A stretch of 37,249 bases of DNA from an uncultured Erysipelotrichaceae bacterium (lineage in GTDB: Bacteria; Bacillota_I; Bacilli_A; RF39; UBA660). The notes under the pieces are model-generated. The model did no database searches and was not told where the DNA came from. It saw only the letters and a program-made list of their open reading frames with translations. Where the stretch lies: assembly GCA_902773675.1 (NCBI GenBank), contig CACYFN010000004.1:1-37249 (forward strand), given 5' to 3'. The translations under genes were made by a program, and so were the position numbers. Shown in pieces: positions 1 to 37,249 of this stretch (the first letter of the stretch is position 1; the number at the start of each line of letters is the position of its first letter).

Positions 1-34
1 TAATTTTAAAGAAGAAAAAGATACTCATAAAAAA
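1..34. repeat. Terminal direct repeat, left copy (circular overlap)
   Basis: These 34 bases are identical to 37216-37249. Because the repeat lies inside one continuous reading frame, it is most simply an assembly overlap of a circular or circularly permuted genome, not a biological terminal repeat. The unit genome would be about 37,215 bp. Confidence 0.9.
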
Positions 35-205
35 TCAATAGGTTTTGTAATTGGTGACAAATTTAATTATTCACAAGAAATAACGAGTGAAAATAATGAT
101 GGTGCAAATATATATTCAATGGTGTCAGTATTATGGCAAGTAGTAAAAGAACAACAAGAAGAAATAAATGAATTAAAGGAGATGATTAAAAATGGCAAAT
201 ATTAA
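1..205 (+). CDS. Tail tip/fibre protein, C-terminal end (continues from 35312)
   Basis: The frame beginning at position 2 is open to a TAA at 203-205 and is the in-frame continuation of the gene that starts at 35312 and runs off the right end; the two parts overlap by the 34-base terminal repeat. It encodes the last residues of a peptidase-S74-like C-terminus: a short beta segment (IGFVIGDKF) and then a heptad-rich helix ending KEMIKNGKY. Such domains act as intramolecular chaperones for trimeric phage fibres, with the terminal helix forming a coiled coil. The stop overlaps the next gene by 14 bases, so the two are translationally coupled. Joined protein length is about 702 residues. Confidence 0.85.
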   Translation, partial: NFKEEKDTHKKSIGFVIGDKFNYSQEITSENNDGANIYSMVSVLWQVVKEQQEEINELKEMIKNGKY

Positions 206-758
206 AGTTAGTGAAATGACCGAAGCAACTAGTTTTGATGATGGCGATTATGCGATGATAGTACAGGCTAATCAAAATAAAAAGATTAGCAAAGAAAATA
301 TTTTTTCTAATTTAGAAGATGAAATAGATACAAATGCAACTGATATTTCTACTATTAATACTAATATTGGTGATTTATCTGATTTAGAAACGAGTGATAA
401 GACTAGTGTTGTTAATGCAATTAATTCAATTTTTCCTAAATTAGTCGAAGATGGTGAAGCAGTGCCAAGTGGAAGAATAATTGGAAATAAAACAGAATAT
501 GTACAAAGATTTAATTGTGGAAACGCACCTACAAAAAATGGACAAACTACTTTTAACACTCAATTATCTGGCGTAACTGTAACGAAAATTGAAGGAAAAA
601 TGCAAGATAGTAGTAATGAATGGTTTTGGACTATGCCTAATCCTTTTTTGAGAATAAGATATAGATATTCGAATAATACTATTTATTTTAATGAAAACAA
701 TTATGAAGATTTATCAATTTATAAAATTATATTAGATGTTTATTTTACAAACAATTAA
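192..758 (+). CDS. Putative phage appendage (fibre-associated) structural protein
   Basis: 188 residues. It starts at the ATG with an AGGAGATG ribosome site, overlapping the tail-fibre stop. The N-terminus (ANIKVSEMTEATSFDDGDYAMIV) matches the short 'I-S-E-L...D.D.L.IV' adaptor segment seen at the start of many phage fibre and appendage proteins. Residues 45-75 are helical with repeated T/D/L pattern, and the rest is predicted beta-rich (aromatic, Asn-rich). It sits between the tail-tip gene and the lysis genes, where accessory receptor-binding proteins are usual. The adaptor resemblance is pattern recognition; the C-terminal domain is not recognised. No catalytic motif is evident. Confidence 0.6.
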   Translation: MANIKVSEMTEATSFDDGDYAMIVQANQNKKISKENIFSNLEDEIDTNATDISTINTNIGDLSDLETSDKTSVVNAINSIFPKLVEDGEAVPSGRIIGNKTEYVQRFNCGNAPTKNGQTTFNTQLSGVTVTKIEGKMQDSSNEWFWTMPNPFLRIRYRYSNNTIYFNENNYEDLSIYKIILDVYFTNN

Positions 759-773
759 TAAAGGAGAATAAAA

Positions 774-986
774 ATGAAATTTAAAAATAAAACTTATGAT
801 AAATTAAAAACAATATGCTTGATAATACTACCTGCACTTGCTACATTTTATGGTAGTTTAGGACAAATTTGGGGATTTCCAATGACCGAACAAGTTGTGT
901 TAACAATAACAGCTTTCGATACTTTCATAGGGGCTTGTTTGGGAATTTCTAATATTAATTATAAAAAAGAGAATGGAGATGAATAA
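774..986 (+). CDS. Holin, Dp-1 type
   Basis: 70 residues. It has two hydrophobic segments, roughly residues 13-30 ([20 protein letters not shown]) and 36-58 ([23 protein letters not shown]), and a charged C-terminus (NYKKENGDE). The LPALATFYG...GQIWG.P.TEQV...ITA.DTF.GA pattern is typical of the putative phage holin Dp1 family of Gram-positive phages. The role is to form lesions in the cytoplasmic membrane at lysis so the endolysin reaches the wall. It has a strong ribosome site (AAAGGAG) and is followed immediately by the endolysin, a normal lysis cassette. Confidence 0.85.
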
Positions 987-987
987 T

Positions 988-1893
988 ATGTTAAAAGGCT
1001 GTGATGTCAGTTCACACAACGGAGATATTGATTGGGGTAAGGTTAAATCACAAATAGATTTTGCTATAATAAGACTAGGCTACGGAGATAACATAGAGAG
1101 ACAAGATGATAGTTGCTTTATTAAAAATGTCAATGGGTGTATTAATAATAATATACCCTTTGGTGTTTACATTTATAGTTATGCTTTAAATTTGGGTGGT
1201 AGTGAAAGTATCCAAAGCGAAGTTGACCACACTAAAAAAATGCTATCTAAAATATCAAAGAAACCTTTTTGTGTTTATATAGATATGGAAGATGATAGCA
1301 CAATTAAATTGGGTAAAACATTATTAACTAATTTTGCACTTGAGTTTTGTAAACAAATTAAAAATGCAGGATATACAGCAGGGGTGTATGCTAATGAAAA
1401 TTGGTTTAAAAATTACTTGCAAGTATCTACAATAGCAAGTTATGGTTATTCAATATGGTGTGCTAAATATAGTGATAGCAAACCAAATATAAGTTCTAAT
1501 TATGATATATGGCAATATAGTTCAACAGGTCGTATTAATGGAATAAATGGCGACGTAGATATGAATTATATGTATAATAATATAATTAGTAATCAACCTA
1601 CTAATGAAAAAACGATTGATGAATTAGCTAAAGAAGTAATAGCAGGTAAATGGGGTAACGGAAATGATAGAAAGAATAGATTAACTAATGCTGGTTATAA
1701 TTATAATGAGGTTCAAAATAAAGTTAATAGTTTATTAAATTCTAATAATAAAGTTTATTATACAATTAAATCAGGAGATAATTTGAGTAGCATTGCTAAA
1801 AAATATGGAACATCAGTTAATCAATTAGTGCAATGGAATAATATTAAAAACCCTAATCTAATATATCCTAATCAAAAAATAAGAGTAAAATAA
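988..1893 (+). CDS. Endolysin: GH25 muramidase with Cpl-7 and LysM domains
   Basis: 301 residues from ATG 988, preferred over ATG 973 because GGAG at 975-978 is correctly spaced for 988 only. Residues 1-195 are a glycoside hydrolase family 25 domain: DVSSHNG near the start (Asp6), YIDMED with the expected acidic pair Asp99/Glu101, and the closing DIWQYSS...VDMN. Residues about 209-250 ([26 protein letters not shown]) are one Cpl-7/CW_7 wall-binding repeat. Residues 257-301 are a LysM domain ([19 protein letters not shown]). It cleaves the MurNAc-GlcNAc bond of peptidoglycan. No signal peptide is visible, so it depends on the holin. A terminator overlaps the stop. Confidence 0.95.
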
Positions 1894-1908
1894 TTTACTC
1901 TTTTTTTT
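1882..1908 (+). terminator. Rho-independent terminator after lysis genes
   Basis: An 8-bp stem (AGAGTAAA/TTTACTCT, loop ATAA) is followed by a run of eight T. The TAA stop of the endolysin lies at the loop. Confidence 0.9.
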
Positions 1909-1936
1909 ATTTTTTTAAAAAAATATATAAAAAGTA

Positions 1937-1998
1937 TTGACAAAGTATAAAAAAAGTATTAAAATGGAATACGTAAGATAGAGGAAGGAAATCTTACA
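1937..1998 (+). promoter_or_regulatory. Early promoter with 5' hairpin leader
   Basis: TTGACA at 1937-1942, 17-nt spacer, TAAAAT at 1960-1965. The predicted start is near 1972, directly followed by a hairpin with a 7-bp stem (GTAAGAT...ATCTTAC) and then the ribosome site AAAGGAGG of the next gene. It is one of three similar early promoters (see 2896 and 4065). Confidence 0.75.
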
Positions 1999-2013
1999 AA
2001 GGAGGAATAAAAA

Positions 2014-2133
2014 ATGAAAAAGATTAAAAAGGGGTTAAAAAGGTTGATAAGAGTTTATAAATTAAATTCTGATAATTATATACCAATATATAGTGGTGAT
2101 ACTTTGTTAGGGTTTGGAAAGAGGGGTGAATAA
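2014..2133 (+). CDS. Small basic protein, unknown
   Basis: 39 residues, missing from a length-limited gene list but preceded by a perfect AAAGGAGG ribosome site and a promoter. The N-terminal 16 residues are Lys/Arg-rich and amphipathic (MKKIKKGLKRLIRVYK); the C-terminus is neutral. It is the first gene of the early transcript and ends 2 nt before the next ATG. I do not recognise it; size and charge would suit an early host-directed peptide, which is inference only. Confidence 0.6.
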   Translation: MKKIKKGLKRLIRVYKLNSDNYIPIYSGDTLLGFGKRGE

Positions 2134-2135
2134 TA

Positions 2136-2888
2136 ATGAAAAAAATTACACGATTAAGAAAAAACCGAAACAAAAGAATCAAAGAATACTTAAAATCAAT
2201 TTTAAAGGCATTTTCTTTGCTTCTAACGAACGTTTTAGAGTTGTTAGTATATTTACTAGTGAAAGGTGTTAAAATCTCTTACAAAGCAATTTATAGGCTA
2301 AATACAATAATAGGTAATTTATTTATGAAATTGCCACGAATTACAAGAACTTTAATTATTTATGTTTTAATATTAACATTTATATTAGATTTAACAGGAA
2401 CTATACAAGGTAAAAAAATAATTAAAATAGTTGAATACAAGACGATTAATTCAATAGTACCAACTGCTAATGCAGAGCCTCAAGAACAAGAAGAAATTAT
2501 AGAAGAACCAATTTGCAAATATGATGAAGTATCTTGTCAAATTTATAACAAAGCAAAAGAATTAAATATGAGTGAAGAACAAGCAAAAATAAGTATTGCT
2601 ATTTCAAAATGGGAAACAGGCAATTATACCTCAGTAGCATTTAAAGAAAAAAATAATGTTGGTGGTATGATGTGCCAAAGTGGTTTAATTAGTTATTCAA
2701 CACTAGATGAAGGAATTGAAAAGTTCTTAATTAACTTAAAAAATAATTACTTTGACATAGGATTAAATACTTTAGAACTTATTCAACCTAAGTATTGTCC
2801 AATAGGTGCAAAAAATGACCCTAATGGATTAAACAAACACTGGTTAAATGGAACAAAAAAAATGTTAGAAGAATTAAAAAAGTATTAA
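2136..2888 (+). CDS. Membrane-anchored putative glucosaminidase/lysozyme-like protein
   Basis: 250 residues. The first 20 residues are strongly basic; hydrophobic segments lie near residues 24-47 and 70-88 (TLIIYVLILTFILDLTG). A Glu-rich linker (EPQEQEEIIEE) leads to a C-terminal domain with SKWETGNYTS, then FKEKNNVGGMM and a helix (TLDEGIEKFLINLKNNYF). That order (catalytic-type Glu, then N-N-x-G-G-M) resembles lysozyme-like/glucosaminidase domains, so a peptidoglycan-cleaving enzyme facing outward is likely. It is encoded with early genes, apart from the lysis cassette, so it may alter the wall during infection instead of causing final lysis. Family assignment is moderate. Confidence 0.6.
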   Translation: MKKITRLRKNRNKRIKEYLKSILKAFSLLLTNVLELLVYLLVKGVKISYKAIYRLNTIIGNLFMKLPRITRTLIIYVLILTFILDLTGTIQGKKIIKIVEYKTINSIVPTANAEPQEQEEIIEEPICKYDEVSCQIYNKAKELNMSEEQAKISIAISKWETGNYTSVAFKEKNNVGGMMCQSGLISYSTLDEGIEKFLINLKNNYFDIGLNTLELIQPKYCPIGAKNDPNGLNKHWLNGTKKMLEELKKY

Positions 2889-2895
2889 AAAAGTA

Positions 2896-2937
2896 TTGAC
2901 TTAGTATTAAAAATGTATTAAAATTTTATTAGATAGG
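2896..2937 (+). promoter_or_regulatory. Early promoter
   Basis: TTGACT at 2896-2901, 17-nt spacer, TAAAAT at 2919-2924. The leader is very short, running straight into AGATAGGAGGT, a leader sequence almost repeated at the 4065 promoter. Confidence 0.7.
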
Positions 2938-2947
2938 AGGTGTTAGA

Positions 2948-3121
2948 ATGGAAAGGGATTATATTAAAAAGTTTGAAGAAATTACTTTAACAAAATATGA
3001 AGCTGACAAGTGCGAACAAATGTTAGAGGAATTAATAATTGAATACGAAAATTTACAAGAAAGTTTTGACGACTACAAACAATATGTAGAAGATAATTAT
3101 GAATTTAAGGAGATGAGATAA
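2948..3121 (+). CDS. Small acidic coiled-coil protein, unknown
   Basis: 57 residues with ribosome site ATAGGAGGT. It is highly charged and almost wholly helical in appearance (KYEADKCEQMLEELIIEYENLQESFDDYKQ), consistent with a short coiled coil. Its stop overlaps the next start (TAATG), indicating coupling to the MazG-like gene. No function is recognised. Confidence 0.7.
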   Translation: MERDYIKKFEEITLTKYEADKCEQMLEELIIEYENLQESFDDYKQYVEDNYEFKEMR

Positions 3122-3396
3122 TGAAAGAAGATTTATTAAAAATAATTGAACATTATGGAGTTAGCAATCAATTAAAAAAACTAAGCGAAGAAGTTTTTGA
3201 AATGCAAGAAGCTATATTGTTGGATTTAGGAGATACCAAAAGTTATGACCATATAGTGGAAGAATTAGCAGATGTTTATGTGTTACTAGCACAGTTTGAA
3301 GAATATTTTGAAATTAGTCAAGATAAATTAATTGCTATGCAATCTTATAAAATCAGAAGAACGCTAGAAAGGATAAAAAAAGATGAGGCATGTTAA
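3121..3396 (+). CDS. MazG-like nucleotide pyrophosphohydrolase
   Basis: 91 residues, an all-alpha protein with the two acidic metal-binding motifs of the MazG/dUTPase-2 superfamily: EEVFEMQEA near residues 23-31 and EELADVYVLL near residues 48-57. Such enzymes hydrolyse NTPs or dNTPs to the monophosphate and PPi; phage versions may clean nucleotide pools or alter alarmone levels. Length is normal for short phage members. It is the second gene of an early operon and overlaps both neighbours. Substrate cannot be told from sequence. Confidence 0.8.
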   Translation: MKEDLLKIIEHYGVSNQLKKLSEEVFEMQEAILLDLGDTKSYDHIVEELADVYVLLAQFEEYFEISQDKLIAMQSYKIRRTLERIKKDEAC

Positions 3397-3580
3397 ATTA
3401 AGAAGTCCTGAAGAGTGGCAAAAAGTAGTTGATGAGCAAGGTAAGGTTTGTAGAAAATTAAACGAAATAATAAAAGAAAAAAATAAAATTATAAAAGAAC
3501 AACATCAAAAAAACATTTCTTTAAACTACAAAATAAAACAAATGGCATTAACCATTGAACGATTAGGATTAGGAGAATAA
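3383..3580 (+). CDS. Small coiled-coil protein, unknown
   Basis: 65 residues, overlapping the MazG-like gene by 14 bases. After a short RSPEEW segment it is a long Lys/Glu/Asn-rich helix (KLNEIIKEKNKIIKEQHQKN) with heptad-like spacing. The ribosome site is weak, so expression probably relies on coupling. It is a typical early-region small phage protein; function unknown. Confidence 0.65.
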   Translation: MRHVKLRSPEEWQKVVDEQGKVCRKLNEIIKEKNKIIKEQHQKNISLNYKIKQMALTIERLGLGE

Positions 3581-3581
3581 T

Positions 3582-3875
3582 ATGAAAAAAATTGAAGTTA
3601 GAAAATTGGGGTGGTTTGAAAAGTTTTGGTTGAGATTAAAATTTCCTAAAATACCGTCAAAAGATGGAAATATGATTACAATATCAAGAAGTGAATACGA
3701 ATTAATGAAAAAAATAATAGAAAAAGAAGAATGCTTTATAACACAAATACACAATCAAAATAAAAGAATAAAAGATTTAGAAGAAAAGATAAAAGAAAAA
3801 GAAAAGGCTAGAAGAAAATTAGCTGGAAAAATTGGTGGAATGAAAAAATATATTAATAGGTTAGAACATGAATGA
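3582..3875 (+). CDS. Basic coiled-coil protein, unknown
   Basis: 97 residues with ribosome site AGGAG just upstream, 1 nt after the previous stop. The N-terminal 40 residues are basic and aromatic (LGWFEKFWLRLKFPK), followed by a long helix (MKKIIEKEECFITQIHNQNKRIKDLEEKIKEKEKARRKL). The segment FISRSEYE-like (ITISRSEYELM) is common in small Firmicutes phage proteins. The TGA stop overlaps the next ATG. Function unknown. Confidence 0.65.
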   Translation: MKKIEVRKLGWFEKFWLRLKFPKIPSKDGNMITISRSEYELMKKIIEKEECFITQIHNQNKRIKDLEEKIKEKEKARRKLAGKIGGMKKYINRLEHE

Positions 3876-4062
3876 TTTTAAGAAAATGCAAATATTAGAG
3901 AACGATAGAGCAAAATGCAAAAGATATTGCAAATGTGGTCACCCCGTTGTTTTTCCAACAAATTCTAAAGCAATTAAAGTAATATGTACTTGATGTGGTA
4001 ATTATATTTATAAAAATGATTTAGAAGAATTTAAAGAAAAGATAAAAAAAGTATTAAAATAG
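3868..4062 (+). pseudogene. Zinc-ribbon protein interrupted by in-frame TGA
   Basis: From ATG 3868 the frame encodes a basic N-terminus and a CKCG pair (Cys21, Cys23), then ICT followed by TGA at 3991-3993 and immediately CGNYIYKND...FK to TAG at 4060-4062. Without the TGA the protein would be 64 residues with a four-Cys zinc ribbon (CxC...CxxC). Because the stop splits the second pair, the truncated 41-residue product lacks the fourth ligand. The downstream part keeps sensible protein sequence, so either the mutation is recent, the stop is read through (for example as Trp, giving CTWCG), or there is a sequencing error. It overlaps the previous gene by 8 bases. Confidence 0.7.
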
Positions 4063-4064
4063 TA

Positions 4065-4111
4065 TTGAAAAAATATTTAAAAAATGTTATAATTTTAATA
4101 GATAGGAGGTA
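4065..4111 (+). promoter_or_regulatory. Early promoter
   Basis: TTGAAA at 4065-4070, 17-nt spacer, TATAAT at 4088-4093. The leader TTTTAATAGATAGGAGGT closely matches that of the 2896 promoter, suggesting duplication or shared control. Confidence 0.75.
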
Positions 4112-4116
4112 TATAA

Positions 4117-4242
4117 ATGACAACTACAATTATTTTTAAAACAACCGAAGATTTTAAAAAGCAACTTATGAAAGAGGCAAAAGAAAAGAATTTGACTTTG
4201 TCAGCTTATATTAAATCAATTCTCAACGAAAGGAAAAAATGA
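4117..4242 (+). CDS. Ribbon-helix-helix (Arc/CopG-like) protein
   Basis: 41 residues with ribosome site ATAGGAGGT. TTTIIFKTTEDFKKQLMKEAKEKNLTLSAYIKSIL is the classic pattern: a short beta strand for DNA contacts, helix A, a turn with N-L-T-L, and helix B (SAYIKSIL). RHH proteins dimerise and bind operators; the phage versions regulate early genes. It is the first gene after its own promoter and overlaps the recombination gene (ATGATGA). The repeated promoter leaders nearby are plausible targets, but that is inference. Confidence 0.8.
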   Translation: MTTTIIFKTTEDFKKQLMKEAKEKNLTLSAYIKSILNERKK

Positions 4243-5642
4243 TGACAAAGGAAGAATATTTAAAGGAATTAAATAAGGCGTTTGGTGATTTCAAATTTTA
4301 TGAAAACGGACACTATTACACATACAAAGATAAACCAATTTCAATTGGTGCTACTGGACTAATAGAACAATATACACAAGATTTTGATAGTCAAACAATA
4401 GCTGAAAGAGTGGCATTAAAACAAAATAAAACAGTTCAAGAAGTATTAGATGAATGGAAACAAAAAAATAAGTGGGCATGTGAAAAAGGACACCTAGGGC
4501 ATTGTTATGCACAAGAAACATGGGAACAATTATATCCTAGTCCAATATGGTTTGATGATGAAGAAAAGAAAATAGCAATTAATAGAATATGCAATGAAGG
4601 AGATAATTTTTATAATGATTATAAAGGCAGGTTAGAATTAGTTGCTAATGAATATGTAATTGGTAGTTATGAGTTTGATTTGGCTTCTGCTATTGACGCA
4701 TTGTTTATTAACAAACTAACAGGTGGACTTGTATTAGTAGATTATAAAACAAATAGTGATATACATAAAAATGAAAGATACGCCAAAAATATGAAAGTAC
4801 CTTTATCACATTTGAAAGACGATACATTGACACACTATGCAATTCAGTTATCTATCTACAAATACATAGTTGAAAAATACACCAATTTGAAATTTGAAGA
4901 AATGTTTATAGTATGGTTTAGTGAGCTAAATGAAAATTATGAAATTATAGAAGTGCCTTATTTATACAAGGAAGTAAAAAATATATTAGAATTAAGGAGG
5001 TGTGCCAAAATGGCAAAAATGTTATTAGTTATGGGAGAACCAGCAAGTGGTAAAACAGTATCACTTCGTAATATTCCTAAAAATGAGTTATATTATATAG
5101 ATTGTGATAAAAAAGGGTTAAATTATAAAGGTTGGAAAAATGATTTTAATGAAGAAAAAAAGAATTACTTTAGAAGTAATGACGGAGAAATGATTATTAA
5201 ATGTATGCAAGGTATTAGTGAAAAAAGAGAAGATATTAAATATATTGCAATAGATACTATTAATTCAATAATGATTGCTGATGAAATGAGAAGAAGTAAG
5301 GATAAGAATTTTGATAAATGGGTTGATTTAGCAAGTTGCATATTTAATTTAATAAACATAGTTCCTGATTTAAGAGATGATTTAACAGTTATCTTTATAG
5401 GACATACGCAAACTGATGATGAAGGATTTACAAGACTTCTTACAAATGGTAAAAAATTAAATAAGATAGGACTTGAAAAATATTTTGATACAGTATTAAT
5501 TGCTAAAAATAATGATGGTAAGTATGTTTTTGAAACCACTTCGCCTAATTCAACAGCAAGAGTTCCTATGGGTTCTTATGAAAATGAACAATATATTGAA
5601 AATGATTTATACGAAGTAATAAAAGAGTTGAAAGAATTTTAA
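4239..5642 (+). CDS. RecB-like nuclease fused in frame to Sak4-like AAA/RecA-fold ATPase
   Basis: 467 residues in one open frame. Residues 1-257 are a PD-(D/E)XK exonuclease of the RecB/Cas4-type family: GHLGHCY (about 86-90), ELVANE (133-138), AIDALF (151-156), LVDYKTN (166-172) and QLSIYKYI (203-210). Residues 258-467 are a Sak4-like RecA-fold ATPase with Walker A GEPASGKT (266-273) and Walker B IAIDT. In related phages these are usually two genes. Here a strong internal ribosome site (AAGGAGGTG, 4994-5002) precedes ATG 5010, so a free ATPase of 210 residues is probably also made. Together they should resect DNA and promote strand annealing. The ATG 4239 start overlaps the RHH gene. Confidence 0.85.
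   Translation: MMTKEEYLKELNKAFGDFKFYENGHYYTYKDKPISIGATGLIEQYTQDFDSQTIAERVALKQNKTVQEVLDEWKQKNKWACEKGHLGHCYAQETWEQLYPSPIWFDDEEKKIAINRICNEGDNFYNDYKGRLELVANEYVIGSYEFDLASAIDALFINKLTGGLVLVDYKTNSDIHKNERYAKNMKVPLSHLKDDTLTHYAIQLSIYKYIVEKYTNLKFEEMFIVWFSELNENYEIIEVPYLYKEVKNILELRRCAKMAKMLLVMGEPASGKTVSLRNIPKNELYYIDCDKKGLNYKGWKNDFNEEKKNYFRSNDGEMIIKCMQGISEKREDIKYIAIDTINSIMIADEMRRSKDKNFDKWVDLASCIFNLINIVPDLRDDLTVIFIGHTQTDDEGFTRLLTNGKKLNKIGLEKYFDTVLIAKNNDGKYVFETTSPNSTARVPMGSYENEQYIENDLYEVIKELKEF
4994..5012 (+). promoter_or_regulatory. Internal ribosome binding site inside the nuclease-ATPase frame
   Basis: AAGGAGGTG at 4994-5002 followed at normal spacing by ATG 5010, in frame with the long gene, exactly where the ATPase domain begins. 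This is what a former gene boundary would leave after loss of the upstream stop. Confidence 0.8.
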
Positions 5643-5656
5643 AAATATGGTACAAT
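5628..5656 (+). promoter_or_regulatory. Promoter of pseudoknot leader A
   Basis: TTGAAA at 5628-5633 (inside the end of the ATPase gene), 17-nt spacer, TACAAT at 5651-5656. The seventh base after the -10 box, G5663, is the first base of helix S1. Confidence 0.75.
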
Positions 5657-5662
5657 TATATT

Positions 5663-5740
5663 GTCGAGTAAGTAAAGAGGATTTATATAAGCATTGGTGC
5701 TTACTCGACATAAATACCAGTGCTTGTATAAGTCCTTTTT
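5663..5740 (+). ncRNA. Leader RNA A: interleaved two-helix (H-type) element
   Basis: S1: 5663-5672 (GTCGAGTAAG) with 5700-5709 (CTTACTCGAC), 10 perfect pairs. S2: 5674-5698 with 5716-5740, 25 continuous pairs, four of them G-U. Order is S1-5', S2-5', S1-3', 6-nt spacer, S2-3', then a T run, so the helices are interleaved. S2 plus the T run resembles a terminator; with almost no linker, full S1 and full S2 cannot easily coexist, suggesting a switch. CCTTTT at 5734-5739 can also pair with AAAAGG at 5757-5762, part of the ribosome site of the following endonuclease. The same design recurs at 9647 and 11036. Confidence 0.75.
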
Positions 5741-5773
5741 GCTTAAATAAATGGCTAAAAGGAGGTGCAAGTA

Positions 5774-6352
5774 TTGGAAAGTAAAAAATATATAGTTTAT
5801 ATGCACAAAAACAAAATAAACAATAAAGTTTATATTGGTATTACTTGCCAAAAAGCAAATTATAGATGGGGTGCTGGTAGTGGCTATAAACAACAACCAA
5901 AATTTTATCGTGCTATTTGTAAATATGGTTGGAATAATTTTGAACACATTATATTGTTTAATAATTTAACTTTTGAAGAAGCAAAGCAAAAAGAAATTGA
6001 AATGATAGACAAACATAATGCTTTTACTAAACAATATGGTTATAATGCAACAAAAGGTGGTGAAGGTTCAAACGGTATTCCTTGTAGTGAAGAAAAGAAA
6101 AATAAAATAAGTAAAGCAAATAAAGGACGTAAATTTAGCGAAAAAACCAAAAAAATAATGAGTGAATTAAAATTGGGAGTAAAACCTATAAATTGTAAAA
6201 AAGTTTTATGTGTAGAAACTGGTGTTATATATAAAAGTATGCATGACGCCGAAAAAGAAACTGGAGCAAAATATAAAAACATTTCAAAAGTTTGCAAAGG
6301 TGAATATGGAAGAAAAACTGCTGGTGGTTATCATTGGCAAATAATAAATTAG
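5774..6352 (+). CDS. GIY-YIG homing endonuclease with NUMOD motifs
   Basis: 192 residues from TTG 5774, which has AAAAGGAGG at ideal spacing; the GTG at 5765 lies inside that site and is rejected. Residues 5-24 carry IVYM...NKVYIGIT, the GIY-YIG core, then YRWGAGSGY (catalytic-type Arg) and the Glu/Asn-containing YGYNATKGGEGSNG. A NUMOD3-like segment follows (SEEKKNKISKANKGRKFSEKT) and then a NUMOD1-like HTH (VIYKSMHDAEKETGAKYKNISKVCKG). These free-standing phage endonucleases cut phage DNA lacking the gene and spread by repair. It lies between the Sak4-like and SSB-like genes, which are normally adjacent, consistent with insertion. Leader RNA A controls entry. Confidence 0.9.
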   Translation: MESKKYIVYMHKNKINNKVYIGITCQKANYRWGAGSGYKQQPKFYRAICKYGWNNFEHIILFNNLTFEEAKQKEIEMIDKHNAFTKQYGYNATKGGEGSNGIPCSEEKKNKISKANKGRKFSEKTKKIMSELKLGVKPINCKKVLCVETGVIYKSMHDAEKETGAKYKNISKVCKGEYGRKTAGGYHWQIIN

Positions 6353-6391
6353 AGAATATTATGAATTAGATAAAAATGAGGAGGATAAATA

Positions 6392-7009
6392 ATGAATTTA
6401 GGATTTGATTTAAAAGATTGGGAAGAGGTTGAAGCAGTTGAAATGGGTAATAGGGAATCACTTGAACTAGGTGGACACGAAGTTGTAATAATGGACGCTA
6501 GGTTATATACAAGCGAGCAAAGAGGAAATACATCATTAAAAGTATGTGTTGATATTGCAGGTAATGATAAACAAAAAGGATTTTTTAAAAAACAATATGA
6601 TAATAACAATTTAAGCGAAAAGAAATGGCCTACTGGTGCAACTAGATATCTTTCATTAAAAAAAGAAAGTTTAGGATACACAAAAGGTTTTATAACATCA
6701 CTTGAAAAATCAAACAATGGTTTTAAATTTAATACCTCAAAAGGTTGGGAGCAATTAAATGGATTAAAATGTGCTGGTGTATTTGGACTTGAGGAGTACC
6801 TAGATAATGAAGGTAAAACAAGAACAGCAACTAAATTAACACAATTCAGGTCGCTTGATAAATTAAAAGATATTCAAATACCAAAGGTTAAATTATTAGA
6901 TGGAACTTATGTAGACATTGATGACTATAATGAATTTTATAGAAATAAAAAAGATGATACTGTATTAAACAACGCAGTTGAAATATCACCAGAATCACTA
7001 CCATTCTAA
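6392..7009 (+). CDS. Single-stranded DNA-binding protein (DUF669-like)
   Basis: 205 residues with GAGGAG ribosome site. It resembles phage DUF669 proteins: an N-terminal NLGFDLKDWEE segment, a beta-rich core (HEVVIMDARLY..., LKVCVDIAG..., FKKQYDNN), and an acidic tail ending ESLPF, like the D/E-rich LPF tail used by SSBs to recruit partners. It should coat ssDNA made by the upstream nuclease and work with the Sak4-like ATPase. A terminator follows directly. Confidence 0.75.
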   Translation: MNLGFDLKDWEEVEAVEMGNRESLELGGHEVVIMDARLYTSEQRGNTSLKVCVDIAGNDKQKGFFKKQYDNNNLSEKKWPTGATRYLSLKKESLGYTKGFITSLEKSNNGFKFNTSKGWEQLNGLKCAGVFGLEEYLDNEGKTRTATKLTQFRSLDKLKDIQIPKVKLLDGTYVDIDDYNEFYRNKKDDTVLNNAVEISPESLPF

Positions 7010-7037
7010 AAGGAACTTTAAAAAGTTTCTTTTTTTA
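7010..7037 (+). terminator. Rho-independent terminator
   Basis: AAGGAACTTT pairs with AAAGTTTCTT (9-10 pairs including one G-U) and is followed by T-rich sequence, starting just after the SSB-like stop. Confidence 0.8.
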
Positions 7038-7049
7038 TTGTTTTGGGTA

Positions 7050-7078
7050 TTGACAATATGTCATAATAGTATTATAAT
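7050..7078 (+). promoter_or_regulatory. Promoter with operator-like inverted repeat (replication operon)
   Basis: TTGACA at 7050-7055, 17-nt spacer, TATAAT at 7073-7078. TGACA (7051-7055) and TGTCA (7059-7063), separated by ATA, form an inverted repeat over the -35 box, a plausible operator for the Cro-like protein encoded immediately downstream. Confidence 0.75.
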
Positions 7079-7106
7079 GGATACAAGTAGAAAGGTAGGT
7101 GATAAA

Positions 7107-7307
7107 GTGTATCAACTTAAAGATATTTCAAAGGTTGCTATTATTAATCAAAGTGAACTAGCTAGAAAGGTAGGAATTAATCAAGCAACATTAAATAGAG
7201 TGTTTAACAAAAAACAAAATTGTTCTAAATTAATGGCTTATGCTATTGTTAAGTCAATAAATGAGAATGCTGAAATTGAAGATTATTTTATTAAGAAAGG
7301 AGAATAA
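7107..7307 (+). CDS. Cro/XRE-like helix-turn-helix regulator
   Basis: 66 residues from GTG 7107 with an AAGGTAGGTG ribosome site; upstream in-frame ATGs lie within the promoter and terminator and are rejected. SELARKVGINQATLNRVFNKK is a clear HTH (Ser/Gln recognition residues after the V-G-I-N turn). It is the first gene of the replication operon, right behind a promoter with an inverted repeat, so autoregulation of Cro type is likely. No partner CI-like repressor is present nearby. Confidence 0.8.
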   Translation: MYQLKDISKVAIINQSELARKVGINQATLNRVFNKKQNCSKLMAYAIVKSINENAEIEDYFIKKGE

Positions 7308-7309
7308 AA

Positions 7310-7480
7310 ATGTATTTTAATGTTGTAGTAAAAGAAGAATATGAATATAATGGATTAGTATTTCACTTTGGTGAAAATTTTGAAGAAGCTTTAAAATTTG
7401 CTGAAAAGATTTTACGAATTAGTGATTATAGTGTAGAAATATTACAAATTCATAATGAAGATAAAGAAGAGGAGGAGTAA
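7310..7480 (+). CDS. Small acidic protein, unknown
   Basis: 56 residues with AAAGGAG ribosome site. It begins with a predicted beta strand (YFNVVVKEEYEY), then a helix (NFEEALKFAEKIL), another strand (SVEILQI) and a Glu-rich tail (DKEEEE). It is placed between the Cro-like regulator and the replisome organiser. The beta-alpha-beta shape resembles small host-factor-modulating phage proteins, but no family is recognised. Confidence 0.65.
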   Translation: MYFNVVVKEEYEYNGLVFHFGENFEEALKFAEKILRISDYSVEILQIHNEDKEEEE

Positions 7481-7482
7481 AA

Positions 7483-8232
7483 GTGGCAAAATACAGGTCA
7501 GTTCAAACTTTGTTTTGGAGTGATACTAAAATAGTTGATGAATTTACTCCTGAAGATAAATACTTTTATCTTTATTTACTAACAAACGAAAAAAGCAATC
7601 AATTGGGTTGTTATGAGATTTCAATAAAGAAAATGTGTATAGATACTGGATATAATGAAGAAACTATTAAAAAAATGTTATATAGATTTGAAAATGTTTT
7701 AGAAGTGATTAATTTTGATTCTAAAACGAAAGAAATATTTATCAAGAATTGGCATAAATATAATTGGCTAGATAGCGATACTACAAGGAAATGTATCGAA
7801 AAAGAATTTAATTTAGTTAAATCTAGTAAATTAAAAGAATTAATTATTCCTTTTTATACCCCATATATGCCCCATGGTAGTAATAAAAAGAAAAAAGAAA
7901 AAGAAAAAGAAAAAAAAGAAGAAAAAGAATGTGTGTATAATAGTAAAGTTAGCGATAACAGTTCTAATAGCACGCACCCCACCCTCACTGATATTATTTC
8001 TTTTTGCTCTGATAATAACATAGAAAATTTTGATTGTGAGTATTTTTATGATTATTATGAAGCAAATGGTTGGGTTGATATGAATGGTAATAAAATAAAA
8101 AATTGGAAATCAAAAATTAAAACTTGGTATAAGAAAGATGTAAAAAATGAAGAATTAAAGCAAAATACAAGCAAAAATAAATATGAAGTTATTGATGGAA
8201 TAACTTACAAGAACGGGAAGCGATTGTTATGA
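7483..8232 (+). CDS. Replisome organiser (DnaD-like replication initiator)
   Basis: 249 residues from GTG 7483 (ribosome site GAGGAGG). The N-terminal ~110 residues (YRSVQTLFWSD..IVDEFTPEDKYFYLYLLTNEKSN..GCYEIS) are the winged-helix N-domain of phage replisome organisers. A Lys/Glu linker of low complexity (residues about 135-148) follows, and the C-terminus has FYDYYEANGWVDMNG..IKNWKSKIKTWYKKD, the DnaD-like tail motif. It should bind the phage origin, often within its own gene, and load the helicase encoded next, with which it overlaps by 4 bases. Confidence 0.85.
   Translation: MAKYRSVQTLFWSDTKIVDEFTPEDKYFYLYLLTNEKSNQLGCYEISIKKMCIDTGYNEETIKKMLYRFENVLEVINFDSKTKEIFIKNWHKYNWLDSDTTRKCIEKEFNLVKSSKLKELIIPFYTPYMPHGSNKKKKEKEKEKKEEKECVYNSKVSDNSSNSTHPTLTDIISFCSDNNIENFDCEYFYDYYEANGWVDMNGNKIKNWKSKIKTWYKKDVKNEELKQNTSKNKYEVIDGITYKNGKRLL
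7885..7929 (+). repeat. 45-nt homopurine tract in initiator gene
   Basis: An uninterrupted A/G run on the + strand that encodes the Lys/Glu linker of the replisome organiser. Phage origins often lie inside such genes, and a homopurine-homopyrimidine AT-rich run would melt easily, but no iterons are evident, so an origin role is only a possibility. Confidence 0.6.
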
Positions 8233-9464
8233 TAAAAATTTGTAGAGATAATAGAATTGAAATTGAAAATGAATTTCTTGCATTACTTTTGAATAAAAAT
8301 GATTTGTTTAATATTATACAAGTTAGACCAAATTGGTTGTGTATAAAAGAAAATAGGAAGTTATTAGAATACTGCATTGAATGTTTTAATGAATGTGGAA
8401 TAATCAAACCTGATAAAATTTATGAAAAACACAAAGATTTTAATATTGAGTATTTTACAGATATTTATTTGAATGTATTTTATTATAATGACGCTTGGAA
8501 AGAACAATTAAAACTTGCAGAAGAAAGCATTGTCAAATATTATAAAGAAGATATTATTAAGATGTTAAATGAGAAGTTAAAAAATGATGAGATTAAGTAT
8601 GATGAATTTATGGCAAAAATGAAGCAACTTGATGATATACAACTTACAGAAAATGTTTTATCATTGACAAAACGTGAGATTTTTGAAAACATAAACGTTG
8701 ATAATAGCAAGATTATTTTTAAAGATTACCCCAAGTTGAATAACTTTTTACAATTGGTGCAAGGCGATTTCTTGATAATTGGTGCGACCACTGGTGCTGG
8801 TAAATCTGGGTTTATGCTTAATTTAATGAATCAGTTAATGTTAGACTACCAATGTATTTATTTCAATATGGAAATGAGTAAAAGCACAATTTATAAGAGG
8901 CTTGTTTCTATTAATGCTGATATTCCTATTAAGTATATTAATGAACCTGAAACAGACTTTCAAAAGAAAAAAATTGATAATTCAATGGAAATTTTAGAAA
9001 AGGCTAATTTAATTGTGGAACATAAAGCGAACGATATTAAACAAATTAGAAGTGTGGTGGCTAAGTTAAAAGATAAAAATAGGCACACGATATTGTTTAT
9101 AGACCACTTAGGACTAACTAAAGTTGATGGCACAAAAAGTTTATACGAACAAGCAACCGAAGTTGCTAAACAACTAAGACAGATGTGTTTGGAGTATGAT
9201 TGTACAATTATATCAGCGAGTCAATTGAATAGAAGTGCGTATCAAAGTGAAGAACCTACATTATCGATGTTAAAAGATAGTGGCGAGTTAGAAAACAGTG
9301 CTAGCAAGGTTATTTTGATGTATAGAGATAAAGAAAGCAATAAAGATAGCGAAATCGTGGGAATGAATATTGAAATTGTTAAAAATAGAGATGGATTTTG
9401 TGGAAATGTTGAGATGGAATACGACAAAAGCAAACAAATCTTTAAAGAAAAGAGGTTATATTAA
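8229..9464 (+). CDS. DnaB-type replicative helicase
   Basis: 411 residues. The N-terminal ~100 residues match the helical DnaB N-domain (ENEFLALLLNKNDLF...). The C-terminal RecA-fold domain has Walker A GATTGAGKS (185-193), the YFNMEMS motif (211-217), Walker B TILFIDHLG (287-295), the sensor ISASQLNR, and KNRDG. It unwinds DNA at the fork as a hexamer; no phage DNA polymerase or primase gene is present, so the host replisome is probably recruited. The start overlaps the initiator stop (ATGA). Confidence 0.93.
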   Translation: MIKICRDNRIEIENEFLALLLNKNDLFNIIQVRPNWLCIKENRKLLEYCIECFNECGIIKPDKIYEKHKDFNIEYFTDIYLNVFYYNDAWKEQLKLAEESIVKYYKEDIIKMLNEKLKNDEIKYDEFMAKMKQLDDIQLTENVLSLTKREIFENINVDNSKIIFKDYPKLNNFLQLVQGDFLIIGATTGAGKSGFMLNLMNQLMLDYQCIYFNMEMSKSTIYKRLVSINADIPIKYINEPETDFQKKKIDNSMEILEKANLIVEHKANDIKQIRSVVAKLKDKNRHTILFIDHLGLTKVDGTKSLYEQATEVAKQLRQMCLEYDCTIISASQLNRSAYQSEEPTLSMLKDSGELENSASKVILMYRDKESNKDSEIVGMNIEIVKNRDGFCGNVEMEYDKSKQIFKEKRLY

Positions 9465-9607
9465 TGTTTTATATGAATATTTATGATAATACAACTGGTA
9501 AGGCGTGGCGTGAAGAATTTGAAAAATGGGGGGATTTTTATAAAAGATATTGTAAGTTAAAGTATAGTAAGAAATTATGGGTGTTATCTCATAGCAAGTT
9601 AGATTAA
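9464..9607 (+). CDS. Small basic aromatic protein, unknown
   Basis: 47 residues, starting on the last base of the helicase stop (TAATG), so translation is probably coupled. It is rich in Tyr/Trp/Lys (YMNIYDN, AWREEFEKWGDFYKRYCKLKYSKKLWVL). No domain is recognised; coupling to the helicase suggests a replication-linked role, which is inference. Confidence 0.6.
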   Translation: MFYMNIYDNTTGKAWREEFEKWGDFYKRYCKLKYSKKLWVLSHSKLD

Positions 9608-9611
9608 GGAG

Positions 9612-9640
9612 TTGATTATTTTATAAAATTATGTTATAAT
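9612..9640 (+). promoter_or_regulatory. Promoter of pseudoknot leader B
   Basis: TTGATT at 9612-9617, 17-nt spacer, TATAAT at 9635-9640. The seventh base after the -10 box, G9647, begins helix S1. Confidence 0.75.
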
Positions 9641-9646
9641 TAATAT

Positions 9647-9728
9647 GTCCAGATAGAATAAGAGCATTTGTTGATGGGTAGGACTATCTGGACAATAAAA
9701 CCTACTTATCAACAAGTGCTTTTGTTTT
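9647..9728 (+). ncRNA. Leader RNA B: interleaved two-helix element
   Basis: S1: 9647-9656 (GTCCAGATAG) with 9684-9693 (CTATCTGGAC), 10 perfect pairs. S2: 9660-9682 with 9701-9723, 23 continuous pairs including four G-U, then TTTTGTTTT. Same order and dimensions as leader A with different sequence. CCTACTT (9701-9707), the start of S2-3', is also exactly complementary to AAGTAGG (9741-9747), the ribosome site of the next gene, giving a competing fold that would hide it. Confidence 0.8.
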
Positions 9729-9754
9729 GTCTACGATAGAAAGTAGGTAATTTT

Positions 9755-10381
9755 ATGAAAGAAAAAAAGTATTGCAAAAATTGTGGAAAGGAAATAATTA
9801 ACTATTGCAAAGTTTATTGTAGTCAAAAGTGTTATTTTGATTATAAACATAAAAATCAATATTCATATAATAATTTGTATAGAAGATATATGGATATGAA
9901 AGGAAGATGTTACAGAAAAAGTAATTGTAACTATAAACATTATGGTGCTAGGGGTATCAAAGTGTGTGATGAGTGGTTAGGCAAAGATGGCTATAAAAAT
10001 TTTGAAAAGTGGTCTTTAGAAAATGGCTATAAAAAGGAATTGTCATTAGATAAAATTGATAATAATGGTAATTATAGTCCAGATAATTGTAGATGGACTA
10101 CAAAAAGAATACAAAATATAAATAAAAGACCTGGCACACCAAATACAAGTGGTTTTGTAGGTGTTAGAGTACATAATTGTAAAAATAGATATTATGGAAG
10201 TGTGAAAATAAATGATAAAGCACATTATACTGGAATGTCTGATGATATAATTATTGCTGCAATTATGAGAAATAATTACATAATAGATAATCATTTAGAT
10301 AATGAACTAAACGATTTATCAAAATATGCTGATAAATATGATATGGAGGTTAGATATGTCCCAAAAAGAAAAAATATATGA
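9755..10381 (+). CDS. HNH homing endonuclease with zinc finger and AP2 domain
   Basis: 208 residues. Order: a Cys-rich N-terminus (CKNCGKE...VYCSQKCYFD, residues 7-28), an HNH-type nuclease (HYGARGIKVCDEWL..., SLDKIDNNGNYSPDNCRWTT, residues 62-117), then an AP2-like DNA-binding domain (TSGFVGVRVHNCKNRYYGSVKIN..., residues 131-165). This is the common layout of free-standing phage homing endonucleases. The ribosome site AAGTAGGT is weak and can be masked by leader RNA B. It lies between helicase and ERCC4-type nuclease genes, an ordinary insertion position. No intron is apparent. Confidence 0.9.
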   Translation: MKEKKYCKNCGKEIINYCKVYCSQKCYFDYKHKNQYSYNNLYRRYMDMKGRCYRKSNCNYKHYGARGIKVCDEWLGKDGYKNFEKWSLENGYKKELSLDKIDNNGNYSPDNCRWTTKRIQNINKRPGTPNTSGFVGVRVHNCKNRYYGSVKINDKAHYTGMSDDIIIAAIMRNNYIIDNHLDNELNDLSKYADKYDMEVRYVPKRKNI

Positions 10382-10817
10382 GCTTGATACTAGAAATCAA
10401 AAAGATAGTTATGTTACTGATTATTTTGATAAACATAATATTAAATGGATTCGCAACAAACTATATTCTGGAGATGTTAAATTATTAAATGACACAAGAG
10501 TTATAATTGATTTAAAAGCAAATTTAGAAGAAATAGCACATAATTTATGTAATACTCAAGAACATTTGCGTATTCATAAGGAAATAGACAGAGCTAGAGA
10601 AATTCAATGTGAAGAATTTATTTTTTTGATAAAAGAAGATAAAATAAAAAGTATAGAGGATTTGCAAAATTGGTCTAGCAAGAGAACTAAAGTAAAGGGT
10701 AGCACATTGCTAAAGGCTATGACGACAATGTCAAAAAAATATGGTGTTAAGTTTATTATTGTGCCAAAAAAAGAGATGGGGGCTAAAATAATTAAGTTGT
10801 TGGGAGGTAAAGTATGA
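10356..10817 (+). CDS. ERCC4-type (PD-(D/E)XK) nuclease
   Basis: 153 residues from ATG 10356 (ribosome site GGAGGT), inside the end of the HNH gene. YSGDVKLLNDTRVIIDLKANLEE carries the G-D...(I)-D-x-K core of ERCC4/XPF-like nucleases, followed by HLRIHKEIDRAREIQCEEFIFLI, also typical. The C-terminal KVKGSTLLKAMTTMSKKYGVKFIIVPKKEMG completes the fold. Phage members are thought to process branched recombination or replication intermediates. The gene ends in the overlap ATGA with a membrane peptide gene. Confidence 0.85.
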   Translation: MSQKEKIYELDTRNQKDSYVTDYFDKHNIKWIRNKLYSGDVKLLNDTRVIIDLKANLEEIAHNLCNTQEHLRIHKEIDRAREIQCEEFIFLIKEDKIKSIEDLQNWSSKRTKVKGSTLLKAMTTMSKKYGVKFIIVPKKEMGAKIIKLLGGKV

Positions 10818-10993
10818 GTTGGTTAATATCAATTGGAATATTCATTTTAATAATTGGATTAATGATAGGATTTATTCTTTTACTTTTTCATTTTGGTTTA
10901 GAAGAATACTTTTTAACATTATCAGTGATTATTTTATTATTATTTTTGGCAATTTTATTTGTCAATTTAATACATTTAGTTATTTTTGATTAA
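10814..10993 (+). CDS. Small two-helix membrane protein, unknown
   Basis: 59 residues with ribosome site GGGAGGT. Two hydrophobic segments (residues 3-26 and 34-57) are separated by HFGLEEY. It overlaps the ERCC4-type nuclease gene by 4 bases. Size fits a holin-like or exclusion-type membrane peptide, but its place among replication genes makes a lysis role unlikely. No family is recognised. Confidence 0.7.
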   Translation: MSWLISIGIFILIIGLMIGFILLLFHFGLEEYFLTLSVIILLLFLAILFVNLIHLVIFD

Positions 10994-11000
10994 AAAACAA

Positions 11001-11029
11001 TTGAAATATCCTAAAAAATATGTTATAAT
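11001..11029 (+). promoter_or_regulatory. Promoter of pseudoknot leader C
   Basis: TTGAAA at 11001-11006, 17-nt spacer, TATAAT at 11024-11029. The seventh base after the -10 box, G11036, begins helix S1. Confidence 0.78.
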
Positions 11030-11035
11030 TTATTT

Positions 11036-11122
11036 GTTGAGTAGCAAAGGAGAATTTATATGAGTATATTGGTTGCTACTCAACATATAACCAATATATT
11101 CATATAAGTTCTCTTTTGTTTT
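11036..11122 (+). ncRNA. Leader RNA C: interleaved two-helix element
   Basis: S1: 11036-11045 (GTTGAGTAGC) with 11075-11084 (GCTACTCAAC). S2: 11046-11074 with 11089-11117, 29 continuous pairs with three G-U, followed by GTTTT. The strands abut with no linker except 4 nt before S2-3', making it the tightest of the three copies. CTTTTG (11113-11118) can instead pair with CAAAAG (11127-11132), and CTCC (11124-11127) with GGAG (11132-11135), both masking the ribosome site of the next gene. Confidence 0.8.
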
Positions 11123-11141
11123 ACTCCAAAAGGAGGAATTT

Positions 11142-11222
11142 ATGGAAAAAGAAATTATTGAATATATAAAACGATTGGAAAAAAGAATAGAAATATTGGA
11201 GTATAAATTAGAAAAGGAGTGA
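11142..11222 (+). CDS. 26-residue coiled-coil peptide
   Basis: A short frame with a perfect AAAGGAGG ribosome site, directly behind leader RNA C. The whole peptide is one heptad helix (KEIIEYIKRLEKRIEILEYKL). Its stop is 6 nt before the next ATG. It may be a true small protein or a leader ORF for the operon below. Confidence 0.55.
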   Translation: MEKEIIEYIKRLEKRIEILEYKLEKE

Positions 11223-11228
11223 TGACCT

Positions 11229-11501
11229 ATGGAATTATGGATACGTTCGCAAGATAAAATGAATTGTGAATATTGTAAAAATGATGGATACGAAACGCCC
11301 AATAAATCTATAATTTCAAAAAGTTTAAAGAAAAATGAAATTGATGTTGATTTAAGTTTAAATGTAGAAAAACAAAGTTTATGCTTATGGGCTGATAATT
11401 TATTGCTTTATGGGAAAGATGATTGGTTTGCAACATCAGACCAATATACTTTAAAAAAAATAAATTATTGCCCTATGTGTGGTAGAAAGTTAAGGAGATG
11501 A
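11229..11501 (+). CDS. Zinc-ribbon protein, unknown
   Basis: 90 residues. CEYCKN near residue 14 and CPMCGRKLR at the C-terminus form a four-Cys zinc ribbon flanking a beta-rich middle (DVDLSLNVEKQSLCLWADN). Proteins ending in YCPMCGRKL are frequent small-gene products of Firmicutes phages, of unknown function. It is the first full-length gene behind leader RNA C and reads into a run of coupled small genes. Confidence 0.7.
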   Translation: MELWIRSQDKMNCEYCKNDGYETPNKSIISKSLKKNEIDVDLSLNVEKQSLCLWADNLLLYGKDDWFATSDQYTLKKINYCPMCGRKLRR

Positions 11502-11505
11502 TAAA

Positions 11506-11736
11506 GTGAGTGCTAAAGAAATGCTTTATAAATTGAGATATATAGAAGATAAAGAACCAAGATTTTCATCTTTAAAAAGTTATACTAAATATTGTAAAGA
11601 TGGTTGTTGCAGATTAAATGATTTATCGTTTTATCAAAATGGCTTTGATATTGACGAATGTTTTATATCTTATGATTTATTACAAGCCATAAACAAACAA
11701 GTAGAGGAATTGAGGGGTGGTAATAATGAAAAATAA
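11506..11736 (+). CDS. Small phage protein, unknown
   Basis: 76 residues from GTG 11506 with AAGGAGATG ribosome site. Cys residues at KYCKDGCCRL and ECF, with an N-terminal helix (AKEMLYKLRYIEDKE) and C-terminal helix (LLQAINKQVEELRGG). It overlaps the following gene by 11 bases. No family is recognised. Confidence 0.65.
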   Translation: MSAKEMLYKLRYIEDKEPRFSSLKSYTKYCKDGCCRLNDLSFYQNGFDIDECFISYDLLQAINKQVEELRGGNNEK

Positions 11737-12040
11737 ACAGATAGAAGATATATTAAAAAACATAAAATATGCTATTGATGAAGATGATTATTGGAAAGTA
11801 ACAAAAGAAACTTTAATACTATTATTATCATACATAGAACAACTAGAAAAAGAAAATAAAATATTAAGAGAAAATGCAGAACATAATGATAAAGTAGTTG
11901 ATAAAGTAAATTGGGAAATAAATATTTTAAAACATAATAGAGATAAAGCAATTGATAAATTATATTGTTGGGGAGAAGTATTAAACTCTGAGTTTCAAAA
12001 AGAAATGTTAAATATATTAAAAGGTGGTAGTGATGACTAA
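11726..12040 (+). CDS. Coiled-coil protein, unknown
   Basis: 104 residues from ATG 11726, chosen over the upstream GTG because GAGGGGTGG is correctly spaced. The middle is a clear coiled coil (YIEQLEKENKILRENAEHNDKVVDKVNWEINILKHNRDKA). It overlaps both neighbours. Such proteins are common in the middle region of Firmicutes phages; function unknown. Confidence 0.65.
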   Translation: MKNKQIEDILKNIKYAIDEDDYWKVTKETLILLLSYIEQLEKENKILRENAEHNDKVVDKVNWEINILKHNRDKAIDKLYCWGEVLNSEFQKEMLNILKGGSDD

Positions 12041-12338
12041 AGAAGAACATAGTGTTTATGCAATTAAATTTTATACCATGCAAAAACAAATTGATGATTT
12101 AGAAAAAGAAAACCAACAATTAAAAGAAAATTACGATAGAATTTATAATGAAAATTGTAAATTGAGAGAGGAACATAATATAACGGATATTAGTTTATTA
12201 GATGAAAACCAACAATTAAAGAAACAAAAAGATGATGTTGTTGCAAGAATAAATTTTTATGAATTAACCGAATGGGGGTTAAACGGACATAACGCATTGG
12301 AAGAATTAAAAAGAATGTTAGGTGAAATAGATGATTAG
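12033..12338 (+). CDS. Coiled-coil protein with repeated ENQQLK module
   Basis: 101 residues from ATG 12033 (ribosome site AAAGGTGG). It contains two copies of ENQQLK (KENQQLKENYDR and DENQQLKKQKDD) in a long helix and a C-terminal WGLNGHNALEELKRML. Probably oligomeric. It overlaps the preceding gene by 8 bases and the following membrane peptide by 8. Function unknown. Confidence 0.65.
   Translation: MTKEEHSVYAIKFYTMQKQIDDLEKENQQLKENYDRIYNENCKLREEHNITDISLLDENQQLKKQKDDVVARINFYELTEWGLNGHNALEELKRMLGEIDD
12321..12336 (+). repeat. Translation-start repeat, copy 1
   Basis: GGTGAAATAGATGATT, containing a weak ribosome site and an ATG, recurs exactly at 12405-12420 and with one inserted base near 12615-12631. 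Each copy starts a different small gene, suggesting that short genes here spread or formed by duplication of the start module. Confidence 0.75.
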
Positions 12339-12405
12339 TATTATTTGTGCAATTATAGGTGGTATAGTAGGAGCAATATTTACTAGTTGGTTGTTAGATA
12401 GGTAG
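12331..12405 (+). CDS. 24-residue transmembrane peptide
   Basis: MISIICAIIGGIVGAIFTSW is one hydrophobic helix with a glycine face, ending LLDR. The ribosome site (TTAGGTG) is weak, and the start lies in the first start-module repeat, inside the end of the previous gene. The glycine-zipper look would suit a membrane-inserting peptide. It could be a chance frame, but both neighbours use the same start module. Confidence 0.45.
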   Translation: MISIICAIIGGIVGAIFTSWLLDR

Positions 12406-12420
12406 GTGAAATAGATGATT
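12405..12420 (+). repeat. Translation-start repeat, copy 2
   Basis: Exact repeat of 12321-12336, placing an ATG at 12415 behind AGGTAGGTG. Confidence 0.75.
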
Positions 12421-12615
12421 GATTTTATGAGTAATCAAGATAAGCAATTACATAGTTATTTCTTATTCCAAAATCCTAAATTAAGATTTTGGAAAGATAG
12501 ACATTTAAGAAAATTAAAAAGATTGATAGAAAAAAGATACAATAATAGATATTATTTTATGCCTGATTTAGATTTAGAAATCGAATTTCAAAAAAGATTG
12601 TGTGGAATAAGGTAG
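12415..12615 (+). CDS. Small basic protein, unknown
   Basis: 66 residues, with strongly basic, aromatic composition (LRFWKDRHLRKLKRLIEKRYNNRYYF). A nucleic-acid-binding role is conceivable from charge alone. Expression starts from the second start-module repeat; ATG 12427 (MSNQD) is an alternative start. No family is recognised. Confidence 0.6.
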   Translation: MIDFMSNQDKQLHSYFLFQNPKLRFWKDRHLRKLKRLIEKRYNNRYYFMPDLDLEIEFQKRLCGIR

Positions 12616-12625
12616 GTGAAATAGA

Positions 12626-12862
12626 ATGATTATAGAAAACATTACTAACAAAGGGATTAGTTTAGATAGAAATGGTCAATCAATGCAAAGAGAAGTATAT
12701 GAAAAAGAAATAGTTAAATTACAATCCAACTGGAATAGTTTAAGAGAGTGGTTAGAAAAACAAATTAGCAATGATTTAGATGGGATATTTAGTTATAGTG
12801 GAAGACAATGTAAAGAAACATTAGATAAAATGAACGAATTAGAAAATTTGCAAAATAAATAA
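12626..12862 (+). CDS. Small acidic helical protein, unknown
   Basis: 78 residues started from the third, slightly altered start-module repeat. N-terminus has short beta-like MIIENITNKGISLDRNG, then helices (QREVYEKEIVKLQSNWNSLREWLEKQI and CKETLDKMNELENLQ). Last gene of the operon behind leader RNA C; a promoter begins within its final codons. Function unknown. Confidence 0.6.
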   Translation: MIIENITNKGISLDRNGQSMQREVYEKEIVKLQSNWNSLREWLEKQISNDLDGIFSYSGRQCKETLDKMNELENLQNK

Positions 12863-12876
12863 TTCTATGTTATAAT
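12848..12876 (+). promoter_or_regulatory. Promoter, first copy of a duplicated pair
   Basis: TTGCAA at 12848-12853, 17-nt spacer, TATAAT at 12871-12876. Nearly the same 30-bp block recurs exactly 101 bp downstream (12949-12977). Confidence 0.7.
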
Positions 12877-12882
12877 TATATC

Positions 12883-12946
12883 GTGCAATCGCACTATACC
12901 CCTTTTTATTCTTTTTGAATGGGAAATAAGCCTCCTGTTCTTTTTT
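12883..12946 (+). ncRNA. Candidate ~64-nt small RNA with anti-Shine-Dalgarno segment
   Basis: The predicted start G12883 opens a GTGC/GCAC hairpin (loop AATC). A second structure can form from ACCCC...ATTC/GAAT...GGG, and the segment ends GCCTCCTGTTC followed by six T. The CCTCCT is complementary to strong ribosome sites. No frame of useful length is present. It is bracketed by two near-identical promoters. Whether the T run terminates is uncertain because the hairpin just before it is weak. Confidence 0.4.
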
Positions 12947-12948
12947 AT

Positions 12949-12977
12949 TTGCAAAATATTAACTCTTATGTTATAAT
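12949..12977 (+). promoter_or_regulatory. Promoter, second copy of the duplicated pair
   Basis: TTGCAA at 12949-12954, 17-nt spacer, TATAAT at 12972-12977; predicted start near 12984, short leader to the gene at 13007. Confidence 0.7.
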
Positions 12978-13006
12978 TACTTTAGAATTAAAAGCGAGGG
13001 TTGATA

Positions 13007-13240
13007 ATGAAATTTGAACTATATCCAAACATAAAATTTGATGAATTTATCGAAAATTGCGAGGTGTTAAGAACTCAATATACGGAGTTACTAACGCCTT
13101 TTTTTAATGTTAAAGCCATACGTTGCTGGAAGAAAATGATTTATTCACTAAATTTTGCATATTGGAAACGAGACAAGATTTGGGAATATCTTAATCTTGA
13201 CATCGAATTGGAAGAATTAATTGAAATGAAAAATAAATAA
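13007..13240 (+). CDS. Small protein upstream of terminase, unknown
   Basis: 77 residues from ATG 13007 (weak GCGAGGG ribosome site). Helical and aromatic (CWKKMIYSLNFAYWKRDKIWEYLNLDIELEELIEM). Its own promoter and place just before the packaging genes suggest a late-region or packaging-linked accessory, but no similarity is recognised. Confidence 0.6.
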   Translation: MKFELYPNIKFDEFIENCEVLRTQYTELLTPFFNVKAIRCWKKMIYSLNFAYWKRDKIWEYLNLDIELEELIEMKNK

Positions 13241-13246
13241 AATCAT

Positions 13247-13264
13247 CAATTAGACAATTGTTTT
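13247..13264 (+). terminator. Weak terminator overlapping a promoter
   Basis: CAATT/AATTG (5 bp, loop AGAC) followed by four T. The -35 box of the terminase promoter lies in the loop and 3' arm. Confidence 0.45.
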
Positions 13265-13279
13265 AAAAAATGTTATAAT
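13251..13279 (+). promoter_or_regulatory. Promoter of packaging/head genes
   Basis: TAGACA at 13251-13256, 17-nt spacer, TATAAT at 13274-13279; predicted start 13286, leader of about 32 nt to GTG 13318 with the AGCAGGTG ribosome site. Confidence 0.75.
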
Positions 13280-13317
13280 TTATTTGAAAATTCAACACGA
13301 AAGCAGGTGATAATTGC

Positions 13318-14865
13318 GTGGCAAGAGAAGATAATTTGATACCTCAAGCCCATGTGTTAACACTCGAAGAACAGTCGAGAGCTGGTAAAGCCTCTGGAGA
13401 AGCGAGAAGAAAGAAAGCCACTATGTTATCAGTACTTGAGAAAATGCTAGACGAAGTGCCAGTTAAAGACAATGAGGGTGGTTTGACAAACCGAGAATTA
13501 GCAACGTTGGGGTTAATCAAAGGAGCCAATCAAGGCATTGCTAAAAACTATGAAATAATACAAGATTTGATGTCTAAAAAAGAGCGAAAAGACGAAGAAC
13601 ATAATATTTATGTTGAACTACCAGCCAAAGACATAGCAAGCCAGTTTGCCGATATATACCGAGCCATAATTGACCGAGACTATCGAGAATACTATTTAGA
13701 GGGTGGACGTGGTAGTACTAAATCATCATTTATAAGCGAGGCTATAATAGTGTTATTAGAGAATAATCCTAAAATGTGTGCTGTCGTACTTCGTAAGGTA
13801 AAAGACACACTAAAAGATAGTGTATACGCCCAAATAGAGTGGGCTATTGATACGCTTAGCGAAGTATATCCACATATTAAAAATGATTATAAATTGACTA
13901 AGTCACCACTTGAAATAACAAAGATATCCACAGGACAAAAGATATATTTTCGTGGTGCTGATGACTATGGTAAGATTAAATCATTAAAGCCTCCAAAAGA
14001 TATGTATGTTGGAATAACGTGGTATGAAGAGTTTGACCAGTTTGCTGGCATGATGGAGATTCGTAAAATTAATCAATCACTTATTCGTGGTGGCGATGAT
14101 TTTATTCAATTTTATTCATACAATACACCAGCAAGTAGCCAGCACTTTGTTAATATTGAAAAAATAGTTCCAAAAGAAAGCAGATTAGTGCATTTAAGCG
14201 ATTATAGGACAGTTCCTAAAAAATGGCTAGGGCAAGCGTTTATTGATGAGGCCGAGTTCTTAAAAGATGTTAACGAAAAGTTGTATCGCAATGAATATCT
14301 TGGAGAGATGACGGGTGTTGGTGGTAATGTATTTGAAAATGTAGAATTGAGAGAGATAACTGATGAAGAAATAAATACATTTGATTTTATTTATCAAGGG
14401 CTTGACTTTGGCTGGTTTCCAGACCCTCTAGCATGGACTAAATGTTGTTATAATCCATCACAAAGGACTTTGTATATATTTGATGAGTTCGTGGTTAATA
14501 AGATGAGTAATGCTGATGTATGGCAACACTTAAAAGAAGACAAAGGTGTAACCGAAGATGACTTAATTATTGCTGATAGTGCAGAACCTAAATCAATAGG
14601 AGATTTTAGAGCCTATGGTTGCATGATGAAGGGTGCTGAAAAAGGTGCAGGCAGTGTTGAATATTCAATGAAGTGGTTATCATCGCTTGCTAAGATAGTA
14701 ATTGACCCACACAGATGTCCAACTTCGGCACAGGAATTTAGCACGTATGAATATCAGCAAGATAAAGATGGCAATTATATTAGTGGTTATGTTGATGCTG
14801 ACAACCATTGCATCGACGCTACACGCTATGCACTTAATCTAATTTGGAAAAAGAAAGGACAATGA
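13318..14865 (+). CDS. terL: Terminase large subunit with small-subunit-like N-terminal extension
   Basis: 515 residues from GTG 13318. Residues 1-92 (EEQSRAGKASGEARRKKATM..., then LTNRELATLGLIKGANQGIAKNYEIIQDLM) resemble the small terminase-like proteins of some gut phages. The ATPase follows: Walker A GGRGSTKSS (129-137) and Walker B-like MYVGITWYEEFDQF (229-242). The RNase H-like nuclease has GLDFGWFPDP (Asp363), LIIADSAEPKS (Asp420) and NHCIDATRYAL (Asp500). This is the PBSX/Terminase_3 type motor that cuts concatemers and pumps DNA through the portal. No separate small subunit gene is seen upstream, which supports a fused role. Confidence 0.93.
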   Translation: MAREDNLIPQAHVLTLEEQSRAGKASGEARRKKATMLSVLEKMLDEVPVKDNEGGLTNRELATLGLIKGANQGIAKNYEIIQDLMSKKERKDEEHNIYVELPAKDIASQFADIYRAIIDRDYREYYLEGGRGSTKSSFISEAIIVLLENNPKMCAVVLRKVKDTLKDSVYAQIEWAIDTLSEVYPHIKNDYKLTKSPLEITKISTGQKIYFRGADDYGKIKSLKPPKDMYVGITWYEEFDQFAGMMEIRKINQSLIRGGDDFIQFYSYNTPASSQHFVNIEKIVPKESRLVHLSDYRTVPKKWLGQAFIDEAEFLKDVNEKLYRNEYLGEMTGVGGNVFENVELREITDEEINTFDFIYQGLDFGWFPDPLAWTKCCYNPSQRTLYIFDEFVVNKMSNADVWQHLKEDKGVTEDDLIIADSAEPKSIGDFRAYGCMMKGAEKGAGSVEYSMKWLSSLAKIVIDPHRCPTSAQEFSTYEYQQDKDGNYISGYVDADNHCIDATRYALNLIWKKKGQ

Positions 14866-14868
14866 TAA

Positions 14869-16191
14869 ATGTTTAAAAATGTAATACAATATGTTTTAAA
14901 TTTTTTATTTAAAACGAATACACAAACAACTAAAAAAGAAATAGACGACAATAGCAAGTATGCTAAATTATACGAAAGCATTGATGATATTAACTTTAGT
15001 GCAATATTTAGTAATAAACTTGCTAATTACACAATAAGCGATAGTACAATGAATATTGAGGGGGATAATGCGAGGGTTGACTTATTAAATAAAACAGGTC
15101 AATCAATGTGGAAAAAAGGAAAGAAAATAGTATCAATGGCGTTTGGCTATGGTGGTGTTATAATCGTACCATATGTTAAGGGTGGCAAGATATACTATAA
15201 CCTAGTTCCACAAGATAGATTAACAATTGACGAGACTGATGGGGAGTTAATAACAGGTGCAACTGTATTAGCAGAAAAGAAGGTAATTAGCGGAACAATA
15301 TCACAAACAACATATTTGCGTTGGACTAATTACAAAGTTGAAAATGGCAATATGGTTATCACACAGCAATTTAGTGATGACAAAGGTAATAAAATACCAG
15401 CACCTGAATTTTGGAAAGATATACAAGAAGTTAGGACTATTACAAACGTTGATAGAGTGTTGTTTGGTTATATTAAATCACCAATAAATAATCGTAAGGC
15501 AAATGATAAGTATGGTGTTCCAATTACTTATGGTTGTGACGCAACTATTATGGAAATAAAAGAAACGATGAAACAATTAATCCGTGAATATGAATTAAAA
15601 GAATGTTTTGTTGGTGCAGATGTAACTATGTTTAACGGCAAAAATGCCCTTCCTAGCAACGGTTTATTTAAAAAGATAGATAGTACTAGTGATGACTTTT
15701 TCGAAGTATTTGACCCACAATTTAGGGATTATACAACGAGATTGCAAGAGCTTTACAAAAGATTAGAACACGAGATAGGAACAAGTTACGGAATATTGAG
15801 CGAGGTTGATAGCCAGCAAGCAACAGCAACCGAGATTAAAAGAAGTATGTATGATACATTTACAATATGTGATGATATGCGTAGCAATATTGAAAAAGGT
15901 ATGGAGGATTTCTTTTATGCTTGTAACGTGTTAGCAAATGCCTTTAATTTATCACCACAAGGAGAATATCAATTAAGTTTCGATTGGAGTTATTCATTGC
16001 TTGAAGATACTGCAACTGAATGGTCACAACTTACATATGGACTTACAAAAGGAGTAGTCAAAGAAGTTGAAATAAGACAGTGGTTATTCCCAGACGAAAC
16101 ACTAGAAGAAAGCCAAAAGGCAATTGATGAGATTAAAGAGGAACAACCTAGCGTTGATGATTTGTTGGGAATACGTGGAGGTGAAGAATAA
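14869..16191 (+). CDS. Portal protein (SPP1 gp6-like)
   Basis: 440 residues, 3 nt after the terminase stop. It shows the SPP1-like portal pattern: an N-terminal helical segment, GGVIIVPYVKGGKIYYNLVPQDRLTI, the central helical stem (MEIKETMKQLIREYELKECFVGADVTMF), and FDPQFRDYTTRLQELYKRLEHEIGTSYGILSEVD. A dodecameric ring at one capsid vertex for DNA passage and tail attachment. The acidic C-terminus (EEQPSVDDLLGIRGGEE) is normal for this type. Confidence 0.9.
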   Translation: MFKNVIQYVLNFLFKTNTQTTKKEIDDNSKYAKLYESIDDINFSAIFSNKLANYTISDSTMNIEGDNARVDLLNKTGQSMWKKGKKIVSMAFGYGGVIIVPYVKGGKIYYNLVPQDRLTIDETDGELITGATVLAEKKVISGTISQTTYLRWTNYKVENGNMVITQQFSDDKGNKIPAPEFWKDIQEVRTITNVDRVLFGYIKSPINNRKANDKYGVPITYGCDATIMEIKETMKQLIREYELKECFVGADVTMFNGKNALPSNGLFKKIDSTSDDFFEVFDPQFRDYTTRLQELYKRLEHEIGTSYGILSEVDSQQATATEIKRSMYDTFTICDDMRSNIEKGMEDFFYACNVLANAFNLSPQGEYQLSFDWSYSLLEDTATEWSQLTYGLTKGVVKEVEIRQWLFPDETLEESQKAIDEIKEEQPSVDDLLGIRGGEE

Positions 16192-17360
16192 TGAAGATTA
16201 TAGTTAATCCACATAAAATTGAAATTGTAAAAGAACCAGTAAATGAAAGAGAAATAGATATTACAAAGTGTGAGTTTGAATTTGCTGATGAAATAACTAA
16301 TGACTATGTTAAAGAGGCATATTTTACATTCAACGGAACTAGCTATAAAGAAATAATAGTTAACAATGAATGTTCTATTCCTAGCGAGGTGTTAGCAAAA
16401 AAAGGACAGGTTGAAATTGGTGTAGTTGCTTTCTTGGTAGAAAACGAAGAAGAAATAAAAAGATACAATCCAAGTCCTGCATATTTTAATACATGGTTAG
16501 GAAGTTTAAAAGATAATGCAGAAAATAGCGAGCCAATAACACCAAGCGAGATGGAACAGTTCGAACAAGCTTTAAATGATGATTTGAATGCAATTGATAC
16601 AGCAATTAAAAATACCGAAAAACTTGATGTTGATGTAGAAAAAGTAGAAACAACGACAACTGTTACTATTACTAAACAAAATGGAATCACAAAGAGTGTA
16701 GACATTTTAGACGGTGCAAAAGGAGATAAAGGAGAACAAGGATATACTCCACAAAAAGGAATTGACTATTATACAAATTCCGATAAAGCAGAAATAGAAG
16801 CTGATTTAAGAAATGAATTATCAAGTATGATACCAGATGTAAGTAATTTTATTACTGCAACTGTAAACAATCTTGTGAACTATTATTTAAAGACAGATGT
16901 ATACAATAAAGATGAAATTAATGCATTAATATCAACATCAAAAACTGGAATATTTGAAGTTGTATCAGAACTTCCAACTCCAAGTTTACAAACATTAAAT
17001 ACAATATATTTAGTACCAAGCAATAATCCTAAAACACAAAATGTTAAAGATGAATATTTAACAATTCCAATAAATGATGGATATGGATGGGAAAATATTG
17101 GAAGTACATCAATAGATTTATCGGGATATGCGACAGAAACTTGGGTAAATAGTCAAATAAGCGATTTTTTGACAGATACAGAAATACAACAATTAATTAA
17201 TACAGCAGTAAATGCAAAATACACAAAACCGTTGACAGGTATTCCAAAAACTGATTTAGTAAGTACTGTACAAACAAGCTTAGATAAAGCAGATACAGCA
17301 ATTCAAGCATCAAATTTTGTGTACGATAGTGTGACGGAAACATTGAGTATAACTATATAG
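16191..17360 (+). CDS. Fibre-like protein with BppU-type N-terminus and collagen-like segment
   Basis: 389 residues, start overlapping the portal stop. Residues 1-105 (IVNPHKIEIVKEPVNEREIDITKCEFEFADEITNDYVKEAYFTFNGTSY) resemble the BppU N-terminal domain of baseplate upper proteins. Then comes a helix, a VTITKQNGITKSVDI strand, a short collagen-like GAKGDKGEQGYTPQKG (175-190), and shaft-type motifs (YYLKTDVYNKDEINALI; GYATETWVNSQISDFLT). Trimeric fibre architecture is likely. Its place between portal and minor capsid genes suggests a head or neck fibre, not a baseplate part, but this is inference. Confidence 0.75.
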   Translation: MKIIVNPHKIEIVKEPVNEREIDITKCEFEFADEITNDYVKEAYFTFNGTSYKEIIVNNECSIPSEVLAKKGQVEIGVVAFLVENEEEIKRYNPSPAYFNTWLGSLKDNAENSEPITPSEMEQFEQALNDDLNAIDTAIKNTEKLDVDVEKVETTTTVTITKQNGITKSVDILDGAKGDKGEQGYTPQKGIDYYTNSDKAEIEADLRNELSSMIPDVSNFITATVNNLVNYYLKTDVYNKDEINALISTSKTGIFEVVSELPTPSLQTLNTIYLVPSNNPKTQNVKDEYLTIPINDGYGWENIGSTSIDLSGYATETWVNSQISDFLTDTEIQQLINTAVNAKYTKPLTGIPKTDLVSTVQTSLDKADTAIQASNFVYDSVTETLSITI

Positions 17361-17370
17361 GAGGTGGAGT

Positions 17371-18498
17371 ATGGCATTAAATTTGAATGGAAATTCTCCT
17401 AAAAAAATATTATTTAATGGATTAAACGTAGCGAAAGTTTTATTTAATGGAGTAGTAGTTTGGATAGCTAAAATACTTCAATTCCTTTCAGGCTATCCAC
17501 TAACCTTAGAAAACAGTACAGGAGAAAATCTAGTTGATTATAAAATATATGGAAATCAAGACCCAGAAGCAATAATACTTCCAGATGAATATGTAAGATT
17601 GGATTACATAGAAAGTACAGGTACACAGTATATTAATACAGGATTTAAGCCAAACCCAAAAACTACGAGGGTTGAAACAACATTTCAAGTAACTGATAAT
17701 ACTAAAATAAATCAAAGATTGTTTGGAGCTAGAAAGAACTACAGTGATGTGAAGACAATGTGTAATATATTTTGGAACTCTCAACAAATGAGAAACGCTT
17801 TTAGAGTTGATTGGGTCGGAAACGTAAGTACTGTAAGTTCTAAATTTAGTCTAAATACTGATATAACAATGATTTGCGAGAACAATATAGTTACAATTAA
17901 TAGCTTAAAATATAAGAGTTCTACGGATAAAAGTACAACATATCTTGATTATGAATTTTATATTAATGTTTTTTTTGATGCTGGAAATACAACTTCTGTA
18001 CAATCCCCTGCATATGTAAAATGGAAAACATTTAAAATATATGATGACGGTACTCTAGTAAGAGATTTCATACCATGTAAAAATGCAGAAGGAATAGCAG
18101 GACTATATGATTTAGTAGAAAACAAATTTTATAGTAATAGTGGTATAGGGGATTTTGTAGCAGGAAGAGAAATAACAACGAAAGTTGGAAAAGTTGGAGA
18201 TGAATACTATAAAGCAGGGGAACAATTGTATAAAATTCCAATAAAAGTATCAAATGATACTGAAACAGAGTATGAAATATATCTTAATAAACCATTAGGC
18301 AAAATAGAAGAAAATGCAGACTATATAGACTTTGAAAATCAGGAAGTAGCATATTATGATTATTTAACAGATACATACACAAAAGAAAATATTGAATTGC
18401 CTGAAATACCAACTCAAGAAGGAACTAACATAATAACGGTAGAAACCTCATTGAAACCAAGCAAAATGGATATAAAATATTACAAAAAAGGAGTATAA
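17371..18498 (+). CDS. LamG/concanavalin-like adhesin, putative receptor-binding protein
   Basis: 375 residues with AGGAGGTGG ribosome site. The N-terminus (LNLNGNSPKKILFNGLNVAKVLFNGVVVW) is the adaptor typical of gut phage appendage proteins. Residues about 73-270 form a LamG-like jelly roll: EYVRLDYIESTGTQYINTGFKPN, LFGARKNY, then KTFKIYDDGTLVRDFIPCKNAEGIAGLYDLVENKFYSNSGIGDFVAG. That domain binds carbohydrates or proteins. The C-terminal ~100 residues are beta-rich. It probably decorates the particle together with the preceding fibre protein. Confidence 0.8.
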   Translation: MALNLNGNSPKKILFNGLNVAKVLFNGVVVWIAKILQFLSGYPLTLENSTGENLVDYKIYGNQDPEAIILPDEYVRLDYIESTGTQYINTGFKPNPKTTRVETTFQVTDNTKINQRLFGARKNYSDVKTMCNIFWNSQQMRNAFRVDWVGNVSTVSSKFSLNTDITMICENNIVTINSLKYKSSTDKSTTYLDYEFYINVFFDAGNTTSVQSPAYVKWKTFKIYDDGTLVRDFIPCKNAEGIAGLYDLVENKFYSNSGIGDFVAGREITTKVGKVGDEYYKAGEQLYKIPIKVSNDTETEYEIYLNKPLGKIEENADYIDFENQEVAYYDYLTDTYTKENIELPEIPTQEGTNIITVETSLKPSKMDIKYYKKGV

Positions 18499-18558
18499 AT
18501 TTAGTTAGCAATAAGGATAAAAGAAAAAAAATAGAAACTAAAGAAAGGAGTTATTCCT

Positions 18559-19812
18559 ATGTTCAATGAAGAAAGAGAAAATGTACTAATCGAACGATTA
18601 GTTCGTAGGCAAGAAAAAGCCAACGAACAAATATTAAAAGAATTAGGCAAGGTGCTAGGAGAAATAGGACAACTAACTCCTAGCGAAGCCTACACAATAG
18701 GGCAACAACTTAAATATGGTGAGAGTTTACAAAAAATAATTAGAATACTATCTCAAACATCACAATTAACCGAAGTTGAAATATATCAAATGTTAGAGGG
18801 AGAGGCTAGGCATAATCTAGCCTTTTCTAAAAAATATTTTAAAGCAAGAAAAATTGACTTTATTCCATATGAAAGTAATTTACCATTGCAAAATTTAGTT
18901 GAGGAAGTAAGCCTAGCAACGATTGGTAATTATAGAAATATATCTAACACGCTAGGCTTAACATTCCTAGATAGCAACAATAACAAAGTTACAAAAAGCA
19001 TAACACAGGCTTACAATGAAATTGTTGACAATGCTATTCTTAATGTAAGTACAGGTAAACAATCATTTCAACAAGAATTAGAAAGGCAACTAAAGACGAT
19101 AGGTAAAAATGGCGTACAATCAATTGAATATGAAAGTGGTAGACATAGAAGAATAGACAGTGCTTTAAGAATGAATTTACAAGATGGACTATCACAATTA
19201 GCGATAGCACAACAAGAGATTGTCGGAGGTCAATTTGGTTATAATATGGTTGAAGTAACACACCATGTAAATGCTGCACCAGACCATATTGATAGCATAG
19301 ATGGTAAGCAATTTGCTATGATAGATATATTAAGACAACAAATATTAAATGGCATTGAAAAAGATATAAAATTAACTGATATTGTAGGCAATAGAGTTAA
19401 GGTTAAAGGTGTATGGTATGATGACTTTAATACAATAAATGAGAGTTTAGAAAGACACGTTGGAACTTTAAATTGTAGACACACCACAATGACTGGAATA
19501 TTAGGGATAGATAAGCCTAGATATTCTCAAGAAGAATTAGAAAGAGATAAGGAAAACAATTTAAAAGGAATAGACTTTGATGGCAAACATTATACTCTTT
19601 ACGAAGCTTCTCAGCTTCAACGCAGGCTCGAACTTGAAATAAGAAGGAATCGAGAAACCGAAGTAATAGCAAAAGCAAGTGGTGAAAGTGGTAAACAATT
19701 ATTAGAAGATACAAGAGCCACGATTAATCAATTATTTAATAAATACCACGAATTATCTAAAATATCAGGATTGCCTACTAAATTAGAACGAACTAGATTG
19801 TTGACTAAATAA
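18559..19812 (+). CDS. Minor capsid protein (Phage_min_cap2, Mu F-like head morphogenesis)
   Basis: 417 residues with AAAGGAG ribosome site. An N-terminal helical half is followed by the conserved C-terminal part: VEVTHHVNAAPDHIDSIDGKQFA, then GVWYDDFNTINESLERHVGTLNCRHTTMTGILGIDKPRYS, as in minor capsid 2 proteins of PBSX-like phages. The Cys/His positions (LNCRHT) are retained. It probably acts in head assembly or DNA ejection at the portal vertex. The -35 box of the downstream RNA promoter lies in its last codons. Confidence 0.88.
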   Translation: MFNEERENVLIERLVRRQEKANEQILKELGKVLGEIGQLTPSEAYTIGQQLKYGESLQKIIRILSQTSQLTEVEIYQMLEGEARHNLAFSKKYFKARKIDFIPYESNLPLQNLVEEVSLATIGNYRNISNTLGLTFLDSNNNKVTKSITQAYNEIVDNAILNVSTGKQSFQQELERQLKTIGKNGVQSIEYESGRHRRIDSALRMNLQDGLSQLAIAQQEIVGGQFGYNMVEVTHHVNAAPDHIDSIDGKQFAMIDILRQQILNGIEKDIKLTDIVGNRVKVKGVWYDDFNTINESLERHVGTLNCRHTTMTGILGIDKPRYSQEELERDKENNLKGIDFDGKHYTLYEASQLQRRLELEIRRNRETEVIAKASGESGKQLLEDTRATINQLFNKYHELSKISGLPTKLERTRLLTK

Positions 19813-19829
19813 TTAATGTTTGATATAAT
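19801..19829 (+). promoter_or_regulatory. Promoter of the 19.8-kb structured RNA
   Basis: TTGACT at 19801-19806, exactly 17-nt spacer, TATAAT at 19824-19829; predicted start near 19836. Confidence 0.78.
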
Positions 19830-19835
19830 TAAGTC

Positions 19836-20107
19836 CATAGGAAAAAGTGTATAACATTTATCCTTGCAATACGCAGAATCTCTTTGAGACATATGCGACC
19901 CGTGTTTGACTAAAGGTCAGCGTGCTATCTTTTATAGGTAGCATTGAGTAGATATAAAAAAACGCTACATCTGAGTAGGCTGAAAAAGTTAGGCGTGCCG
20001 AACGGGAGGGGTAAAGACTTAGTATCTATTCAATGGTGCTTATAAAAGCACTAAAAAGAGAACTTCGGCTCAATATTATGTGTGAACGCAGAAATGCGTT
20101 CTTTTTT
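19836..20107 (+). ncRNA. Independent structured RNA, ~270 nt, candidate new class
   Basis: This stretch has no gene but has its own promoter and terminator. Helices I can pair: 19839-19842/19861-19864 with inner 19845-19850/19854-19859; 19872-19875/19894-19897 with inner 19879-19882/19886-19889; 19919-19923/19962-19966; 19924-19929/19937-19942; a long-range 12-13 bp helix 19943-19955/20022-20034; 19899-19903/20002-20006; hairpin 20036-20041/20046-20051; a C(UUCG)G hairpin 20058-20071; terminator 20084-20101. The long-range helix crosses two others, so the core is pseudoknotted. It shows none of the tmRNA, RNase P, 6S or tRNA signatures I know. The sequence is also less A-rich than its surroundings. 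Function unknown. Confidence 0.7.
20084..20107 (+). terminator. Strong terminator of the structured RNA
   Basis: GAACGCA/TGCGTTC (7 bp) closed by a GAAA tetraloop and followed by T-rich sequence. Confidence 0.92.
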
Positions 20108-20136
20108 ATTTTTTTGTAAAACTTTTAAAAAATTTA

Positions 20137-20165
20137 TTGACACATTAATATATTAATGTTAATAT
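20137..20165 (+). promoter_or_regulatory. Promoter with 18-bp perfect palindrome between its boxes
   Basis: TTGACA at 20137-20142, 17-nt spacer, TAATAT at 20160-20165. Bases 20142-20159 (ACATTAATATATTAATGT) are a perfect palindrome filling the spacer, an excellent operator candidate for a dimeric repressor such as the phage RHH, AbrB-like or Cro-like protein. Confidence 0.75.
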
Positions 20166-20194
20166 ATAATTGTAAGAGAAAAGGAGAGGTTAAA

Positions 20195-20377
20195 ATGAAA
20201 AAAAGAAGATATTTGAAAAAGTGGGTTGAGGTTGTATTAGCAATGGTGTTGTTAATATCATTAATGGTGTTAGGTGGAGAAAGTGAAACATGCTTTTTAA
20301 CAAGCAAAATCGTGGCTATGGGAGCACTTTTAGCAAGTGGGTATATTTTATTTAAGTATAGTAAAATTGAAGAATAG
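20195..20377 (+). CDS. Small membrane protein, unknown
   Basis: 60 residues from ATG 20195 (ribosome site AAGGAGAGG); an upstream in-frame ATG lies in the promoter and is rejected. Basic N-terminus (MKKRRYLKKW), then two hydrophobic segments (VEVVLAMVLLISLMVLG and IVAMGALLASGYILF). Both termini are probably cytoplasmic. It is first in an operon under the palindromic promoter. No family is recognised. Confidence 0.7.
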   Translation: MKKRRYLKKWVEVVLAMVLLISLMVLGGESETCFLTSKIVAMGALLASGYILFKYSKIEE

Positions 20378-20399
20378 AATATTTATTTAAGGAGGAAAT

Positions 20400-20981
20400 A
20401 TGAAAAAAGTAAATATAATATATAGAGAACCAGTAGAAGCAGAATATAAAGAATTAAATGTATATGATGATTTAGACGATTATTTAAAAGACTATAATTG
20501 CGGCGAAGATTTTACAAGAATAGGAATTGGAGAATGGGAAAAATTAAATACTAATGAAGGAATATTTTATTCATTTAATGGTTATTATGATGATTGTTTT
20601 TTAACTGAAAAATGTTATAAACAACTTTTAAATTATTGCAAAAAAACTTATAAAATATATGAGCGTGATTTATTTAGAACTCAAAGAAATAGTAACACAA
20701 GGTTTACAGGGGAATTAAGTTCTATTGATGAAGTTATTAAATATATGAAAGATGAAAAGCAAAGTTGGCTACCACAAATTTGTGAAGAAATTGATGAAGA
20801 TATTGAAGAATTAAATAAAAAAATCAATGAAATAAAAGCCAAAATTAATAATTTAGAAAATGATAAAAAGCAACTTTATGATGAAGATTATTTAAAATCT
20901 AAAATAAAAGTAGAATATACATTTGATAGTCAATACTATAAATCAATTAGAAACAATTTATTTAAAAGTGAGGTGGAATGA
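20400..20981 (+). CDS. Acidic protein with C-terminal coiled coil, unknown
   Basis: 193 residues with AAGGAGG ribosome site. The N-terminal ~75 residues look alpha/beta (VNIIYREPVEAEYKELNVYDDLDDYLKDYN), and residues about 125-165 are a strong coiled coil (CEEIDEDIEELNKKINEIKAKINNLENDKKQL). Overall acidic. The first ~70 residues resemble antirestriction/DUF3846-like small domains only loosely, so no function is assigned. Confidence 0.65.
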   Translation: MKKVNIIYREPVEAEYKELNVYDDLDDYLKDYNCGEDFTRIGIGEWEKLNTNEGIFYSFNGYYDDCFLTEKCYKQLLNYCKKTYKIYERDLFRTQRNSNTRFTGELSSIDEVIKYMKDEKQSWLPQICEEIDEDIEELNKKINEIKAKINNLENDKKQLYDEDYLKSKIKVEYTFDSQYYKSIRNNLFKSEVE

Positions 20982-20982
20982 A

Positions 20983-21258
20983 ATGAATGAATTAGAAAAA
21001 GCATATGAAGAAATAGAAAGGTGGCACTTTTATTCTAATCAAGAAGGATTTGTTTACGAAGAAGAAATATCATATTTAGATTATGTAAAAAAATATATAA
21101 ACAATTTACAATCCAAAATAGACAAGGTTAATAGAATATTAAATGCAAATACTCATGTCGAAAACATTTATCATGCTTTATGTAATTTATTTGATGAAAA
21201 ATATCAATATGAAATAGATAACGAAGAACTTAATGATATTTTAAAGGAGGATAAATAA
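20983..21258 (+). CDS. Small acidic helical protein, unknown
   Basis: 91 residues from ATG 20983 (ribosome site GAGGTGG), 1 nt after the previous stop. Mostly helical and acidic (NELEKAYEEIERWHF, LDYVKKYINNLQSKIDKVNRIL). Ends just before the next gene. It belongs to a set of coupled accessory genes; function unknown. Confidence 0.6.
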   Translation: MNELEKAYEEIERWHFYSNQEGFVYEEEISYLDYVKKYINNLQSKIDKVNRILNANTHVENIYHALCNLFDEKYQYEIDNEELNDILKEDK

Positions 21259-21259
21259 T

Positions 21260-21460
21260 ATGAAAATGACTTTATTTGAATTATTAAAAATGATAAAAGA
21301 AGGTAATAAGCCTAAAAGATTTATATGGAGAAATACATTATGGTATTTAGGAGAAAATGATATAGAACATTATTATGCATATAATAATGAGCGACAATTT
21401 AGTTATATAGATTTTGAGTGGTTAGATGAAGAAATAGAAATTTTGGAAGGTGATAAATAA
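21260..21460 (+). CDS. Small phage protein, unknown
   Basis: 66 residues with AAAGGAGG ribosome site. The pattern TLFELLKMIKEGNKPKRFIW...LWYLGENDIEHYY...WLDEEIEIL is common to short Firmicutes phage proteins of unknown function: a helix, then a small beta domain with hydrophobic strands. Stop overlaps the start of the AbrB-like gene. Confidence 0.65.
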   Translation: MKMTLFELLKMIKEGNKPKRFIWRNTLWYLGENDIEHYYAYNNERQFSYIDFEWLDEEIEILEGDK

Positions 21461-21624
21461 TGCCAAAATTAGCAAAATTATATTATTTCAATTCAAAAGG
21501 CGAACGAAAGATAAATTGTTACAACGTGCAAATACCTAAACGAATCGTAAACGAAACAGATATAGGTGATAGCAACATAAAAGTATATGCAGAAAATAAT
21601 AAAATAATAATTGAAAGGAATTAA
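21460..21624 (+). CDS. AbrB/SpoVT-like swapped-hairpin DNA-binding protein
   Basis: 54 residues, missing from length-limited lists. CYNVQIPKRIVNETDIGDSNIKVYAENNKIIIER matches the swapped-hairpin beta-barrel pattern: (x)-V-x-I-P-K-x-(I/V)-x-x-x-x-x-I-x-x-x-x-x-(I)-x-V, ending with a strand of alternating Ile. Such proteins dimerise and bind AT-rich operator DNA. The spacer palindrome at 20142 in this same operon's promoter is an obvious candidate target, though this is inference. Confidence 0.7.
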   Translation: MPKLAKLYYFNSKGERKINCYNVQIPKRIVNETDIGDSNIKVYAENNKIIIERN

Positions 21625-21626
21625 TT

Positions 21627-21818
21627 ATGAAAAAAATATTAGGATTCTTATTAGGGGTGATTATTGGATTATGTATAATGATACCTGTTATTAATTTAAA
21701 GAAAGATTATGACAAGTTAAAAAAAGAAAATGATAATCTAAAACAAGAAATAATAGATTACAAATGGCAAATAGAACAAGTGCCATACATTATAGATTAT
21801 TGGTGTCAAGGTGAATAA
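21627..21818 (+). CDS. Membrane-anchored coiled-coil protein
   Basis: 63 residues: an N-terminal hydrophobic segment (ILGFLLGVIIGLCIMIPVI, residues 4-22) followed by a heptad coiled coil (DYDKLKKENDNLKQEIIDYKWQIEQV). Single-pass with the helix on one side of the membrane; it could be a spanin-like or septum-interacting peptide, but no family is recognised. Overlaps no gene, 2 nt after the AbrB-like stop. Confidence 0.65.
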   Translation: MKKILGFLLGVIIGLCIMIPVINLKKDYDKLKKENDNLKQEIIDYKWQIEQVPYIIDYWCQGE

Positions 21819-21819
21819 A

Positions 21820-22023
21820 ATGATAAAAATAATAAATAAAACCGACTTGTATTTTCAAGAGTTGGGAGAAATAATCGATAATATTCAGTGGGATAATCGG
21901 GGAGATACTAATTATGTAGGCAAAATAGATTTTATTAGAATTAAATATAAAAGGAAATTTATTAATATCCAAATAAAATATTTAAAAAAATCAGTTGAAT
22001 GGAGATTTGATTTTGATAATTAA
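21820..22023 (+). CDS. Small beta-rich protein, unknown
   Basis: 67 residues from ATG 21820 with AAGGTG ribosome site (the upstream GTG lies in that site). Alternating hydrophobic strands (KIDFIRIKYKRKFINIQIKYLKKSVEWRFDF) suggest a small beta sheet. Last gene before a terminator. No function recognised. Confidence 0.6.
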   Translation: MIKIINKTDLYFQELGEIIDNIQWDNRGDTNYVGKIDFIRIKYKRKFINIQIKYLKKSVEWRFDFDN

Positions 22024-22024
22024 A

Positions 22025-22047
22025 AAGGACAATTTGTTCTTTTTTTT
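22025..22047 (+). terminator. Terminator overlapping the next promoter
   Basis: AAGGAC/GTTCTT (six pairs with one G-U, loop AATTT) followed by a run of T. Its 3' arm contains the -35 box of the following promoter. Confidence 0.7.
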
Positions 22048-22062
22048 AATTTGTAGTATAAT
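22034..22062 (+). promoter_or_regulatory. Promoter embedded in terminator
   Basis: TTGTTC at 22034-22039, 17-nt spacer, TATAAT at 22057-22062; predicted start near 22069. Confidence 0.6.
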
Positions 22063-22093
22063 TTCTTTGGTAAGGGTATTGGAAAGGCTAAAT

Positions 22094-22429
22094 ATGTGGA
22101 ACACAATAATTAATACAACTATCACAATAATTGTTAGCAGTACTTTAGGTTATTGTGTGAGAGTGATAAAGAATTATAAAAAGAAGTTAGAAGATAGTAA
22201 GAAAAATGAAAGCATACAAAATATGGCGTTATTAACACTTTTAAAAAATAATTTAATAAATACATATTTTGTATATAATGAATTGAAGCAAATACCAGAC
22301 TACACTTACCAAGGGTTCTTAGATACTTTAGCAGTATATGAGAGTCTAGGTGGCGATGGTTTTTTACATACTATTGCTAAAAAGATGGAGGACTGGGAGA
22401 TAATAAAAACTGATGTTTTAATAAAATAG
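22094..22429 (+). CDS. Single-pass membrane protein, phage holin-like or accessory
   Basis: 111 residues from ATG 22094 (ribosome site GGAAAGG); upstream in-frame starts run through the terminator and promoter and are rejected. N-terminal hydrophobic segment WNTIINTTITIIVSSTLGYCVRVI, a basic coiled region (KNYKKKLEDSKKNESIQNMALLTLL), then LINTYFVYNELKQIPDYTYQGFLDTLAVYESLGGDGFLHTIAKKMEDW. This C-terminal pattern (Y..L..IP.Y...........Y..LGG.GF) is common in Firmicutes phage proteins near lysis or late genes. Exact role unknown. Confidence 0.65.
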   Translation: MWNTIINTTITIIVSSTLGYCVRVIKNYKKKLEDSKKNESIQNMALLTLLKNNLINTYFVYNELKQIPDYTYQGFLDTLAVYESLGGDGFLHTIAKKMEDWEIIKTDVLIK

Positions 22430-22439
22430 GAGGGGTAAA

Positions 22440-22655
22440 ATGGAGAATAAAGAAGTAGTAATGATTCCGTTCGTGGCTCACGAAAGTGCTATGAATAGAA
22501 TGGAACGAGCTAACAAAAGATTATGGGTAGTTATTCTTGTTATGTTTATTGGTATGTTGATATATTTCTTATTACCTACTGAAGTAGTAGAAGAAAACAC
22601 GCAAGATATAGATAACATAAATAGTAGTGAAATTCATCAATCAATAGGAGAATAA
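22440..22655 (+). CDS. Single-pass membrane protein, unknown
   Basis: 71 residues with AGGAGG ribosome site. The N-terminal part is cytoplasmic-looking (MENKEVVMIPFVAHESAMNRMERANKRL), then a TM segment (WVVILVMFIGMLIYFLL) and an acidic tail (EVVEENTQDIDNINSSEIHQSIGE). It sits between another membrane protein and the Arg-rich peptide gene. Function unknown. Confidence 0.65.
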   Translation: MENKEVVMIPFVAHESAMNRMERANKRLWVVILVMFIGMLIYFLLPTEVVEENTQDIDNINSSEIHQSIGE

Positions 22656-22657
22656 TT

Positions 22658-22729
22658 GTGGCAAGAGCTACTCAAACTAAAAGAAGAACTATTAGAAGAA
22701 ACCACAGAAGAACAAGAAGAAAAAAATAA
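22658..22729 (+). CDS. 23-residue arginine-rich peptide
   Basis: GTG 22658 follows AGGAG at suitable spacing, 2 nt after the previous stop, and the stop overlaps the next ATG (TAATG), so it is positioned as a genuine coupled gene. Sequence begins MARATQTKRRTIRRN and ends RRKK; more than half of the residues are Arg or Lys, with no acidic residue. Such peptides bind RNA or DNA (arginine-rich motif) or act like protamines. It stands directly before the sigma-like regulator. A link to the structured leader RNAs is speculation. Confidence 0.6.
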   Translation: MARATQTKRRTIRRNHRRTRRKK

Positions 22730-22971
22730 TGGCTCAGGCAAGACCTAAAATTACTGATGAATTAAAATCACTTTCTAATACCAAATGGGAACATATCATT
22801 GACAACTATATCAAAAGCGAAACTGATAGAAAGATAGCCAAAATGTATTATCTAAATGGTTTGCCACAGGCAGATATTGGAGCCGAACTAGGATATTCAA
22901 GAAGTGCTATCAAAAGAAGATTACCAAAGATTTTAAATATAATTGAAAAGAATACCAAAAATGAACCATAA
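22729..22971 (+). CDS. Sigma-70 region 4-like / ArpU-type transcription regulator
   Basis: 80 residues. NYIKSETDRKIAKMYYLNGLPQADIGAELGYSRSAIKRRLPKIL is a sigma-region-4-like HTH: helix, LPQADIGAELGYS turn, recognition helix RSAIKRRLPKI. Phage proteins of this type (ArpU/LtrA-like) activate late genes. It lies immediately ahead of the structural-gene half of the genome and behind an Arg-rich peptide, with a terminator after it. Likely control of late transcription is inferred from family and position. Confidence 0.78.
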   Translation: MAQARPKITDELKSLSNTKWEHIIDNYIKSETDRKIAKMYYLNGLPQADIGAELGYSRSAIKRRLPKILNIIEKNTKNEP

Positions 22972-22973
22972 AC

Positions 22974-22995
22974 GAACCACATGGTTCTTTTTTTT
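22974..22995 (+). terminator. Rho-independent terminator
   Basis: GAACC/GGTTC (5 bp, loop ACAT) followed by eight T. Confidence 0.85.
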
Positions 22996-22999
22996 GTGT

Positions 23000-23094
23000 C
23001 ATAATTTAATCAGAAAGGAGACAAGTGTATATGATAAATCGTGATAAAAAGCATTTATTGTATTGTCTCCTTTTACTTATTTAAAAAGGAGAAT
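23000..23094 (+). ncRNA. Leader RNA D: bistable hairpin with upstream leader ORF
   Basis: A -10-like CATAAT (23000-23005) without a good -35 precedes a predicted start near 23012. Fold 1: 23014-23024 pairs with 23063-23073 (11 perfect pairs) plus GATAAAT/ATTTATT inside. Fold 2: TCTCCTTTT (23066-23074) pairs with AAAAGGAGA (23084-23092), nine pairs covering the ribosome site of the gene at 23099. The two folds share the same strand and exclude each other. Fold 1 hides the leader ORF ribosome site and frees the downstream one; fold 2 does the reverse. No S1 helix like leaders A-C is found. Confidence 0.65.
23031..23084 (+). CDS. 17-residue leader peptide
   Basis: ATG 23031 lies 10 nt after AAAGGAG. 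The peptide is MINRDKKHLLYCLLLLI, hydrophobic at the end. Its reading frame runs through the strand shared by the two alternative folds of leader RNA D, so ribosomes translating it would disrupt both folds. Could be a chance frame; support is its ribosome site and position. Confidence 0.4.
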   Translation: MINRDKKHLLYCLLLLI

Positions 23095-23098
23095 TGAT

Positions 23099-23269
23099 AT
23101 GAAAGATATAGATGAGATGTTTAAAGATATATTAGGTAAAAAAGAACAAGAAATAAATTTATTTAATGATGACAATTCTTGGTTAATATCATTATTAATA
23201 TTAATTTTAATTAGTATGCCAAACAATAACGAACAACCAATTATAAATATATATTTAGGAGATGAGTAA
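23099..23269 (+). CDS. Small protein with hydrophobic segment, unknown
   Basis: 56 residues from ATG 23099 (ribosome site AAAAAGGAG); longer upstream reading would run through leader RNA D and is rejected. Acidic N-terminus (KDIDEMFKDILGKKEQEINLFNDD), hydrophobic stretch (WLISLLILILISM), and short tail. In similar gut phage gene clusters such a small protein precedes Gln-rich structural proteins. Function unknown. Confidence 0.65.
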   Translation: MKDIDEMFKDILGKKEQEINLFNDDNSWLISLLILILISMPNNNEQPIINIYLGDE

Positions 23270-23270
23270 T

Positions 23271-23801
23271 ATGTATGGATATCCAAATATAGCAAATAAT
23301 TATAATCCACAGCCTAGCATAGATAGAATTAATAGTCAAATGGCTGAATTAGAAAAAATGAAACAACAACTACAACAACCAATTCAGCAACCACAAATGC
23401 CTACTAATTTAACACAAAATTTTCAATTAACACCCACAAATAGAGAAGTAATAAAATACGCAAGTTCAATTGATGAGGTTAATAGAGATATGGTTATTGG
23501 TGATACACCTTATTTTAGCAAGGATATGTCAGTCGTATGGATAAAGAATACCAAAGGAGATATTAAAACATATGAATTAAATGAGATAATTCCAAAAGAT
23601 AGTAAAGATTTAATGATAGAAAGTTTGCAAATGGAATTAAATGAATTAAGAGGGAGGTTAAGCAATGAACAATATGCTACAAATGATGATGAACAACTTA
23701 ATGAGACAAGCACCCCAAAAGATGATGGGACAACTAGAGCAACAACTCAAAAGAGTAAACCCACAAGCGTTTCAAGAGTTTCAACAAGCAAGACAAAATA
23801 A
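23271..23801 (+). CDS. Gln/Pro-rich N-terminus protein, probable virion-associated
   Basis: 176 residues from ATG 23271 (AGGAG at best spacing; ATG 23262 is too close to it). Begins MYGYPNIANNYNPQPS, then a Gln-rich helix (MAELEKMKQQLQQPIQQPQMP), a compact middle (YASSIDEVNRDMVIGDTPYFSKDMSVVWIKNTKGDIKTYELNEIIP), a helix (LMIESLQMELNELRGRL), and a disordered Thr/Ser/Lys tail. This type recurs in gut phage genomes next to the two genes that follow, near head genes, but its role is not known to me. The last ~45 codons overlap the next gene in another frame. Confidence 0.65.
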   Translation: MYGYPNIANNYNPQPSIDRINSQMAELEKMKQQLQQPIQQPQMPTNLTQNFQLTPTNREVIKYASSIDEVNRDMVIGDTPYFSKDMSVVWIKNTKGDIKTYELNEIIPKDSKDLMIESLQMELNELRGRLSNEQYATNDDEQLNETSTPKDDGTTRATTQKSKPTSVSRVSTSKTK

Positions 23802-23925
23802 TGTAGACCCACAACAATATTTAAACAAAATAACAGGTGGTTTTAACCAACAACAACAACAAGAATGGAACAGCATGATGAATGGTTTAAACAACCAACA
23901 AAATGATATCAACACTCAAAATTAG
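23665..23925 (+). CDS. Met/Gln-rich protein overlapping the previous gene
   Basis: 86 residues with GGGAGG ribosome site inside the previous gene; 137 bases are read in two frames. Sequence is MNNMLQMMMNNLMRQAPQKMMGQLEQQLKRVNPQAFQEFQQARQNNVDPQQYLNKIT..., with an NPQAFQEFQ.AR..N.DPQ motif that recurs in gut phage proteins of this cluster. Mostly helical, amphipathic. Function unknown; probably a virion or assembly component by context. Confidence 0.75.
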   Translation: MNNMLQMMMNNLMRQAPQKMMGQLEQQLKRVNPQAFQEFQQARQNNVDPQQYLNKITGGFNQQQQQEWNSMMNGLNNQQNDINTQN

Positions 23926-23936
23926 TGTTTGATATA
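23905..23936 (+). other. Hairpin at the end of the Met/Gln-rich gene
   Basis: ATATCA-ACACT pairs with AGTGT-T-TGATAT (about 11 pairs with a one-base bulge; loop CAAAATT). No T run follows, so it may be a stability or processing element, not a terminator. Confidence 0.45.
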
Positions 23937-23964
23937 AATATTTAAAAAGAAAAGAGGTGAAACA

Positions 23965-24774
23965 ATGAACGGAAGTAATGGTATAGTTCCAACAGTAGAT
24001 TTAGCAACCAATAACAATAATGGCTATGCTTATCCAGTAATGCCTGCTTATGGTTTTGGTGGATATGGAAATAGTGGTTTTGGTTTTGGTGGTGATGGAA
24101 TTTGGGCAATCGTTTTAGTCGCTTTATTATTCGGAAACGGATTTGGTGGCTGGGGTGGTTTTGGAGGCTTCGGTGGAGGCTTTGGAGCAACTGATGGTGG
24201 CTTATTAGGATATGCAATTGGTAATAATGCAACTAAGAGTGATTTATCTGATGGATTATTAGGACTACAAACTAGTAACAAAATAGATAACTTATCAACT
24301 CAAGTGTCAGACGGATTTTCTAATACTGCTACTAATTTGTGTAATGTTAGAAGTGATATTTTAACAGGAAATATGTCTTTATCTAATCAAATATTAGATA
24401 GTAAATATGCAAATGCTATTGGTGATTGTAATATCCAAAGAGATATTTTATCACAAACTAACGAGCTAAACACTAACCTATTAACTACTCAATTAAATGC
24501 ACAAGCACAACTTGATAAATGTTGCTGCGATTTACGTGCTGAAGGATTGGCTAACACTCAAAAAATCTTAGACGCTATTAATACTAATACTATCCAAGAT
24601 TTAAGAGATAAATTAGCAACTGCTAACAATCAATTAAGCGACCAAGCAGTAATTTCAGCCGTAAGACCATACCCAGTTCCAAGTTACCTAGTATCTAGTC
24701 CATATTCAAGCATTTACAATGGTTGGAGCAATGGATTCTATGGTAATGGTTTCTTTGGAAACACAATAGTTTAA
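23965..24774 (+). CDS. Gly-rich protein with membrane-like segment, probable virion-associated
   Basis: 269 residues with AGAGGTG ribosome site. Residues 20-75 are Gly/Phe-rich (GFGGYGNSGFGFGGDG...GFGGWGGFGGFGGGFG) around a hydrophobic helix (IWAIVLVALLFGNGF). The rest is a long Asn/Ala/Gln helical region with repeated turns (NKIDNLSTQVSDGFSNTATNLCNVRSDILTGN; CNIQRDILSQTNELNTNLL) and a Cys cluster (DKCCCDLRAEGL). The family is frequent in gut phage head clusters. A membrane-penetrating or ejection role would fit the hydrophobic, flexible start, but is inference. Confidence 0.7.
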   Translation: MNGSNGIVPTVDLATNNNNGYAYPVMPAYGFGGYGNSGFGFGGDGIWAIVLVALLFGNGFGGWGGFGGFGGGFGATDGGLLGYAIGNNATKSDLSDGLLGLQTSNKIDNLSTQVSDGFSNTATNLCNVRSDILTGNMSLSNQILDSKYANAIGDCNIQRDILSQTNELNTNLLTTQLNAQAQLDKCCCDLRAEGLANTQKILDAINTNTIQDLRDKLATANNQLSDQAVISAVRPYPVPSYLVSSPYSSIYNGWSNGFYGNGFFGNTIV

Positions 24775-24844
24775 TAGCATAATGTCAATAGACAATCTCA
24801 ATATGAGAACTTGCTAATTTAAAAACGTGTATTTGCACGTAATT

Positions 24845-24872
24845 AAGAATAGGCAAGTGCCTGTTCTTTTTA
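24845..24872 (+). terminator. Rho-independent terminator
   Basis: AAGAATAGGC/GCCTGTTCTT (10 pairs with one G-U, loop AAGT) followed by T-rich sequence. A small ACGTG/CACGT hairpin lies just upstream. Confidence 0.85.
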
Positions 24873-24892
24873 ATTATGAAAGGAATAACAAA

Positions 24893-25075
24893 ATGATAGA
24901 AAAAATAAATATAAAAATTAATGAAGAAATTGAAAAACAATTGAAAAAAGAAAATTTAACTCTTGAAGATTTAAAATATTTAATTGAAATAAAAAATTCG
25001 TTGAAGATGGAAAAAAAATTTGATGAAATAGATTTATCTAACGGAGGTTTTGTTCCAATTGATATAAAAGAGTAA
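24893..25075 (+). CDS. Small charged helical protein, unknown
   Basis: 60 residues from ATG 24893 (ribosome site AAAGGAA); the longer upstream frame passes through the terminator and is rejected. A Lys/Glu/Ile-rich helix (KINIKINEEIEKQLKKENLTLEDLKYLIEIKNSLKM) and a neutral tail. Lies just ahead of the decoration-like protein. Function unknown. Confidence 0.6.
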   Translation: MIEKINIKINEEIEKQLKKENLTLEDLKYLIEIKNSLKMEKKFDEIDLSNGGFVPIDIKE

Positions 25076-25093
25076 TTTGAAAGGAGAGATATA

Positions 25094-25555
25094 ATGATAC
25101 AAAGTTTACAAGAACAAGAATTAGTTTTAACTTCTAATACTGCACCAATAACTTTTGCTGATACTGATTTAAGAACTGCAAGTGCAAATTGCTTCAATGG
25201 GTGGCTAAATCATAACGAAGGTTCGGCTCAATTTAACATAGTTGCTGGAGGTATTTACGAAATAGATTTTAATGCTAATGTAACAAGTGCAACTGCTGGT
25301 GCTATTGCCTTTGGCATATTTACTGATGGTGTTAAATTAAATGGTGGTGAAGCAGATACAGTTATAGCAACTGCTGGTGATTATAACAACATTTCTATTC
25401 ATAAATACGTAAGAGTATGTGGTAGAGGTAATGTTACTGTTACTATAAATAGTTTACCAACCGTAACATATAATGGTGGTGCAACACCAATTGTAACTGA
25501 CACTCAAATACCTATTGTTAAAAATGCAAATATTTCGATAAAACGCTACGCCTGA
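25094..25555 (+). CDS. Putative capsid decoration/jelly-roll protein
   Basis: 153 residues with AAAGGAGAG ribosome site. Beta-rich with TNF/BclA-like jelly-roll features: SNTAPITFADTDLRT, NCFNGWLNHNEGSAQFNIVAGGIYEIDFNANVTSATAGAIAFGIFTDGVKLNGG, NNISIHKYVRVCGRGNVTVTINSLPTVTYNGG, and a final strand PIVKNANISIKRYA. Proteins with this 'I..GG.Y.I.F.ANVT' pattern occur as gut phage head decoration or appendage components. Likely binds the capsid exterior as trimers; no enzyme motif. Confidence 0.7.
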   Translation: MIQSLQEQELVLTSNTAPITFADTDLRTASANCFNGWLNHNEGSAQFNIVAGGIYEIDFNANVTSATAGAIAFGIFTDGVKLNGGEADTVIATAGDYNNISIHKYVRVCGRGNVTVTINSLPTVTYNGGATPIVTDTQIPIVKNANISIKRYA

Positions 25556-25558
25556 ATG

Positions 25559-25587
25559 TTAACTTTTTATTAAAAGTATGGTATAAT
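25559..25587 (+). promoter_or_regulatory. Promoter of HNH gene
   Basis: TTAACT at 25559-25564, 17-nt spacer, TATAAT at 25582-25587. A short ACTTTT/AAAAGT hairpin lies between the boxes. The leader is about 13 nt, without the pseudoknot found at other endonuclease genes. Confidence 0.65.
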
Positions 25588-25606
25588 AAAGTTGGGAGAT
25601 GATATT

Positions 25607-26242
25607 ATGCCAAAAACAAATTATATTGGTCAAAAATATGGTTATATAGAAATATTAGAAAAAACTAGCAAAAGGAAGGACAATTATATTGTTTATAAAT
25701 GTAAATGCCATAAATGTGGGAAAATAGTAGAAAAAACATTAGAGCATCATACTATAACTTGTGGTTGTTATGATAGACACCACAATAACTTTTATAAAAA
25801 TGGATTATCTGGAACAAAATTAAGATATATTTATGCTAATATGAAAGAAAGATGTTATAATCCTAAAAATAAAAGTTATAAGCATTATGGTAAAAGAGGA
25901 ATTATAATATGTAATGAATGGTTAAGTGATTTTGAAAACTTCTATAATTGGGCTATTGCAAATGGTTATAAAGACAATTTAACAATAGAAAGAATAGATG
26001 TTAATGGGAATTATGAACCAAAAAATTGTAAATGGGCTGATTATTATGAACAAATGAATAACAGAACAAATACAATAAAATTAACATATAATGGAACAAC
26101 AAAAGCTTTAACACAGTGGGCTAGGGAATATAATATTGAAATATCAACTTTAAGGTCAAGAATAAGTCGTGGATGGTCTGTTGAAAGAGCCTTAAATGAA
26201 AAAACACACTTGAATTATAAAGGAAAGAAGCATAATGAATAA
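25607..26242 (+). CDS. HNH homing endonuclease with NUMOD-like HTH
   Basis: 211 residues from ATG 25607 (ribosome site GGGAG). N-terminal zinc-binding part (KCKCHKCGKIVEKTLEHH..TCGC), then the HNH-type core (HYGKRGIIICNEWL..FENFYNWAIANGY...LTIERIDVNGNYEPKNCKWAD), then an HTH (TKALTQWAREYNIEISTLRSRISRGWSVERALNE). It is paralogous to the gene at 27311, sharing GRGI..C.EW, A..NGY, L...RIDVNGNYEP.NC.WA and the HTH. Free-standing mobile gene inserted between accessory genes. Confidence 0.9.
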   Translation: MPKTNYIGQKYGYIEILEKTSKRKDNYIVYKCKCHKCGKIVEKTLEHHTITCGCYDRHHNNFYKNGLSGTKLRYIYANMKERCYNPKNKSYKHYGKRGIIICNEWLSDFENFYNWAIANGYKDNLTIERIDVNGNYEPKNCKWADYYEQMNNRTNTIKLTYNGTTKALTQWAREYNIEISTLRSRISRGWSVERALNEKTHLNYKGKKHNE

Positions 26243-26447
26243 CACTGCAAATAACTTGTCTTTATTATTACAAGCATTAAGTTTAGAAATATTATTTAGA
26301 GACTATAACAATAGTGATTTAATGCAGGAACTACAAAGACAAGATACTGAATATTTTGAAAAGATTATAAAAAATCAAGAAGAAATATTGAAAATCCTTA
26401 AAGGAAAGGAGGATAACAATGCACGAAAAGTTAGAGAAGAAAACTGA
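26235..26447 (+). CDS. Small helical protein, unknown
   Basis: 70 residues; start overlaps the HNH stop. NNTANNLSLLLQALSLEILFRDYNNSDLMQELQRQDTEYFEKIIKNQEEILKILKG is helical and recurs in gut phage clusters beside the YG-rich protein that follows. Overlaps the next gene by 29 bases. Function unknown. Confidence 0.65.
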   Translation: MNNTANNLSLLLQALSLEILFRDYNNSDLMQELQRQDTEYFEKIIKNQEEILKILKGKEDNNARKVREEN

Positions 26448-26886
26448 GGAAAGCATAAATAAAATATTAGAAGAAGGACTAAATACAAATAATTTAGACC
26501 ATTTGTATAAACTAACAAAGATTAATAAAATGGCAAAGGAGGAAGAAAATATGAATAATTATGGAAACTATGGTGGAAGAAGAGCAGGATACGATTCTTA
26601 TGGGCGTGATAGTTATGGAGAATACGGAAATTATGGACGTGATAGCTATGGTAGACGTGGGCGTGATATGAGATATCGTGGAGATGATTACATGGACAGA
26701 ATGTCAAATGAATATGGCAGATACATGGAGTCAAGAGAAAGATACGGAGCAGGAGAAGAAACTGAAAAAGCATTTCATTTTATGACAAAAGCATTGGGAG
26801 AATATTTAGATTTCTTACATGAGGAAGCAGACACACCACAAAAGAAACAAATGCTTAATGAAACATTACAAAGAAGTATGAGATAG
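26419..26886 (+). CDS. Tyr/Gly/Arg-repeat protein, probable virion-associated
   Basis: 155 residues with AAAGGAGG ribosome site, starting inside the preceding gene. Residues 45-95 are a low-complexity YG/RDSYG repeat (NNYGNYGGRRAGYDSYGRDSYGEYGN and GRDSYGRRGRDMRYRGDD). The C-terminus is helical (EETEKAFHFMTKALGEYLDFLHEEADTPQKKQMLNETLQ). An internal ATG at 26551 with AAAGGAGG could also start translation at the YG part. Families with RGRD/YG repeats are common in gut phages; aromatic-Arg repeats could support RNA or capsid interactions, but this is unproven. Confidence 0.7.
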   Translation: MHEKLEKKTEESINKILEEGLNTNNLDHLYKLTKINKMAKEEENMNNYGNYGGRRAGYDSYGRDSYGEYGNYGRDSYGRRGRDMRYRGDDYMDRMSNEYGRYMESRERYGAGEETEKAFHFMTKALGEYLDFLHEEADTPQKKQMLNETLQRSMR

Positions 26887-26887
26887 T

Positions 26888-27244
26888 ATGAGATATTATT
26901 TTTATAATGCTAATAGTCATAATAATTTTATTGATGACTGTTTTCCTAGAGCATATTCGATTGTAATGGATATAACTTGGAAAGAAGCATATAAAGAATT
27001 ATGCAAAAGTGCAATGGAACAAGGTTATATGATGGATAGTGCTATTTTTGTAAGGAATTTTTTAGATAAAAAGTTTAAAAAAATACCTTACAATGAGATA
27101 TACATAGGAGAGTTTGCTGAAAATCATCCTGTTGGAAAATATTTAATAACTACTAATAATCATATAACAGCGTGTGTTAATGGCTATGTAATAGACACGT
27201 GGGATTGCACTAATAAAAAAATTGAATATATTTGGAAAATATGA
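26888..27244 (+). CDS. Papain-like cysteine protease (putative)
   Basis: 118 residues. FIDDCFPRAYSIVMD..WKEAYKELCKSAMEQGYMMDSAIFVRNFL, then GEFAENHPVGKYLITTNNHITACVNGYVIDTWDC. The Cys18, His92 and Asp103 order fits a papain-like Cys-His-Asp triad seen in small phage and plasmid cysteine proteases; 'NHxTA...G...DTWD' is characteristic. Possible tasks are processing of virion proteins or of host targets. Its start lies 1 nt after the YG-protein stop. Leader RNA E's promoter overlaps its last codons. Confidence 0.72.
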   Translation: MRYYFYNANSHNNFIDDCFPRAYSIVMDITWKEAYKELCKSAMEQGYMMDSAIFVRNFLDKKFKKIPYNEIYIGEFAENHPVGKYLITTNNHITACVNGYVIDTWDCTNKKIEYIWKI

Positions 27245-27250
27245 TATAAT
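27222..27250 (+). promoter_or_regulatory. Promoter of pseudoknot leader E
   Basis: TTGAAT at 27222-27227, 17-nt spacer, TATAAT at 27245-27250, starting within the protease gene. The seventh base after the -10 box, A27257, begins S1. Confidence 0.72.
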
Positions 27251-27256
27251 ATTTAT

Positions 27257-27305
27257 AGAGGAGTACCACAACTGCTCCTCTAATACTTTGTTGTGGGAGG
27301 TATTT
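27257..27305 (+). ncRNA. Leader RNA E: compact H-type pseudoknot at a ribosome site
   Basis: S1: AGAGGAG (27257-27263) with CTCCTCT (27275-27281). S2: CCACAAC (27266-27272) with GTTGTGG (27290-27296). Order S1-5', S2-5', S1-3', 8-nt linker, S2-3', the same interleaving as leaders A-C but short enough for both helices to coexist. The last two S2 bases are the first bases of GGGAGGT, the ribosome site of the HNH gene (ATG 27311), so the fold should limit its translation. Confidence 0.75.
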
Positions 27306-27310
27306 TTATT

Positions 27311-27892
27311 ATGAACAAAGAAGATAAAAAAAGATTAATTATTATAAGGCATAGCATGTATTGTAGATGCTATTATCCTACTACTAATGGCTATCAAAGA
27401 TATGGTGGTAGAGGAATAAAAATGTGTGATGAATGGATAAAAAAACCTCAAAGTTTTTATGATTGGGCTATTAGCAACGGTTATAAAAAAGATTTAACAT
27501 TAGATAGAATAGATGTAAATGGAAATTATGAACCATCTAATTGTAGATGGGCAACTAAAGAAGAACAAGATAATAATAGGAGAACAAATAGAAAAATAAC
27601 TTATAAAGGTGAAACAAAAACTTTATCACAATGGGCTAGAAAATATAATATTAATACAACAACTTTAAGTGATAGATTAAAATCAGGATTATGTATTGAA
27701 GAAGCATTAAATAAACCTGTAATAAAAAATGGTGGCAAAATATTATATACTTTAAATGGAAAAACTAAATTGTTAAGTGAATGGTGTAAAATATACAATA
27801 TAAATTATCAAACAGCATGGAAAAAATCTAAAAAAGGATATAGTATAGAAAAAATATTAAAAATAGAGAAGTTGAAAGTGTTTGGCTTGTAG
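27311..27892 (+). CDS. HNH homing endonuclease with two NUMOD-like HTH modules
   Basis: 193 residues from ATG 27311. HNH-type core: RYGGRGIKMCDEWI..FYDWAISNGYKKDLTLDRIDVNGNYEPSNCRWAT (about residues 34-84). Two HTH modules follow: TYKGETKTLSQWARKYNINTTTLSDRLKSGLCIEEALN and TLNGKTKLLSEWCKIYNINYQTAWKKSKKGYSIEKIL, which look like an internal duplication. It lacks the N-terminal zinc finger of its paralogue at 25607. Preceded by pseudoknot leader E; followed by a terminator. Confidence 0.9.
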   Translation: MNKEDKKRLIIIRHSMYCRCYYPTTNGYQRYGGRGIKMCDEWIKKPQSFYDWAISNGYKKDLTLDRIDVNGNYEPSNCRWATKEEQDNNRRTNRKITYKGETKTLSQWARKYNINTTTLSDRLKSGLCIEEALNKPVIKNGGKILYTLNGKTKLLSEWCKIYNINYQTAWKKSKKGYSIEKILKIEKLKVFGL

Positions 27893-27897
27893 ATTAA

Positions 27898-27920
27898 GAC
27901 TGTAAATTTTACAGTCTTTT
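27898..27920 (+). terminator. Terminator overlapping a promoter
   Basis: GACTGTA/TACAGTC (7 bp, loop AATTT) followed by TTTT. The -35 box of the next promoter lies within its 3' arm. Confidence 0.8.
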
Positions 27921-27936
27921 AATTTTGTGTTATAAT
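27908..27936 (+). promoter_or_regulatory. Promoter embedded in terminator
   Basis: TTTACA at 27908-27913, 17-nt spacer, TATAAT at 27931-27936; very short leader to ATG 27953. Confidence 0.65.
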
Positions 27937-27952
27937 CTATCTAGGTGATAAT

Positions 27953-28204
27953 ATGAAAGTTAAAGCAATTGTTAATATAGATGATTTACAAGATAAAGTA
28001 TTTAGACCAGTAGAGAGTATATTTGAAGTAAGTGAAGAAAGAGCAGAATATCTATTAAAGAATAAGGCAATAGTTATAGTAGATACAAAAGAAGAAAGTG
28101 AAAACATAATTCCGTTAGATAAAGAAAATATAAAAAAAGTTGGCAATGAATTATTAAAACACATTGATATTAAACCTAAAAAGAAAAAATCAAACAAGAA
28201 ATAG
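27953..28204 (+). CDS. Small head-region protein, unknown
   Basis: 83 residues. KVKAIVNIDDLQDKVFRPVESIFEVSEERAEYLLKNKAIVIVD is the short beta-helix pattern found in many small phage head-region proteins ('...F.V...RAEYLL..KAV..V'), followed by a Lys-rich tail (KPKKKKSNKK). It has its own promoter and terminator, one gene ahead of the scaffold. Function unknown. Confidence 0.7.
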   Translation: MKVKAIVNIDDLQDKVFRPVESIFEVSEERAEYLLKNKAIVIVDTKEESENIIPLDKENIKKVGNELLKHIDIKPKKKKSNKK

Positions 28205-28224
28205 TCTTTTTGACTATTTTTTTT
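28201..28224 (+). terminator. Terminator overlapping the capsid-operon promoter
   Basis: ATAGTC/GACTAT (6 bp, T-rich loop) followed by eight T. The -35 box TTGACT (28210-28215) is part of loop and 3' arm. Confidence 0.85.
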
Positions 28225-28238
28225 ATGTATGATACAAT
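28210..28238 (+). promoter_or_regulatory. Promoter of scaffold-capsid operon
   Basis: TTGACT at 28210-28215, 17-nt spacer, TACAAT at 28233-28238; predicted start A28245. Confidence 0.75.
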
Positions 28239-28244
28239 GTTTAT

Positions 28245-28316
28245 AGAGTTGGAAACAACTTTAATAATTAAATCTCACGAGTTCGTGGCTCGTTAAACTA
28301 ACGATAGGAGGAAATT
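28245..28316 (+). ncRNA. Structured 5' leader of scaffold-capsid operon
   Basis: The predicted first base opens a 7-bp hairpin AGAGTTG/CAACTTT with a GAAA tetraloop (28245-28262). Further on, ACGAG/CTCGT (28277-28281/28289-28293) and CGTTA/TAACG (28291-28295/28299-28303) compete for shared bases, just before the AGGAGG ribosome site. A 5'-terminal hairpin may stabilise this abundant late mRNA. Confidence 0.6.
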
Positions 28317-28847
28317 ATGAAAAGAGATGATTTAGACTTTTTAGAAAGTGAACAAGTTGAAAAAGTTATGAGTTTATATGGCAAGGCAATTGCTAAAAAA
28401 GACAAAGAGATAGAAACTTTAACTAACAATAAAAAAGAGTCAGAAGATAAAGTTGCTACTTACGAAACTAAAATCAATGAGTTCAATGAAAGTGCTAAAG
28501 ACAACGCTGATTGGAAATCTAAATATGAGGAGTTGCAAACCTCTATTAAGGAACAAGAAGCAAAAAAGAAAGCAGAAGAAGAAGATAAGATATTAACCGA
28601 TAATATCAATGCCTTGTTTGAAGGCAAAACATTTACTAGCGACTATGCGAGAAATGGACTTATGAATGATATTAAAAACGGATTAAACAATCCTAAAAAT
28701 AAAGGAAAAGGCATACAAGATTTATTCAACGAATTAACAAAGGATAAAACTGACATATTTGCTAATCCTAATCAACAAAAGGACATGGAAGGCATGGGAG
28801 ATAGTGAACAAGATAATAACACTAAAGAAATGCCAATAATATGGTAA
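28317..28847 (+). CDS. Capsid scaffolding protein (GP20-like)
   Basis: 176 residues with AGGAGG ribosome site. A long coiled coil (KAIAKKDKEIETLTNNKKESEDKVATYETKINEFNES... through EEQEAKKKAEEEDK), then NINALFEGKTFTSDYARNGLMNDIKNGLNNPKNKGKGIQDLFNELTKDKTDIFANPN, and the end TKEMPIIW. This is typical of phage minor structural GP20-type scaffolds. It directs capsid protein into a procapsid and leaves before DNA entry. Directly precedes the capsid gene. Confidence 0.88.
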   Translation: MKRDDLDFLESEQVEKVMSLYGKAIAKKDKEIETLTNNKKESEDKVATYETKINEFNESAKDNADWKSKYEELQTSIKEQEAKKKAEEEDKILTDNINALFEGKTFTSDYARNGLMNDIKNGLNNPKNKGKGIQDLFNELTKDKTDIFANPNQQKDMEGMGDSEQDNNTKEMPIIW

Positions 28848-28866
28848 AAGAAAGGAATGATTTAAA

Positions 28867-29715
28867 ATGGCAAGAATAGATGCTTTATCTATTGAATTAA
28901 GAACAACAGGAAAAGATAAGTTAAAAGAAGAATATGGTAAAGTTATTGATAATATTCAACACATAACTCTAGCATCAAGATTAAAAAACCAAGACTTATC
29001 TGGAGATCCAACAGCAGGAACTATTGAAGCAAAAAGATTTGTTAATGTAAGTGGAAAGGCTTACGGAACTGCAAGAACTAATGGTAAAGGTGATTATATT
29101 AAAGCTGAACCAGTTGTAATTGCAATTAATGATGATACTGAATATCTTGAAGAGGTTGAAGAGAAGGATATAGCTATGTATGGCGTTGGTGGTTTAATTG
29201 AAAGAAGAACTAGAAACCATCAAAATGCTCTAGCAGTAGAATTAGATACTAAATTCTTTGCTGAGGCTGTAAGTGTTGGAACTGCATTTACTCCAAGTGC
29301 AGGTGCAACTGCAGTAGAAGATGAAATTGAGGAAGCTATTCAAACAATTGAAACTACTAAAAATGATTTTGTACAAGGTGTACCTAGAAATATGATTGAA
29401 ATAGTTATGTCTCCTGCTTACTATGGTAAGTTAAGAAATAAAATCAATTCTATTTCAAACTCTAATAATTTAGGCGTAGTTCCTAACTATGAAGAAGGAA
29501 CATTTAACAACGTTCATGTTTATTCTAGTGTATTCTTACCTGCTAAGACTGATTATATAGTTATGGTTAATGGTGCAGTAGCACAACCAGTTAGAACTTC
29601 AATTTACAATCCTGAAAAAGTACAATTATCTGACGCAACTGCATTCGGATTATTTGCTTACAAAGGAACAAAAGCAGTTACTCCTGATTTAATTATCAAA
29701 AAAGTACAAGCATAA
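28867..29715 (+). CDS. Major capsid protein (HK97-like fold)
   Basis: 282 residues with AAAGGAATG ribosome site. The sequence runs ARIDALSIELRTTGKDKLKEEYGKVIDNIQ, GTIEAKRFVNVSGKAYGTAR (extended arm region), YLEEVEEKDIAMYGVGGLIERRTRNHQNALAVELDTKFF (spine-like helix), and TFNNVHVYSSVFLPAKTDYIVMVNGAVAQPVRTS near the end. Position after a scaffold and before connector proteins, length and composition all fit an HK97-fold capsid protein without a protease domain. Confidence 0.9.
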   Translation: MARIDALSIELRTTGKDKLKEEYGKVIDNIQHITLASRLKNQDLSGDPTAGTIEAKRFVNVSGKAYGTARTNGKGDYIKAEPVVIAINDDTEYLEEVEEKDIAMYGVGGLIERRTRNHQNALAVELDTKFFAEAVSVGTAFTPSAGATAVEDEIEEAIQTIETTKNDFVQGVPRNMIEIVMSPAYYGKLRNKINSISNSNNLGVVPNYEEGTFNNVHVYSSVFLPAKTDYIVMVNGAVAQPVRTSIYNPEKVQLSDATAFGLFAYKGTKAVTPDLIIKKVQA

Positions 29716-29731
29716 TTAAGGAAGTGTTTAT

Positions 29732-29890
29732 ATGAAATTCAAACAATTAAGCACAGGAGCAATGCTAGAAACAAATAATGAATTTGTTATAAAACAATTA
29801 GAAAAGTCAACTGATTATGAAGAAGTAAAGGAATTTACTAAAAAAGAAGAACCAGTTGAGGAAAAAAACGATAAAAAGAAAAATAAATAA
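29732..29890 (+). CDS. Small charged protein after capsid, unknown
   Basis: 52 residues. Starts KFKQLSTGAMLETNNEFVIKQLEKSTDYEEV, a short beta-type segment common to small genes after phage capsid genes, then a Lys/Glu tail (KKEEPVEEKNDKKKNK). Possibly a head-associated accessory. Ribosome site is AAGGAAG. Function unknown. Confidence 0.65.
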   Translation: MKFKQLSTGAMLETNNEFVIKQLEKSTDYEEVKEFTKKEEPVEEKNDKKKNK

Positions 29891-29904
29891 ATAAGGAGGG
29901 CATT

Positions 29905-30315
29905 ATGGAATTTGAAGGACAATACCTAACATACGAGGAATATATAGGTTTAGGTGGAGAACTCGACCTAATGCCTTTTAATCTATTAGAATTTGAAGCA
30001 AGAAGAAGAATTGATATAAGAACGCAAAATAGACTTAAAGATGTTGATAGTGGAGAAATACCACAAGAAGTTAAAATTTGTGAATATAATTTGATAAATA
30101 GTATAAATGGATTTGCAAGTGCAATGACTAATATTTCTAATAATGGAAATGTTGCTAGTTTTAATAGCGATGGTTATAGTGAAAGTTATATAACACCTGC
30201 ACAAATACAAGATGTTGTTAAATCAAAAAGTGCTGAACTTGATGATATAGTTAGAACTTACTTGTTAGGAGTAATTTTTAACGAACAACACTTGATGTAT
30301 TTAGGAGTTGACTAA
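29905..30315 (+). CDS. Head-tail connector (adaptor) protein
   Basis: 136 residues with AAGGAGG ribosome site. LTYEEYIGLGGELDLMPFNLLEFEARRRIDIRTQNRLKD is the gp6/gp15-like adaptor start seen in Gram-positive phages, followed by helices and a C-terminal LDDIVRTYLLGVIFNEQHLMYLGVD. It should ring the portal and extend the DNA channel. Stop overlaps the next start. Confidence 0.82.
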   Translation: MEFEGQYLTYEEYIGLGGELDLMPFNLLEFEARRRIDIRTQNRLKDVDSGEIPQEVKICEYNLINSINGFASAMTNISNNGNVASFNSDGYSESYITPAQIQDVVKSKSAELDDIVRTYLLGVIFNEQHLMYLGVD

Positions 30316-30668
30316 TGGTTGTTAATTCAAGTGTGACTATTTATCATAAAGACGGATTAGACATAGCGACACATTTAGAAAAATGGACTAGACATAACTA
30401 TGATAAAGTGTGGTTCTTTGGTGGGAAAGGTGCTAGTACAAATAAAGGATATGACAATGCTAATGACGTACAGGTGCGAATACCCTACGACCTAAATAAT
30501 GGTTTAGATATAAATGATTTTGCAATTGGTGATATCATAGTGCAAGGCACACTTGATACTGATATAAGAACACAAAAAGATTTAAAAGACTATTTAATTT
30601 ATAATGTTACGAGCATAACTAACAATAACTTTGGTAAATCTAAACATATTCATCTTGGAGGTAAATAA
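30315..30668 (+). CDS. Head closure/minor capsid 1-like protein
   Basis: 117 residues. SVTIYHKDGLDIATHLEKWTRHNYDKVWFFGGKGASTNKGYDNANDVQVRIPY... and GDIIVQGTLDTDIRTQKDL fit the Minor_capsid_1/DUF6751-type small beta proteins in the connector cluster, which act at head closure. Located between adaptor and minor-capsid-2-like gene, starting on the adaptor stop. Confidence 0.75.
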   Translation: MVVNSSVTIYHKDGLDIATHLEKWTRHNYDKVWFFGGKGASTNKGYDNANDVQVRIPYDLNNGLDINDFAIGDIIVQGTLDTDIRTQKDLKDYLIYNVTSITNNNFGKSKHIHLGGK

Positions 30669-31090
30669 TGCCTGTTAAAATGCAACCAACAAGTAGTATT
30701 AAAGCACATTTAGGAATTGAACCAAATGGACGGGTACAAAAGAAATTCCAAAGTCTATGTTATAGATATATGGATAAGTACGTTCCTAGATACGAAGGTA
30801 ATTTAAGGAAAAATGTTGACTTAAGCAATCCAACACAGATTGTTTATAATAGTCCATATGCGCATTATCAATACGAAGGTAAACTTTATGTAATGGATAA
30901 TGGCAAAGGTGCTTATTATAATCCTAAATATGGTTTTTGGAGTGACAAAGGTGTTGCTAAACATAATAGTGGCAAAGATTTAATTTATCACACTGCTGGA
31001 ACAGGCGACCATTGGGATAAACGAATGGTAAGTGCCGAAATGAGTGACTTAGTTAAAGATTTACAAGCCTATATAGATAGAGGTGCATAA
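30668..31090 (+). CDS. Minor capsid 2-like / HK97 gp10-like connector protein
   Basis: 140 residues. MDKYVPRYEGNLRKNVDLSNPTQIVYNSPYAHYQYEGKLYV...YHTAGTGDHWDKRMVSAEMSDLVKDLQAYI is the pattern of minor capsid 2 (gp10-like) proteins: helix with 'K.VP...G.LR', 'Y.SPYA.YQ..G', and 'G..WD..M......'. It functions at the head-tail joint or in tail completion. Confidence 0.82.
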   Translation: MPVKMQPTSSIKAHLGIEPNGRVQKKFQSLCYRYMDKYVPRYEGNLRKNVDLSNPTQIVYNSPYAHYQYEGKLYVMDNGKGAYYNPKYGFWSDKGVAKHNSGKDLIYHTAGTGDHWDKRMVSAEMSDLVKDLQAYIDRGA

Positions 31091-31518
31091 TGGAATATGA
31101 AGATTTAAGAATATCAAAGTTGCGTGAATATTTGTTTGGAGTTATAAATACCCTTACCGAAAATAGAAACTATCAAATAAATGCTGATATGTTAAGTAAT
31201 GATATAGATAATTATAGTCTTGATAAGATACCAACCGCTAGCGTTGTAGAACGTTGGATAATGGGTATTGAAATACATAGAGATGTTTATTCATTTAGAA
31301 GTCGCATGGCTTATTCGCAAGACACTATTGATAATTTAAGTAATATAGGTTTCTTTGAACAATTTGAAAATGCTATAAAAACTAATAATGACGAAGGCAT
31401 ATTGCCTAATATTGATAATATACAAAGTATTGAATGTTTAAATTGTGGCACGTTGAATAATACTGATGGCGTAACTGCTGAATTTAACATTCAAATACAA
31501 ATAACTTATAGAAAGTAA
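31090..31518 (+). CDS. Tail terminator / minor capsid 3-like protein
   Basis: 142 residues, start on the previous stop. YEDLRISKLREYLFGVINTL then beta segments (IPTASVVERWIMGIEIHRDVYSFRSRMAYSQD) and the final strand TAEFNIQIQITYRK fit the minor capsid 3/tail terminator family, which caps the tail tube. Position right before the tail tube gene supports this. Confidence 0.78.
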   Translation: MEYEDLRISKLREYLFGVINTLTENRNYQINADMLSNDIDNYSLDKIPTASVVERWIMGIEIHRDVYSFRSRMAYSQDTIDNLSNIGFFEQFENAIKTNNDEGILPNIDNIQSIECLNCGTLNNTDGVTAEFNIQIQITYRK

Positions 31519-31527
31519 GGTGAAAAA

Positions 31528-32049
31528 ATGACAAAAGTAGATGTAAGTAAATTAATACCTAGTGACATTGAAAAGTTAGATAGAGATAATTCGCTAATGA
31601 CTTTCTTAGATGTAACACCAAGTGCTAATTCAATGCAACTTGAAGTATTAGGTATTGGTATAACTGATTTTGGTATAGCATATAATCCACAAGTAGACCA
31701 AGAAAAATGGATTATAGAAAAGAATGCTAGAAACGTACACAGCTCTAACCAAAAACAAGGTAGTGTAACACAAACAGCTTATAAAGGTGACCCAGTATTT
31801 GAATTTGTCGCTAATGGTAGAGATAAGTTAAATTACAAGACACATATAGTTGATGTTGACATATTTGCTGAAGAAAATGGCAGTTATCCCGCTAAATTGA
31901 CTGATGGTATAATTGCAATAACTCAATTTGCAAATGAAGATGCAGTTGTAGAATATGATTTATATTACGATGGAGACGCTGTTGAAGGAACAGTAACGTT
32001 TGATAGTAGTACTGGAAAACCAACTTTTACAGCAACAGCAAGTTTATAA
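31528..32049 (+). CDS. Major tail tube protein
   Basis: 173 residues. Beta-rich with LMTFLDVTPSANSMQLEVLGIGITDFGIAYNPQVDQEKWIIEKNARNVHSSNQKQGSVTQTAYKGDPVFEFV, then FANEDAVVEYDLYYDGDAVEGTVTFDSSTGKPTFTAT. This is the normal form of siphovirus tube proteins in Gram-positive phages; no sheath protein is encoded. A strong hairpin follows. Confidence 0.87.
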   Translation: MTKVDVSKLIPSDIEKLDRDNSLMTFLDVTPSANSMQLEVLGIGITDFGIAYNPQVDQEKWIIEKNARNVHSSNQKQGSVTQTAYKGDPVFEFVANGRDKLNYKTHIVDVDIFAEENGSYPAKLTDGIIAITQFANEDAVVEYDLYYDGDAVEGTVTFDSSTGKPTFTATASL

Positions 32050-32056
32050 AACCTTA

Positions 32057-32093
32057 AAGAGGGTTAGAGGTAGAATCCTCTAATCTTCTTTTT
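32057..32093 (+). terminator. Long hairpin after tail tube gene, terminator-like
   Basis: 32057-32070 pairs with 32077-32090 (14 pairs with two G-U, loop TAGAAT), then T-rich sequence. It may reduce expression of the downstream chaperone and tape-measure genes relative to tube protein. Confidence 0.78.
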
Positions 32094-32124
32094 AAATATT
32101 AGAAAGATAGGAGATAATAAAATA

Positions 32125-32613
32125 ATGGAAAATTTTATTAAGTTAAATAAAGATGATATATTAAAATTAGAAATAGTAACAAGTGATGGAGAAAAAACAG
32201 GTAATTACTTAGAATTTAATTTGGAAGATATAGAGTTGCCTTTAAAATATCAGGAGTTACTAGAAAAAGATGAAAAGAATAAAAAGAATTTAAGAAATCA
32301 ATTGTTGATAATTGAGAAAAGACAAGATGTTAAAGGCAAGAAATTATTTTCTAAAAATCAAGAAGATGAGATTAAAGCATTAAATGACTTTTTTAAAAAA
32401 GAAAAAGATATATATGACTTGTTTTTAGGTAAAGGTGGATTTGATAAATTGTTAAATGGTAGGAATATGACATGGACTATATTTGAAGAGATAGACGAGT
32501 TAATAGTTAATCAAATATTGCCACATTTAGATTTAAGTATGACAAGAATACAAGATAAAGTTAAAGAGAAATATAGTCAAGCAGTTGCTAGAAATAAAGA
32601 AGTGTTGAAATAA
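32125..32613 (+). CDS. Tail assembly chaperone (gpG-like)
   Basis: 162 residues with TAGGAGAT ribosome site. Acidic, helical (FIKLNKDDILKLEIVTSDGEKTGNYLEFNLEDIELPLKYQELLEKDEKNKKNL...), placed between tube protein and the Gp15-like gene, the position of tail chaperones. It ends where the next gene starts (TAATG), so any frameshift product is not needed to reach it. Identity is by position and general character. Confidence 0.72.
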   Translation: MENFIKLNKDDILKLEIVTSDGEKTGNYLEFNLEDIELPLKYQELLEKDEKNKKNLRNQLLIIEKRQDVKGKKLFSKNQEDEIKALNDFFKKEKDIYDLFLGKGGFDKLLNGRNMTWTIFEEIDELIVNQILPHLDLSMTRIQDKVKEKYSQAVARNKEVLK

Positions 32614-33203
32614 TGTATCCTGAATATGTAGAAGTTGAAGATAAAAGATATAAGATTAATACTGACTTTAGAGTTGCTATCGAATGTAATAGGATAGCCG
32701 AAGATGATAGTATAGGCAATTTAGAACGTGCTATGGCTATCATATACACACTTTTTGGTGATGAAGGTATAAATACACCAGAGCATTATGAAAAGTTGCT
32801 AGAATTGGCTCAAAAATACCTTTTATGTGGCAAAGAGATAGATAATGATAGCATTGAAAAACTTGATATGGATTTTATAGAAGATATGGACTATATTGAG
32901 GCTAGTTTTATGAGTGACTATCATATAGATTTAACAAATATAGAAATGCACTGGTGGAAATTTAACAATCTTATGAATGGGTTGTCTAATAGTGAGATGG
33001 GTAATTGTTGCGTATTAAATAGAATTAGAAATTTAAGGACGTTTGATGTTAGTGAAATTAAAGATAAAAAAGAACGTGACAAAATACTTAAAGCTAAAAA
33101 GCAAGTAGAATTAAAAAAATATAAAGAGAAAAATAAGAAGAAAGCAACTGAAAAAGAAAAGCAAAGTGCTATGAATTTCTTAAATAAGTTAAGAAAGGAG
33201 TGA
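32613..33203 (+). CDS. Tail assembly protein, bacteriophage Gp15 family
   Basis: 196 residues. YVEVEDKRYKINTDFRVAIECNRIAEDDSIGNLERAMAIIYTLFGDEGI and IEASFMSDYHIDLTNIEMHWWKFNNLMNGLSNSEMGNCCVLNRIRNLRTFDVSEIKDKKERDKILKAKKQVEL match the Gp15 family, the second chaperone-like gene before the tape measure. Basic C-terminus (KKYKEKNKKKATEKEKQ). Starts on the previous stop. Confidence 0.85.
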   Translation: MYPEYVEVEDKRYKINTDFRVAIECNRIAEDDSIGNLERAMAIIYTLFGDEGINTPEHYEKLLELAQKYLLCGKEIDNDSIEKLDMDFIEDMDYIEASFMSDYHIDLTNIEMHWWKFNNLMNGLSNSEMGNCCVLNRIRNLRTFDVSEIKDKKERDKILKAKKQVELKKYKEKNKKKATEKEKQSAMNFLNKLRKE

Positions 33204-33207
33204 TTAG

Positions 33208-34914
33208 ATGAATGGAGAAGTTGTAATTGGTGTTGGCTTAGATACAAAAAGTTTTGACAAACAAATTGAAGAAGTTGAATACCAATTAAAGCAAATTGAT
33301 TATGAATTATCACACGCTAAGGAATTAAAACTTGATAGTAGAACTATAAAAGAATACGAATTGAAAGCTGAAAAATTAACTAATCAATTAGCTTCATTAA
33401 GACAAAAGCAAGAAGATTTGAATAAAAGCAATCTTTCGCAAATTCCAACACAATTAAATACTATTGGCAATGGTGTTGAAGGTGTTATTAAAAAAATTAC
33501 ACGATGGGGATTAGCTTTGTTTGGAATAAGGTCAATGTACAATTTTATTAGGGGTTCAATGAGTACGCTTTCAGGATATAATGAACAATTAGCAACTGAT
33601 GTTGAATACATAAGATTTGCACTTGCTAGTACATTGCAACCAGTAATTGAAAAAATAATACAACTTGCTTATACATTGTTACAATATATAGGTTATATTG
33701 CTAAAGCGTGGTTTGGTGTTAATATATTTGCAAATGCTAGTACAAAAGCATTTCAAAGCAATAATAAAGCATTAAAAGACAGCAACAAACAAGCAAAACA
33801 ATTACAAAAAACACTTGCTGGATTTGACGAAATGAATGTGTTACAAGATAATACTGATACTGGTGGAAAAGATACTTCTGGTGGTGGTGTATCTGCACCT
33901 AGTATGGATTTATCAAATTGGGAAAAAGTAGAAATTCCAAAATGGGTACAATGGATAGCAGATAATAAAGATAAAATTCTTGACTTTTTTTTAGAATTAG
34001 GAATATTAATTAGTGCTATAAAATTAGCGAAGTTTTTATCTATGTTAGGTGTTAGTACTTCTGTAATTGGTGGAATAGTTGCAATTGTTGGAGGCTTAAT
34101 TATATTTATTAAAGGTATAATTGATTATCTTAAAAATCCAACATGGGAGAATTTTAGCAAGATACTTGCTGGAATAGCAGTAATTGCTGCTGGTGTATTA
34201 TTAATTTTTGGTGCAATACCTGCTTTAATTGTGGCGATAATAGGTGTAGTTATAGCTTTAGGTGTTGCTATATATAAAAATTGGGATACGATAAAGAAAA
34301 CATTATCAAAAGTAGGTGCATGGATAAACGACAATATTATAAAACCTGTTGCTAATTTCTTTAAAGGATTATGGAATGGAATTATTAATGGTGTAAAAGG
34401 TGCTGTTAATAATATTAAAAATTTCTTTAATTCAATTCCAAGTTTCTTTAGTGGTATTGTAAACAGAATAAAAGGCTTCTTTTCTAACGTTGGTAGCGTT
34501 GCTGGTAGCATTATAGCTGGTGCATTCAAAGGCGTTGTAAATGGTGTTTTAAGGACAATAGAAAATGTTTTAAATTCACCAATAAGAACTATAAACACAT
34601 TAATAAGTACAATAAATAAATTACCTGGTGTGAATATTGGAAGATTGCCTACATTTTCACTACCTAGATTAGCCAAAGGTGGCATTGTTAATATGCCTAG
34701 TAGGGGCGTGCCTATTGGTGGTGCAATTGCTGGTGAAAGAGGTGCTGAAGGCGTTATACCTTTAACTGATTCACAACAAATGGCTTTATTAGGTGAAGCA
34801 ATAGGTCGCTATATAACAGTAAATGCTAACATTACTAACACAATGAATGGTCGTGTAATAAGTAGAGAAATACAGAGGGTGCAAAATAATAGTAATTTTG
34901 CAATGAATAGGTGA
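33208..34914 (+). CDS. Tail tape measure protein
   Basis: 568 residues with AAAGGAG ribosome site. N-terminal coiled coil (DKQIEEVEYQLKQIDYELSHAKELK... to about 75), several hydrophobic segments (LGILISAIKLAKFLSML; SVIGGIVAIVGGLIIFIKGII; ILAGIAVIAAGVLLIFGAIPALIVAIIGVVIALGVAIYKNW), then Gly-rich helices and the end PRLAKGGIVNMPSRGVPIGGAIAGERGAEGVIPLTDSQQ, typical of tape measure C-termini. By the usual ~0.15 nm per residue, the tail would be roughly 85 nm. Hydrophobic parts may insert in the host membrane for DNA entry. Confidence 0.93.
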   Translation: MNGEVVIGVGLDTKSFDKQIEEVEYQLKQIDYELSHAKELKLDSRTIKEYELKAEKLTNQLASLRQKQEDLNKSNLSQIPTQLNTIGNGVEGVIKKITRWGLALFGIRSMYNFIRGSMSTLSGYNEQLATDVEYIRFALASTLQPVIEKIIQLAYTLLQYIGYIAKAWFGVNIFANASTKAFQSNNKALKDSNKQAKQLQKTLAGFDEMNVLQDNTDTGGKDTSGGGVSAPSMDLSNWEKVEIPKWVQWIADNKDKILDFFLELGILISAIKLAKFLSMLGVSTSVIGGIVAIVGGLIIFIKGIIDYLKNPTWENFSKILAGIAVIAAGVLLIFGAIPALIVAIIGVVIALGVAIYKNWDTIKKTLSKVGAWINDNIIKPVANFFKGLWNGIINGVKGAVNNIKNFFNSIPSFFSGIVNRIKGFFSNVGSVAGSIIAGAFKGVVNGVLRTIENVLNSPIRTINTLISTINKLPGVNIGRLPTFSLPRLAKGGIVNMPSRGVPIGGAIAGERGAEGVIPLTDSQQMALLGEAIGRYITVNANITNTMNGRVISREIQRVQNNSNFAMNR

Positions 34915-34922
34915 GGTGTAAT

Positions 34923-35312
34923 ATGTTATTAAATAAAGATTCTTTTAAAATAAATAATGTATCAATGGCTCCATATTTAGTGCAAATAGAATTTGGAAGA
35001 AATAAATTGTGGGGGCCAGATACTGGTAGAAATTTGCGAGGAAAAACCACTGGCACATTTTTAGGAATTGTAAATAAATACAAATTGACTTTTAGGAAAC
35101 TAACACAACAAGAGTTAGAATTACTAGCACCAATATTGGATAGTGCATGGCAATCCACTTATGCTTATGATCCAATATTAAAACAATATGTTACAATCGA
35201 AACATATACAGGGGATTGGGCAACTTTAAATAAATCAACATTTACAAATGTAGCTAAAGCAAATGAAAGTTTTGATATAAGTGTAATTGCAACAGAACCG
35301 AGGTTATATTAA
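34923..35312 (+). CDS. Tail protein, distal (DUF6711-like)
   Basis: 129 residues from ATG 34923 (AGGTGAGGTG ribosome site); upstream GTG 34911 is rejected because it lies inside that site. SFKINNVSMAPYLVQIEFGRNKLWGPDTGRNLRGKTTGTFLGIVNKYKLTFRKLTQQELELLAPILDSAWQSTYAYDP is typical of a small tail protein between tape measure and tail hub, in the position of Dit. Beta-rich. Stop overlaps the next start. Confidence 0.78.
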   Translation: MLLNKDSFKINNVSMAPYLVQIEFGRNKLWGPDTGRNLRGKTTGTFLGIVNKYKLTFRKLTQQELELLAPILDSAWQSTYAYDPILKQYVTIETYTGDWATLNKSTFTNVAKANESFDISVIATEPRLY

Positions 35313-37249
35313 TGAGAACACATACAAACGATTTTAAAGAAACCATTAAAAGATATGGTAGAAATATACAAGGCAAGATAATATATTATCCTAGTTATGA
35401 GTTAATTACTGAAGATAGTAACAATATACTTACCGAAGCTGATTTACAAATAATATCAGAGCAAGCTAATTATGAAGAAGCTACTGAAATAAATGCAGAA
35501 GATATATTCTCAATGAGTATTGTTAAAAATGGTAATTTATTACAGAGCCTTATGAAAGAGTTTGATTTTGAATCTAAAATTGAATTAAATATAGGCTCTG
35601 TGGTCAATCCACAATTTGGGGTGTTAGTTAATGGAGATTATGAATACTTAGACTATGGTAATTATGTAATTAATTCAAAAGAGTTTAACATGGATACCGA
35701 GACATGGAGTTATGTTTGTTATGATAAAATGTTATTCTCAATGGTCAAGTATAGAGGGTTAAGTAATATTGAATATCCTATTACAATAAAGCAATTTATT
35801 AATAAGTTATGTGATAAAGTTGGACTTGAATTTGAAGATAGTGAATTTGTTAATCAAGGGCAATTGATATATGAAGATTTATACAAGAATAGAGATGTTA
35901 CATATAGAGATATATTTGATGAGATATCTAAAATTGTGGCTGGTAATTTAATGCTTAATGATAGTGACGAAGTTATAGTTGGTTATCCAAACGAAACTAA
36001 CGATACTATTGATGAAGATTATCTAAAAGATACAAATGTTAGAATGTCCGAAAAAATAGGAGTAATCAATAGTGTGGCGATATTAGATAGTGATAATGAT
36101 TTGCAATACGTTGCCGAAGATACACAATCTATTAAAGAAAACGAAATGACAAGGGTAACAATAACTGATAATTTAATAGCAATGAATGGAGATACACAAG
36201 AGATAGCAGATAATATTCTAAATAAATTAAACGGCTTGTATTATTATGCTAACGATTTACAAACGACAGGCGTTTGTTATTATGACTTTTTAGATATGTT
36301 TAACGTAGAAGCACGAGGCAATACTTATCAATGTTTATTACTTAACAATGAAATTACAATAACACAAGGCATTGAAGAACATATATTTACTGAAAAATTT
36401 GAGGAGTTAGAAACGAGCAAAGAAGAATACATTACATCGGTAATGACCAACAAACAAGCTTCATTAAAAATAAATCAGCAAGAAGCAAAAATAGAGGCTA
36501 GAGTTGAAAAAGATGGTATAATTAGTGCAATAAATTTATCTCCTGAAGAAATACAAATTGAAGCTAATAAAATATCACTAGAAGGCAAAGAAATTAACTT
36601 AACAAGTGATGATATTATTATAGAAAGCAATAATTTTAGTGTTGATAAAGATGGAAAGATAACTGCAACTGCTGGTGATATTGGTGGTTTTTTAACTACA
36701 AGTACTTCTTTTTCAAAAGAATTATATGGGTTATATAACTATAATTATTTTGATATGACTTTAGTTGCTATGTATATCATGAATAGAATAAATTTAGATA
36801 CAAATTTATCTAATATTTTAGATGCAAATGATAATGGAAATATTCAACCTTCTGATTATCTAATTATTAGAGACATTATACAAGGTACTCTTGAAAACAC
36901 TAAAGAAGTATCAGGCAAATTTGAACTTAATTCAAATGATCCTAAAAATTGTGTTGCAATAAAAGATAAAAATGATGAAATAATTACAAGTTTAGGTGTA
37001 GATGGAATAAACACAACTTATCTTGTAAGCAATAATATAGTATGTGGAAAAACAGGAACATCATATAGTGATTTTACTGGTGCAACAATAAATGGAAATA
37101 CTGGTAATATAACTTGTGTGTCATTAACTCAAACATCAAAAGAAGAAAATAAAAAGAATTTTGAAAGATTAACCAATGCAAAAGATATTCTTAATCAAGT
37201 AGACATTTATAAATATAATTTTAAAGAAGAAAAAGATACTCATAAAAAA
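35312..37249 (+). CDS. Tail hub/tip protein with dockerin-like repeat and S74-like C-terminus (continues at 1-205)
   Basis: 646 codons here plus 56 at the left end make about 702 residues. The N-terminal ~400 residues resemble a tail hub/endopeptidase-like tail protein (RYGRNIQGKIIYYPSYELITEDSN...IFSMSIVKNGNLLQSLMKEFDF; TIKQFINKLCDKVGLEFEDSEFV). A linker helix (EEYITSVMTNKQASLKINQQEAKIEARVEKDG) leads to beta repeats. DANDNGNIQPSDYLIIRDI (from residue 504) is like one calcium-binding dockerin repeat. From about 605, TSKEENKKNFERLTNAKDILNQVDIYKYNFKEE resembles peptidase S74 self-cleaving chaperones, with Ser609 and nearby Lys as candidate dyad. It should contact the host surface. Confidence 0.83.
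   Translation, partial: MRTHTNDFKETIKRYGRNIQGKIIYYPSYELITEDSNNILTEADLQIISEQANYEEATEINAEDIFSMSIVKNGNLLQSLMKEFDFESKIELNIGSVVNPQFGVLVNGDYEYLDYGNYVINSKEFNMDTETWSYVCYDKMLFSMVKYRGLSNIEYPITIKQFINKLCDKVGLEFEDSEFVNQGQLIYEDLYKNRDVTYRDIFDEISKIVAGNLMLNDSDEVIVGYPNETNDTIDEDYLKDTNVRMSEKIGVINSVAILDSDNDLQYVAEDTQSIKENEMTRVTITDNLIAMNGDTQEIADNILNKLNGLYYYANDLQTTGVCYYDFLDMFNVEARGNTYQCLLLNNEITITQGIEEHIFTEKFEELETSKEEYITSVMTNKQASLKINQQEAKIEARVEKDGIISAINLSPEEIQIEANKISLEGKEINLTSDDIIIESNNFSVDKDGKITATAGDIGGFLTTSTSFSKELYGLYNYNYFDMTLVAMYIMNRINLDTNLSNILDANDNGNIQPSDYLIIRDIIQGTLENTKEVSGKFELNSNDPKNCVAIKDKNDEIITSLGVDGINTTYLVSNNIVCGKTGTSYSDFTGATINGNTGNITCVSLTQTSKEENKKNFERLTNAKDILNQVDIYKYNFKEEKDTHKK
37216..37249. repeat. Terminal direct repeat, right copy (circular overlap)
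   Basis: Identical to bases 1-34; see the left copy. Confidence 0.9.

Follow-up and report, generated by a model that had tools for sequence, protein, structure and literature searches.

What is the structured RNA that seems to begin at the predicted transcription start of a GIY-YIG homing endonuclease gene, and again at two other places, in a 37,249-nucleotide stretch of DNA (here called the window), and what might it do for the genes behind it? Homing endonucleases cut DNA, and their expression must suffice for spread yet not harm the phage. How free-standing homing endonucleases are restrained has, to our knowledge, been established in just a few T4-type cases. We describe here a real, conserved and endonuclease-linked leader of homing endonuclease cassettes in rumen phages, which is apparently undescribed. 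The same RNA architecture recurs with several endonuclease families and in unrelated phages, and copies within one genome differ in sequence. Our preferred reading, to which we give a probability of roughly 55%, is that this is the leader of a mobile cassette consisting of promoter, leader, ribosome site and endonuclease gene, and that it acts as a co-transcriptional attenuator. If this is true, two interleaved helices would make up a compact switch that needs neither ligand nor protein.

Interleaved helices at predicted transcription starts

The window was scanned for two helices, S1 and S2, in the interleaved order S1 5′, S2 5′, S1 3′, S2 3′, with 100 dinucleotide shuffles of the window as the control. 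Three pairs, copies A, B and C, scored 37.8, 36.1 and 41.5, compared with a best score of 20.3 among the shuffles. Their outer ends lie at about the predicted first transcribed nucleotide (5662, 9646 and 11035), as a preliminary description of this DNA had proposed. The promoter linkage proposed there is also supported: a sigma-A promoter with 17-nucleotide spacing and an extended −10 element lies directly 5′ of each copy. Each −10 element ends five nucleotides before a TGT, so transcription is predicted to start at the G of this TGT, at the outer end of S1.

All elements are on the plus strand. The promoter of copy A (5628-5656) has the −35 box TTGAAA, 17 nucleotides of spacing and the extended −10 box TG-N-TACAAT, and is kept in A-type relatives. 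S1 starts from about the predicted +1 and pairs 5662-5674 with 5698-5710 (13 bp, one G-U). The 5′ arm of S2 (5669-5699) lies within the S1 loop and overlaps S1; it forms 31 contiguous pairs, six of them G-U, with a 3′ arm (5715-5745) that contains a U run at 5736-5740 and is predicted to pair also with the ribosome site at 5760-5776. Copy B follows a TTGATT-17-TATAAT promoter with an extended −10 (9612-9640). Its S1 hairpin spans 9646-9694 (arms 9646-9656/9684-9694, 11 bp) and its S2 hairpin 9651-9732 (arms 9651-9682/9701-9732, 32 pairs, seven G-U, U-rich tail). In copy C the promoter is TTGAAA-17-TATAAT, again with an extended −10 (11001-11029), the S1 hairpin spans 11035-11085 (arms 11035-11047/11073-11085, 13 bp) and the S2 hairpin 11043-11120 (arms 11043-11075/11088-11120, 33 pairs, five G-U, U-rich tail).

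These boundaries amend the preliminary description in part. Its interleaving stands, but the S2 lengths that it gave (25 bp in copy A, 23-29 bp overall) are too short, since S2 has 31-33 pairs and overlaps S1. Its claim that complete S1 and complete S2 are mutually incompatible now follows without a geometric argument, because the arms share a few nucleotides. The statement that the copies share little sequence does not hold for A and C, which have the S2 core TTTATATRAG in common and are for this reason regarded as diverged relatives.

Two other features of the window were recorded. At 12848-12945, behind a TTGCAA-17-TATAAT promoter with an extended −10, there is a small hairpin and then a stem resembling a terminator (12917-12940), with no evident open reading frame; this is possibly a short RNA. 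At 3868-4062, a 64-codon zinc-finger-like frame carries one in-frame TGA in the context CT*CG (W if read through); a relative in L002 has CHYCG at this site, and the frame may represent a pseudogene, read-through or recoding.

Relatives and covariation

Complete copies of the window type, with S1 of about 11-13 bp and S2 of about 24-34 bp, number 26 on 21 contigs or genomes and come in many sequence versions. Relatives of the neighbouring DnaB gene yielded copies in L003 (two), L013 and L024, with none in shuffled controls. A promoter pattern added copies in L035, L043 (two, one of them via a covariance model), L052, L055, L063 and L081, as well as one in L053 that is cut off and so incomplete; a strict form of the pattern, TATGTTATAATTWATWTGTYSAG, gave zero matches, and the relaxed form succeeded. 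Genome searches returned L176 and, from the host family, two further copies (L084/L168 and L175), while a search of 395 genomes of the class gave no copy except the window's own. Contigs from genomes and viruses, scanned with patterns, contributed L169 (two copies, in a Clostridia MAG named Lapin-008) and L174, and further copies in L259, L262, L271, L273, L289, L292 and L311. BLAST of the copy A region against phage records matched only endonuclease coding sequence. A covariance model built from five B-like copies alone retrieves A- and C-like copies with E of about 1e-6 or better, and the two groups therefore support each other.

Conservation of pairing is evident in both helices. Across 20 copies (19 of the window type and L176), the called stretches of S2 measure 24-34 bp, with three to seven G-U pairs each and zero A-C or other mismatches, a zero that is partly by construction because the score that chooses the stretch penalises mismatches. 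The contiguous length of 24-34 bp has no such origin and would not be expected. Within the called stretches, the earlier observation that all S2 imperfections are G-U pairs thus extends to the 20 copies, with the same proviso on construction. In the alignment of the B group, 94.6% of cells are paired and 15 pairs are changed on both sides, a result as high as which was reached in none of 500 shuffles; pairing drops to less than 50% when the alignment is slid by one column.

Covariation is present in S1 as well as in S2, and for S1 it is understated in this alignment, since the S1 of the D and L types is one column off. At S1 position 5, which is free in both halves of the search pattern, all rows in correct register have a pair, which is TA, GC, CG or AT; L055 and the L043 H copy are out of register by one or two bases and were counted as unpaired. 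The covariance model scores 115 bits on the plus strand and 39 bits on the minus strand. The preliminary description would have been refuted by a lack of homologous copies with covarying helices in related phages. Such copies were found, and its claim of RNA-level selection is supported by covariation in both helices and by the G-U-only imperfections of S2.

Association with homing endonuclease cassettes

Homing endonuclease genes (GIY-YIG, NUMOD4-HNH or other HNH) lie directly 3′ of 22 of the 26 copies: 12 are NUMOD4-HNH, eight are GIY-YIG types (phrog_314), and the others are the HNH gene of the window (phrog_374) and that of L174. Three more copies (in L024, at 7889-8100, L081 and L259) are intact leaders before an endonuclease remnant that is internally deleted or truncated. 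The start codon falls at a nearly constant distance, +101 to +120. In the window, copy A precedes a GIY-YIG homing endonuclease gene with a TTG start (5774-6352, plus strand) and copy B an HNH endonuclease gene (9755-10381, plus strand; phrog_374, 1.7e-37). Copy C is the remaining case and precedes a 26-codon frame (11142-11222, plus strand), which may have replaced an endonuclease gene or be what is left of one; in L055, a NUMOD4-HNH gene stands behind a C-type copy.

Promoter, RNA and endonuclease gene together form a cassette that is inserted into or beside phage genes. In L010, L014, L018 and L020, which lack the cassette, a REYYEL(D/N)K-like stretch closes the AAA_24 protein. The window has this stretch behind the stop codon of the GIY-YIG gene, and its AAA_24 ends in a new tail, which places the insertion within the 3′ end of AAA_24, at about 5617-6349 on the plus strand. 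The same 3′ end is occupied in L003, L024, L052 and L168, so that occupied and unoccupied sites coexist among relatives, as is typical of a mobile endonuclease cassette. An N-terminal fragment of ERCC4 lies 5′ of the cassette in L003 and L053, and a complete ERCC4 restarts 3′ of it in L003; L043 has the same arrangement for a gene that reads as MBL-like from its sequence. At the junction between DnaB and ERCC4, B-type leaders precede an HNH gene in the window and a GIY-YIG gene in L003, which indicates that leader and endonuclease are exchangeable.

Because the C-terminal part of AAA_24 picks up again behind the cassette, a group I intron was considered. This candidate was rejected: the ERCC4 gene of L003 restarts complete rather than split, and Rfam models gave no intron match. 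We also rejected the notion that the leader is general to all GIY-YIG relatives, as only two of the best 80 viral relatives carry it and both were known copies.

Predicted folding and proposed mechanism

The predicted stability of S2 is −29 to −41 kcal/mol, exceeding that of S1 by roughly 10-26 kcal/mol, and its 3′ end is U-rich in all copies, with a U tract behind S2 in nearly all. S2 thus has the stable hairpin and U-rich tract of an intrinsic terminator, with a loop longer than usual. A simple terminator scan did not flag it because the loop limit of the scan is 8 nucleotides. For 15 copies we computed folds of the growing transcript. S1 is wholly in the predicted fold on its completion (47-54 nucleotides) and persists until about 67-73 nucleotides are exposed (84 in one copy, of the E type), at which point the U tract would be close to the polymerase if about 12 nucleotides of RNA are covered.

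In most of these 15 copies, locking S1 is predicted to reduce the accessibility of the ribosome site. That the 3′ strand of S2 complements the ribosome site, as proposed earlier, holds relative to shuffles for 14 of 25 copies and fails to rise above chance in the other 11. The pairing is strongest in type A (z to −5), where the 5′ strand of S2 is similar to the ribosome site and to the start region. For the full leader of copy A, the best predicted fold combines S1 with pairing between the S2 3′ strand and the ribosome site, which counts against the attenuator reading.

From these features we infer the following sequence of events. S1 would fold once about 50 nucleotides have been made, and its loop would then enclose the S2 5′ strand. 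The far more stable S2, which with its U tract would resemble an intrinsic terminator, could then form only by displacing S1. Formation of S2 before RNA polymerase leaves the U tract would lead to termination, and formation afterwards would permit read-through. Under this proposal the endonuclease would be made at a low level and late, because read-through would hang on the race between S1 and S2. While S1 holds, the 3′ strand of S2 would cover the ribosome site in many copies, acting as a second brake, and formation of S2 after read-through would free the site and so delay translation. A switch function is probable on these grounds, although displacement of the S1 strand may be fast and leave little delay in S2. 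Neither an aptamer nor a leader peptide was found in the leader; the C and E types do contain a short frame from start to stop, preceded by what looks like a ribosome site, but it was rejected as a leader peptide because it is not conserved in the B, D and F types.

Leaders of unrelated sequence

We used the pattern TATAAT-5-TGTCNAG-(28..58)-CTNGACA on viral contigs and on the other loci of this analysis, requiring S1 of at least 8 bp and comparing each S2 with 200 shuffles. Among 43 distinct cases with such an S1, 26 have an interleaved S2 that exceeds all 200 shuffles. The values for L244 (p = 0.005) and for L316 and L261 (p = 0.01) are close behind, and the remaining cases are at chance. 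The same plan occurs with unrelated sequence in ten loci (L176, L244, L263, L268, L276, L277, L280, L284, L288 and L291), and also in L316, where it is weaker, and in L221, where an S2 of 8 bp was recognised by eye. A joint query of most of these leaders gave no matches.

The genes behind them are diverse. They encode HNH endonucleases (L221, L244 and L276), a T5orf172/MUG113 nuclease (L263), a TnpB-like protein (L280, 1742-2990, with a perfect S2 of 15 bp), a C5 DNA methylase (L277), LPD29 (L268), DnaB_2 (L316), DUF7307 (L288) and a protein of no known family (L284). S2 is mostly 9-19 bp, the loops are about 9-27 and 10-17 nucleotides, and the spacer between S1 and the S2 3′ strand is A-rich (AUAAA). 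With the shorter S2 and longer loops, a simultaneous pseudoknot is possible in these copies, which may be either homologous to the window type or convergent with it. A bolder reading, which we hold tentatively and at somewhat less than even odds, is that all belong to an undescribed general class of 5′-terminal interleaved leaders with TGTC-AG at +1. Such leaders would serve selfish or accessory genes of many unrelated phages (homing endonucleases, TnpB, T5orf172 nuclease and DNA methylase) as self-timed topological antiterminators, in which the first hairpin holds a terminator strand in its loop.

Related patterns were also noted. In L031, L049, L177 and L237, a promoter and a 5′-terminal TGTCAAG hairpin without S2 are followed directly by the ribosome site, and the gene behind is similar among L031, L049 and L177. 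TGTCAAG...CTTGACA repeats in viral contigs L183, L197, L202 and L217, whose second arm resembles the −35 box of the next promoter, were rejected as examples of this leader and are read as tandem promoters.

Alternative explanations

The dimensions of the unrelated-sequence copies, in both S2 and loops, and their A-rich spacer would suit a different arrangement, in which a single stable H-type pseudoknot, built from S1 and a portion of S2 at the 5′ end, is bound by a protein or contacts RNA polymerase to carry it past terminators, like HK022 putRNA. A nascent RNA is able to act on polymerase in this way (PMC9378689). However, putRNA consists of separate rather than interleaved stem-loops, and the S2 of the window type, at 24-34 bp with almost no linker and an overlap with S1, cannot be complete together with S1; we consider the pseudoknot unlikely. 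The U tract behind S2 in nearly all copies, together with the hairpins of S1 alone in other phages, could instead reflect ordinary insulation, with S2 a mere terminator or RNase III site and S1 a hairpin that stabilises the 5′ end. Tandem hairpins would be a simpler way to this end, yet interleaving is kept in every copy despite sequence drift, and a fixed terminator before a gene with its own promoter is useful only with read-through; we regard simple insulation as less likely still.

Promoter, compact structure and U tract also amount to a complete small-RNA gene, and leaders remain intact before the deleted endonucleases of L024, L081 and L259. The terminated leader of about 85 nucleotides might accordingly persist as a small RNA with targets in trans, while low read-through supplies the endonuclease. 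This is improbable, as every copy has its own sequence, and so no shared target is indicated, and the deletions look recent enough that the leaders may simply not have decayed yet. Finally, the repeats might act as DNA, whether as operator, cruciform or endonuclease binding site: I-TevI represses its own gene from an operator (PMC2988022), and the arms of S1, whose TGTC ends are conserved, make a near-perfect inverted repeat. We regard this as very improbable, because G-U pairs in the transcribed strand would be A-C on the other strand, the covariance model scores far higher on the plus strand than on the minus strand, arm spacing is variable and one leader type serves different endonucleases.

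Comparison with known systems

Searches with Rfam covariance models returned no family at or above its gathering threshold, in line with the earlier statement that no named family has this geometry. Matches below threshold were only microRNA-precursor look-alikes (mir-12, 37.4 bits with 55 needed), as for any long hairpin. The literature search gave no description of a matching leader; its coverage is thin for subscription papers, and novelty is therefore provisional.

The attenuator reading can be set beside several well-studied RNAs. In T4-type endonuclease genes (I-TevI, I-TevII, I-TevIII, segB and Aeh1 mobE) a hairpin over the ribosome site restrains the gene, and mobE and segF have weak terminators (PMC2988022, PMC3014915). 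As in the present leader, a structured RNA lies just 5′ of a phage endonuclease gene, in several cases with its own promoter. However, each is a single hairpin at the ribosome site, mostly in transcripts from upstream promoters, with no interleaved S1 and S2 and no motif common to GIY-YIG and HNH genes. HK022 putRNA, EAR and conAn resemble the leader in that structured nascent RNA near a phage or plasmid promoter alters termination (PMC9378689, PMC8955417). In contrast, putRNA comprises two successive stem-loops of about 70 nucleotides that act on polymerase and distant terminators (PMC9378689), whereas here the helices are interleaved and the terminator-like hairpin belongs to the element itself. 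The 5′ pseudoknot of T4 gene 32 is likewise a phage mRNA leader with interleaved helices 5′ of the ribosome site; it has short stems, is bound by its own gene product and includes no terminator (PMC3014915). Attenuators and riboswitch expression platforms share the use of mutually exclusive structures, one of them a hairpin like an intrinsic terminator. Their antiterminator usually pairs with a terminator strand, whereas S1 mainly encloses that strand in its loop. By analogy with these systems, the leader probably works both like an attenuator and like the brakes of T4 endonuclease genes.
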